64,000 nucleotides of DNA from Rhizobiaceae bacterium (GTDB taxonomy: Bacteria > Pseudomonadota > Alphaproteobacteria > Rhizobiales > Rhizobiaceae), in assembly GCA_016742175.1 (NCBI GenBank), contig JACVCH010000001.1:248001-312000 (forward strand), written 5' to 3'. The translations under genes were made by a program, and so were the position numbers. Position 1 is the stretch's first letter; every line of letters starts with the position of its first letter. Below, one piece after another: positions 1-64,000 of the stretch. The notes below the pieces were generated by a model, which made no database searches, was not told the DNA's origin, and saw nothing but the letters and a program-made list of their open reading frames with translations.

Positions 1-98
1 TCGCCGTGACGACGCCGCGCGAGCGCACCGACCTAGCCGCCGGGCAGACGGTCGGCGTGCGGATACCGGCGCAAAGCGCGGTGGTGCTGAAGTCATGA
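1..98 (+). CDS. ABC transporter ATP-binding protein, C-terminal fragment
   Basis: Only the last 31 codons are in the window (reading frame begins at base 3), ending at the TGA at 96-98. The visible residues end in VGVRIPAQSAVVLKS, which fits the C-terminal TOBE-like subdomain of PotA/UgpC-type ATPases. The ATPase energises the permeases that follow; the stop codon overlaps the next start in an ATGA junction, so the genes are one translationally coupled operon. The Walker motifs lie outside the window, so the assignment rests mainly on context. Confidence 0.7.
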   Translation, partial: AVTTPRERTDLAAGQTVGVRIPAQSAVVLKS

Positions 99-949
99 GA
101 CGCGAGGCGCCGAAGAGCGTTGCGGATTATGCGCCGCTGGTCTTCCCGGGGTTCATGCTGGTCGCCTTCTTCGTCGTGCCGTTCGGCACGATGGTCGCCG
201 TCTCGTTCTTCCAGCGCCAGCAGGGCGGGTTCTATACGCCGGCCTTCATCTTCGACAACTACGAGCGGTTCCTCTCCGCCTTCTTCGGCGGCGTGCTCGG
301 CTTTTCGATCATGCTGGCCGTGATGGTCGCCCTGGTGTGCGTCGCCATCGGCTTCCCATTCACCTGGCTGATCTCGAAGGCGAGCCGGCGGGTGCAGGTG
401 GTCTGGTTGGTGGCGCTTTTGTCCGTCCTGTCGCTTTCGGAAGTCATCATCGGCTTTGCGTGGTCGACGCTGTTTTCGCGCACCGCCGGCATTACCAATT
501 TGCTCGTGTGGGCGGGACTGATGGCCGAGCCACGTGCGCTGTTTCCGGGCTTCGGCGCGGTGCTGGCCGCGATGGTCTACCAGGCGTTGCCCTATACGGT
601 GCTGATCCTCTATCCCGCCATCGTGCGGCTCGACCCGACGCTGACGGAAGCGGCGCGGACATTGGGCGCATCGCCGCTCCGCGCGTTCTTCAACGTCGTC
701 GTGCCGGGGCTGCGAAACACGATCGTCGCGACGCTGATCATGGTCTTCGTCTTCGCGCTCGGCGCGTATCTCCTGCCGCAGATTCTCGGCCGGCCGCAGC
801 ATTGGACGCTGTCGGTGCTGATCACCGACCAGGCGATCTACCAGTCGAACATGCCGTTCGCCGCCGCGATGGCCGTGTTCCTCGTCCTGATGTCGCTCGG
901 AATGGTCGGGCTGACGCTGCTCGTCGGGCGCAAGGGAGAGGCGGCATGA
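95..949 (+). CDS. ABC transporter permease, PotB-type
   Basis: A 284-residue inner-membrane permease of the binding-protein-dependent transport family (spermidine/putrescine-like, PotB/C type). About six hydrophobic segments are visible, the first near residues 14-35. The EAA loop that contacts the ATPase is present from about residue 185 (EAARTLGASPLRAFF). It overlaps the preceding ATPase and the following permease by 4 bases each (ATGA). The substrate is not readable from sequence; polyamines or small organic amines are usual for the family, and the downstream amidohydrolase and RidA genes suggest a nitrogenous compound (inference). Confidence 0.9.
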   Translation: MRREAPKSVADYAPLVFPGFMLVAFFVVPFGTMVAVSFFQRQQGGFYTPAFIFDNYERFLSAFFGGVLGFSIMLAVMVALVCVAIGFPFTWLISKASRRVQVVWLVALLSVLSLSEVIIGFAWSTLFSRTAGITNLLVWAGLMAEPRALFPGFGAVLAAMVYQALPYTVLILYPAIVRLDPTLTEAARTLGASPLRAFFNVVVPGLRNTIVATLIMVFVFALGAYLLPQILGRPQHWTLSVLITDQAIYQSNMPFAAAMAVFLVLMSLGMVGLTLLVGRKGEAA

Positions 950-1746
950 GCACGGCCCTGACGCGTCTTTACCTCGCTCTCGTCGCGATCTTCCTTGCCG
1001 CGCCGATCGTGGTCGTCGCGGGCGTTTCGGTGAATGAACGCCAGAACCTGACCTTTCCGCCGGAGGGCTTCTCGCTCTCCTGGTACGCCGCGATTTTCAC
1101 AGACGAAAGCTGGCGGCAGGCGCTGATGAATTCGCTGCTGCTGGCAACGCTCGCCGCGACGCTTGCGGTGCTGATCGCGCTGCCGCTCGCCTGGTTCCTA
1201 TGGCGGCGGATCGCGCCCTGGGCGAACGTCTTCCAGCTTCTCGGCGTCGCGCCCTTCGTCTTGCCGCCGGTCATCACCGCGCTCGGCTTCCTGACCTTCT
1301 GGACGACGGCGGGCGCCTACGGCCAGTGGTGGACGGCGATCATCTCGCACGGCATCTTCTTCGTCACCCTGCCGCTGGTGACGCTGACCCTCGGCTTCGC
1401 CTCCATCGACCGCTCGCTCGTCGAAGCCGCGTCGACCATGGGCGCGAGCGACCGCACGGTGCTGCGCACGGTGGTCCTGCCGCTGATCCTGCCCTATCTG
1501 GTATCGGGCTTCGCGTTCGTCTTCGTGCTGTCGCTCAACGAATACATCGTCGCCTACATGACCGTGGGGTTCACCATGGAAACGCTGCCGATCAAGATCT
1601 TCAACGCGCTGCGCTACGGCTATACGCCGACGATGGCGTCGGTCTCCGTGTTCTTCGTCGCGCTCGCGGCGCTGATCTTCGGGCTCGTCGCGCGGTTCGG
1701 CGACCTGCCGCGGCTCCTCGGCGCGCTGTCGTCGGACGAAAGCTGA
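946..1746 (+). CDS. ABC transporter permease, PotC-type
   Basis: A 266-residue partner permease. The open frame extends far upstream, but ATG 946 is chosen because it overlaps the stop of the preceding permease (ATGA) and begins directly with a membrane segment (LTRLYLALVAIFLAAPIVVV). The EAA loop starts near residue 160 (EAASTMGASDRTVLRTVVLP). It would form the heterodimeric membrane channel with the upstream permease. Its stop TGA overlaps the following ATG at 1746, so the downstream nitrilase gene belongs to the same operon. Confidence 0.9.
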   Translation: MSTALTRLYLALVAIFLAAPIVVVAGVSVNERQNLTFPPEGFSLSWYAAIFTDESWRQALMNSLLLATLAATLAVLIALPLAWFLWRRIAPWANVFQLLGVAPFVLPPVITALGFLTFWTTAGAYGQWWTAIISHGIFFVTLPLVTLTLGFASIDRSLVEAASTMGASDRTVLRTVVLPLILPYLVSGFAFVFVLSLNEYIVAYMTVGFTMETLPIKIFNALRYGYTPTMASVSVFFVALAALIFGLVARFGDLPRLLGALSSDES

Positions 1747-2519
1747 TGAAGATCGCCGCCTACCAGATGGAAAGCGTGCCGGGCGACGTCGCTGCCAACC
1801 TGGCGAAGATCGAGAGCGCGGTGCGGGAAGCGGCGGGCAAGGGCGCATCGATCCTGATCGCGCCGGAACTGGCGCTGACCGGCTATGGCGCGGGGCGCGC
1901 GGTGCGCGAGAAGGCCGAGACGTCCGAGGGCGCGCAGGTCGCGCGTCTTGCCGAGATCGCGGCGGAGACGGGCGTCGCGATCCTTGCCGGTTTTTCCGAG
2001 CGCGACGGCGAGGCGCTGCGCAACAGCGCCGTCTTCGTCGATGGCGAGGCGGTACCGACGGTCTACCGCAAATGCAATCTCTACGGGCCTTATGAACGCG
2101 GGCTGTTCGAGCAGGCGAGGCCCGAGGCCGTGACCTTCGAGCGCGGCGGGCTGAAGTTCGGCATCCTGATCTGCTACGACGTCGAGTTTCCGGAAAACGT
2201 GCGCCGGCTCGCCAAGGCCGGGGTCGACGTCGTGCTGGTGCCGACGGCGCTGCCAGCGAGCGACCACGACGCCTTCATCGCACGCAAGATGGTGCCCGTG
2301 CGCGCTTTCGAGAACCAGGTATTCCTCGCCTATGTCGACCATTGCGGGGCGGACGAACGCTTCGCCTATGCCGGCCTGTCGGTGATCGTCGCGCCGGACG
2401 GGACGCTTCTGGCGGAGGCCGGCGAAAGCGGCGAGGCGCTTCTCGTTGCGGAGATCGACCCCAGCCGCTACCAAGCCTCGGCGGAAGCGAACAGCTATCT
2501 CGCAGATATGAATTCCTGA
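1746..2519 (+). CDS. nitrilase-superfamily carbon-nitrogen hydrolase
   Basis: A 257-residue cytoplasmic amidohydrolase of the CN-hydrolase (nitrilase) superfamily. The family's catalytic triad is visible: Glu41 in APELALTGYG, Lys109 in YRKCNLYGPYE and Cys143 in ILICYDVEFPE. Such enzymes hydrolyse amides or N-carbamoyl amines. Start ATG 1746 overlaps the stop of the permease gene, so the enzyme probably acts on the transported compound or its breakdown product. An N-carbamoylputrescine-type or stereoselective amidase role is possible, but the substrate cannot be fixed from sequence. Confidence 0.85.
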   Translation: MKIAAYQMESVPGDVAANLAKIESAVREAAGKGASILIAPELALTGYGAGRAVREKAETSEGAQVARLAEIAAETGVAILAGFSERDGEALRNSAVFVDGEAVPTVYRKCNLYGPYERGLFEQARPEAVTFERGGLKFGILICYDVEFPENVRRLAKAGVDVVLVPTALPASDHDAFIARKMVPVRAFENQVFLAYVDHCGADERFAYAGLSVIVAPDGTLLAEAGESGEALLVAEIDPSRYQASAEANSYLADMNS

Positions 2520-2529
2520 AGGAGCATCA

Positions 2530-2874
2530 ATGACCATCACCCGGCACGAGACCGGCCCGCGCATGAGCCAGGCCAACATCTTCAATGGCGTCGTCTATCT
2601 GGCCGGACAGGTCGGCGACGGCGATACGGTGAAGGCGCAGACGGAATCGATCCTCAAGGAGATCGACCGGCTTTTAGCGCTGTCGGGCTCGTCCAAATCG
2701 CGCATCCTGTCGGCGCAGATCTGGCTCGACGACATGGCGAATTTCGCCGAGATGAACGAAGCGTGGGATGCCTGGGTCGACAAGGCGAACACGCCTGCGC
2801 GTGCGACCGGCGAGGCGAAGCTGGCGGCGGCGAAGTATAAGGTGGAGATCATTGTGGTGGCGGCTCAGGGCTGA
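2530..2874 (+). CDS. RidA family protein (YjgF/YER057c/UK114)
   Basis: A 114-residue small protein of the Rid family, which hydrolyses reactive enamine/imine intermediates or related imino compounds. The family-type Arg (Arg91 in TPARATGEAKL) and the terminal acidic motif (YKVEIIVVAAQ, Glu108) are present. An AAGGAG ribosome binding site lies just upstream, inside the short gap after the nitrilase stop. Its place at the end of an amine-transport/amidohydrolase operon suggests it clears a reactive intermediate or acts as a deaminase in that pathway (inference). It is not necessarily the archetypal RidA. Confidence 0.85.
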   Translation: MTITRHETGPRMSQANIFNGVVYLAGQVGDGDTVKAQTESILKEIDRLLALSGSSKSRILSAQIWLDDMANFAEMNEAWDAWVDKANTPARATGEAKLAAAKYKVEIIVVAAQG

Positions 2875-2918
2875 CGTTTCCGCAAGAAGGCTTGGCTGGC
2901 TGAAGTCGTGCTCCGTCG

Positions 2919-3106
2919 CACCCCCCTCTGTCCTGCCGGACGCCCTGGCCCGAGCCACGGGTCTCGGCCCGTCCTTCGGACCCCCCCTCAAGGGGGGAGA
3001 TCACGCGCTTCGTCGTCGCGTCCAAACCTCGAAAGAAAGCGCGGCAGGCTGACGAGACTGATCTCCCCCCTTGAGGGAGAGATGCCCGGCAGGGCAGAGG
3101 GGGGTG
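2919..3106. repeat. palindromic intergenic element, copy A (long form)
   Basis: The element starts with CACCCCCCTCTGTCCTGCCGG and ends with the complementary CCGGCAGGGCAGAGGGGGGTG; an inner pair CCCTCAAGGGGGGAGATCA / TGATCTCCCCCCTTGAGGG flanks the centre. The left arm carries about 40 extra bases compared with copy B at 18578-18693. As RNA it would fold into a very long hairpin, and it lies between convergent genes, so it could also stop transcription from both sides. Confidence 0.85.
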
Positions 3107-3107
3107 G

Positions 3108-4034
3108 CTACGTTGCCGTATCACCTCGATAAAACCGCCCGAGCAGAATCGGCGTCAGGTACATCGGGATCTGGTAGCAGCCGATGAAGAGCAGCAGCGG
3201 GTCGGTCACCGTCGCCGGCAGGGCGGCGATGAAGAGGGCGATGTTGCGGTTGCCGGCGACGATGCCGAGCGGGGCGGCGAGGTGGCGGCGACCGGTTGCG
3301 CGCAGGGTCGTGGCGGCCAGGAACTGAAGGCCGAAATTCGCGGCGAAGACGACGACGAGCGCGAGCGCCAGTGCGGCCGGATCGTCGAAGATCGCGGGCC
3401 CCACCGCCGACATAAGCCCGACCACCACGACGCCCATCAGCACCGCCGACGCGCCGTCGATAGCGGCGAGCGTTTGGGGCGCGGGATCGCGCACGATCGT
3501 GGCGCGGATCGCGAAGCCGAGGCCGGTCGCGGCGAGGATCAGTGCGAGAAGCCGCGCGGCGGCAGCGAAGACGTCGGCGAGGTTGCCGAGATCGGGCGTC
3601 AGCCAGAAGATCGGGATGACGGTCACCGGCAGGAGCGCCGTGCCGATGACGAGTTGGCGCAGCGCCGGCGCGGGGTCGTTGCCGGTCATCAGCGTGATGT
3701 TCGGGCTGCCGGAGATCGGCGAGGCGGCAAGCATCAGGATGATGGCGGTGGCGAAGACGCCGCTCCAGCCGAAGGCCATGAAGACCATGATGGCGACCAG
3801 CGGGAACACGACCTGATAGAGCCCGGCGATGCCGACCGCCGCACCAAAGTCGCGGGCGGCGCCGAAGGCAGCGCGGGGGCCGATGCGAAGGGCCGCGACG
3901 AACAGCATGGCCGCGACGAGTTCGGGGATCCACGGGCGCATCGCGAAGGCGAGGCCGGGAAACGCGATGCCGGCCACGAGGCCGGCGATCAGGATGGCGC
4001 GGCCGTGGCGGGCCGCGAGCCGCAGAAGCGTCAC
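3108..4034 (-). CDS. BASS-like (bile acid/arsenite symporter fold) membrane transporter
   Basis: A 308-residue integral membrane protein with about nine to ten hydrophobic segments. The repeated small-residue motifs and GNRNIALFIAALP near the C terminus resemble the BASS/SBF fold. GTG 4034 is preferred because it overlaps the stop of the TRAP permease in a GTGA junction; an upstream ATG at 4082 would give a 48-base overlap and a charged, proline-rich leader. It is the last gene of the TRAP operon, so it may move a related organic anion. Substrate unknown, family call moderate. Confidence 0.6.
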   Translation of the reverse strand: MTLLRLAARHGRAILIAGLVAGIAFPGLAFAMRPWIPELVAAMLFVAALRIGPRAAFGAARDFGAAVGIAGLYQVVFPLVAIMVFMAFGWSGVFATAIILMLAASPISGSPNITLMTGNDPAPALRQLVIGTALLPVTVIPIFWLTPDLGNLADVFAAAARLLALILAATGLGFAIRATIVRDPAPQTLAAIDGASAVLMGVVVVGLMSAVGPAIFDDPAALALALVVVFAANFGLQFLAATTLRATGRRHLAAPLGIVAGNRNIALFIAALPATVTDPLLLFIGCYQIPMYLTPILLGRFYRGDTAT

Positions 4035-5356
4035 GCCGCCGGCGCCGCGCCGCGGACCGGGCGGACCTGCTCGGGCAGCCAAGTCGCGAGTTCGGGGAAG
4101 GCGACGAGGATCAGGATCATCAGGAACATGATCAGGAACATCGGCAGGGCGGCGCGCGCGATGTAGCTCATCGTGTGGCCGGTCATGCCCTGCAGCACGA
4201 AGAGGTTGAAGCCGATCGGCGGCGTGATCTGCGCCATCTCGACCACGACAACGATGAAAATGCCGAACCAGATGAGGTCGATGCCGGCCTCGCGCACCAT
4301 CGGCTCGACGATGGCGATGGTGAGCACCACGATGGAGATGCCGTCGAGGAAGCAGCCAAGGATGATGTAGAACACCATCAGCACCATGATGAGCTGGAAC
4401 TGCGTCAGTTCCATCGAACCGATGAAGGCGGCGAGGCCGCGCGGCAGGCCGGTGAAGCCCATGGCGAGCGTCAGGAAGGCGGCGCCGGCGAGGATCAGCG
4501 CGATCATCGCCGAGGTGCGTGTCGCGCCCATCAGGCTTTCGACGAAGACGGTCCAGGTGAGCGAGCGCTGCGCGGCGGCGAGCACCAGCGCGCCGACGAC
4601 GCCGATGGCCGCGGCCTCGGTGGCCGTGGCGATGCCGGTATACATCGAGCCGATGACGAGCAGGATCAGGAGCAGGACCGGCACGAGAAAGCGCGAGCGC
4701 CTGACCTTTTCCATGAAGCTGATCTTCGGCTCGGGCGTCGGGTTGTAGGTCTTCGATATCTGCGAGACGCCGACGACGTAGAGCATGAACAGGCCGGCGA
4801 GGACGAGGCCGGGGATGATGCCGGCGATGAAGAGCGAGGTGATCGATTCGTTGATCGAGACGCCGTAGACGATGAGCGTCAGCGAGGGCGGGATCATCAG
4901 GCCGAGCGTGGCGGCGCCGGCCAGCGTGCCGATGACCATGCGCTCGGGATATTGCCGCTTGCGCAGTTCCGGGATGGTCATCTTGCCGACCGTCGTCAGC
5001 GTGGCGGCGGACGAACCGGAGACGGCGGCGAAGACCGCGCAGCCGGCGATGTTGGTGTGCATCAGCCCGCCGGGAAGCCGCGCCATCCAGGGCGCGAGGC
5101 CCTTGAACATGTCTTCCGACAGGCGCGTTCGATAGAGAATCTCGCCCATCCAGATGAACATCGGCAGCGCCGTCAGCGTCCAGGAGGAGGCCGAGCGCCA
5201 GACGACAGTCATCATCGCATCGCCGGTCGGGCGCATGGTGAACATCTCCATGCCGACATAGGCGACGCCGAGCAGCGCCAATCCGATCCAGACGCCGGAG
5301 CCGAGCAGCAGGAAGAGGATGAAGAGGAAGAGGCCGATCGCGTAGAACTGTTCCAT
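4031..5356 (-). CDS. TRAP transporter large permease, DctM family
   Basis: A 441-residue membrane protein with about twelve hydrophobic segments, the usual size of DctM subunits. Family-type motifs such as AGCAVFAAVSGSSAATLTTVG and GLMIPPSLTLIVYGV are visible. With the small subunit it forms the ion-coupled channel that takes substrate from the periplasmic receptor. It starts 4 bases after the DctQ stop and runs into the BASS-like carrier by a GTGA overlap. Confidence 0.95.
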   Translation of the reverse strand: MEQFYAIGLFLFILFLLLGSGVWIGLALLGVAYVGMEMFTMRPTGDAMMTVVWRSASSWTLTALPMFIWMGEILYRTRLSEDMFKGLAPWMARLPGGLMHTNIAGCAVFAAVSGSSAATLTTVGKMTIPELRKRQYPERMVIGTLAGAATLGLMIPPSLTLIVYGVSINESITSLFIAGIIPGLVLAGLFMLYVVGVSQISKTYNPTPEPKISFMEKVRRSRFLVPVLLLILLVIGSMYTGIATATEAAAIGVVGALVLAAAQRSLTWTVFVESLMGATRTSAMIALILAGAAFLTLAMGFTGLPRGLAAFIGSMELTQFQLIMVLMVFYIILGCFLDGISIVVLTIAIVEPMVREAGIDLIWFGIFIVVVVEMAQITPPIGFNLFVLQGMTGHTMSYIARAALPMFLIMFLMILILVAFPELATWLPEQVRPVRGAAPAA

Positions 5357-5360
5357 CGGT

Positions 5361-5894
5361 CTATTCCGCCCGGCTCTGTTCTTCGAGGTCGGGGCGGATG
5401 TTGTCGCGGCCGGTCAGAAGAAGCGTTGCGAGATTGTCGACGAAGCAGACGGCGAGGATGATCGCGCCGATGGCGACCGGAGTCTGGACGATCCAGAGCG
5501 GCGTCGCGTCCTGCGCCTGGCTGATGTCGCCCAGCTTCCAGGACCAGTAGACGGCCTTGCAGGCATACCAGGCCAGGAAAATGCTCGCCGCCGAAGCGAC
5601 CAGGAGGCACCAGAGCTCGGCCCAGAAGCGGCGCTCGCCCAGAAGGTTCATCAGGAGGCCGACGCGGATATGGGCCCCGCGGTTCAGCGTGTGGGCGAAG
5701 GCGAGGAAGGACGCGGCCGCCATCAGGTAGCCGGCATATTCGGCCGGCCCGTGGACGGTGATGCCCGCCCAGCGCGCGCCCACCTGCACCATGATCACGA
5801 TCAGGATCGCGACGAGGCATAGAGCGGCGAGGAGGCCGGCACCGTCATAGATCGCATCGAGCGACCGGCGTATCACGCGCCCCGCGCCATTCAT
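5361..5894 (-). CDS. TRAP transporter small permease, DctQ family
   Basis: A 177-residue protein with four predicted membrane segments, typical of the DctQ subunit of tripartite ATP-independent periplasmic transporters. The NRGAHIRVGLLMNLL stretch matches the conserved loop of the family. It sits between the receptor gene and the large permease. A terminator-like hairpin at 5915-5947 separates it from the receptor gene, which would give more receptor than membrane subunits. Confidence 0.9.
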   Translation of the reverse strand: MNGAGRVIRRSLDAIYDGAGLLAALCLVAILIVIMVQVGARWAGITVHGPAEYAGYLMAAASFLAFAHTLNRGAHIRVGLLMNLLGERRFWAELWCLLVASAASIFLAWYACKAVYWSWKLGDISQAQDATPLWIVQTPVAIGAIILAVCFVDNLATLLLTGRDNIRPDLEEQSRAE

Positions 5895-5914
5895 GTCCTG
5901 CTCCGTCCTGCCGG

Positions 5915-5947
5915 AAAAAGAGAAGGACCCGGCTTTGCGCCGGGCCC
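5915..5947 (-). terminator. intra-operon terminator/attenuator after dctP
   Basis: On the minus strand a nine-pair stem (GGGCCCGGC / GCCGGGTCC) with a GCAAA loop is followed by CTTCTCTTTTT. It lies in the gap between the receptor and the small permease genes, so it should work as a partial terminator or mRNA-stability hairpin rather than an absolute stop. Confidence 0.8.
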
Positions 5948-5962
5948 TCGTTCAAGGCGCGC

Positions 5963-6937
5963 TTACTCGGCGCGGTAGGCTTCGACGATCGCGGCCCCGG
6001 CTTCGCCGGCGCTCTCGACCCATTCGTTCGTCATCGTTTCGCCGAAGGCGGCGAGTTCGCCGCGCAGCTCTTCCGAAGGTTCGGCGACGGTCATGCCGTT
6101 TTCCTCGAGCGTCTTCAGATAGCCGGCGGTCAGCTCCTCGGCCTTGGCGTTGCCGGCCGCGTCGGCTTCGCCGGCGCAATTCATCAGCGCGGTGCGGGCT
6201 TCCTCGCTGAGCGCCTCGACGGCGTCCTTGTTGGCGAAGACGACGTTGCGCGGCAGCCAGGCCTGGACGTCGTAGAAGTGGGTCAGGCTTTCCCATGCCT
6301 TGGAATCGACGCCCGTCGAGCCCGACGAGATGAAGCTCTCGACGACGCCGGTCGCCAGTGCCTGGGAAAGTTCGGCCGCCTCGATCTGCACCGGCGCCAT
6401 GCCGGCGAGTTCGGCGATGCGGGCGGTGGCGGCATTGTAGGCGCGGAACTTGACGCCCTGGAGGTCGGCTGCCGAGTTGATCTCCTTCTTGGCGTAGAGA
6501 CCCTGCGGCGGCCAGGCGACGGCGTAAAGGTAGACGAGGTTCTGCTCGTCGAGCACCTTGGCCATCTCCTCGGAGGCGGCGCCCCACAGCTTGTGGGAAT
6601 CGTCGAAGGAGGTGGCGAGGAAGGGGATCGAATCGACGCCGAAGAGCGGGTTCTCGTTGGCGTGGGCCGAGATCAGGCGCTCGCCGATCGGCGCCTGGCC
6701 GGTCTGGACCGCGCGCTTGATGTCGTTGCCGGCGAAGAGCGCGCCGTTCGGGTGGGTGACGATCGACAGGTCGCCGCCGGTGGCGTCGGTGACGCACTGG
6801 GCAAACACGGCCGCGTTTTCGGAGTGGAAGTTCGTCGCCGGATAGGCGAGCGGCATGTCCCACTGTTCGGCGGAAGCGGCGCCTGCCGTCATCGACACGA
6901 TGGCGGTCGTCGCCAGAACGGATGCAATCTTCTTCAT
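5963..6937 (-). CDS. TRAP transporter solute-binding protein, DctP family
   Basis: A 324-residue periplasmic receptor. ATG 6937 is chosen over the longer frame (6997) because it gives a clean signal peptide (MKKIASVLATTAIVSMTAG ending ASA-E) and is preceded by AGGAGAGGG. The FRAYNAATARIAELAGMAP region matches the ligand-gripping segment of DctP proteins, where a conserved Arg binds the ligand carboxylate. It lies directly downstream of an FAD amino-acid oxidase gene, which suggests an amino or keto acid ligand (inference). Confidence 0.9.
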   Translation of the reverse strand: MKKIASVLATTAIVSMTAGAASAEQWDMPLAYPATNFHSENAAVFAQCVTDATGGDLSIVTHPNGALFAGNDIKRAVQTGQAPIGERLISAHANENPLFGVDSIPFLATSFDDSHKLWGAASEEMAKVLDEQNLVYLYAVAWPPQGLYAKKEINSAADLQGVKFRAYNAATARIAELAGMAPVQIEAAELSQALATGVVESFISSGSTGVDSKAWESLTHFYDVQAWLPRNVVFANKDAVEALSEEARTALMNCAGEADAAGNAKAEELTAGYLKTLEENGMTVAEPSEELRGELAAFGETMTNEWVESAGEAGAAIVEAYRAE

Positions 6938-6993
6938 GTCCAAACCCTCTCCTGGTGCCCTCAGGCTCTTCTTCCTGCGAGAAACTTCAAGCT

Positions 6994-8250
6994 TCAATCA
7001 AAGCGCGCGGGGGCGTAGGGCGCAAGGTCAATATTCGGCTTGCCGCCAGAAATAAGCTGCGCCAGCAAACGGCCCGTCTTCGGGCCGCCGGTGAGGCCGA
7101 CATGGTGATGGCCGAAACCGAGCCATGCGCCGGCGATCTTCGGCGCCGGTCCGATCAGCGGAATCGAGTCCGAAGGGGCGGGGCGATGGCCCATCCATTC
7201 CTTCGTGTCATTCCACGTCAGATCGGGGATCGCGGCGCGGATGTTGCGCATCAGGAGATCGAAGGGCGCGCGCGAGGGCGGCGCGTCGAGGCCGCCGAAC
7301 TCGACGATGCCGGCAAGGCGCAAGCGGTTCTCCATCGGCGTGACGACGAATTTCGCCGCCGCGATCATCGCCGGCGAGCGCGGCATGGCGCTCGGCTCCC
7401 ACAATTCCAGATGATAGCCGCGCTCGCTCTCGAGTGGCACGTTGACGCCAAGTTTGGCGGCGAGCGCCTTCGACCAGACGCCGGTCGTCAGCACGATTCC
7501 GGAACAGGCGATCGTCTCGCCGCCGGCGCGCAGGCCCGTGACGCGGCCGTTCTCGATGACGAAATCGTCGACGTTCGCCTTGACGATCCGCGCGCCGTTG
7601 GCCTCGGCATGGGCGGCGAGGTCCTTCACGTAGCGGCCCGGATCGGCAATGCGGCCATGGTCCTTCAGGCGGATGGCGAAGCCGTTGGCGGGCGAGAAAA
7701 CCGGGTCGTAGGCGCGCAAAGCGGGGCCTTCCAGTTCGTCCCATGCGAAACCGTGGTCGCGGCGGATGGACCAGCCGAACGCGTCTGCGGCGAAGGCCGC
7801 GCGGTCGCGGTAGAGAAAGACATAGTCGGACGGGACCAGCCATCTGGCGGCGTCGGTGCCGGCGGAAAGCGCCTGGTGGTCGGCAAGGCTGTCGCCGATG
7901 ATCGGGTGCAGCGCGGCGGCGATGCGGCGCGCCTCGTCGGCGGTGGCGTGGGAAAGATAGCGGCGCAGCCAGGGCGCGAGGCGCGGCAGATAGGACCATT
8001 TGAGGAAGAGCGGCTGGTCGCGGCTGAACAGCATGCGTGGGGCCTTCTTCATCAGGCCGGGCACCGTGACCGGGACGATGGCGGCAGACGCCAGCACGCC
8101 GCCATTGCCGTAGCTGGTGCCCTCGCCGGGGCCGGCCCGGTCGACAAGGATGACATCGTTGCCCGCGCGTTGCAGCCAGATCGCCGTCGACACGCCGACG
8201 ATGCCCGCGCCGACGATCGCGATCGGCTGTTCGCTCGAGGATTTTTCCAT
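6994..8250 (-). CDS. FAD-dependent amino-acid oxidase/dehydrogenase, DadA-like
   Basis: A 418-residue flavoprotein of the DAO family. The Rossmann motif GAGIVGVSTAIWLQRAG lies near residue 13, with an acidic residue ending strand 2 (VILVDRAGPGEGTSYGNGG), and a C-terminal FAD contact near GLTGGPKTGRL. Members oxidise D-amino or N-substituted amino acids. ATG 8250 is used; the frame extends to 8328 without flavoprotein homology. It heads the TRAP operon and is divergent from a racemase-like gene, which fits uptake and oxidation of a D- or modified amino acid. Exact substrate unknown. Confidence 0.85.
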   Translation of the reverse strand: MEKSSSEQPIAIVGAGIVGVSTAIWLQRAGNDVILVDRAGPGEGTSYGNGGVLASAAIVPVTVPGLMKKAPRMLFSRDQPLFLKWSYLPRLAPWLRRYLSHATADEARRIAAALHPIIGDSLADHQALSAGTDAARWLVPSDYVFLYRDRAAFAADAFGWSIRRDHGFAWDELEGPALRAYDPVFSPANGFAIRLKDHGRIADPGRYVKDLAAHAEANGARIVKANVDDFVIENGRVTGLRAGGETIACSGIVLTTGVWSKALAAKLGVNVPLESERGYHLELWEPSAMPRSPAMIAAAKFVVTPMENRLRLAGIVEFGGLDAPPSRAPFDLLMRNIRAAIPDLTWNDTKEWMGHRPAPSDSIPLIGPAPKIAGAWLGFGHHHVGLTGGPKTGRLLAQLISGGKPNIDLAPYAPARFD

Positions 8251-8342
8251 GTGCGGATAGGGATGCAACCCTTCCTTGGGGTCAAGCCGTCTGGCGACAT
8301 TTCCACCGGCGTGGCATGAGAAGCGCAAAGCGGAGACATCAT

Positions 8343-9053
8343 ATGCAGGCGACGGGCGGCAAGGCGATCTATGGGGCGGCGGTGGGAATCCTGATGCTGG
8401 AGGCGCGGTTTCCGCGCATCGTCGGCGACATGGGCAATGCGCTGTCGTGGCCGTTTCCGGTGCACTACAAGATCGTGCGCGGCGCTTCGCCGGACCGGGT
8501 CGTGCGCCGCAATGCGGAAGGCCTTCTCGACGATTTCATCGCCGCCGCGCGCGAACTCGTCGCCGATGGGGTCGACGGGATCACCACCAATTGCGGGTTC
8601 CTGTCGCTGTTCCAGGAGGAACTGGCAGATGCAGTCGGCGTGCCGGTCGCGACGTCGTCGCTGATGCAGGTGGCGCAGGTGAACCGGCTCTTGCCGAAGG
8701 GCAGGCGTGCGGGCATCCTGACGATCTCGAGTTCGACGCTGACGCCGATGCATCTGGAAAAGGCGGGTGTGCCGGCGGGAACGCCGGCCGGCTCGACCGA
8801 GGGAGGGCGTGAATTCACGCGCGCGATCCTCGGCAACGAGATGACGCTCGACGTGGATTTGGCACGGGCCGACAATGTCGCGGCGGCGAAGGCGCTTCAG
8901 GCGGACAATCCCGACCTCGGCGCGATCGTGCTTGAATGCACCAACATGGTGCCCTATGCGGCCGACATCCGGGTAGTGACGGGGCTGCCGGTGTTCTCGA
9001 TCGCCAGCTTCGTGACGTGGTTCCAGTCGGGTCTGGCGCCAAGGGTGTACTGA
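8343..9053 (+). CDS. Asp/Glu racemase superfamily protein
   Basis: A 236-residue protein of the aspartate/glutamate/hydantoin racemase superfamily, which also holds maleate isomerases and arylmalonate decarboxylases. Two cysteines sit where the two acid/base thiols are expected: Cys84 in TTNCGFLSLF and Cys199 in VLECTNMVPYA. ATG 8343 is preferred to ATG 8316 because CGGAG stands seven bases before it. It diverges from the DadA-like gene, suggesting a shared stereochemical role in amino-acid catabolism. Confidence 0.8.
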   Translation: MQATGGKAIYGAAVGILMLEARFPRIVGDMGNALSWPFPVHYKIVRGASPDRVVRRNAEGLLDDFIAAARELVADGVDGITTNCGFLSLFQEELADAVGVPVATSSLMQVAQVNRLLPKGRRAGILTISSSTLTPMHLEKAGVPAGTPAGSTEGGREFTRAILGNEMTLDVDLARADNVAAAKALQADNPDLGAIVLECTNMVPYAADIRVVTGLPVFSIASFVTWFQSGLAPRVY

Positions 9054-9056
9054 AAC

Positions 9057-9088
9057 GAAAAAGGCCAGGCATCGCGCCCGGCCTTTTC
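9057..9088. terminator. bidirectional terminator between racemase gene and ftsH
   Basis: The stem AAGGCCAGGC / GCCCGGCCTT with loop ATCGC is preceded by an A run and followed by TTTT, so it has a U tract on either strand. It lies between the convergent plus-strand racemase-like gene and minus-strand ftsH. Confidence 0.8.
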
Positions 9089-9107
9089 GATTTCGTGACC
9101 CGAGGGA

Positions 9108-11039
<1,932 letters not shown>

Positions 11040-11147
11040 CGTCCATCCCGTTCGTGCCCGCGCGTCGCGGGCAAAGTGCCAAGCTGAGAGCTTCGCGCTA
11101 ACATAGGAAGCTGGCGAACCCTTGCCAAGCGCCGCCCTTCGGCGAGG

Positions 11148-12434
11148 TTAAGGTCGGCGGAAAATGTGGTCGCGCCAAGGCGATGGCGGCAGATCGGAAA
11201 GGCCGAAAAGGCGGCGCAAGGCGGCCGCCGGGGCGAGGTCGAAGGACGGCAGGAACAGGCGCCAGGGGGCGAGGACGAGGCGCAGCGGCGCGGGCGTGGC
11301 GGGACGCGCGAATGCGCCATCCTTCCAGAGGCCCGGCTCGGCCCGGAGCGCAGCCAGAACAAGGGCTTGGCTGGCGCCGGGCGGTGCGGGCGGCGCGAAA
11401 TCGGCGGCTGCTCTGCCGATCGGGGCGATCAGTTCCGCGTGCGCAGTCGGCGCGACGGCGCGAAAGCGGCCGTCCCAGATCGCGTCAACGGCGAGTTCGG
11501 CGGGCGCCGGAAGGCCGCGATTTTCGCGGTGGAGCCAGATCGTGCCGTGGCGCTTGTCGATCACCGCGCGCGACAATGTGGCGCGCGCCTTTTCCTGCCT
11601 CAGCACAGCGACAAGCTTTTCCGACCGCTCGGCATCGGGAAGATGTTCCGCGCCGCCGGCGACGGCGAGCAGGAGGCGCAGGGCCGTGAGGCTTTCGAGC
11701 ACGACGGGATCGAGGCGCAGGAGGCCGGGGGCGGGACGGCTGACGAAGGACGAAATGAGTTCGGCGGCGCGGGCGCTGTCGGCAAGCCGCGCGCGGTGAT
11801 CGGGCGTGTTGTCGGGCCGGTCCTGGCGGATGCGGACACGCTCATAGGTGCGATCGCGGTTGGTCGGATCGTCGATCCAGCCAAGGCCGACGGCCCTTAG
11901 ATGATCGCGCAGGGCTTCGCGGGGCGTAGCGAGAAACGGGCGAATGAACCATGTGCGGTCGGCGTAGAGCACGGCCGGCGCCATGCCGGCGTCGCCGCGG
12001 CGAAACTCGTCGCCAAAGCCGCGCGCGTGGCGCATCGCGACCGTCTCGGACTGGTCGTCGGCGGTGTGGCCGAGGAGGACGATGTCGGCGCCGGCCTTTT
12101 GCGCCGCCTCGTCCAGCAGGCGATAGCGCGCGAGGCGGGCTGCGGCCTGGATGCCGGTGGCGGGTTTTTCGCCCTGCCAGCGCAAAGTGACGTGGTCGAT
12201 GCCGAGGCCCGCACAAAGCTGTGCGACCATCCCGGCTTCGTCGGCGGAGGCCGCGCGCAGGCCATGGTCGACGGTCGCCGCCACGATGCGGAGCGCGGGC
12301 GCGTGACGGTCTGCGAAGGATTTGAAGAGGTGGAGGAGGGCGCTGGAATCGCTGCCGCCGGAGATGGCGACGAGGACCGTGTGACGGTCGCCCAAGTCGA
12401 GGGGCGCGAAGAGCGCGTCCGGGTCGAGCCGCAT
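11148..12434 (-). CDS. tilS: tRNA(Ile)-lysidine synthase TilS
   Basis: A 428-residue N-type ATP pyrophosphatase. It adds lysine to C34 of tRNA-Ile(CAU), so that AUA is read as isoleucine. The PP-loop SGGSDS lies at residues 25-30, and the HTADDQSETVAMR segment matches the family. The C-terminal half is weakly conserved, as usual outside enterics. It sits between cpoB and ftsH on the same strand with short gaps. The enzyme is essential in most bacteria. Confidence 0.95.
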   Translation of the reverse strand: MRLDPDALFAPLDLGDRHTVLVAISGGSDSSALLHLFKSFADRHAPALRIVAATVDHGLRAASADEAGMVAQLCAGLGIDHVTLRWQGEKPATGIQAAARLARYRLLDEAAQKAGADIVLLGHTADDQSETVAMRHARGFGDEFRRGDAGMAPAVLYADRTWFIRPFLATPREALRDHLRAVGLGWIDDPTNRDRTYERVRIRQDRPDNTPDHRARLADSARAAELISSFVSRPAPGLLRLDPVVLESLTALRLLLAVAGGAEHLPDAERSEKLVAVLRQEKARATLSRAVIDKRHGTIWLHRENRGLPAPAELAVDAIWDGRFRAVAPTAHAELIAPIGRAAADFAPPAPPGASQALVLAALRAEPGLWKDGAFARPATPAPLRLVLAPWRLFLPSFDLAPAAALRRLFGLSDLPPSPWRDHIFRRP

Positions 12435-12448
12435 CGGGGCCCGACCGG

Positions 12449-13360
12449 TCAGCAGGAGGTGAGCTGCTTTTCCTGCTCGACGCGCTCTTTCAGCGCCTCG
12501 GACATCTGCGGATAGCGCTGGCCGACTTCGTTGAAGGTGGCGCAGGCGACTTCGCGCTGGTTGAGGGCTGCAAGCGAGACGCCGAGCTTGAACAGCATTT
12601 CAGGGGCGCGGCGCGACTGCGGATGGTCGCGGCTGGCGGCAAGGAAGGTCTCGGCCGCGTCGCGATACTTTTCCTGGCCGAGCAGGGCCTCGCCGAGCCA
12701 GAACTGCGCGTCCGGGATCTGCTCGTGCTCGGGGTAGCGCGCGATCATGTCGCGAAAGCCGGTCTCGGCGGTCGCGTAGTCGCCCGACAGGATGAACTCG
12801 TAGGAGTTGCGGTAGAGCTGGCCGGCATCGCCGGCGGCCGGAAGCGCGGCGACGGCGGTTCCATCGGTCTGCGCGCCGGCGACGCCCGGCTGCGGGGCGA
12901 CCGGCTGCGCGACGCCGGAGCCGACCGGATTGCCCTGCGCGTCGAAGGTGATCGAGCCGAGCTCACGCGGCGGCGCGCCGAGATTCTCGCTCGATCCGGC
13001 AGTGGCCGGCGGCTGGATCGTGCCGTGGGATTCGGCGTCGGCCGTGTCGGTGGTGGCGGGCGGCGTCAGGGTGTTGGTGCCCTGGTCGTTGCTCGACTCG
13101 CCGCCCGAGCCCGAGCCGCCTCCCGAGGTCGAGCCGCCGCCTTCCAGTTGCTGGAAGCGGAACTCGTTGTCCTCCTGCATGCGCCGGAGCTGGTCCTGCA
13201 TCTGGAGGACCTGGAAGTTCAGTTCCTCGACGCGCCCGGTCAAATCGCGGACCTGGTCTTCGAGGCCGAGCACGCGCTGGTCGGCCATCTGGGCCATGGC
13301 CGGCGTGCCGAACAGAAGCGGCAGGGCGATCGCGCCGCTCAAAAGGGTTGCAAACTTCAT
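12449..13360 (-). CDS. cpoB: cell division coordinator CpoB / YbgF, Tol-Pal system protein
   Basis: A 303-residue periplasmic protein. A signal peptide (MKFATLLSGAIALPLLFG, cleavage near AMA-Q) is followed by an N-terminal trimerising coiled coil (LEDQVRDLTGRVEELNFQVL), a Gly/Ser-rich linker, and C-terminal TPR repeats (SYEFILSGDYATAETGFRDM onward). It links Tol energisation to peptidoglycan synthesis at division. Tandem ATGs lie at 13363 and 13360; the second has better spacing from GAGAGG. The longer frame to 13450 lacks a signal peptide at its start. Confidence 0.92.
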   Translation of the reverse strand: MKFATLLSGAIALPLLFGTPAMAQMADQRVLGLEDQVRDLTGRVEELNFQVLQMQDQLRRMQEDNEFRFQQLEGGGSTSGGGSGSGGESSNDQGTNTLTPPATTDTADAESHGTIQPPATAGSSENLGAPPRELGSITFDAQGNPVGSGVAQPVAPQPGVAGAQTDGTAVAALPAAGDAGQLYRNSYEFILSGDYATAETGFRDMIARYPEHEQIPDAQFWLGEALLGQEKYRDAAETFLAASRDHPQSRRAPEMLFKLGVSLAALNQREVACATFNEVGQRYPQMSEALKERVEQEKQLTSC

Positions 13361-13466
13361 CATGCCTCTCGCTTGACGATGACGGTGACGGGCCGCGACC
13401 TTGCGCCGCGTCCCGAATTCGCTTCTACCAGCGCGCCGGAGTTCGGCCAAATTTTGTTTTCGGCCG

Positions 13467-13497
13467 AAATAACAAAGGCGGCCACGAGGACCGCCTT
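13467..13497 (-). terminator. probable terminator after pal
   Basis: On the minus strand, AAGGCGG / CCGCCTT enclose a nine-base loop, followed by TGTTATTT. It lies about 30 bases past the pal stop codon. A further inverted pair (TTCGGCC / GGCCGAA) follows at 13442-13467. Some read-through into cpoB and tilS would be expected if these form one operon, or cpoB has its own promoter here. Confidence 0.6.
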
Positions 13498-13527
13498 CGA
13501 AGTTCGTGTCACTGTTGCCGAAATGGA

Positions 13528-14046
13528 TCAGCTACCGGCGCCGTCCAGCAGCGTGACCGCGCGGCGGTTCTGCGACCAGCAGGAGATGTTGTCGCAGACG
13601 GCGACCGGACGTTCCTTGCCGTAGGAGATGGTGCGGATGCGGTTGGCGGCGACGCCCTGGCTGGCGAGATAGTCGCGGGTGGCGGCGGCGCGGCGGGCCG
13701 AAAGCGCGAGGTTATATTCGCGGGTGCCGCGTTCGTCGGCGTGGCCTTCGACGGTGATGCCGTAATTGCCGTACTGGTTCAGCCACTGCGCCTGGCGGGC
13801 GAGCGTCTGCTGGGCGTCGGCGCGGATGACGGTCGAGTCCGTATCGAAGAAGATGCGGTCGCCGACATTGACGGTGAAGTCCTGGCTGGAGCCGGGCGTC
13901 GCCGCGATGCCGGAACCGGCGCCGCCGCTGAGGCCGAGATCGGCCGCATTGTTCGGGGTCTGCTTGCTGGCGCAACCTGCGAGCGCGAGGCCGGCAACGA
14001 ATGCGACGATCAGGGGGCTACGGGTGATGGCTGCGATACGGCGCAT
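13528..14046 (-). CDS. pal: peptidoglycan-associated lipoprotein Pal
   Basis: A 172-residue outer-membrane lipoprotein that anchors the Tol-Pal complex to peptidoglycan. The lipobox LALAGC (Cys near residue 25) follows the signal peptide. The OmpA-like domain begins near residue 60 (VGDRIFFDTDSTVIRADA) and includes VEGHADERGTREYNLALS, which contains the residues that bind diaminopimelate. A good ribosome site (GGAGAGG) precedes ATG 14046. Confidence 0.97.
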   Translation of the reverse strand: MRRIAAITRSPLIVAFVAGLALAGCASKQTPNNAADLGLSGGAGSGIAATPGSSQDFTVNVGDRIFFDTDSTVIRADAQQTLARQAQWLNQYGNYGITVEGHADERGTREYNLALSARRAAATRDYLASQGVAANRIRTISYGKERPVAVCDNISCWSQNRRAVTLLDGAGS

Positions 14047-14254
14047 GGCCGCCTCTCCTTCGCACTAGATGGGTTTCGTTGAATATCCAGTAACCACAAT
14101 GAGGTTAACGGAGCCTCAACAGGCAGGGTGACGATGTTCGTTTCGAAGGTCGAGCGTCGGGTTGCTCGCAGTGATTCGCCCGCGCTTGCGTCCATTGCCG
14201 ACGCTAGGGCCAATCTGGGCCAAAACGCGGCGCTTGTGTGCCTTTAGCGCCGCA

Positions 14255-15571
14255 CTACTCGAGAAGCGGCGACCAGGCGGGGTCGGAGCCGAAATTCGGC
14301 GTCGCGATGCGCTGTTCGTTGCGGCCGGTCAGGTCGATCGAATGCAGCGTCGGGCCGGCCGAGCCGGAGGCCTCGCGGAAGAACATGATGACGCGGCCGT
14401 TCGGCGCCCAGGTCGGGCCTTCCTGCAGATGGCCGGTGGAAAGGATACGCTCGCCCGAGCCGTCGATGCGCATGACGCCGATCTGGAACTGGCCGGCGCT
14501 CTGCTTGGTGAAGGCGATGAGATCGCCGCGCGGCGACCAGACGGGGGTCGAATAGGAGCCGTCGCCGAAGGAGATGCGGGTCGGGTTGGAGCCGTCCGAA
14601 CCCATCACGTAGATGTGCGGGCGACCGCCGCGGTCGGAGGTGAAGGCGACCTTGGTGCCGTCCGGCGAATAGGTCGGCGAGGTGTCGATGGCGTTGGAAT
14701 TGGTCAGGCGCGTCGTGGTGCGCGAGCGCAGGTCCATCATGTAGATGTTGGAGTTGCCGTCCTCGCGCAGGAGGCTCATCACGATGCGCTGGCCGTCGGG
14801 CGAAAAGCGCGGTGCGAAGGTCATGCCGGGGAAATTGCCGACGAGTTCGCGCTGGCCGGTCTCGATCTGCAACAGATAGACCTGCGGCGTGCCGCCCTCG
14901 TAGGACATGTAGGTGATTTCCTGGCGCGTCGGCGAAAAGCGCGGCGTCAGGACGATGGCGCTGCCGTCGGTCAGGGTGCGCTGGTTGGCGCCGTCCTGAT
15001 CCATGATGGCAAGCCGCTTGACGCGCTGGTTCTTCGGTCCCTGCTCGTCGACATAGACGATGCGGGTGTCGAAATAGCCGCTTTCGCCGGTCAGGTTCTG
15101 GTAGATCGAGTCCGAGATGATGTGTGCGATGCGGCGCCAATTCTGGCGATTGGCGAAATATTGCTCGCCGACCACCTGCTGGCCCGAAAACGTGTCCCAG
15201 AGGCGGTATTCTGCGCGCAGGCGGCCGTCGGCTTCCTGCGTGACGCGGCCGGTGACGAGGGCCTGCGCATTGATGACGGTCCAGTCGTTGAAGCGCGGCG
15301 CGACGTCAGGATTGGAGATCCGCTCGATGAAGGCGCTCTTGGAAATCGGCGCGAAGAGGCCGGAGCGGCGCAGGTTTGCCTCGATGACCCCGGTGATCTC
15401 GGCGCCGACATTGTCGCTCGACAGGAAATCGGTGACGGCGATCGGCATCGGTTCGACCACGCCCTGCGTCACGTCGATCTGGAGCTGTGCGCGGGCAGAC
15501 ATGGTGGCGACGAGCGCGCCCGTCAGCGCGAGAGCGCCTATCGCGATGCAGGTCTTCAAAAATCTCATCAT
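14255..15571 (-). CDS. tolB: Tol-Pal system translocation protein TolB
   Basis: A 438-residue periplasmic protein: signal peptide ([19 protein letters not shown]), an N-terminal alpha/beta domain, then a six-bladed beta-propeller with repeats such as [16 protein letters not shown] and [15 protein letters not shown] that bind Pal. ATG 15571 has GAGGCG at good spacing; a second ATG follows immediately. It lies after tolA on the same strand with a 46-base gap. Confidence 0.97.
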
Positions 15572-15617
15572 GGGTTTCGCCTCATTGTCCGGCCTTCGAA
15601 AGGTCAGGCCGGTGGGG

Positions 15618-16682
15618 TCAGAACATCTGGCTCGGGTCGAAATTGAACTGCACGTCGGCCCAGGCCTCGTATTTGTCGGCCGGTGCGTTGAACGGCGCGC
15701 AGCGCATCACCGCACGCCGCGCGGCATCGGCCGCCGCACGCTCGGCCATGGTCGAGCCGCCGCCCGACACGACCTCCGGATTGCCGTCGAGCGCGCCCGA
15801 CGGGTCGAGCTTCAGGCGGATCGAGACGATCATGTTCTCGGCATCCGCCGCACCGACCGGTGGGTTCCAACAGCGCGAGACCTGGCTGCGCAGCGAATCG
15901 ATCTCGGACTGCGACAGGACGGCGCCGGTGGTCTGGCGGCCGCCGAGCGAAGCCTGTTCGCTCGAACGCTCGGCGCCGCCGCCCTGCGCCTGGTCGCGGT
16001 TCAAAAGCGCGGCGATCTCGTCCGCGTTGAACTCGCTCTCCTCGCTGGGCTGCTGGGCCTGCTGCGGCTCAGGGGTCGGACGCTCGGGCTCGCGCTGCGG
16101 CTCTGGGCGCTCCGCCACTTGCTGTTGCGGCTGCGGGCGGGTCTGCGGGCGCGGGGCACTCGTCGGCAACTGCACGAGTTCGCGCGGCTGTTCCTCGGCG
16201 ATGGCGGGTTCCTCGGCGGGCTCCGGCGTCGCTTCCTCGACCGGAGCGGGCTCGGGCTCGGCTTCGGCCTCTTCGGCGGGCGGAGGCGGCGTCGGCTCGG
16301 GTTCGGGCTGCGGCTCGGGTTCCGGTTCCTGCACCGGTTCGGGTACCGGCGGCTCTTCGGCCGGCGGCGGGGCGGATGCGGTGTCGACCGGGCGGTTGCC
16401 CGGCACGGTCGCGGAATTGGGCAGGTCGACCTGGTTGTCGCCGATGTTCTGCGCGTTGTCGACCGGCGCTTCCTCCGTGGTCGGCTCGGGCGCAGGCGTC
16501 TCGGAAACGGGCGCGGTGCGCTCTCCCTGGACGCTCTGCGAGACCTCGGCCAGCGGCACCATCTCGACCGGGAAGGATTCGAAATTCGAGCTTTCGAGCG
16601 GGCGCGGCGAGGACAGGCTGATGAGCCCGGCCCCGATGAGCACGACATGCATGGCCACAGATGTTGTGAGGCCGGCCTTCAT
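15618..16682 (-). CDS. tolA: TolA-like energy-transducing protein
   Basis: A 354-residue inner-membrane protein. One N-terminal hydrophobic segment ([17 protein letters not shown]) is followed by a long Pro/Glu/Ala/Gln-rich periplasmic rod (about residues 70-220) with repeats such as [16 protein letters not shown]-terminal TolA/TonB-like domain ([18 protein letters not shown]) would contact TolB or Pal. The rod is Pro/Glu-based rather than the Lys/Ala helix of enterics, as is common in alphaproteobacteria. It follows tolR after 8 bases. Confidence 0.93.
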
Positions 16683-16690
16683 CGCGTTGC

Positions 16691-17134
16691 TCAGCTATCC
16701 TCGGGGAGGGTCACGAGGCCGACATTGCGGTAACCCGCGCCGTTGATGCGGCCGAGCACGCGCATGACCATGGCGTAGTTCGCCGCGCCGTCTGCGCGCA
16801 CATAGATGCGCTCGTCATAGCCGGTGGTGGCGACGGCCTCGAGGGTCGGCACGATGTCGTCGATCGCGATCTCGGTCTCCTGCAAATAGACCTGGCCGTC
16901 GGCATTGACCGAGACGGTGATCGGGGTCGTTTCCGAATTCAGCGCGCCGGCGCGCGATTCGGGCAGGTCGATCGGCACGCCGACGGTCAGCAGCGGAGCT
17001 GCGACCATGAAGATGATCAGGAGCACCAGCATCACGTCGACGAAGGGCGTGACGTTGATCTCGGACACGAGCGCGTGGCGCTTGCCCCTGCGCCTGGAGC
17101 GTCCGCCGCCTGGCTGTCCGACTGCCATACCCAT
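16691..17134 (-). CDS. tolR: Tol-Pal system proton-channel subunit TolR
   Basis: A 147-residue ExbD/TolR-family inner-membrane protein with one membrane helix near residues 26-45 that carries the family's essential Asp (INVTPFVDVMLVLLIIFM). It assembles with TolQ to convert proton flow into TolA movement. It sits between tolQ (21-base gap) and tolA. ATG 17134 or the in-frame ATG at 17128 could both serve. Confidence 0.97.
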   Translation of the reverse strand: MGMAVGQPGGGRSRRRGKRHALVSEINVTPFVDVMLVLLIIFMVAAPLLTVGVPIDLPESRAGALNSETTPITVSVNADGQVYLQETEIAIDDIVPTLEAVATTGYDERIYVRADGAANYAMVMRVLGRINGAGYRNVGLVTLPEDS

Positions 17135-17155
17135 GGTTCAGCTCCCTTGCCGCGA

Positions 17156-17875
17156 TCAGGCCGCTGCCGCGCGCGGCATGACCTTTTCATCGATCTGGCG
17201 CGAAAGAATGGCGGAGAACTCGTCCGAGAACCCTTCCATCCGCGCGGCGAGCTTGCCGGCGTCGGCCGACAATTTGTTGTAGGCGATGACGGCGGGAATC
17301 GCCGCGAGAAGGCCGAGCGCCGTCGCCAGAAGCGCCTCGGCGATGCCGGGCGCGACGACGGCGAGATTGGTCGACTGCGACCCGGCGATGGCCTGGAACG
17401 AGGTCATGATGCCGACGACGGTGCCGAAAAGGCCGATGAAGGGCGCGGCCGAGCCGATGGAGGCGAGGTAGCCGAGGCGGCCTTCCAGCCCTTCCATCTC
17501 GCGGGTGATGGCGAGGTCCATCGCCTTGTCGATGCGGGTCTGCAGGCCGATGGGCGACTTGGCGCCCTTCTCGAAGCTCTTCTTCCACTCGCGCATGGCG
17601 GAGACGAAGACCGCGCCCATGCCGGTCGTCTTGCGATCGGCGAGGGTGCGGTAGAGCTCTTCAAGCGACTGGCCGGACCAGAACACCTGCTCGAAGCGGT
17701 TCAGCGACACGTCCATGCGCTTGTAGGCGATGATCTTGTCGACGATGATCGCCCAGGTCCAGATCGAGGCGGCGATCAGGCCGAGCATCACCAGCTTGAC
17801 GACCCAGCCGGCCTGCCAGAACAGCGCCCAGATCGAATGGTCGCCGCCCGGGGCGGCCAAAGTCACGGTTTCCAT
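17156..17875 (-). CDS. tolQ: Tol-Pal system proton-channel subunit TolQ
   Basis: A 239-residue MotA/TolQ/ExbB-family protein with three membrane segments. The signature GLFGTVVGIMTSFQAIAGSQ and the C-terminal GLLAAIPAVIAYNKL helices line the proton path. It is the first gene of the tolQRAB-pal-cpoB block. The gap upstream of it (17876-18100) separates it from ybgC and probably carries a promoter, although no clear -35/-10 pair was recognised. Confidence 0.97.
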   Translation of the reverse strand: METVTLAAPGGDHSIWALFWQAGWVVKLVMLGLIAASIWTWAIIVDKIIAYKRMDVSLNRFEQVFWSGQSLEELYRTLADRKTTGMGAVFVSAMREWKKSFEKGAKSPIGLQTRIDKAMDLAITREMEGLEGRLGYLASIGSAAPFIGLFGTVVGIMTSFQAIAGSQSTNLAVVAPGIAEALLATALGLLAAIPAVIAYNKLSADAGKLAARMEGFSDEFSAILSRQIDEKVMPRAAAA

Positions 17876-18019
17876 GGTCCCAACGTCCTCATCACGAGCC
17901 CGGACGGCCCAGAGCCGCCCTTCCTCCAGGTGCGCCTGTCAGTTGTCATCGATTGCGTGCCGGCCTCGACCCCACGGCACCATAATCGGCCTTGTTCAAG
18001 CCAAATTTGGTGAAAGGAA

Positions 18020-18064
18020 GGCGCATGACGTTATCGACGATTTTCATCGCCTTGTTCATGCGCC
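18020..18064. other. inverted repeat in the ybgC-tolQ gap
   Basis: GGCGCATGA at 18020-18028 is repeated as TCATGCGCC at 18056-18064, a perfect nine-base inverted pair with a 27-base loop. No U tract follows on either strand, so it is more likely an operator or mRNA structure than a terminator. Confidence 0.4.
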
Positions 18065-18100
18065 GTTAGGGTTAAGGAAGCGTTTAGACGAGCGTCGGGC

Positions 18101-18562
18101 TCAGTCGGGATCGATACCTCGCGGCATGAAGGCGGTCAGCCATTCCTTGGGAAAACGGCGCGGCTTGCCGCCTTCCGAGATGATCGCCGCCTCGACCCGC
18201 GCGGTGACCAGCACGTCGTCGCCGCGTTTCAGTTCCTGCGCCATGTAGATGCGCGCGCCGGAGATCTTTTCGGTACGCGTGTCGATGGTCAGGATGTCGT
18301 CGATCTTCGCCGAGGCGCGAAAGTCGATCTCCATGCGCTTGACGACCCAGACGAGTCTTTCGCCATGCTTGCCGTCGGCCAGCTCGGTGTGGTGGACGCC
18401 GGCCAGGCGCAGGAAGTCCGATCGGCCGCGCTCGAAGAATTCGAGATAGCGCGCGTGGTAGACGACGCCGGAGAAATCCGTGTCGGCATAGTAGACGCGG
18501 GCATGGATGCGGTGGCCGAAGGGGGTGAGTTCGCCGGCGAGGGTCGTGGGGTCACTGGACAT
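18101..18562 (-). CDS. ybgC: Tol-Pal-associated acyl-CoA thioesterase YbgC
   Basis: A 153-residue hot-dog-fold thioesterase of the 4-hydroxybenzoyl-CoA family. The catalytic Asp region is visible as YYADTDFSGVVYHARYLEFF. YbgC is encoded with tol genes in many proteobacteria and is linked to acyl-CoA or phospholipid metabolism at the envelope. ATG 18562 is chosen; the longer frame runs into the palindromic repeat. Confidence 0.93.
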   Translation of the reverse strand: MSSDPTTLAGELTPFGHRIHARVYYADTDFSGVVYHARYLEFFERGRSDFLRLAGVHHTELADGKHGERLVWVVKRMEIDFRASAKIDDILTIDTRTEKISGARIYMAQELKRGDDVLVTARVEAAIISEGGKPRRFPKEWLTAFMPRGIDPD

Positions 18563-18577
18563 GCGTCGCCACCAAGG

Positions 18578-18693
18578 CACCCCCCTCTGGCCTGCCGGCC
18601 ATCTCCCCCTCAAGGGGGGAGATCACGCGGTGTCGGCGACGAGACTGATCTCCCCCCTTGAGGGGGAGATGGCCGGCAGGCCAGAGGGGGGTG
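18578..18693. repeat. palindromic intergenic element, copy B (compact form)
   Basis: This 116-base, nearly perfect palindrome runs from CACCCCCCTCTGGCCTGCCGG to its complement CCGGCAGGCCAGAGGGGGGTG, with inner arms CCCCCTCAAGGGGGGAGATCA / TGATCTCCCCCCTTGAGGGGG. It shares the arms of copy A (2919-3106) but lacks the extra left-arm segment. It fills the gap between ruvB and ybgC and would be transcribed within the operon. Confidence 0.9.
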
Positions 18694-18710
18694 ATTGCAG
18701 TGCTCAACAC

Positions 18711-19748
18711 TTACTCGTCCTCGAACAGGCTCGTCTGCCGCACCGCCAGATCGCGCGGCGCTTCCAGCCCGAGATGGCGCCAGGCATTGGCGGTCAGCAT
18801 GCGACCGCGCGGGGTGCGCTGGATGAAGCCCTGCTGGATCAGATAGGGCTCGATGATGTCCTCGATCGCGTCGCGCGGCTCGGAAAGGCCGGCGGCGATG
18901 GTCTCGATGCCGACGGGGCCGCCGCCGAAATTGGTCGCGATCATGGAGAGATAACGCCGGTCGAGATTGTCGAGGCCGAGCGCGTCGACTTCCAGCCGGG
19001 TGAGCGCGGCGTCGGCGACCTTGCGGTCGACGATCTCGGCGCCGGCGACGGAGGCGAAATCGCGCACGCGGCGCAGGAGCCGACCGGCGATGCGCGGGGT
19101 GCCGCGAGCACGGCGGGCGATTTCGACGGCACCGTCGCCGCTCATCGGCAGGGACAGGATGCGCGCGCCGCGGCTGACGATCTTCTCCAGTTCCTCGACG
19201 GTGTAGAAATCGAGGCGGACGGGGATGCCGAAGCGGTCGCGCAGCGGGTTGGTGAGGAGGCCGAGCCGGGTCGTCGCGGCGACCAGCGTGAAGCGGGCGA
19301 GGTCGATCTTGACCGAGCGGGCCGCCGGGCCTTCGCCGATGATGAGGTCGAGCTGGAAATCCTCCATCGCCGGATAGAGGATTTCCTCGACCGCCGGGTT
19401 GAGGCGATGGATCTCGTCTATGAAGAGGACGTCGCGGTCTTCGAGGTTGGTCAAAAGCGCGGCGAGGTCGCCGGCCTTGGCGATCACCGGGCCGGAGGTC
19501 GAGCGGAAATTGACGCCGAGTTCGCGCGCCATGATCTGCGCCAGCGTCGTCTTGCCGAGGCCGGGCGGGCCGACGAAGAGGACATGATCCAGCGCCTCGC
19601 CGCGCGTTTTCGCCGCCTCGATGAAAATCTTGAGATTGGCCCGCGCGGCCGCCTGGCCGACGAAATCGTCGAGCGTCTGCGGGCGCAGCGTCGTATCGAC
19701 GTCCTCGCCGCGCTTTTCGGGGGTGATCAGGCGGGGGGCGGTGTTCAC
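18711..19748 (-). CDS. ruvB: Holliday junction branch migration ATPase RuvB
   Basis: A 345-residue hexameric AAA+ motor that drives branch migration with RuvA. Visible: the N-terminal [11 protein letters not shown] segment, Walker [10 protein letters not shown], Walker [12 protein letters not shown], sensor region VAATTRLG, and the C-terminal winged helix ([19 protein letters not shown]). GTG 19748 overlaps the stop of the upstream PIN toxin gene (GTGA) and gives the usual length; an upstream ATG at 19829 would place about 27 unrelated residues in front. Confidence 0.97.
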
Positions 19749-20149
19749 GAGAGGAGTACTGCGGCGGGGATCTTCGCCGCTGCCTTCTTGTCGAGAGTGA
19801 TCAGGCAGTCGCATCCCGCGTCCAGACAAAGATGGGTAATCATCAAATCCGCGAAATCCCCGCTACCATCTTCAACTCCACCAAGTGCGCGAATGACCGC
19901 GTCAGGCGACTGAACCTCCACTCCACGAATACGAATGATCCTTCTGATTGCTTCGGTGCTTTGAACTTTTGTAAATCCGTAGTGCTTGCGCAGTGCGTAA
20001 TCGATCTCGACCAAGCTGATCAGCGTGACGTAGCCTGTGTAATCCTTCCCCATGCGTGTGCCGAATTCGACGACCGATTGGTGTTGATGAGGATTATCTT
20101 TGACGATCAGTCGCAGCAGGATGTTGGTGTCGATACCGACTTTTCTCAT
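19745..20149 (-). CDS. PIN-domain ribonuclease toxin, VapC-type (second module)
   Basis: A 134-residue PIN-domain protein. Acidic residues of the metal site are visible: Asp7 ([10 protein letters not shown]), Glu near residue 48 ([11 protein letters not shown]), and the [11 protein letters not shown] and LITLDKKAA segments. VapC toxins cleave tRNA or rRNA. Its ATG overlaps the antitoxin stop (ATGA), and its own stop overlaps the ruvB GTG (GTGA). The DNA looks clearly less G/C-rich than its neighbours, for example TTTGTAAATCC, suggesting acquisition by transfer. Confidence 0.88.
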
Positions 20150-20427
20150 GCGGCAAAATCTTTGAACTGCTTATTCGGAGCTATTGCACTTTCAGCCATT
20201 TCCCGCGCGATAGTTTCGTTCAATTCATCGAGAGTGGCCGGCCCGTTTGGTGGCTCTCCCAAAAATCCGGCCAGATCGTTGAAGTCCAAATTCTTGGGCG
20301 TCAGAACGAGTTTACCGTCATCGACGCTGATAAGGATCGTGTCGCCAGGCATGATCCCCAAAATCTCGCGCATCTCACTGGGGAGCGTGATCTGCCCTTT
20401 CGGTGACGCAATGATTTCTTTCCACAT
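20146..20427 (-). CDS. AbrB/MazE-fold antitoxin (VapB-type, second module)
   Basis: A 93-residue protein with an N-terminal swapped-hairpin DNA-binding domain (ASPKGQITLPSEMREILGIM), followed by a C-terminal tail that would thread into the PIN toxin (NETIAREMAESAIAPNKQF). ATG 20427 is chosen because AAGGGCG stands eight bases upstream; a TTG at 20454 in the same frame is less likely. It starts 57 bases after ruvA ends, beside a palindrome that may be its operator. Confidence 0.85.
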   Translation of the reverse strand: MWKEIIASPKGQITLPSEMREILGIMPGDTILISVDDGKLVLTPKNLDFNDLAGFLGEPPNGPATLDELNETIAREMAESAIAPNKQFKDFAA

Positions 20428-20448
20428 TTTTGCGCCCTTTCCGACTTT

Positions 20449-20462
20449 TGCCAATTTTGGCA
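20449..20462. promoter_or_regulatory. putative operator of the second toxin-antitoxin module
   Basis: TGCCAATTTTGGCA is a 6-2-6 inverted repeat located about 20 bases upstream of the antitoxin start and downstream of ruvA. AbrB-fold antitoxins usually repress their own operon at such palindromes; binding here is inference. Confidence 0.45.
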
Positions 20463-20484
20463 GAACTCAGCAAAAACGCAATAC

Positions 20485-21102
20485 TCACCGCGCCAGTTCC
20501 TTCAACCCCAGACGGATCAGCTTCGACGAATCGGCGCCCTCGCCGGCCGTCTTCAGCGCGGCGGAGATTGCGTTTGCGGCGATGTCGCGGGAGTAGCCGA
20601 GGTTGACGAGTGCGGAGACGGCGTCGGCGATCGGGGCGGGGGCGATGCCTTCGCCGAGTTCCTGCTTGAGGCCGATCGTGCCGGTCGCCTCGCCGGCATA
20701 GGCGGGTGCCTTGGTGCGCAGTTCGGTGACGATGCGCTCGGCCACCTTCTTGCCGACGCCGGGGGCGCGGGCGACCATGGTGATGTCGCGCAGCGCGATG
20801 GCGTTGGCGAGTTCGGATGGAGTGAGGGTGGAGAGGACGGCCAGCGCGACCTTGGCGCCGACGCCCTGGACATTGTTCTGCAAGAGGCGAAACCACTCGC
20901 GCTCGAGCTGCGATCGGAAACCGTAGAGCCGGATCATGTCCTCGCGCACATAAGTCTCGATGAAGAGCGTGATCGCCTCGCCGGCGCCGATGCCGGCGAG
21001 CGTGCGGGTGGAGCAGTAGGCGACGTAGCCGACGCCGTGCACGTCGACGATGCAGTGGTCCTCGGCGATCTCGTCGACGGTGCCCTTGAGCTTTCCGATC
21101 AT
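20485..21102 (-). CDS. ruvA: Holliday junction branch migration protein RuvA
   Basis: A 205-residue junction-recognition protein. The N-terminal OB fold ([20 protein letters not shown]), the helix-hairpin-helix motifs ([14 protein letters not shown] and [13 protein letters not shown]) and the C-terminal RuvB-binding domain ([16 protein letters not shown]) are all visible. Its ATG at 21102 overlaps the stop of the first PIN toxin (ATGA), so in this genome ruvA translation appears coupled to a toxin gene rather than to ruvC. Confidence 0.97.
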
Positions 21103-21515
21103 GGATGCGTGTCCGGTGCGATGATGTCGATGTCGGGGAAGTAACTGCGATAGCGTGCCGGGTCGCGGGTGAGGATCGCATGTCCGGCGACATCGGCATG
21201 CGCGCCGATGAGGAAGTCGGGCAAGGTGCGTTCGCGCATTCCGCCGCGTGAGCGATACAGAACATGCGCACGCCCCGCACGCCAGGCTGCGGCGAACGGC
21301 AGAGCCTCGCGTTCCAGTTTCAACCCCTCCAGCGCACGCTGCAACTCGTCTTCGCTCGCATACCGCGCCCCGATTTCGGACCAGATGACGGGATTGACGA
21401 CGAGGTCGCTTTTGGCGCCATGAAAAACGAGCTTCGATCGTGCCCAGCCGATCGCTTCGCTGCCGCTCAGTATGTCGAGCAAGATATTCGAATCAACGAG
21501 GATCGAGGTCTTCAC
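21099..21515 (-). CDS. PIN-domain ribonuclease toxin, VapC-type (first module)
   Basis: A 138-residue PIN protein with Asp8 in [12 protein letters not shown], a Glu in [12 protein letters not shown], and Asp residues in [14 protein letters not shown] and [15 protein letters not shown], the pattern of the PIN metal centre. It overlaps its antitoxin by 23 bases at the 5' end and ruvA by 4 bases (ATGA) at the 3' end. Unlike the second module, its base composition resembles its surroundings, so it may be an older insertion. Confidence 0.88.
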
Positions 21516-21759
21516 GCGGGCCCCTCAACCAGTCGACATACTCCTTGCCGTCCATGCCATCCAGATCAAGCGTGCCGGTCACGCGGTCGGCCCAGGCTTC
21601 GATCGCCTTGGCGCGGCGGGCCGATTCGTCGGAAACGATACGCACCACGCGAACCGCGTTGCCTTCGCGCACGAAGTCGACCTCCGTTCCCGGCGTGATG
21701 CCGAGGTGATCGCGGATGGCCTTCGGGATGGTGACCTGACCTTTTTCGGTGACGCGCAT
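21493..21759 (-). CDS. AbrB/MazE-fold antitoxin (VapB-type, first module)
   Basis: An 88-residue protein consisting of an AbrB-type DNA-binding domain (MRVTEKGQVTIPKAIRDHLG) and a C-terminal toxin-binding tail rich in charged residues ([18 protein letters not shown]). It starts 57 bases after ruvC, next to two copies of an 11-base near-palindrome. The first and second antitoxins share only the general fold, so the two modules do not look like a recent duplication. Confidence 0.87.
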   Translation of the reverse strand: MRVTEKGQVTIPKAIRDHLGITPGTEVDFVREGNAVRVVRIVSDESARRAKAIEAWADRVTGTLDLDGMDGKEYVDWLRGPREDLDPR

Positions 21760-21760
21760 G

Positions 21761-21785
21761 AAGTAATACCTCCAAGGTAATACCT
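21761..21785. promoter_or_regulatory. putative operator of the first toxin-antitoxin module
   Basis: AAGTAATACCT (21761-21771) and AGGTAATACCT (21775-21785) are two 11-base boxes with a 14-base period; the second is a perfect palindrome around its central base. They lie immediately before the antitoxin ATG. A TTGACT -35-like hexamer reads on the minus strand about 20 bases further upstream. Autoregulation by the antitoxin is the likely use (inference). Confidence 0.55.
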
Positions 21786-21816
21786 AGGGCCAGAGTGAGA
21801 ACAAGTCAAGAACGAA

Positions 21817-22338
21817 TCACCCCGCTGCTGCCGCGGCTAATGCGAGCCTGCCGGTCACGCTCTGGCGGTGATGGGCGTGGCAGATGGCGATGGCGATGGC
21901 GTCGGCGGCGTCGTCGGTGTCGAAGGTCGCGCGCGGCATCAGCACCTTCACCATCATGTGGATCTGCTTCTTGTCGCCATGGCCGACGCCGATGACAGAC
22001 TTCTTGACCGCATTGGGCGCGTATTCGGCGACGCGCAGGCCGCCGCGGGCGGGGACCAGCATGGCGATGCCGCGGGCCTGGCCGAGTTTCAGCGTCGCGG
22101 TCGCGTCCTTGTTGACGAAGGTCTGCTCGACCGCCGCCTCGACGGGCATGTGCGCGTGGATGATCTGTTCGAGCCCATCATGCAACTGGCAAAGCCGCGA
22201 GGCGAGATCCATGTCGGCATCCGACCGGATGGTGCCGGAGCCGACGAAGCGCAGCGAATTGCCGATGGCGTCGATAATGCCCCAGCCGGTGCGGCGCAGG
22301 CCCGGATCGATGCCGATGATGCGAATCGTCTCTGCCAT
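21817..22338 (-). CDS. ruvC: Holliday junction resolvase RuvC
   Basis: A 173-residue endonuclease that cuts Holliday junctions symmetrically. The first catalytic Asp is in [14 protein letters not shown] (Asp11), the second acidic site in [17 protein letters not shown], and the C-terminal pair in [21 protein letters not shown] 22338 removes an unrelated 18-residue leader. It is the first ruv gene of the operon. Confidence 0.97.
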
Positions 22339-22349
22339 GAGGTCCCCGT

Positions 22350-22375
22350 CTTTCATGTCCGCTATGACATGAAAG
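22350..22375. promoter_or_regulatory. inverted repeat upstream of ruvC
   Basis: CTTTCATGTC and GACATGAAAG form a perfect ten-base inverted repeat with a six-base spacer, 12 bases before the ruvC start. It could be an operator or a 5' leader hairpin that limits ribosome access. No protein binding site of this type was recognised. Confidence 0.5.
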
Positions 22376-22378
22376 CGT

Positions 22379-22393
22379 GAACAAAGCAGCAAC
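22379..22393 (-). promoter_or_regulatory. possible LexA (SOS) box of ruvCAB
   Basis: On the minus strand GTTGCTGCTTTGTTC matches the alphaproteobacterial LexA consensus GTTC-N7-GTTC with one mismatch. It lies 41 bases upstream of ruvC, a fitting place for SOS control of the ruv operon. A single imperfect match is weak evidence. Confidence 0.45.
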
Positions 22394-22404
22394 GAATTTT
22401 TGGT

Positions 22405-22926
22405 CTAGCGCCCGAAAGCGGTCTTCAGCAGCGTGATCTGATCGGAGACGGGATTGACGGCGCGGCGCTCGAAGCTGTCGTCGGCGCCGTAAACCTCGCC
22501 GTCCATGCGGCGCACGAGCGACTGGAGGCGCAGCGACCGGTCGACGAGATCGCGGAAGGCGGCGGGCAACTCGCCCCAGGACTGGTCGGTGTCGAAGGCC
22601 GAGGCCGTGTCGAGACGGACCTTGGATTTTTCGGCGGCGACCTGTTCGCGCGTCATCTCGCCGGAATTGGCGGCGCGCTGGAGGAGGAGCCAGGAGGCGA
22701 TCTGCATCAGGCGGGTCGTCAGCCGCATCGATTCGGCGGCATAGAGCGTGGCGGCGACGCGCGACAGCGACTTCGCCTCGACGCGGCCCTGGCCGTCGAG
22801 ATATTCGGCGGCTTCCTCGACGAGGTGCATGCCTTCGCCGTAAAGCTTCTTGAACGAGCCGGAGAAGACGCGGTGTTCCGCCAGATTGATCGTCGCGGCC
22901 TGGCCGCTCCCGGCTTCCATTCTCAT
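22405..22926 (-). CDS. DUF1465 family protein
   Basis: A 173-residue, mostly helical cytoplasmic protein. The segment LAEHRVFSGSFKKLYGEGMH and the later AAESMRLTTRLMQIASWLLL are characteristic of DUF1465, a family found in alphaproteobacteria with no settled function. ATG 22926 has GGGGCG upstream; an ATG at 22920 is an alternative. It precedes ruvC on the same strand, separated by the inverted repeat and possible LexA box. Confidence 0.8.
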   Translation of the reverse strand: MRMEAGSGQAATINLAEHRVFSGSFKKLYGEGMHLVEEAAEYLDGQGRVEAKSLSRVAATLYAAESMRLTTRLMQIASWLLLQRAANSGEMTREQVAAEKSKVRLDTASAFDTDQSWGELPAAFRDLVDRSLRLQSLVRRMDGEVYGADDSFERRAVNPVSDQITLLKTAFGR

Positions 22927-23105
22927 CAAAACGCCCCGAAATTCCTGATCTTGCGCGCCTGCGTGCCGACAACGGCGAGGCGGAGCCTGAGGTTCCACGA
23001 ATTGCCGCCGGTCACAAGAACGACCATGCGCCTTGTCCACGACAGGGGCAACCGGATGTTTAACAAAGGGTTAATGCGGCTCGCGTCGCGGCTTGGCGAA
23101 CGGCC

Positions 23106-23210
23106 AAAAAAAAGAGCCACGGAAAGCGCGGCTCTCAGGAGTTTAACAGGGAGGCGTCAAACGGAGTGGTCCAACCACTCGGTAAGAATCCAGAAGACTG
23201 GATGGGGACA
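23106..23210 (-). ncRNA. candidate small RNA with three hairpins and a strong terminator
   Basis: In the gap after the acyl-CoA synthetase gene the minus strand carries, in order, the hairpin ATCCAG-TCTT-CTGGAT (23203-23188), the hairpin GAGTGGT-TGG-ACCACTC (23180-23164), a single-stranded CGCCTCCC stretch, and an intrinsic terminator AGAGCC / GGCTCT with an eight-T run (23135-23106). That is the architecture of a trans-acting sRNA. It could instead be only a structured 3' UTR. A weak TTCGAC-17-TACCCT promoter-like pair lies upstream. Confidence 0.5.
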
Positions 23211-23288
23211 GTAAACACCCGTAAAGCTTAACAAAGGGTAAAATTTTCGGAAAATCCGTCGAAAACTGTCCCGTTTTGACCGATTTCG

Positions 23289-24926
23289 TCAAAGCGCCCT
23301 GGCCATCTCCCGCAGGCGGAACTTCTGAATCTTGCCGGTCGAGGTCTTCGGCACCTCCCCGAAGATCACCGTGCGCGGGCATTTGTAACGCGCGATGAGC
23401 GTGCGGCAGTGGTCGATGATCTCGTCCTCGCTCGCCGTGCGGCCGGGCTTCAGTTCGACATAGGCGACGGGCGTCTCGCCCCATTTCTCGTCCGCGCGGC
23501 CGACGACGCCGCAGGAGGCGACGGCGGGGTGCTTGTAGAGCGCGTCCTCGACCTCGATCGAGGAGATGTTCTCGCCGCCGGAGATGATGATGTCCTTGGA
23601 GCGGTCCTTCAACTGGATGTAGCCGTCGGGGTGCATGACGCCGAGGTCGCCGGAATGGAACCAGCCGCCGGCGAAGGCCTCTTCGGTGGCCTTGGGGTTT
23701 TTCAGATACCCCTTCATGACGATGTTGCCGCGGAACATGACTTCGCCCAGCGTCGCGCCGTCGGCGGGCGTTTCCTGCATCGTCTCGGGGTCCATGACGG
23801 TCAGGCCTTCGAGCGCGGCATAGCGCACGCCCTGCCGGGCCTTCTTCGTGGTGCGCGCGCCCTTGTCGAGTTCGTCCCACGCGCCCTTCCATTCGTTGAC
23901 GGTCGCGGGGCCATAGGTCTCGGTCAGGCCGTAGAGATGGACGACGGCGAAGCCGGCATCGGCCATGCCGGAGAGCACCGCCTCGGGCGGCGGGGCGGCG
24001 GCGGTGTTGAAGGTGACGGTCTGCGGGAAGTCGCGCTTGTCCTTGTCCTCGGCATTGATGAGCGTCGCCATGACGATCGGCGCGCCGCACAGATGCGTGA
24101 CGCCGTTGTCGGCGATGGCGTCGTACATGGGCTTCGCCCGCACCCAGCGCAGGCACACATGGGTGCCGACCTGCACCGCGAGCGTCCACGGGAAGCACCA
24201 GCCATTGGCGTGGAACATCGGCAGCGTCCACAGGTAGACGCAGTGCTTGTCCATGGCTGCATGGATCGTATTCGCGTAGCACATCAGCGCCGCGCCGCGA
24301 TGGCTGTAGACGACGCCCTTGGGGTTGCCGGTCGTGCCGGACGTGTAGTTGAGCGAGATCGCGTCCCACTCATCGTCCGGCATCGACCAGGCGAAATCAG
24401 GATCGCCGGCAGCGAGAAGCGCCTCGTAGTCCTCGGCGCCGATGCGCTCGCCTTTCGGATAGGGCGCGTCGTCGGAATAGTCGGGATCGTCATAGTCGAC
24501 GACGAGCGGCTTGACCGATGCCATTGCCAAGGCGTCGGCGACGACCTTCGAATGCTCGCGGTCGACGATGAGCACCTTCGTCTCCGCGTGGTCGAGCTGG
24601 AAGGCGATGGCGGCGGCGTCGAGCCGCGTGTTGAGCGAGTGGAGCACGGCCTTGACCATCGGCACGCCGTAATGCGCCTCCAGCATCGGCGGCGTGTTCG
24701 ACAGCATCACCGTCACCGTGTCGCCCTTGCCGATGCCGCGCGCGGCGAGCGCCGAGGCGAGGCGCAGCGCGCGCTCCCAGAAGATCCTGTAGGTCGTGCG
24801 CGTCCTGCCGTGAACGATGGCGACGTGGTCGGGGAAGACCTTCGCCGCGCGCTCCAGGAAGGTGAGCGGCGTCATGGGCTGGTGGTTGGCCGGATTCTTG
24901 CCGAGATGCTGCTCGTAAATGGTCAT
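23289..24926 (-). CDS. acyl-CoA synthetase (AMP-forming)
   Basis: A 545-residue member of the acyl-adenylate/CoA ligase superfamily. Visible: the P-loop-like LNYTSGTTGNPKGVVYSH, the YGLTETYGPATVN motif, WFHSGDLGVMHPDGYIQL, and the C-terminal GGENISSIEVEDAL and STGKIQKFRLRE with the catalytic Lys. It activates a carboxylic acid through an acyl-AMP. The N-terminal TIYEQHLGKNPANHQPMTPL resembles plant AAE-like and medium/long-chain synthetases. ATG 24926 follows GGAGGA. Chain-length preference is not readable. Confidence 0.9.
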   Translation of the reverse strand: MTIYEQHLGKNPANHQPMTPLTFLERAAKVFPDHVAIVHGRTRTTYRIFWERALRLASALAARGIGKGDTVTVMLSNTPPMLEAHYGVPMVKAVLHSLNTRLDAAAIAFQLDHAETKVLIVDREHSKVVADALAMASVKPLVVDYDDPDYSDDAPYPKGERIGAEDYEALLAAGDPDFAWSMPDDEWDAISLNYTSGTTGNPKGVVYSHRGAALMCYANTIHAAMDKHCVYLWTLPMFHANGWCFPWTLAVQVGTHVCLRWVRAKPMYDAIADNGVTHLCGAPIVMATLINAEDKDKRDFPQTVTFNTAAAPPPEAVLSGMADAGFAVVHLYGLTETYGPATVNEWKGAWDELDKGARTTKKARQGVRYAALEGLTVMDPETMQETPADGATLGEVMFRGNIVMKGYLKNPKATEEAFAGGWFHSGDLGVMHPDGYIQLKDRSKDIIISGGENISSIEVEDALYKHPAVASCGVVGRADEKWGETPVAYVELKPGRTASEDEIIDHCRTLIARYKCPRTVIFGEVPKTSTGKIQKFRLREMARAL

Positions 24927-24975
24927 GCTGGTCGTGTCCTCCGGAATTCGGACGCCGAGAAAAGCGCCCCGGCCG

Positions 24976-25740
24976 CTATCCGTCAAGAAGGGCCGAAAGC
25001 CCGTCCCAGATGAGCTTCAGCGCGACGATGAAGACCATGGCGTACATGAACGGGTAGAAGACCTCCGCGCGCATGCGCCGGACGATCCATGCGCCGGCGA
25101 TGGTGGCGAGCGGGGCGATGGGCATCAGCACGGCGGATGCAGTCAGGTTCGCCGCGTCGAACTGGCCGAGCGCGAAATAGGGCACAAGCTTCACCGCGTT
25201 GACGATGGCGAAGTAGATGACGCTTGTGCCGACATAGATGCGCGGGGCCTGGCCGAGCGCCAGCGCGTAGACCTGGTAGGGCGGCCCGCCGGCATGGGCG
25301 ACGAAGGAGGTGAAGCCGCTGACGATGCCCCAGAAGGTGCCGCGCGCGACGGAGTGGCCGGCGCGGTGTTCGGAGCCGGCCATGCGGGTGGCGAACCAGC
25401 GCAGGAAGAAGACGAGGGCGACGATGCCGACGATGAGCCGCACCATCGCCTCGGTGACGATGGCGGCCGTCAGCCAGCCGATGGCGATGCCGAGAAGCGC
25501 GCCCGGCAGCATGATGCGCAGGGTCGCCATGTCGCGATTGCCGCGCCACAGCCACAGCGACACGATGTCCATCAGGATCAGGATCGGCAGCAGGATCGCT
25601 GCAGCCTGAACCGGCGGCACGACCAGCGCCATCAGCGGCACGCCGATCAGCGCGGCGGCGCCGCCAAGCCCGCCCTTCGACAGGCCGACGAGCAGGACGG
25701 AGGGGATGGCGGCGGCGTAGAACCAGGGATCGGTCAGCAA
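24976..25740 (-). CDS. TauE/SafE family anion permease
   Basis: A 254-residue inner-membrane protein with about eight hydrophobic segments in two halves. The N-terminal SVLLVGLSKGGLGGAAALIGVP and the mid-protein GTFWGIVSGFTSFVAHAGGPP are repeated signatures of the TauE/SafE (sulfite/organosulfonate exporter) family. It lies 49 bases upstream of the acyl-CoA synthetase on the same strand, but no functional link is evident. Confidence 0.9.
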   Translation of the reverse strand: MLTDPWFYAAAIPSVLLVGLSKGGLGGAAALIGVPLMALVVPPVQAAAILLPILILMDIVSLWLWRGNRDMATLRIMLPGALLGIAIGWLTAAIVTEAMVRLIVGIVALVFFLRWFATRMAGSEHRAGHSVARGTFWGIVSGFTSFVAHAGGPPYQVYALALGQAPRIYVGTSVIYFAIVNAVKLVPYFALGQFDAANLTASAVLMPIAPLATIAGAWIVRRMRAEVFYPFMYAMVFIVALKLIWDGLSALLDG

Positions 25741-25844
25741 GGCGCGGGGTCTTCGTGGCTTCTGGTCAAGTCGTGTCGCATGGCTTATGCCGCAATCACA
25801 ACAAGATCACGCGCCAAATCGGCGTCCACGCCTGAGAGAGTGCA

Positions 25845-26492
25845 ATGCCAGACGTCGTTCCCAATCGCTGCCGCCTCGTCCTGATCGCGCCCTCGGCGGG
25901 CGACGCGGGCGCGGCAATCGCTTCGGCGCTGGCCGGCGGCGACGTCGCCTCTGTCATGCTGCCGCGCGGCGGGCGCTCGGAGCAGGACTACCTCGCCTTC
26001 GTCGAGAGCGTGACGCCGGCGATCCAGGACAAGGGTGTCGCCGTCATCGTCGAGGGCGATGCGCGCGTCGCCATGCGGGCCAAGGCCGACGGGCTGCATT
26101 TCGAGGGATCGAAGGCCGATCTCGCCGACATGATCGAGCGCCACGGCAGCAAGATCATGGTCGGCACCGGCGGCGTGAAGACGCGCGACGACGCGCTGGA
26201 ATTCGGCGAGACGCAGCCCGACTACATGTTCTTCGGCCGGTTCGGCTACGACACCAAGCCGGAGGCGCATCCGCGCAACCTTTCGCTCGGCGAGTGGTGG
26301 GGCGAGATGGTCGCGGTGCCCTGCATCGTCATGGCCGGGTCCTCCGACGAGAGCGTCGCGGTGGTGGCCGCGGCGGGCGTCGATTTCGTCGCCGTCGAGC
26401 AGGCGGTGTTCGCCCATGACGATCCCGCCGCACGGGTCGCAGCGCTCAACGCGCTTCTGGACGAAAGGGCGCCGCGTCTCGATGAGGAATGA
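25845..26492 (+). CDS. ThiE-like TIM-barrel protein (thiamine phosphate synthase superfamily)
   Basis: A 215-residue protein that looks like a thiamine phosphate synthase barrel (DGLHFEGSKADLADMIERHG and FFGRFGYDTKP regions). It lacks the usual pyrophosphate-binding Gly-rich signature and the KDR-type loop seen in true ThiE. It may be a degenerate paralogue, as found in many rhizobia. It overlaps the next gene by 11 bases, so the two are cotranscribed. No thi genes are nearby. Confidence 0.6.
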   Translation: MPDVVPNRCRLVLIAPSAGDAGAAIASALAGGDVASVMLPRGGRSEQDYLAFVESVTPAIQDKGVAVIVEGDARVAMRAKADGLHFEGSKADLADMIERHGSKIMVGTGGVKTRDDALEFGETQPDYMFFGRFGYDTKPEAHPRNLSLGEWWGEMVAVPCIVMAGSSDESVAVVAAAGVDFVAVEQAVFAHDDPAARVAALNALLDERAPRLDEE

Positions 26493-27507
26493 CCTGCTTT
26501 TCGCGCTCCTGATCCTCGCCGCGCTGGCCACGCCCGCGATCGCGCAGGATGGCGGGCAGGTGACGGGGCCGCAGGCCTCCGAAGTCGCGCCCAGCCGGTT
26601 CGGCGGACGCGAGCCGGACCAGGCCTACGGCGCCTATCAGCGCGGGCTCTACATCACGGCGCTGAAGCTGGCGCTGCCGCGGGCCGAAGCCGGCGACAAG
26701 GCCGCGCAGACGCTGGTCGCGGAAATCTATGCGCGCGGGCTCGGCGTGCGCCGCAACGGCCAACTGGCCGCGAAATGGTACGAGGCAGCGGCGGAGCAGG
26801 GCGTGGCGGAAGCGCAGTTCCAGACCGCCTTGATGCTGATCGACGGCGAGTTCCTGCCGCGCGACCGCACCCGCGCCTACGAACTGATGAAGGCTGCGGC
26901 CGATGCCGGCAATCCGATGGCGCAGTTCAATTTCGGCCAGATGATGATCGACGAGGCCGGCAACGAAGCCGACGAGCGCGAGGCGCTGGCCTATTTCGAG
27001 CGCGCCGCGCGCACCGGCCTGCCCGATGCGCAATATGCGCTGGCGATGTTGCTCACGCAGGGCGAGGAGCCCGACCTTGCGGCGGCGCGCACCTGGCTCG
27101 CCCGCGCGGCGCAGCAGAATTTCGACACCGCGCAGGTGGAACTCGGCTCGTGGCTCGTCGAGGGGATCGGCGGGGCGCGCGACATGGAGGCCGGATTCGG
27201 CTGGATCGAGCTTGCCGCGACCGGCGGCAACGTCGCCGCGCGCAACCGGCTCGCCAAGCTCTACTGGGCCGGGATGGGCGTCGAGGGCGATTCGATCGCG
27301 GCGGCGGCGTGGTACATGCTCGCCAAGCGCGAGGGCCTCGTCGACCCGGTGATGGAGGACCATCTCGCCGGGCTTTCGGACGCCGAACTCGAAGCGGCGC
27401 GCACGCGCATGGTCGAAATCGAACAGGGCGGCTCGGGACCGGCGGCGCTCGAAGAGCCGGAAGAAGCCGCGGCCGACGAGGGCAGCGCCGGGCAAGATCA
27501 GCCTTAG
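26482..27507 (+). CDS. exported Sel1-repeat protein
   Basis: A 341-residue protein with a signal peptide (LLFALLILAALATPAIAQ-D) and at least five Sel1-like repeats from about residue 75 (AAQTLVAEIYARGLGVRRNG, ALMLIDGEFLPRDRTRAYEL, and others). Sel1 solenoids bind partner proteins; rhizobial relatives such as ExoR act in periplasmic signalling, but orthology is not claimed. ATG 26482 lies within the end of the ThiE-like gene. The last 30 residues are acidic and disordered. Confidence 0.82.
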   Translation: MRNDLLFALLILAALATPAIAQDGGQVTGPQASEVAPSRFGGREPDQAYGAYQRGLYITALKLALPRAEAGDKAAQTLVAEIYARGLGVRRNGQLAAKWYEAAAEQGVAEAQFQTALMLIDGEFLPRDRTRAYELMKAAADAGNPMAQFNFGQMMIDEAGNEADEREALAYFERAARTGLPDAQYALAMLLTQGEEPDLAAARTWLARAAQQNFDTAQVELGSWLVEGIGGARDMEAGFGWIELAATGGNVAARNRLAKLYWAGMGVEGDSIAAAAWYMLAKREGLVDPVMEDHLAGLSDAELEAARTRMVEIEQGGSGPAALEEPEEAAADEGSAGQDQP

Positions 27508-27589
27508 CCTTGCCTGACGGCGCGTTTTATGGTCTTGGAGGCCGCAATTGCGGCCCCGCGCCCATTTCCCCATTTTGCGAAAGACGATC

Positions 27590-28156
27590 ATGGCGAAGAT
27601 CAACGGCAACGAAATCCGTCCCGGCAATGTCATCGAGCACGATGGCGGGCTTTGGGTCGCGGTCAAGACCAATGCGGTGAAGCCCGGCAAGGGCGGCGCC
27701 TACAACCAGGTCGAGCTCAAGAACCTCATCAACGGCACCAAGCTCAACGAGCGCTTCCGCGCCGCCGAGACCGTCGAGAAGGTCCGCCTCGAGCAGAAGG
27801 ACTTCTCCTATCTCTACGAGCAGGGCGAGGCGCTGGTCTTCATGGACGACGAAAGCTACGAGCAGCTCGAACTTCTCAAGGACTTCGTCGGCGAGCGCGC
27901 CGCCTTCCTGCAGGACGGCATGAAGGTGACGGTCGAGCTCTACGAGGACAAGCCGATCGGCATCTCGCTGCCCGACTACGTCACCCTGACGATCGCCGAG
28001 GCCGACCCGGTCGTGAAGGGCCAGACGGCGGCCTCGTCCTACAAGCCGGCGGTGATGGAGAACGGCGTGCGCGTCATGGTCCCGCCCTTCATCTCGTCGG
28101 GCGAGAAGATCATCGTCGATACCAATGAAATAACCTACGTGCGCCGCGCCGATTAG
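27590..28156 (+). CDS. efp: translation elongation factor P
   Basis: A 188-residue factor that relieves ribosome stalling at polyproline motifs. All three OB-like domains are present. The tip-loop Lys lies in [14 protein letters not shown] (around residue 34), the site that is beta-lysylated when EpmA is present. The C-terminal [20 protein letters not shown] matches the family. ATG 27590 is chosen over an in-frame upstream ATG at 27548 because it gives the conserved N terminus. Confidence 0.98.
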
Positions 28157-28173
28157 GCTGCACCGCTATTTCG

Positions 28174-28290
28174 GCCGGGACGGCCTGCAAATGGCTGCTC
28201 GCTGCGCTTCCGGTGCTCACGTACTGATGTACGCTCCGCTCCGGTTCTCGCGATCAGCCATTTTCGCCTCGCCCCGCCCAAAATCCCGGC
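28174..28290. repeat. palindromic intergenic element of a second type
   Basis: Nested inverted arms: GCCGGGA (28174-28180) with TCCCGGC (28284-28290), and AAATGGCTG (28189-28197) with CAGCCATTT (28255-28263). The centre ACGTACTGATGTACG is flanked by similar CTTCCGG and CTCCGG blocks. It resembles the GTAC-centred repeats that are abundant between genes in rhizobia (recollection, not searched). It occupies almost all of the efp-suhB gap. Confidence 0.75.
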
Positions 28291-28324
28291 GCACCCGGCT
28301 CGCGCCCAACCTTGGAATATTCTG

Positions 28325-29116
28325 ATGGCACGCTCTGCACTTCTCAACGTGATGGTCCAGGCCGCGATGAAGGCCGGGCGGTCGCTGTCGCGCGATTTCG
28401 GCGAGGTGCAGAACCTGCAGGTCTCGCTCAAGGGCCCGGGCGACTATGTCAGCCAGGCCGACCGCAAGGCCGAGGAGATCATCCACGCCGAACTGTCGCG
28501 CGCGCGGCCGGGCTATTCGTTCCTGATGGAGGAGCGCGGCGCGATCGAGGGCGATGACGGCCAGCACACCTGGATCGTCGATCCGCTCGACGGCACCACC
28601 AACTTCCTGCACGGCATCCCGATCTTCGCGATCTCGATCGCCTTGGAGCGCCAGGGGCAGGTCGTCGCGGGCGTCGTCTACAACCCGGCGATGGACGAAC
28701 TCTATACCGCCGAGCGCGGCGGCGGGGCGTTCATGAACGACCGGCGCCTGCGCGTCGCGGCACGCTCGAAGCTCTCCGACGCGGTGATCGCCACGGGCAT
28801 TCCCCATCTTGGCCGCGGCCATCATGGCAAGGCGCTCGTCGATTTGCGCAACGTCATGGGCGAAGTCGCCGGCATCCGCCGCATGGGCGCCGCCTCGCTG
28901 GACCTTGCCTATGTCGCCGCCGGCCGCGTCGACGGCTACTGGGAAGACTGGCTGTCGGCCTGGGACATGGCGGCCGGCATGCTGATCGTGCGCGAGGCGG
29001 GCGGCTTCACCTCCGACCGCAGCGGCGGGCAGGACGTGCTATCGGGCGGCTCGATCGTCGCCGGCAACGAGACGATCCACAAGGCGCTGCTGAAAACTCT
29101 GGCGAAGCCGGTCTAG
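28325..29116 (+). CDS. suhB: inositol monophosphatase family protein SuhB
   Basis: A 263-residue Mg-dependent, Li-sensitive sugar phosphatase. The metal-site motif WIVDPLDGTTNFLHGIP (near residues 82-98) and the C-terminal SAWDMAAGMLIVREAGG are the two family signatures, and the EERG acidic site is at about 71-74. It hydrolyses inositol-1-phosphate and related esters. In enterics SuhB also serves in rRNA antitermination; whether that applies here is unknown. Confidence 0.94.
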   Translation: MARSALLNVMVQAAMKAGRSLSRDFGEVQNLQVSLKGPGDYVSQADRKAEEIIHAELSRARPGYSFLMEERGAIEGDDGQHTWIVDPLDGTTNFLHGIPIFAISIALERQGQVVAGVVYNPAMDELYTAERGGGAFMNDRRLRVAARSKLSDAVIATGIPHLGRGHHGKALVDLRNVMGEVAGIRRMGAASLDLAYVAAGRVDGYWEDWLSAWDMAAGMLIVREAGGFTSDRSGGQDVLSGGSIVAGNETIHKALLKTLAKPV

Positions 29117-29232
29117 CATCCGCACACCTCGATGATCCCCGGCATTTGAGGGCCCGCGTTCTTTCAATTTCGCCATGATTGCGTTTACAGTCGTGAACGA
29201 TTGAAATGCGGCACGAATCCGGGGCGCAAGGC

Positions 29233-30258
29233 ATGGCCTTTTTCAGAACCCTGGGTGCGGACAGCGCGGCCGAGGATGCGGATTACGATCCGCGTGGCCT
29301 GTCCAGCCCCCAGGTCTTCCTTTTCTCGATGATCATCTTTCTGGCGATCGTCGGCTTCATCGCCGCCATCCTCTATCGCCAGATCTCGTCCGCCTTCGAG
29401 ACCAATCCGGGCCTCAACGGGCTGATCCTCGGCGTGCTCCTGATCGGCATCCTGCTCGCCTTCGGCCAGGTCATCCGGCTGTTCCGCGAGGTCAAATGGG
29501 TCAACTCGTTCCGCGCCGGATCGGCCGAGACCGAGCCGGTGCTGCTGGCACCGATGAAGACGCTGCTCGGCCGCTCGCAGACCATGGCGCTGTCGACGAA
29601 CTCGCTGCGCTCCATCCTCGATTCGATCGCCACGCGCCTCGACGAAAGCCGCGACATCTCGCGCTACCTGATCGGTCTCCTCGTCTTCCTCGGCCTGCTC
29701 GGCACGTTCTGGGGCCTGCTCGGCACGATCGGCTCGATCGGCAGTACGATCCAGTCGCTCGACCCGGCCTCGGGCGACGCCAACGACGTCCTGAACTCGC
29801 TGAAGTCGGGCCTCTCGGCGCCGCTCGAGGGCATGGGCACGGCGTTCTCGTCCTCGCTGTTCGGCCTTTCGGGCTCGCTGGTGCTGGGTTTCCTCGACCT
29901 CCAGGCGGGCCGCGCGCAGAACCGGTTCTACATCGAACTGGAGAACTGGCTCTCCTCGGTGACCGATCTCGGCTCCGACATGGCGGTGGCCGACCCCTCC
30001 AAGATCGGTTCGGCGGAGGAGATCAAGGCGATGTCGGAGCGGCTGCGGGCCATGCAGGAGCAGGGCGGCGGGTCGAGCCCGCGCGTGGCGGCCGCGATGG
30101 CCAACCTTGCCGACGGCATATCGGGCCTCGTCAAGAACATGCGCTCCGAGCAGCAGATGATGCGCGACTGGGTTGAAAGCCAGGCGGCCGAGCAGCGCGA
30201 ACTGCGTGCCACGCTCGACCGCATCGCCGGCGCGCTCGAAAAGCAGGACAAGAACTGA
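29233..30258 (+). CDS. MotA/TolQ/ExbB-type proton-channel protein
   Basis: A 341-residue inner-membrane protein with membrane segments near residues 22-45, 55-75, 145-168 and 200-220. The ISRYLIGLLVFLGLLGTFWG segment and MGTAFSSSLFGLSGSLVLGF match the ion-path helices of MotA/TolQ/ExbB. Its cytoplasmic tail is long and helical. ATG 29233 follows GGGGCG; ATG 29206 is also possible. It is followed after one base by an OmpA-domain partner, forming a MotA/MotB-like stator pair distinct from TolQR. Confidence 0.8.
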   Translation: MAFFRTLGADSAAEDADYDPRGLSSPQVFLFSMIIFLAIVGFIAAILYRQISSAFETNPGLNGLILGVLLIGILLAFGQVIRLFREVKWVNSFRAGSAETEPVLLAPMKTLLGRSQTMALSTNSLRSILDSIATRLDESRDISRYLIGLLVFLGLLGTFWGLLGTIGSIGSTIQSLDPASGDANDVLNSLKSGLSAPLEGMGTAFSSSLFGLSGSLVLGFLDLQAGRAQNRFYIELENWLSSVTDLGSDMAVADPSKIGSAEEIKAMSERLRAMQEQGGGSSPRVAAAMANLADGISGLVKNMRSEQQMMRDWVESQAAEQRELRATLDRIAGALEKQDKN

Positions 30259-30259
30259 C

Positions 30260-31291
30260 ATGGCGCTCGCGCGCGGCAGGCGCAGCCAACGCCATGTCGA
30301 CTACTGGCCGGGCTTCGTCGACGCCCTGTCGACGCTGCTGCTCGCCATCATGTTCCTCCTGTCGGTGTTCGTGCTGGCGCAGTTCCTGCTCTCCCAGGAG
30401 ATCAGCGGCCGCGACCAGGCGCTGATGCGGCTCAACGCGCAGATCAACGAACTGACGCAGTTGCTGGCGCTCGAACAGTCGAGCAGCCAGGACATGGAGG
30501 ATGCGCTGTCCTCGCTGCAGGCCTCGCTGTCCGACGCCGAAAGCGAGCGGTCGCGCCTGCAGCAACTCCTCGACGCGGGATCGGGCGCTGGCGCGGAGGC
30601 CGAGGCGCAGATCGGCTCGCTGTCGGGCGAACTCGACGAGGAGCGGCAGGTCTCGCAGCGCGCGCTGTCCCAGGTCGAGCTCCTCAACCAGCAGATCGCG
30701 GCGCTCAGGAGCCAGATCGGCGCGCTGGAAGCCGCGCTCGACGTCTCCGAGGCGCGCGACCAGGAATCGAACGCCAAGATCGCCGATCTCGGTCGCCGGC
30801 TGAACGTCGCGCTCGCCCAGCGCGTGCAGGAACTCAACCGCTACCGCTCCGACTTCTTCGGACGCCTGCGCGAAATCCTGTCGGACCGCGAGAACATCCG
30901 CATCGTCGGCGACCGCTTCGTCTTCCAGTCGGAAGTGCTGTTCGCCACCGGCGCCGACGTCATCAACCCGGCCGGCCAGGAAGAAATGGCCAAGCTTGCC
31001 GATGCGATCCTCGACCTCCAGCGCGAAATCCCGCCGGAGATCAACTGGGTGCTGCGCGTCGACGGCCACACCGACAACATCCCGCTTTCGGGCACCGGCC
31101 GGTTCCGCGACAATTGGGAACTGTCGGCTGCCCGCGCCATCTCCGTGGTCAAGTTCCTCGTCGCCGAAGGCGTGCCGGCCGAAAGGCTGGTTGCGGCCGG
31201 CTTCGGCGAGTTCCAGCCGCTCGACGAGACCAACACGCCGCAGGCGCGCGACCGCAACCGGCGCATCGAACTGAAGCTCACCGAACGATAA
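30260..31291 (+). CDS. MotB-like peptidoglycan-binding OmpA-domain protein
   Basis: A 343-residue protein with an N-terminal membrane helix containing the ion-binding Asp context (DYWPGFVDALSTLLLAIMFL), a long coiled coil from about residue 45 to 185, and a C-terminal OmpA/MotB domain (LRVDGHTDNIPLSGTGRFRD, then NRRIELKLTER). It would plug the partner channel and grip peptidoglycan. The pair is widespread in Hyphomicrobiales (family knowledge), with no agreed function. No flagellar genes lie nearby. Confidence 0.85.
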   Translation: MALARGRRSQRHVDYWPGFVDALSTLLLAIMFLLSVFVLAQFLLSQEISGRDQALMRLNAQINELTQLLALEQSSSQDMEDALSSLQASLSDAESERSRLQQLLDAGSGAGAEAEAQIGSLSGELDEERQVSQRALSQVELLNQQIAALRSQIGALEAALDVSEARDQESNAKIADLGRRLNVALAQRVQELNRYRSDFFGRLREILSDRENIRIVGDRFVFQSEVLFATGADVINPAGQEEMAKLADAILDLQREIPPEINWVLRVDGHTDNIPLSGTGRFRDNWELSAARAISVVKFLVAEGVPAERLVAAGFGEFQPLDETNTPQARDRNRRIELKLTER

Positions 31292-31311
31292 TCCGCAACG
31301 GGAGGCACGGC

Positions 31312-32958
31312 ATGGATTGCGACGTGATCATCGTCGGTGGCGGGCTTGCCGGGCTGGTCGCGGCGGCCGAACTCGGCGACCGCGGCAAGCGCGTCGTGAT
31401 CCTCGATCAGGAGGGCGAGAACTCGCTCGGCGGGCAGGCATTCTGGTCGCTCGGCGGCCTGTTCATGGTCGATACGCCCGAGCAAAGGCGCATGCGCATT
31501 CGCGACAGCCACGAGCTTGCGCTGTCCGACTGGATGGGCTCGGCCGCATTCGATCGCGACGAGGATCATTGGCCGCGCAAGGTCGCCGAAGCCTATGTCG
31601 ATTTCGCCGCCGGCGAGATGCGGTCGTGGCTGAGCGCGATGGGCATGCGCTGGTTTCCCGTCGTCGGCTGGGCCGAGCGCGGCGGGGCGCTCGCCACCGG
31701 GCACGGCAATTCGGTGCCGCGCTTCCACCTGACCTGGGGAACGGGGCCGGGCATCGTCGCGCCGTTCGAACGGCGCGTGCGGGAGCATGTCGAGGCCGGG
31801 CGGATCAGCCTGAAATTCCGCCATCGGGCGAGCCGGCTGACCAAGGCGAACGGCGCGGTGACGGGCGTTGCAGGCGAGGTGCTGGAGCCGTCGACGGTGG
31901 GTCGCGGCGAGCAGTCGTCGCGCGAGATCGGGGGCGATTTCGAGCTGTCGGCCGGCGCGGTGATCGTCGCCTCCGGCGGTATCGGCGGCGACTTCGAGCT
32001 GGTGCGCAAGAACTGGCCGGTGGAGCGGCTGGGGCCGGCGCCGAAGACGATGGTCGCCGGCGTGCCGCACCATGTCGACGGGCGGATGATCGGCATCGCG
32101 CGAGAGGCGGGCGCGGCGGTCATCAACGAAGACCGGATGTGGCACTACACGGAGGGCCTGAAGAACTGGTCGCCGATCTGGCCGAACCACGGCATCCGCA
32201 TCCTGCCGGGGCCGTCCTCGATGTGGTTCGACGCGTTCGGTGCGCGGCTCGAGGCGCCCTGCATGCCGGGCTTCGACACGCTCTCGACGCTGAAGCGGAT
32301 TCTATCGACGGGTCGCGACCATTCGTGGTTCGTGCTGACGCAGAAGATCATCGAGAAGGAATTCGCGCTGTCCGGCTCGGAGCAGAATCCGGACCTGACC
32401 TCGGGCGAATGGCTGCAGGTGGTCAGGAGCCGGCGCGGCAAGGGCGCGCCGCCGCCGGTCGAGGCGTTCAAGCGCAACGGCGAGGATTTCATCGTCTCGT
32501 CCTCGCTCGGCGAACTCGTCGCGGGCATGAACCGGCTCGTCGGCGAGGATCTGATCGACCATGACCGGCTGGAGGCGCAGATCGCCGCGCGCGACCTGCA
32601 GATCGACAATCCGTTCGCCAAGGATGCGCAGGTGACCGCCATTCGCGGCGCGCGCGCCTATCTGGGCGACAAGCTGATCCGCACCGCAAAGCCGCACAAG
32701 ATCCTCGATGCGAAGAACGGTCCGCTGATCGCGGTGCGGCTCAACATCCTCACCCGCAAGACGCTGGGCGGCATCCACACCGACCTCGACGCGCGGGTTC
32801 TGGACGGGTCGGGCGAGCCGATTTCCGGGCTTTATGCCGTCGGCGAGGCCGCGGGCTTCGGCGGCGGCGGTTATCACGGATACAACGCGCTGGAAGGTAC
32901 GTTTCTCGGCGGCTGCATCTTTTCGGGCCGCGCGGCGGGACGCAAGGCGGCGCCATGA
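31312..32958 (+). CDS. FAD-binding dehydrogenase, KstD/fumarate reductase flavoprotein-like
   Basis: A 548-residue flavoprotein with an N-terminal dinucleotide-binding motif (DVIIVGGGLAGLVAAAEL), an acidic strand-2 end (VILDQEGENSLGGQAFWSLGG) and a C-terminal FAD contact (GLYAVGEAAGFGGGGYHGYN). It resembles the 3-ketosteroid-dehydrogenase-like group of the succinate dehydrogenase/fumarate reductase superfamily. GGGAGG precedes ATG 31312. Its stop overlaps the M20 amidohydrolase start (ATGA). The substrate is unknown; steroid use is not implied. Confidence 0.8.
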   Translation: MDCDVIIVGGGLAGLVAAAELGDRGKRVVILDQEGENSLGGQAFWSLGGLFMVDTPEQRRMRIRDSHELALSDWMGSAAFDRDEDHWPRKVAEAYVDFAAGEMRSWLSAMGMRWFPVVGWAERGGALATGHGNSVPRFHLTWGTGPGIVAPFERRVREHVEAGRISLKFRHRASRLTKANGAVTGVAGEVLEPSTVGRGEQSSREIGGDFELSAGAVIVASGGIGGDFELVRKNWPVERLGPAPKTMVAGVPHHVDGRMIGIAREAGAAVINEDRMWHYTEGLKNWSPIWPNHGIRILPGPSSMWFDAFGARLEAPCMPGFDTLSTLKRILSTGRDHSWFVLTQKIIEKEFALSGSEQNPDLTSGEWLQVVRSRRGKGAPPPVEAFKRNGEDFIVSSSLGELVAGMNRLVGEDLIDHDRLEAQIAARDLQIDNPFAKDAQVTAIRGARAYLGDKLIRTAKPHKILDAKNGPLIAVRLNILTRKTLGGIHTDLDARVLDGSGEPISGLYAVGEAAGFGGGGYHGYNALEGTFLGGCIFSGRAAGRKAAP

Positions 32959-34127
32959 ACGCAAGCAGGGACAATGTCATGCAACTGACCAACAGCGACA
33001 TCGCGGAACTGACGGCCTGGCGGCGCAAGCTGCACGAGCACCCGGAAATCTCGGGCGAGGAGGAGGAGACGGCGCGCGAGGTCGTGTCGTTCCTGACACC
33101 GAGCGAGCCGGACGAGATTTTGACCGGGCTCGGTGGTCATGGCGTTGCGGTGGTCTATGACAGCGGCCGGCCGGGGCCGACCGTGCTCTTCCGCTCCGAG
33201 ACCGACGCGCTGCCGATCGAGGAACTGGGCGACGTGCCGCACCGCTCGAAGGTGCCGGGAAAGTCGCATATGTGCGGCCATGAGGGGCATACGACGATCC
33301 TTGCCGCCGTCGGGCGCCAGCTTGGGCGCGAGCGGCCGGCGAAGGGGCGCGTGGTGCTGATGTTCCAGCCTGCCGAGGAAACCGGCGCAGGCGCGGCAGG
33401 CGTCGTCGCCGATCCGCGCTACGACGCGATCCTGCCCGATTTCGCCTTCTCGCTGCACAATCTTCCCGGAACGCCGCTCGGGCACGTGCGCTTGAAGGAG
33501 GGCGTCGTCAACTGCGCCTCGCGCGGGATGCGGATCGTCCTGACCGGCAAGACCGCGCATTCGTCGATGCCCGAGACGGGCACCTCGCCGATGCCGGCGG
33601 TGGCCGAACTGATGCCGAAGCTCGCCGCGCTCGGCGGCGGGCGGTTCAGCGAGGATGAGTTCGCGATGGTCACCGTGACCCACGCATCGATGGGCGAGGC
33701 GGTGTTCGGCATCGCGCCGGGACGGGCCGAAGTCTGGGTGACGCTGCGCACGCGGCTCGACGAGCGCATGGCCGATCTCGTCGCCTCCGCCGAGGCGATG
33801 GCGAAGGACGCCGCAGAGCGAGTCGGGCTCGGTTGTGAAATCGACTATCACGAGATTTTCGTCGCCAGCCTCAACGCGGCGGAAGCCGTTGCGCATCTGC
33901 GCGCGGCGATGGACGCGGAAGGCATCCCGCATGACGAGGCCGAACTGCCGATGCGCGCATCGGAGGATTTCGGTCATTTCGGGCGGCGAGCGAAGTCGGC
34001 GATGCTGTTTCTAGGCGCCGGCGAGAACCACCCGCAACTGCACAATCCGGATTACGATTTTCCGGACGATCTGATCCCGATCGGCGCTCGGATCTTCATG
34101 CGGACGGCAAGGAATCTGCTGGGGTGA
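32955..34127 (+). CDS. M20-family amidohydrolase (hippurate/aminoacylase type)
   Basis: A 390-residue metallohydrolase. The HMCGHEGHT motif supplies metal ligands, PAEETGAGA the catalytic Glu region, and the RASEDFGHFG segment the C-terminal ligand. The dimerisation domain lies between (GKTAHSSMPETGTSPMPA). Such enzymes deacylate N-acyl amino acids. It is translationally coupled to the preceding flavoprotein. It ends one base before the stop of the convergent ABC exporter, with no terminator between. Confidence 0.88.
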   Translation: MNASRDNVMQLTNSDIAELTAWRRKLHEHPEISGEEEETAREVVSFLTPSEPDEILTGLGGHGVAVVYDSGRPGPTVLFRSETDALPIEELGDVPHRSKVPGKSHMCGHEGHTTILAAVGRQLGRERPAKGRVVLMFQPAEETGAGAAGVVADPRYDAILPDFAFSLHNLPGTPLGHVRLKEGVVNCASRGMRIVLTGKTAHSSMPETGTSPMPAVAELMPKLAALGGGRFSEDEFAMVTVTHASMGEAVFGIAPGRAEVWVTLRTRLDERMADLVASAEAMAKDAAERVGLGCEIDYHEIFVASLNAAEAVAHLRAAMDAEGIPHDEAELPMRASEDFGHFGRRAKSAMLFLGAGENHPQLHNPDYDFPDDLIPIGARIFMRTARNLLG

Positions 34128-35930
34128 TTACTCCGCAGCCCTTCTGAACGCTTCGGCGCCGGCGTCGAACTGGAGGCTGGCGAGGCGGGCGTAGGTGCCG
34201 CCCTGCCGCACCAGGCTTTCATGCGTCCCCGTCTCAACGATGCGGCCCTGATCCATGACGAGGATGCGGTCGGCCTTGAGGACGGTCGCCAGCCGGTGGG
34301 CGATGACGAGGGTGGTGCGGCCTTCCATCAGGCGCTCCAGCGCGGCCTGGACCAGCGTCTCGCTTTCGGCGTCGAGGGCGGAGGTGGCCTCGTCGAGGAG
34401 CAGGATGGGCGCGTCGCGCAGGATGGCGCGGGCGATGGCGACGCGCTGGCGCTGGCCGCCGGAGAGCGTGACGCCGCGCTCGCCAAGCTCGGTGTCGAAG
34501 CCGGCGTCGAGACTGCGGATGAACGTCTCTGCGTGGGCATCGCGCGCAGCCGCCTCGATCTCGGCGCGGCTCGCGCCCGGCCGGCCGAAGCCGATGTTCT
34601 CGGCGGCCGTCGCGGCGAAGATCGTCACGTCCTGCGGCACGATCGCGATGCGCGCGCGCAGATCGTCGAGCGCGGCCTTCCGGATGTCGACGCCGTCGAC
34701 GTGGATCGCGCCGGCGGACGGATCGTAGAAGCGCAGGAGAAGCGAGAAGATCGTGCTCTTGCCGGCGCCCGACGGGCCGACGATGGCGACCGTCTCGCCG
34801 GGCCGGACGGTGAAGTCGAGCGACTGGATCGCCGACTGGCCGGGGCGGACGGGATAGGCGAAGGACACGTCGCGGAAAGCGACCTCGCCGCGCGCCGGCG
34901 CGGGCAGCGGGACCGGGTTGGCCGCCTCGGCGACGTGCGGTTCCTCGGCCAGGAGTTCGGTCAGGCGCTCGGCTGCGCCGGCGGCCTGGCTGAGCTCGCC
35001 CCAGACCTCCGACAGCGCGCCGAGCGCGCCGGCGGCGAAGACGGCGTAGAGCAGGAACTGCGACAGTGTGCCGGGGCTCATCTCGCCGGTCAGGACGTCG
35101 CGCGAGCCGAACCAGAGGACGCCGACGATCGAGGAGAAGATCGTCAGGATGGCGAAGAAGGTGAGGAATGAGCGGGCGAAGACGGAAAGCCGCGCGGCCT
35201 CGAAGGCTTCCTCGACGGCGCGCGAATAGCGGCCGGTGACCAGCGCCTCGTTGGTGAAGGCCTGCAGCGTGCGCACCGAGCCGATCTGCTCGCTCGCATA
35301 GGCGGTGGCGTGGGCGAGCGTGTCCTGCGCGTGGCGCGACTTCGCCCGGACCGAGCGGCCGAAGGCGACGAGCGGCAGGACGATGAGCGGGATCGCGGCG
35401 ATGACGAGGCCGGATAGCTTGGGGCTGGTGACGACCATCATCGTCAGCGCGCCGGTGCCGAGGATGACGTTGCGCAGCGCGACGGAGGCGGTCGCGCCCA
35501 TGGCCGACTTGATCTGCGTGGTGTCGGCGGTCAGGCGCGAGACGATCTCGCCCGACTGGACCGTATCGAAGAAGCCCGGCGACAGGCGCGCGACATGGGC
35601 GAAGACGTCGCGGCGCACGTCGGAGACGACGCGCTCGCCAAGCGTGATGACGAAGTAGTAGCGCCCGGCCGAGGCGGCGGCGAGCACGACGGCGATGACG
35701 ATCAGCATCGAGAAGTAGTTGGTGATGAGCTGGTCGTCGGAGCCGGTGAAGCCGTGGTCGATCATGCGGCGCACGGCGAGCGGCAGCGTCAGCGTCGTCA
35801 GCGCCGCCAGCGACAGGAAGAACAGCGCGCCCGCGACCTTGCCGCGGTAGCGCAGCATGTAGGGCAGCATCGTGCGCAAGGGGCGAAGCGAGCGCCGGCG
35901 GGCTTCGGCTTCAGCGTCTGCGGGTCTCAT
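34128..35930 (-). CDS. ABC exporter, fused membrane and ATPase domains (MsbA-like)
   Basis: A 600-residue half-transporter: six membrane helices in the first 320 residues, then a nucleotide-binding domain with Walker A VGPSGAGKST, signature LSGGQRQRVAIARA, Walker B ILLLDEATSALD and the switch His in VIAHRLAT. It works as a homodimer. ATG 35930 is preferred because GAGGACGCG precedes it; ATG 35945 and a longer frame to 36062 lack a site, and the latter overlaps the rpmE promoter region. Lipid or drug export is possible. Confidence 0.9.
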   Translation of the reverse strand: MRPADAEAEARRRSLRPLRTMLPYMLRYRGKVAGALFFLSLAALTTLTLPLAVRRMIDHGFTGSDDQLITNYFSMLIVIAVVLAAASAGRYYFVITLGERVVSDVRRDVFAHVARLSPGFFDTVQSGEIVSRLTADTTQIKSAMGATASVALRNVILGTGALTMMVVTSPKLSGLVIAAIPLIVLPLVAFGRSVRAKSRHAQDTLAHATAYASEQIGSVRTLQAFTNEALVTGRYSRAVEEAFEAARLSVFARSFLTFFAILTIFSSIVGVLWFGSRDVLTGEMSPGTLSQFLLYAVFAAGALGALSEVWGELSQAAGAAERLTELLAEEPHVAEAANPVPLPAPARGEVAFRDVSFAYPVRPGQSAIQSLDFTVRPGETVAIVGPSGAGKSTIFSLLLRFYDPSAGAIHVDGVDIRKAALDDLRARIAIVPQDVTIFAATAAENIGFGRPGASRAEIEAAARDAHAETFIRSLDAGFDTELGERGVTLSGGQRQRVAIARAILRDAPILLLDEATSALDAESETLVQAALERLMEGRTTLVIAHRLATVLKADRILVMDQGRIVETGTHESLVRQGGTYARLASLQFDAGAEAFRRAAE

Positions 35931-35985
35931 CGCGTCCTCGGGCATCCTCGGCCGACGCGCCTCTTGCGATTTCGCCGGCGCGCTC

Positions 35986-36014
35986 TTGTGATTCAAATTC
36001 GGCTCCTGTATAGG
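35986..36014 (+). promoter_or_regulatory. probable sigma-70-type promoter of rpmE
   Basis: TTGTGA (35986-35991) and TATAGG (36009-36014) are separated by exactly 17 bases, about 120 bases upstream of the rpmE start and divergent from the ABC exporter gene. The fit is fair rather than perfect. Confidence 0.5.
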
Positions 36015-36133
36015 CCAGCCGACGTTTTTCGAAGCCGTAGACCCTGGCGGTCGCAGCTTCAAGTGCCCGGAGCGGGTGCAATCGCCGCAGGCATTGGCTC
36101 CGTGCTCCCCAGCGAGACATTAGGACAAGACCG

Positions 36134-36355
36134 ATGAAAGCCGATATCCATCCCGACTACCACACGATCAAGGTCGTCATGACCGATGGCACCGAGTATA
36201 TGACCCGTTCGACCTGGGGCAAGGAAGGTGACACGATGAACCTCGACATCGACCCCAGCACGCACCCGGCCTGGACCGGCGGCAACCAGTCGATGCTCGA
36301 CCGCGGCGGCCGCGTCTCCAAGTTCAAGAACAAGTTCGCCAATCTCGGCATCTAA
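36134..36355 (+). CDS. rpmE: 50S ribosomal protein L31
   Basis: A 73-residue ribosomal protein ([21 protein letters not shown]-terminal [16 protein letters not shown]). It lacks the CxxC zinc-binding cysteines, so it is the zinc-independent form usual in alphaproteobacteria. It is flanked by its own promoter and terminator, so it is probably monocistronic. It is divergent from the ABC exporter. Confidence 0.97.
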
Positions 36356-36382
36356 GCCGGACGCGAATACTGGTTGCGAAGA

Positions 36383-36406
36383 ACCCGCCCGCGTGGCGGG
36401 TTTTTT
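36383..36406 (+). terminator. rpmE intrinsic terminator
   Basis: ACCCGCC / GGCGGGT with a five-base loop followed by TTTTTTGTTG, starting 28 bases after the L31 stop codon. Confidence 0.95.
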
Positions 36407-36474
36407 GTTGTGCGGTGTTCAAGCTGTCGGGGCGTGCGCGATGCGCAAGGGCGAGGCCCGAGTGACGGGCTGCC

Positions 36475-36759
36475 CTACCGATCCGAATGCCCGAGATCGC
36501 GCTCGGGCCAGGCAACGTCACGGACGCGCTGCTTCAGGACCTTCGCCTCGGGAAACCCTCCATCTGCCTCGCGGTCCCAGACGGTGCGTCCGTCGACGGC
36601 GACCGTGAAAACGCCGCCAGTGCCGGGGATCAGCGCGACTTCGGCCACGTCCTGGCCGAAGGTGGAGAGCAGTTCCTGCGCCATCCAGGCCGCGCGCAGC
36701 ATCCAGTTGCACTGGGTGCAATAGGTGATGGCGATGCGGGGCCGGGGGGCGTCGGTCAT
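36475..36759 (-). CDS. SelT/SelW/SelH (Rdx-type) thioredoxin-fold protein
   Basis: A 94-residue protein with the redox motif YCTQCNW near residue 14 (CxxC, cysteine version of the selenoprotein site) and the conserved C-terminal GGFPEAKVLKQRVRD. Rdx proteins are thioredoxin-like with poorly known partners. ATG 36759 shares one base with the yebC stop (TGATG), so it is translated by coupling to yebC. Confidence 0.88.
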   Translation of the reverse strand: MTDAPRPRIAITYCTQCNWMLRAAWMAQELLSTFGQDVAEVALIPGTGGVFTVAVDGRTVWDREADGGFPEAKVLKQRVRDVAWPERDLGHSDR

Positions 36760-37508
36760 CAGGCGGCGGAGAGCTTCGCCATCGTGGCCTCGTCGACCTC
36801 GAAATTGGCGTAGACGTTCTGCACGTCGTCGTCGTCGTCGAGCGTTGCGACGAGCTTCAGGATCGACTGCGCCTTCTCCTCGTCGACCGGCGTGCCGGTC
36901 TGCGGACGCCAGATCGCCTTGACCGATTCGGCCTCGCCGAGCGCCGTTTCGAGGCCCGACACGACGTCGCCGATGTCCTCGAATGCGCAATAGATCGTGT
37001 GGCCGTCCTCGTCCGACTGGACGTCCTCGGCACCGGCTTCGATCGCCGCTTCCATCACCTTGTCGGCGTCGCCGGCCTCAGGCTTGTAGACGATCTCGCC
37101 GACGCGATCGAACATGAAGGCGACCGAGCCGGTTTCGCCCATGGCGCCGCCGGACTTGGTGAAGGCTGCGCGCACGTTGGAGGCGGTGCGGTTGCGGTTG
37201 TCGGTCAGCGCCTCGACGATGACGGCGACGCCGCCGGGGCCGTAGCCCTCGTAGCGCACTTCCGCATAGTCGTCGCCTTCGCCGCCGGCCGCCTTGTTGA
37301 TGGCGCGCTGGATGTTGTCCTTCGGCATGGACTGGGCCTTGGCGTTCTGGACGGCCAGGCGCAGGCGCGGGTTCATCGCCGGGTCGGGCGTGCCCATCTT
37401 GGCGGCGACGGTGATCTCGCGCGCGAGCTTGGAAAACATCTTGGAACGCACCGCGTCCTGGCGGCCCTTGCGGTGCATGATGTTCTTGAACTGTGAATGG
37501 CCGGCCAT
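36759..37508 (-). CDS. YebC/PmpR-family protein
   Basis: A 249-residue protein of the YebC/PmpR family, originally described as a transcriptional regulator and later linked to resolving ribosome stalls at polyproline stretches. The N terminus [20 protein letters not shown] and the [20 protein letters not shown] signature are clear. ATG 37508 replaces a longer frame without homology. In many proteobacteria it lies next to ruvC; here it is about 14 kb away. Confidence 0.95.
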
Positions 37509-37663
37509 GGCACCCCTGTCGATCGTTCGGCTGAATGGAAAATTTGGCCGGGTTATAATGAAAACGGTTCTAGGCGTCCAGAAGCCCGGCCTCGCGCAAT
37601 CGTGACTCCATGGCGGCGATGTGGCGGTTACGTTGCGGCAGTCCATCGCCCGGAGCACCGACC

Positions 37664-38455
37664 ATGACGCCTTTCCTCGCCGCCGGCCTCCTCTTCTTCC
37701 TCGCCCTTCCCGCCGCCGCGCAGGACGCGCCTGTGCCCAGCCAGTGCCTGGCGATCGCCAACGCCGTGCCGAACGTCGTCTACGCGAACTTCACGTCGGT
37801 CCAGGCTCAGGAAGAGACGGTCACGATCACCTATGCCGGGCATTCGACCTATCTCATCGACACGCCTGCGGGTGTGCGGATCGCGACCGACTTTTCCGGG
37901 GCCTATGGCGGCGATCCGGTGCCCGACATCGTCACGATGAACCGGGCGCACGGGACGCATTTCACGCTCAACCCCGATCCGCGCATCGCGCATGTCCTGC
38001 CGGGCTGGGGCGAGGAGGGGCCGGTAAGCCATGCGGTCGTGGTCGAGGACGTTTATGTCCGCAACGTGCCGACGGACATCATGCGCTGGGGCGCCGCGGA
38101 AGAAGGTGGGAACTCGATCTTCATCTTCGAGGTGGCGGGGCTGTGCATCGGGCATCTCGGCCATCTGCACCACGCCCTTGCGCCCGAGCATTACGGCGCG
38201 ATCGGCCGGCTCGACGTGGTGATGGTGCCGCTCGACGGAGGCATGACACTGTCGCTGAACGACGTGTCGGCGATCACGGCGCGGCTGCAATCGTCGATCG
38301 TGCTGCCGATGCACCGCTTCTCGACGCCGATCTCGACCTTTGCGGCGATGATCGGCGAGACTTTCGAGGTGGAGTATCGCGACAGCCCCTCGTTCGAGGT
38401 GTCGCGACGCTCGCTGCCGCGGCGGCCGACCGTGCTCATCCTCGACGGAGTTTGA
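37664..38455 (+). CDS. exported metallo-beta-lactamase-fold hydrolase
   Basis: A 263-residue protein with a signal peptide ([18 protein letters not shown]) and an UlaG-like beta-lactamase fold: [22 protein letters not shown] resembles the family start, and [11 protein letters not shown] the metal-binding His cluster. The classical HxHxDH motif is altered; [10 protein letters not shown] occupies that place. ATG 37664 follows CGGAG; the frame extends to 37610 without a signal. The substrate is unknown. Confidence 0.72.
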
Positions 38456-38476
38456 GCACGACCGGCGCGCGCAGGT

Positions 38477-39256
38477 TCAGTGCGTCGGTGCGGCAGGATC
38501 GGCGACGGCGGGCGAAGCCTTCGCCTTCCTGCGGCGCGACAGCATGTTGAGCGCCTCGACCAGCGCCGAGAAGCCCATTGCGGCGTAGATGTAGCCCTTG
38601 GGCACATGGAAGCCCATGCCTTCGGCGATCAGCGTCATGCCGATCATCAGCAGGAACGCCAGCGCCAGCATGACGATGGTCGGGTTCTTGGCGATGAAGT
38701 TGGCAAGCGGCGTCGCGGCGATCAGCATGACGGCCACCGTCACGATGACGGCGATGTACATGATCGCGATGTGCTCGGTCATGCCGACGGCGGTGATGAT
38801 CGAATCGACCGAGAAGACGAGGTCGAGCAGCAGGATCTGGAAGATCGCGCCGCCCATGGTCACCGTCACCGCGCTGCCGACGATGTCCTCCTTGTGGTCG
38901 ACCGGGTCCACCGTGTGGTGGATTTCCTTGGTCGCCTTCCAGACGAGGAACAGGCCGCCGACGATGAGGATGATGTCCTTCCAGGAAAAGGGCTCGCCGA
39001 ACAGGGTGAAGACCGGCTGCGTCAACTGGACGATGAAGGCGACGGTGGCCAGCAGCACGAGGCGCATGATCAGCGCCGCACCGATGCCCAGGCGCCGTGC
39101 CCGTTCGCGCTGGTGCTCCGGCAGCTTGTTGGACAGGATGGAGATGAAGATCAGATTGTCGATGCCGAGCACCACCTCGAGGGCGATGAGCGTGCCGAGC
39201 GCGACCCAGGCTGTCGGGTCGTTAAGCCAGTCGAAATAACCAGCGAGCCATTCCAT
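38477..39256 (-). CDS. TerC family integral membrane protein
   Basis: A 259-residue protein with about seven membrane segments. The motif [20 protein letters not shown] near residue 25 and its second-half counterpart [17 protein letters not shown] carry the acidic residues that define TerC/YjbE proteins, linked to metal-ion (Mn) export or cotranslational metalation in some bacteria. Its role here is unproven; no tellurite genes are near. Confidence 0.9.
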
Positions 39257-39373
39257 GCGATTTGAATCCTGTTGATCGATGCGGCGGAAAAGAGTGGCGG
39301 GAATGCAGCCGATGCGTAGGGCGGGCAGGATAGCCCGTCAATCGCATCTGGCCAACAATAAGGCGCGGCGCGC

Positions 39374-40198
39374 TTAGTTCCAGAAGGCGGGAATGGTTTC
39401 TTCGAGCCGCGGCCCGAGCCGCAAGGGCGCGATCTTTTCGGCAAGGCCGGTGCGGTCGGAAATCTCGACGCTGACGCCGCAGATCGTCGCCGGGCCGGAA
39501 GCCGCCTCGAAGCGGCCCTTCGGCACCTTGGACAGGAAGCGGTTCAGCGGCTCCTCCTTGTCCATGCCGAGCGAGGAATCGTAGTCGCCGCACATGCCGG
39601 CGTCGGTAAGGTAGCCCGTCCCGCCATTGAGAATCTGGTGATCGGCGGTCGGATGGTGGGTGTGGGTGCCGACGACGAGGCTCGCGCGGCCGTCGACGAA
39701 ATGGCCGAAGCACATCTTCTCCGATGTCGCCTCGGCGTGGAAGTCGATCACCACCGCGTCGGCCTGTTCGCCGAGCGGGCAGGCGGCAAGCTCCTCCTCG
39801 GCGCATTTGAACGGATCGTCGAGCTCGGGGTGCATGAAGACCCGGCCCATGATGTTGGAGACGAGCACGCGCGCGCCGTTCTTCGCCATGTAGATCCCGG
39901 TGCCGCGTCCGGGCGTGCCCTTGGGGAAGTTCGCGGGGCGCAGGAAGCGTTCCTCGTGCGGGGCGAACTGAAGCGCCTCGCGCTGGTCCCAGACATGGTT
40001 GCCGGTCGTGACGACGTCGGCACCGGCGTCGAGCGTCTGGCGGAAGATTTCTTCCGTGATGCCGAAGCCGCCGGCGGCGTTCTCGCCATTGACGATGACG
40101 AAGTCGAGCTTGAAATCGGAAATGAGGCCCGGCAGCCGGTCCCAGACCGCCATCCGGCCCGTTCGTCCCACCATGTCGCCCAGAAAGAGAAGTCGCAT
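39374..40198 (-). CDS. YmdB-family metallophosphoesterase (TIGR00282 type)
   Basis: A 274-residue dinuclear metallophosphoesterase. Ligands are visible: Asp8 in LLFLGDMVGRTGR, Glu39-Asn40 in VIVNGENAAGG, TTGNHVWDQRE, and the C-terminal VVGTHTHHPTAD. Relatives hydrolyse 2',3'-cyclic nucleotides. It starts seven bases after the folate gene on the same strand, a conserved pairing in alphaproteobacteria. Confidence 0.93.
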   Translation of the reverse strand: MRLLFLGDMVGRTGRMAVWDRLPGLISDFKLDFVIVNGENAAGGFGITEEIFRQTLDAGADVVTTGNHVWDQREALQFAPHEERFLRPANFPKGTPGRGTGIYMAKNGARVLVSNIMGRVFMHPELDDPFKCAEEELAACPLGEQADAVVIDFHAEATSEKMCFGHFVDGRASLVVGTHTHHPTADHQILNGGTGYLTDAGMCGDYDSSLGMDKEEPLNRFLSKVPKGRFEAASGPATICGVSVEISDRTGLAEKIAPLRLGPRLEETIPAFWN

Positions 40199-40205
40199 CG
40201 CCTCC

Positions 40206-40787
40206 CTATAATCCGTTCGGAAAGGGGCGCAACCCGCTTTCGGTCAGGATCTGCGGCAGTTGTACGTCGTGGTCCTGGTCGGGAACGCGCTCCACCTCCT
40301 GGCAGTCGAAGGCGATGGCGACGAGGCGCGGGGCGTGGCCGCGCGCCGTCATCCGGTCGATCGCGCGGTCGTAATAGCCGGCGCCATAGCCGATCCGGTG
40401 GCCGCGATCGTCGAAGGCGGCGAGCGGGATCAGCATCAGTTCGGGATCGAGGACGGCGGCTTCCGGGCCGGGGCCGTAGGTGCCGAAGCCCATGTCGACC
40501 ATCTCGGCGCCGCGCACGAGTTCGCGAAAGACGATCGTCTGCTTGTCGAGGATGGCGGGCAGGCAGAGCCGCGCGCCGCGGTCGCGCAGCGCGAACATCA
40601 GCGGCCGCACATCGACCTCCGAGCGCATCGGCCAGAAGCCGGAGACGACCATGCCGGGCTCCACGCCCAGCCGGTCGGCGGCGTCGGCCATCTGCAGCGA
40701 TGCCTCGATGCGCCATTGCGGATCGAGCGCATCGCGCCGCGCGAGTGCTTCCTCGCGCAGGGCCTTCTTCAGTTCGCGTGGGTTCAT
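40206..40787 (-). CDS. 5-formyltetrahydrofolate cyclo-ligase
   Basis: A 193-residue enzyme that converts 5-formyl-THF to 5,10-methenyl-THF with ATP. Visible: the N-terminal KKALREEALARRDAL, VVSGFWPMRSEVDVRPLM, and the ATP/folate-binding FDDRGHRIGYGAGYYDRAID. Its gene lies directly downstream of the probable 6S RNA, an arrangement known from proteobacteria (ssrS-ygfA). The E. coli counterpart is ygfA. Confidence 0.95.
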   Translation of the reverse strand: MNPRELKKALREEALARRDALDPQWRIEASLQMADAADRLGVEPGMVVSGFWPMRSEVDVRPLMFALRDRGARLCLPAILDKQTIVFRELVRGAEMVDMGFGTYGPGPEAAVLDPELMLIPLAAFDDRGHRIGYGAGYYDRAIDRMTARGHAPRLVAIAFDCQEVERVPDQDHDVQLPQILTESGLRPFPNGL

Positions 40788-40879
40788 GTCGTGCCCTCCT
40801 CTTCCTCCCGATTACAGACTGAACCGGGATGACGGAAGGGGAGATGGCGACATCGACGTGTCGCGCGGCGGCAGGATCG

Positions 40880-41039
40880 AAGAGCGAACCACGGCATCCG
40901 ATGGAGAGGTTGATCCCGGGTGCCTACAACGTAGGTGGGCGCCGTGTGTCCGAACCCACGGGTCCGGCCAGGGACAGCTCCCTAGAGATCAGTAAGGCCC
41001 CGAGAATTAAGTTACTCCTGTCGAGAAGCGCAGAACGCC
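40880..41039 (-). ncRNA. ssrS: probable 6S RNA
   Basis: The minus strand upstream of the 5-formyl-THF cyclo-ligase gene has the position and elements expected of alphaproteobacterial 6S RNA, which sequesters housekeeping RNA polymerase. Small helices are visible: AGGGA/TCCCT (40969-40982), GTGGG/CCCAC (40935-40959) and CCTAC/GTAGG (40923-40935), followed by GGGATCAACC. A TATATT -10-like box (41051-41046) sits just before the inferred 5' end. Both ends are estimated; no covariance test was possible. Confidence 0.6.
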
Positions 41040-41051
41040 CCTCGCAATATA

Positions 41052-41420
41052 GGCGGGCGCCGGCCGTTCCGCCAGCCGGCTTCACGCGGGGGCGCCGGAT
41101 TTCGTGACGGGACGCGTGAGCGGCGTCACGATGCGTCGACGGCAAGGTGCGCTTCCGTCCCGCCTCGTTGTTTTGCCAGTGAATTCGCGAACGCTCATAT
41201 TCGCATCCATAGCCAAGTGGCCTCGGGCGGGTGGTTCCAGGGGTTCGGTCACGAAGCCGCGATGAAACCGGTGACGGATTGTTCAACGTTGAACACATTG
41301 CGACCGCTTAGCCGGTTTCCCAAATGCCACTCATCGGACGGCGACATGGCCGCCTCGAAATTTCAACGGTCCCAAAAATGCATCCTCCCAAGGGCGTCGG
41401 ACCAAACCAGGAGTACTACC
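41052..41420. other. non-coding gap between 6S RNA and small secreted protein gene
   Basis: About 370 bases without a supported gene. It should hold divergent promoters for the 6S RNA and for the gene at 41421. The only clear structure is a perfect 16-base palindrome at 41280-41295, listed separately. Confidence 0.6.
41280..41295. promoter_or_regulatory. perfect 16-bp palindrome, likely operator
   Basis: TGTTCAACGTTGAACA is identical to its reverse complement. It lies about 125 bases upstream of the small secreted protein gene, in a stretch less G/C-rich than its surroundings. Size and symmetry suit a dimeric regulator, which is not identified. Confidence 0.5.
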
Positions 41421-41690
41421 ATGAACCGCATTCTTCTCGCCTCCGCACTCGTCCTCGGCGTTTCGGGCGCAGCCTTCGCACAGCAGGCTCCCTACTATGC
41501 CGGCAATTACGACGGCGCCGTCCTGACGCAGCTCAACGATGCGGTGTCCGGCTCGAACGTCGCCGTGGCGCCTGCTCCGGCCGGCAATTTCGAGACGATC
41601 ACGACCGCCTCGATCAACGACATGTCGAGCGCCCCGGCAACCGCGACGGACAACGTCTACAATGCCTGGCAGGTCGGTTCGGGCCGCTAA
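41421..41690 (+). CDS. small secreted protein, DUF680-like
   Basis: An 89-residue exported protein: signal peptide MNRILLASALVLGVSGAAFA, then a short low-complexity mature part (QQAPYYAGNYDGAVLTQLND, and an Ala/Thr/Ser-rich tail). Similar short proteins in Mesorhizobium and relatives are classed as DUF680; function unknown. CAGGAG stands at good distance before the ATG. It has its own terminator, so it is probably monocistronic. Confidence 0.75.
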   Translation: MNRILLASALVLGVSGAAFAQQAPYYAGNYDGAVLTQLNDAVSGSNVAVAPAPAGNFETITTASINDMSSAPATATDNVYNAWQVGSGR

Positions 41691-41711
41691 AGCCCGATCG
41701 GACGACGCTCC

Positions 41712-41748
41712 AAAGCCCCGTTGCGCACCTGCGCAGCGGGGCTTTTTT
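41712..41748 (+). terminator. intrinsic terminator of the small secreted protein gene
   Basis: AAAGCCCCG / CGGGGCTTT enclose an inner TGCGC / GCGCA hairpin, followed by TTTT. It lies about 20 bases past the stop codon. Confidence 0.95.
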
Positions 41749-41818
41749 CATGGCTGGTTCTTGCGCCGCCGAAAAGCCCTCCCTACTGTCCGCCCCTGTT
41801 TGAAAACGGAGTTCGCGG

Positions 41819-42658
<840 letters not shown>

Positions 42659-42664
42659 CATGAG

Positions 42665-42691
42665 AAAAAGCCCCGCTGAAGAGCGGGGCTT
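42665..42691 (-). terminator. terminator downstream of the 42709-43182 gene
   Basis: AAGCCCCGCT / AGCGGGGCTT with a four-base loop. On the minus strand it ends in a run of five T, so it serves mainly the minus-strand gene; the plus-strand moxR message would lack a full U tract. Confidence 0.85.
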
Positions 42692-42708
42692 GATCGTCGA
42701 AGGCCTTG

Positions 42709-43182
42709 TTACTCGGCCGGCTCGGTCGCGGGGGCCGTATCGGCCGGAGCCTCGTCGGCCGGAGCCGGGGCAGTGTCTTCGGCGGCAGGCGCGGCCGGGG
42801 CGGTGTCAGCCGGAGCCGTGGTTGCCGGGGCCTCCGCGGCCGGGGCCGGAGCGGTCGTGTCGGCCGGAGCTGGCGCCGTCGCGGCGGGCTCCTCGACGGT
42901 CGCGCCACCCGGATCGACGGCGGTGTCGGTGCCGGGCGACCAGTTCATGAAGACCAGCAGGGCAACGACGATCGCCGCAGCGACGACGCCGATGACGAGC
43001 GCGTTCGACCCACCGCCGGAGCGGCCGGTATTGTCGACGACGATCGTGTCGGACGGGCGCGGCGCGCCGGTCGCGGGATCGACCGCACGCGGGTCGTTGG
43101 CTGCATAGCGGGGGTCCGCCGGATCGGCGGGGTTCAGCGGATCATGCGCGATGGGATCGCGGTTACGCAGGGGGTCGGCCAT
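42709..43182 (-). CDS. single-pass membrane protein with Ala/Pro-rich periplasmic tail
   Basis: A 157-residue protein of unknown function. A polar, Asp/Pro-rich cytoplasmic part (about 60 residues) precedes one membrane helix (ALVIGVVAAAIVVALLVFM) and an acidic Ala/Pro/Thr-rich tail built from repeats like APADTAPA and PAPAAEAPA. No domain was recognised. The gene has its own terminator. The tail is probably disordered and may span the periplasm. Confidence 0.7.
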   Translation of the reverse strand: MADPLRNRDPIAHDPLNPADPADPRYAANDPRAVDPATGAPRPSDTIVVDNTGRSGGGSNALVIGVVAAAIVVALLVFMNWSPGTDTAVDPGGATVEEPAATAPAPADTTAPAPAAEAPATTAPADTAPAAPAAEDTAPAPADEAPADTAPATEPAE

Positions 43183-43249
43183 GGTTCAGGCTCCTCAAGA
43201 TGACTTATCGGAACCTAAACGTGCGTGAGGGCGCACAGTTCCCGCGGCG

Positions 43250-44320
43250 CTAGTTGCGCGCGGGCAGCGGCGTCGCGGCGTAGCCGGCCTTTTCGAGCAG
43301 CGCGACGACGCCCTCCTCGCCGGGAAGGTGCAGCGCGCCGATGGCGACGAAGGCGCCGCCAGCGTCGAGCACCGGCGCCATGCGCCCGGCCATGGTGCGG
43401 TTGCGGTCGACGATCACCGACTGCTCGAAACCGGCAATGGCGATTCCGTCTTCGGCGTCGCCCGGCAATACCGCCTCGAAGAAGGGCCAGAAGAGGCCGG
43501 GCTCGCCGCGCGCGTGGATGACGACCATCGTCTCGATCAGATCGTCGACCGTCTCGCCCAGCGCCAGCGTCTCGACGAGGGCGCGCATGTGGAAGTCGAG
43601 CGGCAGGGCGGCCATCGCGCCAAGCTGTTCGGCCGTCGTCTCGAGACCTTCGACTTTCATGCCCGCCGCCGTGGCGCGGGTGGCAAGGGCGACGTCGAGG
43701 ATTTCGGCGCCGGCGGACTTGCGCGCGAGTTCGCAGGTCGGCAGCGTGACCATCGCGGCGATCATCCACGGCTTCATCCTGTCGACGGCACCGAGCGAAA
43801 GGCCGCGTTCGTCCAGCGCGCCCTCGACCCGTTCGCGGTCCTCGTCAGCGAGAAGCGAGGAGAGCGTGGTCGCGTCGGTGAACATCATCAGGTCCGGATG
43901 CTCGGCCATCGTCGCCATGATCGCGGCGGGGTCGAGGATGTCGGTGGTCTCGATGATCAGCGTTTTCGAGGCGTCGAGGGCGGCGGCAGCCTCAGCGTCC
44001 AGTTCCACGATGCGCGGATCGGTCACGTGCATGGTGCCGTAGAGATGCGAGACCGCGCCATTCGGCGCCTCGATCTTCCACAGCATGGCCTCGCCGTTCG
44101 GCGTCGCGGCCGAGGCGTCGAGCAGGCGCGCATAGGCGGCCGGGTCGTCGCGTTCCATGGCCGCGAGCAGGTCGTCGCCGGTGCAGACGGTTTCGGCCTG
44201 CACGCTCCACGTTCCGGCCAAGAGGATGAGCGTAAAGCTCGCGAAGGCGAGCGTCGTCAGCGCGGCGAGGAGGCGCAGCGCGGCATCGGCAAGACGGTCG
44301 GGATCGAAACGCATCAACAT
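43250..44320 (-). CDS. TraB/GumN family protein
   Basis: A 356-residue protein with an N-terminal membrane anchor or signal (LLAALTTLAFASFTLILLAG). Family markers are the GxxH motif in SHLYGTMHVTDPR, LIIETTDILDP, and the C-terminal GGAFVAIGALHLPGEEGVVALL. TraB/GumN proteins share the Tiki metalloprotease-like fold; the bacterial role is mostly undefined. Probably periplasmic. It is separated from the flanking genes by short gaps. Confidence 0.85.
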   Translation of the reverse strand: MLMRFDPDRLADAALRLLAALTTLAFASFTLILLAGTWSVQAETVCTGDDLLAAMERDDPAAYARLLDASAATPNGEAMLWKIEAPNGAVSHLYGTMHVTDPRIVELDAEAAAALDASKTLIIETTDILDPAAIMATMAEHPDLMMFTDATTLSSLLADEDRERVEGALDERGLSLGAVDRMKPWMIAAMVTLPTCELARKSAGAEILDVALATRATAAGMKVEGLETTAEQLGAMAALPLDFHMRALVETLALGETVDDLIETMVVIHARGEPGLFWPFFEAVLPGDAEDGIAIAGFEQSVIVDRNRTMAGRMAPVLDAGGAFVAIGALHLPGEEGVVALLEKAGYAATPLPARN

Positions 44321-44354
44321 GGCCGGAACCTAGCGCGCATATGAGGCGAAATCG

Positions 44355-45305
44355 TTAAGCGGCGGACCGGCTGCGCGGATGGGCCTTGTCGTAGATTTCG
44401 AGAAGGCGGGCGGAATCGACGCCGGTATAGATCTGCGTCGTCGAAAGGCTCGCATGGCCGAGCAGTTCCTGAATCGCGCGCAAATCGCCGCCGCGGGCGA
44501 GGAGGTGCGTCGCGAAGGAATGGCGCAGGGCGTGCGGCGTCGCGGTTTCGGGCAGGTTGAGCGCGGATCGCATCCGTTTCATCTCGCGTTGGACGATGGC
44601 CGGTGCCAAAGGTCCGCCCTTGGCGCCGCGAAAGAGCGGCTTGGCGGCGTCGAGGTGATAAGGGCAAAGGCGGCGATAGTCGGCGATGGCGGCGAGGGCC
44701 GCGGGCAGGACCGGCACGAGCCGCGTCTTGCCGCCCTTGCCGGTGACGCGCAGCACGGTGTCGGCCTCGGACGAAAGGTCGTCGCCGGTGAGGCCGAGCG
44801 CTTCGGAAATGCGCAGGCCGCAGGCGTAGAGCAGCGTCAGTACGGCCGCGTTGCGGGCGGCGATCCAGGGTTCTTCGGCGAGCTGGTCGCCTTGGGAGAC
44901 GACGCGCCGCGCGTCCGACGCCGTCAGCGGCTTGGGCAACGATTTCGGCTGTTTGGGCGAGCGCAGCGCGGATGCGCCGGCGGAGTTGACGAGGCCTCGC
45001 CGTTCCAGAAATTTGAGCAGCGAGCGGATACCGGCAAGGCCGCGCCCCAGCGTGCGCGCGCCTGCGCCGTCGCCGCGCCGGGCGGCGAGATAGGCGCGCA
45101 GGTCGGCCGGGCGCAGATCGGCGATGTCGGAAATCGCGGGCGGCGCGCCGAGATGGCCGGTCAGGAAAACGAAGAACTGGCGCGTGTCGCGCTCATAGGC
45201 CTCGACCGTCAGGGCGGCGAGACGGCGTTCGACGGCAAGCGATTTCAGCCACGCCGCGCGGGCGTCCTGCAGATCGGGCCGGGCGATGACGAGGAATTCG
45301 GACAT
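44355..45305 (-). CDS. xerC: site-specific tyrosine recombinase XerC
   Basis: A 316-residue recombinase that resolves chromosome dimers at dif with XerD. Catalytic residues are seen in ACGLRISEALGL (Arg), the Lys of TGKGGKTRLVP, HALRHSFATHLL (His-x-x-Arg), LGHASLSTTQIYT (His and Tyr). The N-terminal SAM-like domain (ERRLAALTVEAYERDTRQF) is present. ATG 45305 sets the usual length; a longer frame upstream is antisense to rimM. It is divergent from rimM, with no integrative element in sight. Confidence 0.92.
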   Translation of the reverse strand: MSEFLVIARPDLQDARAAWLKSLAVERRLAALTVEAYERDTRQFFVFLTGHLGAPPAISDIADLRPADLRAYLAARRGDGAGARTLGRGLAGIRSLLKFLERRGLVNSAGASALRSPKQPKSLPKPLTASDARRVVSQGDQLAEEPWIAARNAAVLTLLYACGLRISEALGLTGDDLSSEADTVLRVTGKGGKTRLVPVLPAALAAIADYRRLCPYHLDAAKPLFRGAKGGPLAPAIVQREMKRMRSALNLPETATPHALRHSFATHLLARGGDLRAIQELLGHASLSTTQIYTGVDSARLLEIYDKAHPRSRSAA

Positions 45306-45383
45306 GGCGCCATCTTCGCCGTCCAAGGTTGACAGGCGGTGAAGGGCGGCGTTTGAAGCTGACTGACACAGGAAGCGAATGAA

Positions 45384-45923
45384 ATGAGCGACGACCAGCG
45401 AGTTCTGATGGCGGTGATCGGCGCGCCGCATGGCGTGCGCGGCGAGGTGCGGATCAAGACCTTCACCGGCGACCCGCTGGCGCTCGGCGACTACGGCAAG
45501 CTGACCGACGCCAAGGGCGCTGCCTATACGATCGCCAATCTGCGACCGGCGAAGAATGTCGTCGTCGCGCGCATCAAGGAGATCACGACGCGTGAAGCGG
45601 CGGAAGCGGCAAACGGGACCGAGCTCTTCGTTTCGCGCAGCGCGCTGCCGGACGATCTCGGCGAGGACGAGTTCTACCATGCCGACCTGATCGGGCTCGA
45701 AGCGGTGGACGCGGCCGGCGCAAGGCTCGGGTCCGTCCGGGCAATGCACGATTTCGGCGCGGGCGACATCATCGAGCTGACGCTTTCGACCGGCGGCACG
45801 GCGATGGTGCCGTTCACCCGCGCGGCGGTGCCGCAGGTTTCGATCGCCGAGCGGCGGATCGTCGTCGACCCGGCGGCGGCAGGCCTGCTGCCCGACGAGG
45901 ACGAGGACGAGGAGCGCTCGTGA
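45384..45923 (+). CDS. rimM: 16S rRNA processing protein RimM
   Basis: A 179-residue ribosome maturation factor for the 30S head. The N-terminal domain ([20 protein letters not shown]) and PRC-barrel domain ([20 protein letters not shown]) are visible. The acidic tail (DEDEDEER) ends in a 4-base overlap with the trmD GTG start. It is the first gene of the conserved rimM-trmD-rplS cluster; rpsP, often upstream, is not in this stretch. Confidence 0.96.
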
Positions 45924-46606
45924 CTTTCCGCGCGACGGTCCTGACGCTCTATCCGGAGATGTTTCCCGGCACGCTCGGCCTGTCGCTCGCCGGCCGGGCG
46001 CTGGGCGAGGGCACATGGTCGCTCGACACGGTGCAGATCCGCGATTTCGCCACCGACCGCCACCGCACGGTGGACGACACGCCGGCCGGCGGCGGCGCGG
46101 GCATGGTGCTGAAGGCGGACATCATCGCCAAGGCCGTCGACCATGCCTCGCCGCAGGGAGACCCGCGGCCGCGCCTCCTGATGAGCCCGCGTGGGCGGCC
46201 GCTGACGCAGGCGCGCGTCCGCGAACTGGCCGATGGGCCCGGCGCGGTGATCCTGTGCGGCCGGTTCGAGGGCGTCGACCAGCGCGTGATCGACGCGCGC
46301 GGCCTCGAGGAGGTCTCGATCGGCGACTACATATTGTCGGGCGGCGAGCTCGCCGCGCAGGTGTTGCTCGACGCGGTCGTGCGGCTCCTGCCGGGCGTCA
46401 TGGGCAACATGGCGTCGGGCGAGGAGGAAAGCTTCGAAAGCGGCATGCTGGAGCATCCGCATTACACCCGCCCGGCCGAGTTCGAGGGCATGCCGATCCC
46501 GGACGTGCTGTCCTCTGGAAATCACAAGAAGATCGCCGAATGGCGGCGCGCGCAGGCGCTGGAACTGACGCGCGCGCGGCGGCCCGATCTCCTGGACGAA
46601 AAATAA
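45920..46606 (+). CDS. trmD: tRNA (guanine-37-N1)-methyltransferase TrmD
   Basis: A 228-residue SPOUT methyltransferase that forms m1G37 and prevents frameshifting. The knotted SAM site is visible: [19 protein letters not shown] and [20 protein letters not shown], plus [22 protein letters not shown] 45920 overlaps the rimM stop (GTGA). A 203-base gap follows before rplS, probably holding a leader or promoter. Confidence 0.97.
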
Positions 46607-46809
46607 CGCGCCGGGCGTGACAATCGCGCCAAAGCCATGTATGAGCGCGTCGCTGAGCCCGGATTTTCCGTCCGGACCCGTCAAGAATTACTGACCACCG
46701 CTCCTGCTTCCGGCCCCGGCCGGTTCGCATAGCCTGCCGGTCCAAAGCGACTGGGAAGGCGAGTGCCGAGCGCTCTGGCTGTTCGAAGAACAAGAAGAGG
46801 TTTAGTCCA

Positions 46810-47331
46810 ATGGACATCATTCGTCAGCTCGAGGCCGAGCAGGCCGCCAAGATCGAAGAGAAGCGCAAGCTCCCCGAATTCCAGCCGGGCGACACCGTTC
46901 GCGTGCTGGTCCGCGTCACGGAAGGCACCCGCACCCGCGTGCAGGCCTATGAGGGCGTGTGCATCGCCCGCTCCGGCGCCGGCCTCAACGAGAACTTCAC
47001 CGTCCGCAAGATCTCCTATGGCGAAGGCGTGGAACGCGTGTTCCCGGTCTATTCGCCGATGGTCGAGGGCGTCGAGATCGTCCGCCGCGGCAAGGTTCGC
47101 CGCGCCAAGCTCTATTACCTGCGCGATCGCCGCGGCAAGTCGGCCCGCATCGTCGAGAACACGAGCGTTCGCGCCCGCAAGCTCAACGATTCCGAGCGCG
47201 ATGCCGCCAATGCCGAGAAGGCCCGCATCGAGGCCGAGAAGGTCGCAGCCGCACAGGCGCTCGCCGCCGAGAAGGCCGCAGCCGACAAGGAAGCCGCCGA
47301 CAAGGCCGCTGCCGAGGCCGACAACGCATAA
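46810..47331 (+). CDS. rplS: 50S ribosomal protein L19 with C-terminal extension
   Basis: The first 125 residues are canonical L19 ([55 protein letters not shown]). A further tail of about 45 residues, rich in Ala, Lys, Asp and Glu ([20 protein letters not shown]), makes the protein 173 residues. Such tails are common in rhizobial L19; function unknown. The 46607-46809 leader contains a small CCGGA/TCCGG hairpin. Confidence 0.97.
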
Positions 47332-47358
47332 GATTTCCTGCCTTTCGGGCAGATCGAG

Positions 47359-47385
47359 AAGGGCGCGGGTTTCCGCGCCCTTTTT
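47359..47385 (+). terminator. intrinsic terminator after rplS
   Basis: AAGGGCGCG / CGCGCCCTT with a six-base loop followed by TTT, about 28 bases after the L19 stop codon. It ends the rimM-trmD-rplS unit. Confidence 0.95.
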
Positions 47386-47450
47386 CGTTTTGCGGCGCTT
47401 GAAACCCGGCTAAGGATGGCGACGCCGTCAACCCGGACATCGACACAAGC

Positions 47451-47954
47451 ATGAGCGACATTCTCACCGATTTCGGACATCCGACCCACATGCCCTTCGC
47501 GGTGATCACGGCGCGGCTGCTCGTCGCGGCGCTGTTCGGCGCGCTGATCGGCTTCGAGCGGGAATGGCGCGACCATCCGGCGGGCCTGCGCACCCACATG
47601 CTCGTCTCGCTCGCGGCCGCCTCCTTTGCGATCCTCGGCATCGAGATCGTGCATTCCTCGCAGTTCGAAGCGGACGCCTCGCGGCTCGATCCGCTGCGGT
47701 TGATCGAGGCGGTGACGGCGGGCGTCGCGTTTCTGGCCGCTGGCACGATCATCTTCGCGCGCGGCAAGGTGAAGGGGCTGACGACCGGCGCCGGGCTTTG
47801 GCTCTCCGGCGCGATCGGTCTCGCGGCGGGGCTCGGCTTCTGGCAGGTCGGCGGGCTCGCGACGCTGCTTGCCGTGCTCGTCCTCGGCGCGATGCATGTC
47901 CTCGAAAAGAAGGTCGGCCGCATCGACGGACGGGAGGGGCCTCCCGACGATTGA
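47451..47954 (+). CDS. MgtC/SapB family membrane protein
   Basis: A 167-residue protein with four to five membrane segments and the family signature FGALIGFEREWRDHPAGLRTH near residue 22, followed by GVAFLAAGTIIFARGKVKGL. MgtC-like proteins influence membrane potential and growth under Mg limitation. The short form here lacks the C-terminal ACT-like domain of virulence-type MgtC. No Mg-sensing leader was recognised upstream. Confidence 0.88.
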   Translation: MSDILTDFGHPTHMPFAVITARLLVAALFGALIGFEREWRDHPAGLRTHMLVSLAAASFAILGIEIVHSSQFEADASRLDPLRLIEAVTAGVAFLAAGTIIFARGKVKGLTTGAGLWLSGAIGLAAGLGFWQVGGLATLLAVLVLGAMHVLEKKVGRIDGREGPPDD

Positions 47955-47975
47955 AGGCGGGCCGAAAGGCTGGTA

Positions 47976-48104
47976 ATGAAACCCTCCATGGAAAAGCTCT
48001 TCGGGAACCCGACCTATAAGAGGTTTGTGCTGCAGGATCACAAGCGCCTGCCGTCCCGTTTCTTCGCGCGGTTTTCCGGCGCGACGGCGAGCCTTGCGCG
48101 CTAG
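47976..48104 (+). CDS. possible small protein (42 residues)
   Basis: A short open frame between the mgtC-like gene and leuC, encoding a basic peptide that starts MKPSMEKLFGNPTYKRFVLQ and ends GATASLAR. GAAAGG stands seven bases before the ATG, and third positions show the local G/C bias. It has no membrane segment and no recognised domain. It could be a real microprotein, a leader peptide for leuC, or chance. Confidence 0.35.
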   Translation: MKPSMEKLFGNPTYKRFVLQDHKRLPSRFFARFSGATASLAR

Positions 48105-48164
48105 GCGCGCATCCCGCCCTTCGCCCTTTTCCGACCGCTTTCTCGACCGAACGGACTTCACGCC

Positions 48165-49574
48165 ATGAGCGCACCGCGTACCCTCTACGACAAGATCTTC
48201 GACGACCATGTGGTCGACCGCCAGGATGACGGCACGTGCCTGCTCTACATCGACCGCCACCTCGTCCACGAGGTGACGAGCCCGCAAGCCTTCGAAGGCC
48301 TGCGCATGGCCGGCCGAAAGGTGCGCCATCCGGAGAAGACGCTCGCCGTCGTCGACCACAACGTGCCGACCTCGCCCGACCGCAAGGACGGGATCAAGAA
48401 CGAGGAAAGCCGCATCCAGGTCGAGGCGCTGGCGAGGAACGCGGCTGATTTCGGCATCGACTATTATGACGAGGTCGACATCCGCCAGGGCATCGTCCAC
48501 ATCATCGGGCCGGAGCAGGGCTTCACCCTGCCGGGGATGACGATCGTGTGCGGCGACAGCCACACCTCGACCCACGGCGCCTTCGGCGCCCTCGCCCACG
48601 GCATCGGCACGTCCGAGGTCGAGCACGTGCTCGCCACCCAGACGCTGATCCAGAAGAAGGCGAAGAACATGCTGGTGCGCGTCGACGGGCAGTTGCCCCA
48701 GGGCGTCACCGCCAAGGACATCATCCTCGCCATCATCGGCGAGATCGGCACCGCCGGCGGCACCGGCTACGTCATCGAATATGCCGGCGAGGCGATCCGC
48801 GCGCTGTCGATGGAAGGCCGCATGACGATCTGCAACATGTCGATCGAAGGCGGCGCTCGCGCCGGCCTGATCGCGCCCGACGAGACGACGTTCGCCTATG
48901 TGATGGACAAGCCGCGCGCGCCGAAGGGCAAGGCGTGGGAGATGGCGCTCGCCTACTGGAAGACGCTGAATTCCGACGAAGGGGCGCATTACGACAAGGT
49001 GGTGGTGCTCGACGCCGCCAATCTGCCGCCGATCGTCTCCTGGGGCTCCTCGCCCGAGGACGTCGTCGCGGTGACCGGCGAGGTGCCGGACCCGGCCGCG
49101 ATTCCCGACGAGAACAAGCGCACCTCCAAGCAGCGCGCACTCGACTATATGGGCCTGACGCCGGGCACCAGGATCACCGACATCACTATCGACCGCGTCT
49201 TCATCGGCTCGTGCACCAACGGCCGGATCGAGGATCTGCGCGCGGCGGCCGCCGTCATCGAGGGCCGCAAGGTGGCGGCGAATGTCGACGCGATGGTGGT
49301 TCCGGGCTCGGGCCTCGTCAAGCAACAGGCGGAAGAAGAAGGGCTCGACAGGATCTTCATCGAAGCCGGCTTCGACTGGCGCGAGCCGGGCTGCTCCATG
49401 TGCCTGGCGATGAACGACGACCGCCTCAAGCCGCAGGAACGCTGCGCCTCGACCTCGAACCGCAATTTCGAGGGCCGGCAGGGCTTCAAGGGCCGCACCC
49501 ATCTCGTCTCGCCGGCGATGGCCGCAGCGGCGGCGATCGCGGGCCATTTCGTCGACATCCGCGCCTGGAAATAG
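48165..49574 (+). CDS. leuC: 3-isopropylmalate dehydratase large subunit LeuC
   Basis: A 469-residue aconitase-family enzyme of leucine synthesis that isomerises isopropylmalate. The [4Fe-4S] ligands lie in [14 protein letters not shown] and in [10 protein letters not shown] near residue 409; [19 protein letters not shown] is the substrate-site signature. leuD, the small subunit, is not in this window, which is usual for rhizobia. Confidence 0.98.
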
Positions 49575-49661
49575 TACGGCGATCCGGGTGGAAACGTCCC
49601 CGGAGGTTCCGCCCGGTTAACCGCTTATTCGGCTTTCCCGCCTAGCTTCTGCGCGAGTTGG

Positions 49662-50870
49662 GTGGGGCCGTCGGTCTTGGATGCATCTTTGTTCATTGCG
49701 CTGATCATACCGACGCTCAGCGGTATCTTCGCGACATCCCTGTTCCTGCTCGCCCGCTACCAGGAGGACCGTGTCGTGGAACGGGCGGCCTGGTCCTATG
49801 CGGGCTTCGCCGTCGGCATGTCGCTCCAGTATTTCGAGCCGTTCGGCTTCGAGGCGTCGCGGTTCCTGTCGAACGCGATCTTCCTTGCCAGCATGGTGCT
49901 GCTGTCGAGCGCGCTGATGGCGCGGCACGGCAGGCGCGCGCCGTTGGGGGCGATGTCCGCGATCACCGTCATCTCTCTGACGGTCCTGGCCGCGGGGCTC
50001 GTCGGAGAGCCGAACCTTGCGCTGAGGGTCGCGGCGGCCAGTCTCGGCTTTGCCGCCGTTTCGGCGCTCTTGGCCTACAAATTGTGGCGGATCGGCGCGC
50101 ACACGCTTGTTGACCGCCTGCTGCTCGGCTCGGTCGCCTTCATCGCGGCGGGTTCGGTCATCCGGCCCGCGGTCATCTATCTGCTGCAGGGCGGGCTCGG
50201 CACGGAGCAATTGTTCTTCCAGTCGCTCTACTGGCTGTCTCTGGTCCTGTCGGCGGTGTTCTTCCTGTCGGTCATCGCGCTGACGCTCATCTCGTCGGCT
50301 TCGCTCGATACGATCGAGACGCTGCGGACGGAGGCGGGCACCGACATGCTGTCAGGCGTTTTCAACCGGCGCGGCTTCGAACAGGGCGCGGTCCGCCTGA
50401 TCCGAAAGGCCGAGCGCCAGGGGCAGCCGGTGTCGCTGGTCCTTGCCGACCTCGATCATTTCAAGCAGGTCAATGACCATTTCGGCCATGCCTGCGGCGA
50501 CGCGGCGATCCGGCAGTTCGCCGGATGCCTGACCGCGCGGGCGGGAACGGATGCGGTGGTCGGCCGGCTGGGCGGCGAGGAATTCGCCATCCTGGCAAGC
50601 GGCACCACCGCGCAGGCCGCACGGCTGATGGCCGAGGGCATGCGGGTGGGGCTGTCGATGTGCGAACTCGACGGCATGCCGGCGGAACGGCGATTGACGG
50701 CCAGTTTCGGCGTCGCGCAGCGTGTGCCGTCCGATACGCTCGCCAGCCTGATCGAGCGTGCAGACCAGGCGCTCTACGCGGCCAAGGCGGCAGGCCGCGA
50801 CCGCGTCCGCGTATCGGTCGAGGCCGGGCAGCAGGAGGCGGCGCCTGTCCGCGCCGCCCAGCGTCACTGA
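49662..50870 (+). CDS. membrane-bound diguanylate cyclase (GGDEF domain)
   Basis: A 402-residue protein. Six to seven hydrophobic segments fill the first 210 residues; the GGDEF domain follows (TDMLSGVFNRRGFEQGA, LADLDHFKQVNDHFGHACGD, RLGGEEFAIL). The GGEEF active site is intact, so c-di-GMP synthesis is likely; the canonical RxxD inhibitory site is not seen (RAGTD stands there). GTG 49662 is the likeliest start, without a clear ribosome site; TTG 49677 is an alternative. It overlaps the convergent gene by seven bases. Confidence 0.9.
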   Translation: MGPSVLDASLFIALIIPTLSGIFATSLFLLARYQEDRVVERAAWSYAGFAVGMSLQYFEPFGFEASRFLSNAIFLASMVLLSSALMARHGRRAPLGAMSAITVISLTVLAAGLVGEPNLALRVAAASLGFAAVSALLAYKLWRIGAHTLVDRLLLGSVAFIAAGSVIRPAVIYLLQGGLGTEQLFFQSLYWLSLVLSAVFFLSVIALTLISSASLDTIETLRTEAGTDMLSGVFNRRGFEQGAVRLIRKAERQGQPVSLVLADLDHFKQVNDHFGHACGDAAIRQFAGCLTARAGTDAVVGRLGGEEFAILASGTTAQAARLMAEGMRVGLSMCELDGMPAERRLTASFGVAQRVPSDTLASLIERADQALYAAKAAGRDRVRVSVEAGQQEAAPVRAAQRH

Positions 50871-51694
50871 ATGCTGGCCAGGGGCCCGGTCGAGGTGACG
50901 AGCTTGTAGTCGGCCATCTCCTCGGCGGAGAGGTAGTAGAGCGCGCGCGGCGGCGTGTCGAGCGCGTGCAGCCACATAGCCGGGTCGACGCCCATTTCCG
51001 ACAGATAGCGCGAGATGCGCGCGGCGGTGACCTGCGCATCCGACATCGCCTGCTCGGGCGCGGGCAGGCTGGACGTGCCGGCATAGAACTGATGGAGGCC
51101 GATCGCCGCCTTGTCGCCGACGGTGCGCGTCGTGCCGCCGGCGAAGACCAGCGGGCAGGACGAGGCGCACAGCGCGCCGTCCGGCACCAGCGTCGCCAGA
51201 TCGCGCTCGCGGATCATCCGCGCCATCGCCATCGCATCCTCGAGCGAGCCGCCGGGCGAGTTGAGCGAGACGGTCTGCACGTATTCGCCGCGCGCGTCGA
51301 GTTCGGCGGCGAGCCGGGCGGACGAGCCGACATCGATCGAGCCGGTCGCGGCGAGGACGCCGCCGGGCTTCAGTTCGAAGCGAACCGCATCCTTCAGCAG
51401 CGCCTCGTCGGTCTCGACGTTCTCGCGCGGGTCCTGCGAACCGGAAGACGAACCATCGGTCTCGACGGCCGGTGGCAGGATCGGCTCGGTGACGTGCACC
51501 GATGCCTGATCGGACGGCCACAGCCCGCCAGTTTCCTTCTGCAATTCGTAAAGGTCGAACGCCAGCACGCCGACGACGCCGGCGAGCATCGCGCCGAAGG
51601 TGAAGCGCATGACATTACCGTCGTCGACGCGATCGACGAGCTGGGCGAAGCGGCCCTGCGGCGCTATGTCGGAATGGTGCGCGTGGTCGCTCAT
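50864..51694 (-). CDS. membrane-anchored ClpP-like serine protease family protein
   Basis: A 276-residue protein with one membrane helix near residues 32-48, a disordered linker, and a ClpP/crotonase-like domain: VSLNSPGGSLEDAMAMARMI carries the oxyanion Gly loop, DGALCASSCPLVFAGG the nucleophile Ser region, and KAAIGLHQFYAG the His region. Orientation suggests the domain is periplasmic. It is coupled by ATGA overlap to the four-helix membrane protein transcribed just before it. The substrate is unknown. Confidence 0.75.
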   Translation of the reverse strand: MSDHAHHSDIAPQGRFAQLVDRVDDGNVMRFTFGAMLAGVVGVLAFDLYELQKETGGLWPSDQASVHVTEPILPPAVETDGSSSGSQDPRENVETDEALLKDAVRFELKPGGVLAATGSIDVGSSARLAAELDARGEYVQTVSLNSPGGSLEDAMAMARMIRERDLATLVPDGALCASSCPLVFAGGTTRTVGDKAAIGLHQFYAGTSSLPAPEQAMSDAQVTAARISRYLSEMGVDPAMWLHALDTPPRALYYLSAEEMADYKLVTSTGPLASIQ

Positions 51695-53034
51695 GGCTCG
51701 AACCGCTTGCGTTCGTTGAGGGAAAGGGGCGTGACGTTCTCGTTCGACTGCGCGGGCGGCGACGATTGGGCGGCGGGTCGCGTCTCGGCGACTTCCGGCT
51801 CTGGCTCCGGCGTCGCGACAGGCTGGCGCGCGGCGCGGGCGGCGGCGAGCGTCTCGTGCAGTTCGATCGAGCGCAGCATGTCGGCCGCGGTGATGCGGTC
51901 GGCGTCGGAGAGGCCCTCCTCGTGCCGGCGCAGCGCCGCCATCACCACCGCCATGACGGCGACGAAGACGCCCGGCAAAAGATCGATGGAGATCGCACCG
52001 GCCCAGCTCGGCAGGAAGCTCGTCGCGTAGACCAGAACCGCCTCGGCCGAGGACAACGGCACGAAGCGGCGCTCATCGACGCGGGGCTGGGCGAGGATTT
52101 CGTTGGCGGCTTCCGAGAGCGCGGCGGACTGGGCGCCGACCGAGGCGCGCACCGTCTCCATCACGGTCGACTGGCGGCCGGCGAGGTCGGCATCGGCGCC
52201 GCTCGTCACCGGGGCGATGAAGCCCATCGACAGATCCTGCGCGGCGCGGGCGACCGAGGGCGCGATGGACGTCTGTTCGAGCGAGGCGATGACGCCGGAC
52301 AGCGCCACCGTTTCCTGCGCGAACTCGTTGGCGCGCGGCTCGACCGGGCCGGAAGCGGAGACGAGCTGGCGCATCGCCGTCAGGTGAAGCTGGCCTTCCT
52401 CGAACAGCGTCTGCACGCGCTCGCGCGAGCCTTCGATCGTGGCCTGCAGCTCGTTCATCTGCGCCGACATCTGCGTCAGGAGCTGGACGACGCTGCCCGA
52501 GCCGGACGTGCCGGTGAGCGCGCCGGACGCGCGCTCGTCTTCGGCGAGGCGGGCAAAGCGCTCCTGCGCGCGCTGGATGTCGGGCAGGAGCGAGAGCGCG
52601 CCGAGCGCGTTCGAATGCGCCTGGTCGAGATCGGCGGTGTATTCCTGCTGGGTCGTCGCCAGATGCTGCTCGACGGCGGCGGAGCCGGCGAGCGCGGCGG
52701 CATTCAGCCACGACGACATGGCGATGATCATAGCCGAGCCGACGATCATGATGAGGAAGAGCGCGACGCGCGAGGCGCCGTCGCGCATCTCGGGCACGAA
52801 GCGGATCAGATAGGTCCAGAAACCGTAGATGCCGACCGAGACGGCGACCGAATAGATGATGGCGCCGAGGAAGACGAGCGTCGCCGAGCCGTCGAGAAGG
52901 CCGCGCACACCGAGATAGGTGTAGACGCCGCTCGCCAGCGCGAGCGTCGCCAGAACGAAACGCGTCATCGTCTGCAGCGAGGCGATGTGGTTGCGCAGGC
53001 GGCTGGCGGATGCCGATGTCGAATGGTTACTCAT
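51691..53034 (-). CDS. multi-pass membrane protein with coiled-coil periplasmic region
   Basis: A 447-residue protein of unknown function. Hydrophobic segments lie near residues 24-44, 52-75, 90-108 and 355-375; between the third and fourth is a 240-residue, mostly helical, Gln/Glu/Ser-rich segment (ERVQTLFEEGQLHLTAMRQL). The C-terminal 80 residues are polar and Pro-rich. No family recognised. Its stop overlaps the start of the ClpP-like protease gene (ATGA), so the two proteins probably work together. Confidence 0.72.
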   Translation of the reverse strand: MSNHSTSASASRLRNHIASLQTMTRFVLATLALASGVYTYLGVRGLLDGSATLVFLGAIIYSVAVSVGIYGFWTYLIRFVPEMRDGASRVALFLIMIVGSAMIIAMSSWLNAAALAGSAAVEQHLATTQQEYTADLDQAHSNALGALSLLPDIQRAQERFARLAEDERASGALTGTSGSGSVVQLLTQMSAQMNELQATIEGSRERVQTLFEEGQLHLTAMRQLVSASGPVEPRANEFAQETVALSGVIASLEQTSIAPSVARAAQDLSMGFIAPVTSGADADLAGRQSTVMETVRASVGAQSAALSEAANEILAQPRVDERRFVPLSSAEAVLVYATSFLPSWAGAISIDLLPGVFVAVMAVVMAALRRHEEGLSDADRITAADMLRSIELHETLAAARAARQPVATPEPEPEVAETRPAAQSSPPAQSNENVTPLSLNERKRFEP

Positions 53035-53122
53035 TTCTTAACCTCTTCATTCGCAAAGGCAAAAGAAAGGTGTCGAAATGTGGACGCGCGCCCGCGCGCC
53101 GGCATCACGAGGATGTGTGCGC

Positions 53123-53485
53123 TTAGCGGCAAAGCGCGTCCGCCGGGGTCGGCACGACATGGTCCGGCAGGCCATACATGTAGCTGCGGCCGTGGAGGAG
53201 GACAGCGCCGAACTCGCAGTCGCGATGGGGGCGAAGCTGCAGGCGCTGGCCGCCATGATAGGCGATGCGCGGCGCGTCGGTCTCGTGATAGGACCCGGTC
53301 GCGCGGTAGCCCGATGCCGCTTCGCCCGCACCGACGACGATGCGCTTGTAGCCGGCGGGGGAGTAGATAACGAGATTGCCGAAACTGTCCGCGTGGACCT
53401 GGTCCTGGTAGAGGCTCCCGGCAGTTGCGGCCGATGCCGTGGCAGCGAAGAGCGCGGCGGTGAGGGCGTATGCGAGCGTGTTCAT
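53123..53485 (-). CDS. small exported protein of unknown function
   Basis: A 120-residue protein with a signal peptide (MNTLAYALTAALFAATASA). The mature part (SLYQDQVHADSFGNLVIYSP onward) carries a C-terminal CEFGAVLLHGRSYMYGL segment with two cysteines (also the penultimate residue) that could form a disulfide. ATG 53485 has a strong GGAGGA site; the longer frame to 53551 would bury the signal. Its gene diverges from a small lipoprotein gene. Confidence 0.75.
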   Translation of the reverse strand: MNTLAYALTAALFAATASAATAGSLYQDQVHADSFGNLVIYSPAGYKRIVVGAGEAASGYRATGSYHETDAPRIAYHGGQRLQLRPHRDCEFGAVLLHGRSYMYGLPDHVVPTPADALCR

Positions 53486-53638
53486 CACGGTCCTCCGGAA
53501 CGGGGCTTGCGGCATGTTAAGACAAGTTAACGCTTTCTTAACCCTTGTCACCCGAAACGGGTCGCTTGCCCGCGCGTCTTTCTGCGGACATGGTTAACGC
53601 CGACGGTCCCGACGACGCGCCTTGCTGCAAGGACACGC

Positions 53639-53968
53639 ATGACACGCATCGAAATCCCGCTCGCCCTTTTCTGCATGCTCGTCGCCTCCGGCTGCGTCGC
53701 CGATCTCGACGATGTCGCGACGGGCTCGGTGCCCGCCCAGCCGCCGCTCGCAACCTATGCCTGCGAGGACGGGACCGAACTCAAGGTCGCAGCCGCCGGA
53801 TCGTCGGTCGTGGTCGAGACGCCGGGCGAGGAGGCGCCGGTCGCGCTGCCGGCCAGCCCGCCCAACCAGCTCTACCGATTCGCCGAAGGGCTCTATTCGC
53901 TGGTGGTCGAAAACGGCGAGGCGCTGTGGATGAAAAACGGCGAAGGCGCGCTTGCTTGTCGTACCTGA
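53639..53968 (+). CDS. MliC-like lipoprotein
   Basis: A 109-residue lipoprotein: signal ending LVASGC (Cys near residue 20), then a small domain with YACEDGTELKVAAAGSSVVV and a final Cys (GEGALACRT), which fits the MliC fold (membrane-bound inhibitor of C-type lysozyme), where the two cysteines form a disulfide. The family call rests on short motifs. If right, it protects against host or competitor lysozyme. Confidence 0.55.
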   Translation: MTRIEIPLALFCMLVASGCVADLDDVATGSVPAQPPLATYACEDGTELKVAAAGSSVVVETPGEEAPVALPASPPNQLYRFAEGLYSLVVENGEALWMKNGEGALACRT

Positions 53969-54170
53969 CCGGATATTTCAGCGGTTAATCGATTGAAGCG
54001 CGAGCGACCCGCTTTCCTCCCGCCGGTGCATGCCTAAATGTCCGCTCGACCAACGTTTTGCGGCTTTGACGCATTGCAAAAAGCGCATTAGAAAGCGCCC
54101 AACACTTCACGTCGCAGTCCGGCGACGGCATGACGCATTCCGGTCCGTGCCGCCGCCGAACGGGGGAGCC

Positions 54171-54581
54171 ATGAGCAAGACCACAGCCACCCGTGCGAGA
54201 CCCCTGTCTCCGCATCTCCAGATCTACAAGCCGATCCCGACGATGATGATGTCGATCATCCATCGCATCACCGGCTGCGCGCTCTATTTCGGAACGCTGC
54301 TGGTCGCGATCTGGCTGATGGCGGCTTCCGGCACGCCGGAGACCTTCGGCCGCGTGCAGGCGATCTACGGTTCGTGGCTCGGGCTGGTCGTTCTGTTCGG
54401 CTTCACCTGGGTTCTCGTCCACCACATGCTCGGCGGCATCCGCCACCTCGTCATGGATACGGGCAGCGAAGCGGCGCTCGGCAAGGATCAATCGAGACGG
54501 GCAGCCGTCGCGATGCCGATCATCTCGATCGTGCTGACGATCCTCGTCTGGATCGTCGCCATCATGGCGCGGGGAGCCTGA
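54171..54581 (+). CDS. sdhC: succinate dehydrogenase cytochrome b556 subunit
   Basis: A 136-residue membrane anchor of complex II with three helices. [20 protein letters not shown] and [12 protein letters not shown] are the N-terminal quinone-site signature; [13 protein letters not shown] carries the haem-ligand His. GGGGGAG precedes ATG 54171. It is the first gene of sdhCDAB. Confidence 0.97.
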
Positions 54582-54583
54582 GC

Positions 54584-54967
54584 ATGACCGATATGCGCAC
54601 TCCGCTCGGCCGCGTCCGCGGTCTCGGTTCGGCCCGCGAGGGCACGATCCATTTCTGGCGCCAGCGCCTCACCGCCATCGCCAACGTGCCGCTCGTCCTG
54701 TTCATGGTCGGGCTGATGGTGGCGCTCGTCGGCGCGCCCTATGAGGAAGTCCGCGCGACGCTCGCCAACCCGTTCGTGACGCTGGTGGTGATCCTGTTCC
54801 TCGTTTCGGTGCTCTATCACATGAAGCTCGGCATGCAGATCGTGATCGAGGATTACGTGCATGGCGAAGGCGCGAAAATGGCGCTGATCGCGCTCAACAT
54901 CTTCTTCCCGCTCGTTATCGGCGTCGCCTCTGTCTTCGCCCTTCTCAAAATCGCATTCGGAGGCTGA
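54584..54967 (+). CDS. sdhD: succinate dehydrogenase membrane anchor subunit
   Basis: A 127-residue protein with three membrane helices. [20 protein letters not shown] is the typical N terminus, and [20 protein letters not shown] contains the second haem-ligand His and quinone-site Asp-Tyr. It begins two bases after the sdhC stop and precedes sdhA. Confidence 0.96.
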
Positions 54968-54971
54968 CCCA

Positions 54972-56819
54972 GTGGCCGACGCTGAAACCAGAATGAACGC
55001 CTCGCGGCCCGCCAGCGACAGCTACACCTATGTCGACCACAAATACGACGTCGTGGTCGTCGGTGCCGGCGGCGCGGGCCTGCGCGCCACGCTCGGCATG
55101 GCCGAGCAGGGGCTGAAGACGGCCTGTATCACCAAGGTCTTCCCGACCCGCTCGCACACGGTCGCGGCGCAGGGCGGCATCGCCGCCTCGCTGCAGAACA
55201 TGGGCGCCGATTCCTGGCAGTGGCACATGTACGACACCGTCAAGGGGTCGGACTGGCTGGGCGACGTCGACGCGATGGAATATCTGGCGCGCGAGGCGCC
55301 TGCCGCCGTCTACGAGCTCGAGCATTACGGCGTGCCGTTCAGCCGCACCGAAGAGGGCAAGATCTACCAGCGCCCGTTCGGCGGCCACATGCAGAATTTC
55401 GGCGACGGTCCGCCCGTCCAGCGCACCTGCGCTGCCGCCGACCGCACCGGCCACGCCATTTTGCACACGCTCTACGGCCAGTCGGTCAAGAACAACGCGC
55501 AATTCTTCATCGAGTATTTCGCGCTCGACCTGATCATGACGGACGGCGTGTGCACCGGCGTCGTCGCCTGGAACCTCGACGACGGCACGATCCACCGCTT
55601 CTCGGCGAAGATGGTGGTGCTGGCAACGGGTGGCTACGGCCGCGCCTACTTCTCCGCGACGAGCGCCCACACCTGCACCGGCGACGGCAACGGCATGGTC
55701 GCGCGCGCCGGCCTGCCCTTGCAGGACATGGAGTTCGTCCAGTTCCACCCGACCGGCATCTACGGCGCGGGCTGCCTCATCACCGAGGGCGTGCGCGGCG
55801 AGGGCGGCTATCTCGTCAATTCGGAAGGCGAGCGCTTCATGGAGCGCTACGCGCCGTCCGCGAAGGACCTTGCCTCGCGCGACGTCGTCTCGCGCTGCAT
55901 GACCATGGAAATCCGCGAAGGCCGCGGCGTCGGCAAGGCGAAGGACCACATCTTCCTTCATCTCGACCATCTCGACCCCGCCGTCATCCACGAGCGGCTA
56001 CCGGGCATCGCCGAGAGCGCGCGCATCTTCGCCGGCGTCGACGTGACGCGCGAGCCGATCCCGGTCCTGCCGACGGTCCACTACAATATGGGCGGCATCC
56101 CGACCAATTACTGGGGCGAAGTGCTGAACCCGACCGCCGAGAACCCGGACGCGATTGCGCCTGGCCTGATGGCCGTCGGCGAAGCGGCCTGCGCGTCGGT
56201 GCACGGCGCCAACCGCCTCGGCTCCAACTCGCTCATCGATCTCGTCGTCTTCGGACGCGCCGCCGCCATCCGCGCCGGCCAGGTGATCGATCGCGACGCG
56301 TCAATCCCGGCGATCAATGTGGCGGCTTGCGACAAGATCATGGAGCGCTTCGACCGCATCCGCCATTCCAATGGCGGCACGCCGACCGCGAAGCTGCGCG
56401 ACCGGATGCAAAAGGCGATGCAGGACGACGCGGCCGTGTTCCGCACGCAGGAATCGCTCGAGAATGGCTGCAAGCAGATTTCGGAAATCTGGAACGGCCT
56501 CGCCGACATCAAGGTGACCGACCGCTCGATGATCTGGAACTCGGATCTCGTCGAGACGCTCGAGCTCGACAATCTGATGGCAAACGCGATCACAACGGTC
56601 TATTCGGCCGAGGCGCGCAAGGAAAGCCGCGGCGCGCACGCCCGCGAGGACTTCTCCGAGCGCGACGACGCCAACTGGCGCAAGCACACGCTCTCCTGGG
56701 TCGACGAGGCCGGAAACGTCCGCCTCGACTACCGCCCCGTGCATACCGAGCCGATGTTGGCATATGCCGATGGCGGCATCGACCCGGCGAAGATCGCCCC
56801 GAAGAAGCGCGTTTACTGA
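54972..56819 (+). CDS. sdhA: succinate dehydrogenase flavoprotein subunit
   Basis: A 615-residue catalytic subunit. The FAD motif [19 protein letters not shown] lies near residue 28. The His of [11 protein letters not shown] is the covalent flavin site. Substrate-site [20 protein letters not shown] and the C-terminal [20 protein letters not shown] are present. GTG 54972, four bases after sdhD, is taken as the start; ATG 54993 is an alternative. Confidence 0.98.
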
Positions 56820-56830
56820 GGAACGGAAGA

Positions 56831-57610
56831 ATGGTCGAAATCACCCTTCCCAAGAATTCGCGGATCAACGAGGGCAAGACTTGGCCGAAGCCGGCCGGCG
56901 CCACGAATTTGCGCGAATACAAGATCTATCGCTGGTCGCCGGACGACGACGAGAACCCGCGCACCGATACCTATTATGTCGACATGGACGATTGCGGGCC
57001 GATGGTCCTCGATGCGCTCCTGTGGATCAAGAACAATGTCGATCCGACGCTGACGCTGCGCCGTTCGTGCCGCGAGGGCATCTGCGGTTCGTGCGCGATG
57101 AACATCGACGGCACCAACACGCTTGCCTGCACCAAGGGCGCGGACGAGGTGTCGGGCGTCGTCAAGGTCTATCCGCTGCCGCACATGCCGGTGGTCAAGG
57201 ACCTCGTGCCGGACCTGACCGTGCCCTATGCGCAGTTGTCCTCGATCCAGCCCTGGCTGCAGACGGTCTCGCCGGAGCCCGCCAAGGAATGGACGCAGAG
57301 CCACGAGGACCGCCAGAAGCTCGACGGCCTCTACGAGTGCATCCTGTGCTTCTGCTGCCAGACCTCGTGCCCGTCCTACTGGTGGAACGGCGAGCGCTAT
57401 CTGGGGCCCGCCGTGCTCTTGCAGGCCTATCGCTGGCTGATCGACTCCAGGGACGAGGCGACCGGCGAGCGGCTCGACAATCTCGAAGACCCGTTCCGCC
57501 TCTATCGCTGCCATACGATCATGAACTGCACGCAGGCGTGCCCCAAGGGGCTGAATCCGGCCAAGGCGATCGCTGAGATCAAGAAGATGATGGTGGAACG
57601 GCGGGTGTAA
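56831..57610 (+). CDS. sdhB: succinate dehydrogenase iron-sulfur subunit
   Basis: A 259-residue electron-transfer subunit. The [2Fe-2S] ligands lie in [13 protein letters not shown], the [4Fe-4S] and [3Fe-4S] ligands in [17 protein letters not shown] and [17 protein letters not shown]. It passes electrons from SdhA flavin to quinone at SdhCD. It closes the sdhCDAB operon; a palindromic repeat follows at once. Confidence 0.98.
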
Positions 57611-57624
57611 GCCAGCCCCAACGC

Positions 57625-57753
57625 GCGTCATCCCGGAAGGGGATCGGCGCGCAGCGGCGAGACCCTATCCGAGACCCATTCCGTGACATTCGACCGCACG
57701 GAATGGGTCCCGGCTCTCGCCTCGCTTCGCTCGGACTTCGGCCGGGATGACGC
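57625..57753. repeat. palindromic intergenic element of a third type
   Basis: Outer arms GCGTCATCCCGG / CCGGGATGACGC are perfect over 12 bases at the ends; an inner hairpin GACCCATTCCGTG / CACGGAATGGGTC (57673-57709) is perfect over 13. The centre and arms resemble repeats widespread between genes in Hyphomicrobiales (recollection). It follows sdhB and may end or stabilise that transcript. Confidence 0.85.
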
Positions 57754-57847
57754 CGGGCGCGGAAGATCACATTCGCTTCCCGCAGCCTTGATTTGAAACT
57801 GCCTCGCACGGCGCTACGTTCCTTCGCAACACCCTCGGAGGACGACC

Positions 57848-58450
57848 ATGTTCCGCACTGCCGCGCTTGCGCTCACCCTTGCCTTTACCGCCCTGCCGGC
57901 CTCCGCGCAGAACACCGAGCGGGCGATCTTCGCCGGCGGGTGCTTCTGGTGCGTGGAGTCCGATTTCGACAAGGTCGGCGGTGTCATCTCGACGACGTCC
58001 GGCTATATCGGCGGGACGAACGAGAATCCGACCTACGAAAACCACACTGCTGCGCGGCACCGCGAGGCGGTCGAGATCGTCTACGACCCGTCGCGGGTCA
58101 GCTACGATGCGCTGCTGTCGGCCTTCTTCCGCTCGGTCGATCCGACCGATGCGGGCGGGCAGTTCTGCGATCGGGGCTTCAGCTATTCGACCGCCGTCTA
58201 TGCGGTCGGCGACGCCCAGCTTGCGGCGGCGCAGGCCGCGAAGACGGAGGCCGCGCAGGCGCTCGGCGGCGTGCAGCTTGCGACCGAGATCGTGCCGGCG
58301 CCGCAATTCTGGCCTGCCGAGGAATATCACCAGGACTACTACACCAAGAACCCACTGCGCTACCGCTACTATCGCGGCGCGTGCGGGCGCGACGCGCGGG
58401 TGAAGGAAGTCTGGGGGTCCGAAGCGATGGCCGGCATCAAGGGCAGCTAA
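57848..58450 (+). CDS. msrA: exported peptide-methionine (S)-S-oxide reductase
   Basis: A 200-residue MsrA with an N-terminal signal peptide (ALALTLAFTALPASAQ-N), so it repairs methionine-S-sulfoxide in the periplasm. The active-site motif AGGCFWCVESDFDK is at about residues 33-46; the recycling Cys is probably in the CGRDARVKE tail. GGAGG precedes ATG 57848. Electron supply to the periplasm is not evident here. Confidence 0.93.
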   Translation: MFRTAALALTLAFTALPASAQNTERAIFAGGCFWCVESDFDKVGGVISTTSGYIGGTNENPTYENHTAARHREAVEIVYDPSRVSYDALLSAFFRSVDPTDAGGQFCDRGFSYSTAVYAVGDAQLAAAQAAKTEAAQALGGVQLATEIVPAPQFWPAEEYHQDYYTKNPLRYRYYRGACGRDARVKEVWGSEAMAGIKGS

Positions 58451-58505
58451 CCAGGACGCGCCGATATCAGCCCTGAGCGGCCTGCAAACGGCAGTCTTGG
58501 GCACT

Positions 58506-58539
58506 CCGGCCGGGGTCGGTTTTCCGATCTCCCGGCCGG
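58506..58539. terminator. strong hairpin between convergent genes
   Basis: CCGGCCGGG / CCCGGCCGG with an inner TCGG / CCGA pair around TTTT. ATCAGCCC and GGGCTGAT further out (about 58467 and 58552) extend the symmetry. No U tract, so a terminator role for msrA and the dehydrogenase gene is only likely by position. Confidence 0.5.
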
Positions 58540-58559
58540 TTCCCCTCGGGTCGGGCTGA

Positions 58560-59672
<1,113 letters not shown>

Positions 59673-59793
59673 GGCGTTTCCTCCCGTCTGTTACATGCGC
59701 AACAGTCTAGGCGAAACGCGCGGTTCTTTGGTTGCGAAGACGCAAGGGAAACGGATGTTCCCTTGCGTAAAAGCCGGTCGGCTGCTCAGGAAA

Positions 59794-60231
59794 TTACGCG
59801 AGCTTGGCGTCGAGCGTGAGCTTGATCGCGCCGAGCGCCTTGGAGACGGGGCAGCCGGTCTTGGCCTTTTCGGCAAGTTCCCGGAACTTGGCCTCGTCGA
59901 CACCGGGAACCTTTGCGGTCAGCTTCAGCGCGCTTTCGGTGATCTCGAAGCCGCCGCCGGCAGCCGGGCCGTAGGTGACGGTCGCGGTCGTCTCCAGCTT
60001 TTCGGCCGGCGTGCCGCTTTCGGCGAGGAGATGCGAGAGCTGCATGGAGAAGCAGCCGGCATGGGCGGCCGCGATCAGTTCTTCCGGGTTGGTGCCCGAC
60101 TTGCCGCTTTCGTCCTCGAAGCGGCCCTTGAAGGAATAGGGCTGCTTGGAGAACGCGCCGCTCTGCATGTCGAGCGTGCCCGATCCGTCCTTGAGCGCGC
60201 CTTGCCAGATTGCCGTTGCGTGCCTGTTCAT
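59794..60231 (-). CDS. OsmC family peroxiredoxin
   Basis: A 145-residue thiol peroxidase of the OsmC/Ohr family (OsmC subgroup). The two active cysteines are in AAAHAGCFSMQLSHLL and AEKAKTGCPVSKAL. It reduces organic peroxides. ATG 60231 is preferred over TTG 60246; GGAGAG stands upstream. Confidence 0.93.
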   Translation of the reverse strand: MNRHATAIWQGALKDGSGTLDMQSGAFSKQPYSFKGRFEDESGKSGTNPEELIAAAHAGCFSMQLSHLLAESGTPAEKLETTATVTYGPAAGGGFEITESALKLTAKVPGVDEAKFRELAEKAKTGCPVSKALGAIKLTLDAKLA

Positions 60232-60298
60232 GTTGCTCTCCTTCAACAGGGTTGGTGTCGTCCCTCAACTTAGGAGCGGGCCGCATGGTTTCCAGTGG

Positions 60299-60757
60299 CT
60301 ATTGGCAGACGTCGATCCATTCGGCGCCGGTGAGCGCGACGAGGCGGGTCGTCGGCAGGCGGATCGCGGCGTTGGTGGCGCCAGCGGCAGGGACGACCTC
60401 GTCGAACTTTTGCAGCGAGACGTCGCAATAGATGGGCAGCGCCGAGGGCAGGCCGAAGGGGCAGACACCGCCGACCGGGTGCGAGGTGACTTCCACCACC
60501 TCTTCGGCCGGCAGCATGCGTGCCTTGCCGCCGAAGCGGTCCTTGAACTTGCGGTTGTCGAGCCGCGCGAGGCCGGAGGCGATGATCAGCATCGGCTCCT
60601 CGCCGACGCGCAGGCAAATCGTCTTGGCGATCTGGTCGGGCTCGACGCCATGGGTTTCTGCGGCGAGGGCGACGGTCGCGGAACTCTGCTCGGTTTCGAT
60701 GACGGCAATGTCGGGGGCGTTCTCGGCGAGGAACGCGCGCACGCTTTCAAGGCTCAT
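60299..60757 (-). CDS. YbaK/EbsC-family aminoacyl-tRNA deacylase
   Basis: A 152-residue protein of the YbaK/ProX editing-domain family, which removes misacylated Cys or Ala from tRNA-Pro and relatives. The catalytic Lys context is visible (DQIAKTICLRVGEE, RKFKDRFGGKARML) and the TSHPVGGVCPFGLP loop is typical. It lies 16 bases before the UbiH-like gene end on the same strand, separate from OsmC by a short gap. Confidence 0.88.
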   Translation of the reverse strand: MSLESVRAFLAENAPDIAVIETEQSSATVALAAETHGVEPDQIAKTICLRVGEEPMLIIASGLARLDNRKFKDRFGGKARMLPAEEVVEVTSHPVGGVCPFGLPSALPIYCDVSLQKFDEVVPAAGATNAAIRLPTTRLVALTGAEWIDVCQ

Positions 60758-60773
60758 GTGATGTCCTGAAATT

Positions 60774-62024
60774 TCAGATGGCTTCGCCGCGCAAGAGGCG
60801 CGGGGCGGTGGGCGAGAGGCCGGAGGCCTGGCGGATGAAGAACTCCTTCAGGCGCGGCATGCGCTCGACGAGGCCGAGCCCGATGTCGCGGACGGCGCGG
60901 ACCGGCGCGATGTCGTTGGAGAAGAGACGGTTCAGGACGTCCGTCGTTACGCCCATCTGCACCGTGTCGAAGCGGCGCCAGCGCTCGTAGCGCTGGAGAA
61001 CGTCGAGCGCGCCGATGTCTTGGCCGAGCCGGTCGGCGTCGACGACGGTCTCGGCCAACGCGGCGGCGTCCTTGAAGCCGAGATTGAGGCCCTGGCCGGC
61101 GATCGGGTGGATGCCGTGCGCGGCGTCGCCCACCAGCGCGAAGCGCGGCTTGACGAAATCGCGCGCGAGCGTCAGCCCGAGCGGCCAGGCGCGGGGCTTG
61201 CCTTCGACATGGATTTCGCCGAGCTCCAGGCCGAAGCGCTGCTCGAGCTCGTGCTCGAAGACGATCAGATCGTCGGCGACGAGACGGTCGGCATCCTCGG
61301 TGCGCTCGGTCCAGACGATCGAGGAGCGGTTGTTGCCGTTCTCGTCGGGCGCGAGCGGCAGGGTGGCGAAGGGGCCGGCGGGCAAAAAGTGCTCTTCCGC
61401 CCGGCCATTGTGCGGGCGCTCGTGGCGGACGGTGCAGACGATGCCGGACTGGCCGTAATCCCAATGGACGGTCCGGATGCCGGCCATGTCGCGCAGCCGC
61501 GATTTGACGCCATCGGCGGCGACGAGCAGCCGCGCCTCGACGCTCGACCCGTCGGCGAAGTCGACGCGGGTCGTCGCGGCAAGCGGCGCGAAGCCGGTCA
61601 CGCCCAGCCCCTCGCGGATCTCGACGCCGAGTTCGCCAGCGCGGCGGCGCAGCGCGCCGTTGAGGTTCCTGTTGGCGACCATGTGGGCGAAGGCTTCGCT
61701 AGGCCCGACCTCGCCGTCGAAGGTGAGGAAGACGGGCCGCACCGGATCGGAGGTGCGGGAATCCGTGACGATCATCTCCGTCATCGCCTGCGCGCCCGGT
61801 GCGATCTCGTCCCAGCAGCCGAGTTGGTCGAGCATCCGCGTCGCCGCCGCCGCAATGGCCGAGGCGCGCGTGTCGCGCTGCCAGACGCCCTCGGGCGCCG
61901 CATCGACGATCAGCACCGACAGGTTCGGCCGCGCCGCCTTGATCGACACCGCCGCGGCAAGGCCGACATAGCCCGCGCCGGCGATGACGATGTCGACTGC
62001 GCGTCCGTTCGTGTCCTCAACCAT
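60774..62024 (-). CDS. UbiH/UbiF/COQ6-family FAD monooxygenase
   Basis: A 416-residue flavoprotein hydroxylase, most likely of ubiquinone ring modification. FAD motifs: VIAGAGYVGLAAAVSIK near residue 12, and FALVGDAAHGIHPIAGQGLN near 306 with the following LGFKDAAALAE. AAGGA precedes ATG 62024. Which ring position it hydroxylates is not readable; UbiH, UbiI, UbiF and UbiL types are close relatives. It diverges from tesB. Confidence 0.9.
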   Translation of the reverse strand: MVEDTNGRAVDIVIAGAGYVGLAAAVSIKAARPNLSVLIVDAAPEGVWQRDTRASAIAAAATRMLDQLGCWDEIAPGAQAMTEMIVTDSRTSDPVRPVFLTFDGEVGPSEAFAHMVANRNLNGALRRRAGELGVEIREGLGVTGFAPLAATTRVDFADGSSVEARLLVAADGVKSRLRDMAGIRTVHWDYGQSGIVCTVRHERPHNGRAEEHFLPAGPFATLPLAPDENGNNRSSIVWTERTEDADRLVADDLIVFEHELEQRFGLELGEIHVEGKPRAWPLGLTLARDFVKPRFALVGDAAHGIHPIAGQGLNLGFKDAAALAETVVDADRLGQDIGALDVLQRYERWRRFDTVQMGVTTDVLNRLFSNDIAPVRAVRDIGLGLVERMPRLKEFFIRQASGLSPTAPRLLRGEAI

Positions 62025-62129
62025 GGATCGGTCCTTCCGAATGCTGTGTCTTCTTGACTTCGCGGTGCGTAGCTGTTGCAACCCGCGCATCTTTCCAAGG
62101 AATGTCGGCCTTCGCCGGGGGATTTCAAC

Positions 62130-63005
62130 ATGACGACCGCCATGCAGGAACTTCTGTCCATACTCGATCTCGAGCGGCTGGAACACAATCTGTATCGTGG
62201 TCGCAGCCCGCAATCGGGCTGGCAGCGTGTGTTCGGCGGTCAGGTGATCGGCCAGGCGCTGGTCGCTGCGCAGCGCACGGTAGAGGCCGAGCGCCACGTC
62301 CACTCATTGCATTGCTACTTCATGCGGCCTGGCGATCCGTCCGTGCCGATCATCTACGAGGTCGACCGCATCCGCGACGGCGGCTCGTTCACCACGCGGC
62401 GCGTCGTCGCGATCCAGCACGGCCATGCGATCTTTTCGCTCGAAGCCTCGTTCCAGGCCGAGGAGGAGGGGCTGGAGCACCAGATCGACGGGCCGCTCGA
62501 CGTTCCGGAGCCGGAGACGCTGAAGTCGCAGCACGATTTGATCGAGACGATGGGCGAGAACGTGCCCGAGGCGATCCGCAAATTCTGGGCGCGCGAGCGG
62601 CCGCTGGAGATCAAGCCGGTCTTCCTCGAACATTATACGACGCGCAAGAAGCTGCCGCCGCAGCAGCGCGTGTGGGTGCGCACAACCGGCGATGTGCCGG
62701 ATGACCGGGCGCTGCAGGCGGCGATCCTCGCCTATCTCTCCGACATGACGCTGCTCGACACCTCGACCTTCGCGCATGGCCGTACCGGTTTCGACCCCGA
62801 CCTGATGATGGCGAGCCTCGACCATGCCATGTGGTTCCACCGGCCGCACAGGCTGGACGACTGGCTGCTCTACAGCCAGGACAGCCCTAACGCGATCGGC
62901 GCACGCGGCTTCACGCGCGGTTTCCTCTATGGCCGCGACGGGCGCCTGATCGCCTCGGTGGCGCAGGAAGGCCTCGTCCGCGTCAAGACGAAGCCCAAGA
63001 AATAG
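62130..63005 (+). CDS. tesB: acyl-CoA thioesterase II
   Basis: A 291-residue double hot-dog thioesterase. RVFGGQVIGQALVAAQRTV and the second-half catalytic Asp region (SLDHAMWFHRPHRLDDWLLY), with the conserved C-terminal GFTRGFLYGRDGRLIASVAQ, mark the TesB family. GGGGGA lies upstream of ATG 62130; an in-frame ATG at 62076 is less suitable. It hydrolyses medium- to long-chain acyl-CoA. Confidence 0.95.
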   Translation: MTTAMQELLSILDLERLEHNLYRGRSPQSGWQRVFGGQVIGQALVAAQRTVEAERHVHSLHCYFMRPGDPSVPIIYEVDRIRDGGSFTTRRVVAIQHGHAIFSLEASFQAEEEGLEHQIDGPLDVPEPETLKSQHDLIETMGENVPEAIRKFWARERPLEIKPVFLEHYTTRKKLPPQQRVWVRTTGDVPDDRALQAAILAYLSDMTLLDTSTFAHGRTGFDPDLMMASLDHAMWFHRPHRLDDWLLYSQDSPNAIGARGFTRGFLYGRDGRLIASVAQEGLVRVKTKPKK

Positions 63006-63031
63006 GCAAATCAGGCAACGCTGCCGGAATT

Positions 63032-63551
<520 letters not shown>

Positions 63552-63634
63552 AAAATCCCGGCCGCATTCGCGCGATGCGAGGGGTTCGGCCTCGCCGCGA
63601 AATGCCCAAGGCAACAATCGACATGGAGACTGCA

Positions 63635-64000
63635 ATGAAGATTCCAACCATCGCGTCGGTGCGCGCCGCCGCCGGCGCAATCGGCCTCACGGCCCTTGCC
63701 GCGCTGCCCGCTTTCGCGCAGGAGGCGGCCGATGCCGCGGCTCCCGCCACCACCATGGACAAGGGCGACACCGCCTTCATGATGATCGCGACCGTGCTCG
63801 TGCTGTTCATGATTCTGCCGGGCCTCGCCCTTTTCTATGGCGGTCTCGTGCGTGCCAAGAACATGCTGTCGGTGCTCATGCAGTGCATGATGATCACCGC
63901 GCTCGTCATCGTCGTGTGGGTCACCTACGGCTATTCCTTCGCCTTCGGCGGCGGCACCGGCCCGTTCTGGGGCGGGCTCGGCAAGCTCTTCCTCGCCGGC
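63635..64000 (+). CDS. amtB: ammonium transporter AmtB, 5' part
   Basis: The first 122 codons only; the gene runs past the window end. A signal-like leader (AIGLTALAALPAFAQE) is followed by the first membrane helix (FMMIATVLVLFMILPGLALF), then FYGGLVRAKNMLSVLMQCMM, the conserved helix 2 start. It moves ammonium across the inner membrane and is gated by GlnK. ATG 63623 in the same frame could serve as an alternative start. Confidence 0.95.
   Translation, partial: MKIPTIASVRAAAGAIGLTALAALPAFAQEAADAAAPATTMDKGDTAFMMIATVLVLFMILPGLALFYGGLVRAKNMLSVLMQCMMITALVIVVWVTYGYSFAFGGGTGPFWGGLGKLFLAG

Follow-up and report, generated by a model that had tools for sequence, protein, structure and literature searches.

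A BjrC1505-family small RNA with a predicted CtrA box upstream of rcdA in a Rhizobiaceae bacterium

The small RNA between an acyl-CoA synthetase gene and rcdA

The window, by which we mean the whole stretch of 64,000 nucleotides analysed, carries on its minus strand a small RNA of about 98 nt flanked by an acyl-CoA synthetase gene and rcdA, and the features of this locus are collected in Table 1. An Rfam search at gathering level gave a single match at this stretch, RF02356 (BjrC1505), which runs over window positions 23107-23248 of the minus strand with 67.5 bits against a cut-off of 50 and covers model positions 1-140 of 140. The elements of the BjrC1505 consensus, i.e. hairpin 1, hairpin 2, CCUCCC loop and terminator, are present in that order. 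A promoter-free model, R1, among whose 78 sequences the window copy itself stands, placed the RNA at 23110-23208 with 80.5 bits, and the genome holds one BjrC1505 copy. The first-pass annotation had proposed a candidate small RNA with a terminator and an anti-Shine-Dalgarno loop; this is upheld by the family match, covariation and conservation, while its statement that no named family was matched gives way to BjrC1505. Judged from sequence, 23106-23203 on the minus strand is a genuine small RNA of this known family, presumably transcribed here.

Table 1. Features of the small RNA locus (window coordinates)
Feature	Position	Strand	Basis or remark
Acyl-CoA synthetase gene	23289..24986	-	NF006020, 900.7 bits; upstream neighbour, outside the conserved unit
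CtrA box 1 (predicted), TTTACCCTTTGTTAA, 7/8 half-site positions	23228..23242	-	putative small-RNA promoter; begins 39 nt before the predicted start
-10-like element TTTACT	23210..23215	-	consensus wTTACT in 141/148 aligned promoters
Small RNA proper, BjrC1505 family, ~98 nt	23106..23203	-	Rfam match and R1 model; start 23203 predicted, last T 23106
Hairpin 1, ATCCAG-TCTT-CTGGAT, 6 perfect pairs	23188..23203	-	fold and covariation
Hairpin 2, GAGTGGT-TGG-ACCACTC, 7 perfect pairs	23164..23180	-	fold and covariation
Anti-Shine-Dalgarno element CGCCTCCC	23149..23156	-	sequence, fold, homologues
Intrinsic terminator	23106..23136	-	stem 23136-23112; eight T 23113-23106
CtrA box 2 (predicted), exact TTAACCCTTTGTTAA	23060..23074	-	between terminator and rcdA
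rcdA (adaptor in CtrA proteolysis), 171 aa, ATG at 22920	22405..22920	-	NF051867 equivalog, 206.1 bits vs cut-off 170; Pfam DUF1465

Besides two hairpins the small RNA contains the anti-Shine-Dalgarno element CGCCUCCC. The two perfect hairpins and the strong terminator with eight T noticed earlier were all recovered on the minus strand (Table 1), and the start predicted here falls inside 23200-23290, the interval in which the lack of a transcript start had been named as counting against the RNA. The folding energy of stretch 23250-23105 is -45.1 kcal/mol, whereas shuffles average -28.7 (z -5.2), and none of 200 shuffles did as well. The stretch once described as single-stranded does hold its pairing element, but it is not fully open, as in the minimum-energy fold CCTCCC sits in the loop of a third, weak hairpin.

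BjrC1505 is a known but little-understood regulatory RNA family, for which the work of Madhugiri et al. in 2012 on Bradyrhizobium small RNAs is said to be the founding paper. In the part of the open-access literature covered, BjrC1505 was met only as a table entry, the identifier RF02356 was not found, and no paper was seen that ties the RNA to CtrA or rcdA. The family itself being already known, what is new is the likely regulator, CtrA, and the genomic partner, rcdA.

Elsewhere in the window a 6S RNA (RF00013; 66.4 bits, cut-off 46.4) lies at 40882-41039 on the minus strand, and around ruvA/ruvC two pairs of small ORFs on the minus strand, at 19745-20454 and 21099-21759, look by eye like toxin-antitoxin pairs, each of a nuclease-like and a short DNA-binding-like protein.

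Conservation and distribution of the RNA

Two sets of homologues were used. One was collected with the Rfam model (n=137; 108 loci of the order and 29 further loci of the family, with 19 weaker family matches left out); the other comprises at least 118 genome loci chosen solely by an exact 19-nt loop pattern. In the Rfam-model set CGCCTCCC occurs in 119/137 and CCTCCC in 129/137 homologues, and the core GACGCCTCCCTGTT is exact in 102/137 and one off in 17/137. For the structure, the loop-selected loci among the matches listed were aligned together with the window copy as 78 non-redundant RNAs, whose consensus has four hairpins. Compensatory changes, whose absence from relatives had been named beforehand as the observation that would count against an RNA, were found: at 8 of the 22 pairs these matches include one or more sequences with changes on both sides and pairing kept. 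In hairpin 1 A-U is replaced by G-C in 11 sequences and U-A by C-G in 3, in hairpin 2 G-C by A-U in 3, and the terminator varies in this manner at four pairs. The same 78 RNAs have broken pairs at the base of hairpin 1 (15/78) and at the innermost terminator pair (22/78), and covariation contributes little (term -0.48). Because the loci were picked by their loop, the near-invariance of the loop hairpin is uninformative.

RF02356 was matched at E<=0.001 in 104 of 121 sampled genomes of the order (88 pass the cut-off), in 49 of 61 of the family (36 pass) and in 30 of 289 of the class (14 pass), while none of 14 control genomes, the Caulobacter control included, gave a match. Two matches each, the second weaker, were noticed in four of the 121 order genomes (G017, G024, G049 and G097).

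A same-strand RcdA-like gene lies within 400 nt downstream at 95/108 order loci and 28/30 family loci, and at 110/118 loop-selected loci among the matches listed. The acyl-CoA synthetase gene is found upstream on the same strand at 17/30 family and 3/108 order loci, and at 18/118 loop-selected loci among the matches listed. The earlier placement of the RNA after the acyl-CoA synthetase gene describes this window correctly, but the conserved neighbour is rcdA, on the downstream side. These counts also bear on the proposal that the RNA is merely the 3' end of the synthetase mRNA with its terminator, or an RNA derived from that 3'-UTR; the gene is on the same strand and its stop (23289) lies 47 nt before box 1, yet box and RNA persist at the many order loci where no synthetase stands upstream on the same strand, and we consider this origin highly improbable.

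The predicted CtrA boxes and their relation to rcdA

The window's own box 1 departs by one mismatch from TTAA-N7-TTAA. Among the matches listed, 113 of the 118 loop-selected loci had 150 nt upstream, and of these 111 carry the motif with at most one mismatch and 50 carry it exactly; dinucleotide shuffles averaged 7.9 (maximum 16) and 0.53 (maximum 3), respectively, and the best of the other spacings from 2 to 15 gave 65 and 11. Control stretches had the motif with one mismatch in 3/99, 0/105 and 1/96 cases (4/300 in all) and never exactly. In the Rfam-model sets, where the model itself scores promoter positions, the box is present with at most one mismatch at 99/108 order and 30/30 family loci. 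The order box, wTTACT, hairpin 1 is kept in 141/148 promoters with a box, and the distance from box to hairpin 1 is 38-40 nt in 120/132 placeable promoters. In all these box and linkage counts the relatives are not independent events.

Passages on S. meliloti give a CtrA consensus TAA-N7-TTAAC from five verified sites, and in Caulobacter spacings other than 7 gave low affinity (PMC3616915). Activating sites in Caulobacter are described as full TTAA-N7-TTAA motifs near -35, with that of ctrA P2 at -39 (PMC4287350). Such a motif near -35, which marks the CtrA regulon, is present here with 7/8 positions in the window and relative to a predicted start. As the box is placed at -39, like that for activation in Caulobacter, the 5' part of the RF02356 model, roughly its first 45 positions, resembles promoter DNA that bears a CtrA box, and CtrA would therefore be the most likely activator of the RNA. 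Since MucR 1/2 are reported on CtrA target promoters in passages on Caulobacter (PMC4287350), the box alone cannot name its reader, and TTAA-N7-TTAA might be read by another regulator such as MucR, or be a repressing site, with CtrA not the activator. We hold this to be very unlikely, as the spacing of 7 is the CtrA rule, with other spacings bound weakly (PMC3616915), and the -39 position equals that of CtrA activation at ctrA P2 (PMC4287350).

Across the 64-kb window we found 6 CtrA-box sites where 0.53 would be expected, including one on either side of the small RNA. Apart from box 2, the only exact TTAA-N7-TTAA box lies at 53527-53541; the ORFs tested beside it (53123-53494 and 51691-53034, minus strand) gave no Pfam match.

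Box 2 is exact at 24/28 family loci and 8/95 order loci; with one mismatch it is found at 25/95 order loci, as compared with 15 for the adjacent spacing of 6, and among the matches listed it is exact at 28/110 loop-selected loci. Outside the family, the idea that rcdA generally has a second CtrA box in front of it was thus rejected. The scarcity of box 2 there and the same-strand position of rcdA, with a median spacer of 188 nt behind the RNA at the 95 order loci with rcdA, would suit a terminated rcdA leader started at the box-1 promoter, a cis-acting attenuator from which read-through makes the rcdA mRNA and of which the short RNA is a by-product. We regard this as unlikely. Within the family rcdA mostly has its own box, an attenuator would have no need of the near-invariant CCTCCC core, and outside the order 7 of 15 loci (the best 15 of 27 genomes with an RF02356 match) keep RNA, terminator and box with no adjacent RcdA-like gene.

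At these best 15 of 27 class loci the box is present with at most one mismatch in 14/15, a count biased upward, since promoter positions contribute to the score of the Rfam model by which these loci were collected; the count of loci lacking rcdA is free of that bias. By tblastn an RcdA-like gene lies 200-538 nt downstream at 8/15, and the box is kept at 7/7 of the others, one of which meets a contig end 165 nt past the RNA. An RcdA search of those seven genomes gave matches all below the cut-off, three of them 41-45 kb off, one about 3.4 kb off and two on another contig, with none in the remaining genome. At four class loci outside the order (L446-L449) RNA and box stand upstream of a gene that looks by eye like an O-acetylhomoserine sulfhydrylase gene.

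RF02356 misses or weakly scores part of the family. Of 29 selected genomes in which RF02356 matched weakly or not at all, 22 gave an RcdA match, and upstream of it R1 found the RNA in 17/22 at E<=0.0014 and in one more weakly (0.011), with no match in four of the 22 (L434, L435, L437 and L438). R1 also matched 4/4 named records, including S. meliloti Ak57 (24.9 bits, E 7e-4). On whole family genomes R1 reached 47/61 as compared with 49/61 for Rfam, the gain being limited to the short rcdA regions. The S. meliloti copy scores 27.2 bits with RF02356, under the Rfam cut-off; there the DUF1192 gene is followed by an exact box TTAACCGCAAATTAA, the RNA ending in CTCCCTGTTTTACC and terminator, an exact box TTAACCCTTTCTTAA and rcdA. 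An identity of this copy with alpha-r45 was discarded, Rfam giving no such match there. Box 1 was not found in the examined stretch of divergent relatives such as L418, L422 and L427. One 1.5-Mb genome (G163, locus L435) has an exact CtrA box before rcdA and no small-RNA model match, so far as its sequence goes seeming to have lost the RNA and retained the rcdA box. Both rcdA and rpmE lie on the 3.7-Mb Ak57 record (L439, CP090106.1) named "plasmid pSymB", possibly a chromosome under the wrong label.

In S. meliloti a CtrA ChIP-seq peak is reported at the rcdA promoter region, with rcdA mRNA unchanged on CtrA depletion (PMC4433202). The bound CtrA site may serve the divergent small-RNA copy, which may explain a peak without an effect on rcdA mRNA; the peak would fit a CtrA-driven RNA before rcdA, and it would fit box 2 too. 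For agrobacteria several start sites are given upstream of rcdA in all three lineages, together with possible CtrA sites (PMC10469942); they fit a CtrA-driven RNA before rcdA, and the passages of both papers name no such RNA. In Hyphomonas, according to a passage of PMC7200025, rcdA is not regulated by CtrA.

Targets, known small RNAs and proposed role

The target prediction with the CCTCCC region called for by the first-pass annotation was run and gave no convincing conserved target. In the own genome GGGAGGCG-N2-10-ATG occurs at 24 places, two of them overlapping, as against 2 for the reversed control, and the ORFs there, with names such as ABC ATPase read by eye, have no common theme. With a 9-mer seed we obtained 81 places in 16 genomes; the 79 loci examined include duplicates and copies of the RNA gene, and 46 of them have an ORF of at least 60 codons at that ATG, three counted twice. 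No convincing conserved target emerged from this 9-mer search of 16 genomes, in which the sole recurrent ortholog group was a LivF-like ABC ATPase in 4/16, the own genome not being among the four. As the search was made without a control seed, the LivF-like ATPase is a lead only, and the shared sites point weakly, as sequence, to ABC transporters as possible targets. The LivF-like ABC ATPase starts at four family loci (L349, L367, L383 and L387) share ATGGGAGGCGTCGATG, complementary to the small-RNA loop.

The starts of ctrA, gcrA and rcdA were not outstanding pairing partners among 115 own-genome ORFs, their ranks being 23, 33 and 19, respectively, for the short seed and 7, 20 and 15 when the longer loop was used; this background is a strict one because it includes the 24 seed-picked loci. 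Low duplex energies for ctrA, from a comparison of 13 regions, were set aside because that comparison had no background; 5 of the 13 regions gave no CtrA-like ORF, and three of the 13 were cut by contig ends.

Among known RNAs, suhB/MmgR and AbcR (RF00519) share with the window RNA a CUCCCU anti-Shine-Dalgarno core followed by a U-rich terminator. The window RNA scores 24.5 bits with RF00519, below the cut-off of 41, so that membership and identity with MmgR fail on score, and RF00519 differs in having its own matches in the own genome (best G000:C20, 66.6 bits) and in 107/121 order genomes. AbcR RNAs are described as bearing CU-rich anti-Shine-Dalgarno motifs (PMC7143759). Together with the CUCCCU-ACUU core in common with suhB/MmgR and the LivF-like ATPase as the only recurrent start-site group, this would agree with an AbcR/MmgR-type nutrient or stress RNA with transporter or metabolic targets and no cell-cycle role, next to which the CtrA-like box is incidental. 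We think this quite unlikely in view of the strict box conservation and the rcdA linkage; the transporter lead came from a search without a control seed, and ABC ATPases are a very common kind of gene.

CcnA of Caulobacter is described as putatively CtrA-activated, with a C-rich loop able to meet ribosome binding sites, and as having no clear homologue detected in S. meliloti (PMC8959179). BjrC1505 resembles it in the C-rich loop and putative CtrA activation, a likeness of features that does not imply homology; CcnA differs in being encoded at the replication origin and in its CCCC loop, and the Caulobacter control genome has no RF02356 match. EcpR1 (PMC4414408) and GspR (PMC5928217) are likewise rhizobial small RNAs, reported in the passages concerned to act on cell-cycle mRNAs, with other loci and loop motifs. 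EcpR1 is described with the stem-loop 1 motif UCCGCCGCAUCU, downstream of divK-pleD at a locus by rpmG (PMC4414408); the window RNA lacks UCCGCCGCAUCU and lies between the acyl-CoA synthetase gene and rcdA, and identity with EcpR1 was rejected. So was identity with GspR, whose locus is placed between SMc03844 and SMc03845 (PMC5928217). SorX of Rhodobacter (RF02784) has a CUCCCUGUU-like core, and the RF02784 model matched only the S. meliloti copy, with 17.7 bits against a cut-off of 46.6; this is far too low for membership and leaves the motif in common.

Taken together, we favour, with moderate confidence, the reading that this is a single-copy trans-acting BjrC1505 RNA, activated by CtrA, whose CCUCCC loop acts on Shine-Dalgarno regions as a post-transcriptional arm of CtrA. 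It builds on what was computed, namely family membership, a fold backed by compensatory changes, a conserved box whose spacing is strictly 7 nt and whose distance is nearly fixed, and the rcdA linkage, from which we infer transcription here, CtrA binding and activation, a part for Hfq, the mode of action and the targets. At high CtrA levels the box-1 promoter would be activated, and the strong intrinsic terminator would end transcription before rcdA is reached; rcdA for its part mostly has a separate, second predicted CtrA box in this bacterial family. With its CCUCCC loop exposed, the RNA would pair with the G-rich Shine-Dalgarno regions of a set of mRNAs and lower their translation or stability, probably with Hfq bound at the U-rich tail. 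An RNA switched by CtrA and acting on mRNAs would thus form a post-transcriptional arm of the CtrA circuit. More tentatively, and rather doubtfully as yet, the RNA might be the missing post-transcriptional CtrA arm of the Hyphomicrobiales and the working counterpart of CcnA, tuning cell-cycle or division-phase mRNAs throughout the order, including S. meliloti, whose copy lies below the Rfam cut-off.

The box with its strict spacing and the rcdA linkage assign BjrC1505 a position in the alphaproteobacterial cell cycle that can be tested, and they offer an answer to the S. meliloti puzzle of CtrA bound at the rcdA promoter region with no effect on rcdA mRNA (PMC4433202). RcdA helps to destroy CtrA; if the proposed reading is true, CtrA would switch on a small RNA right beside the gene for its own degradation adaptor.
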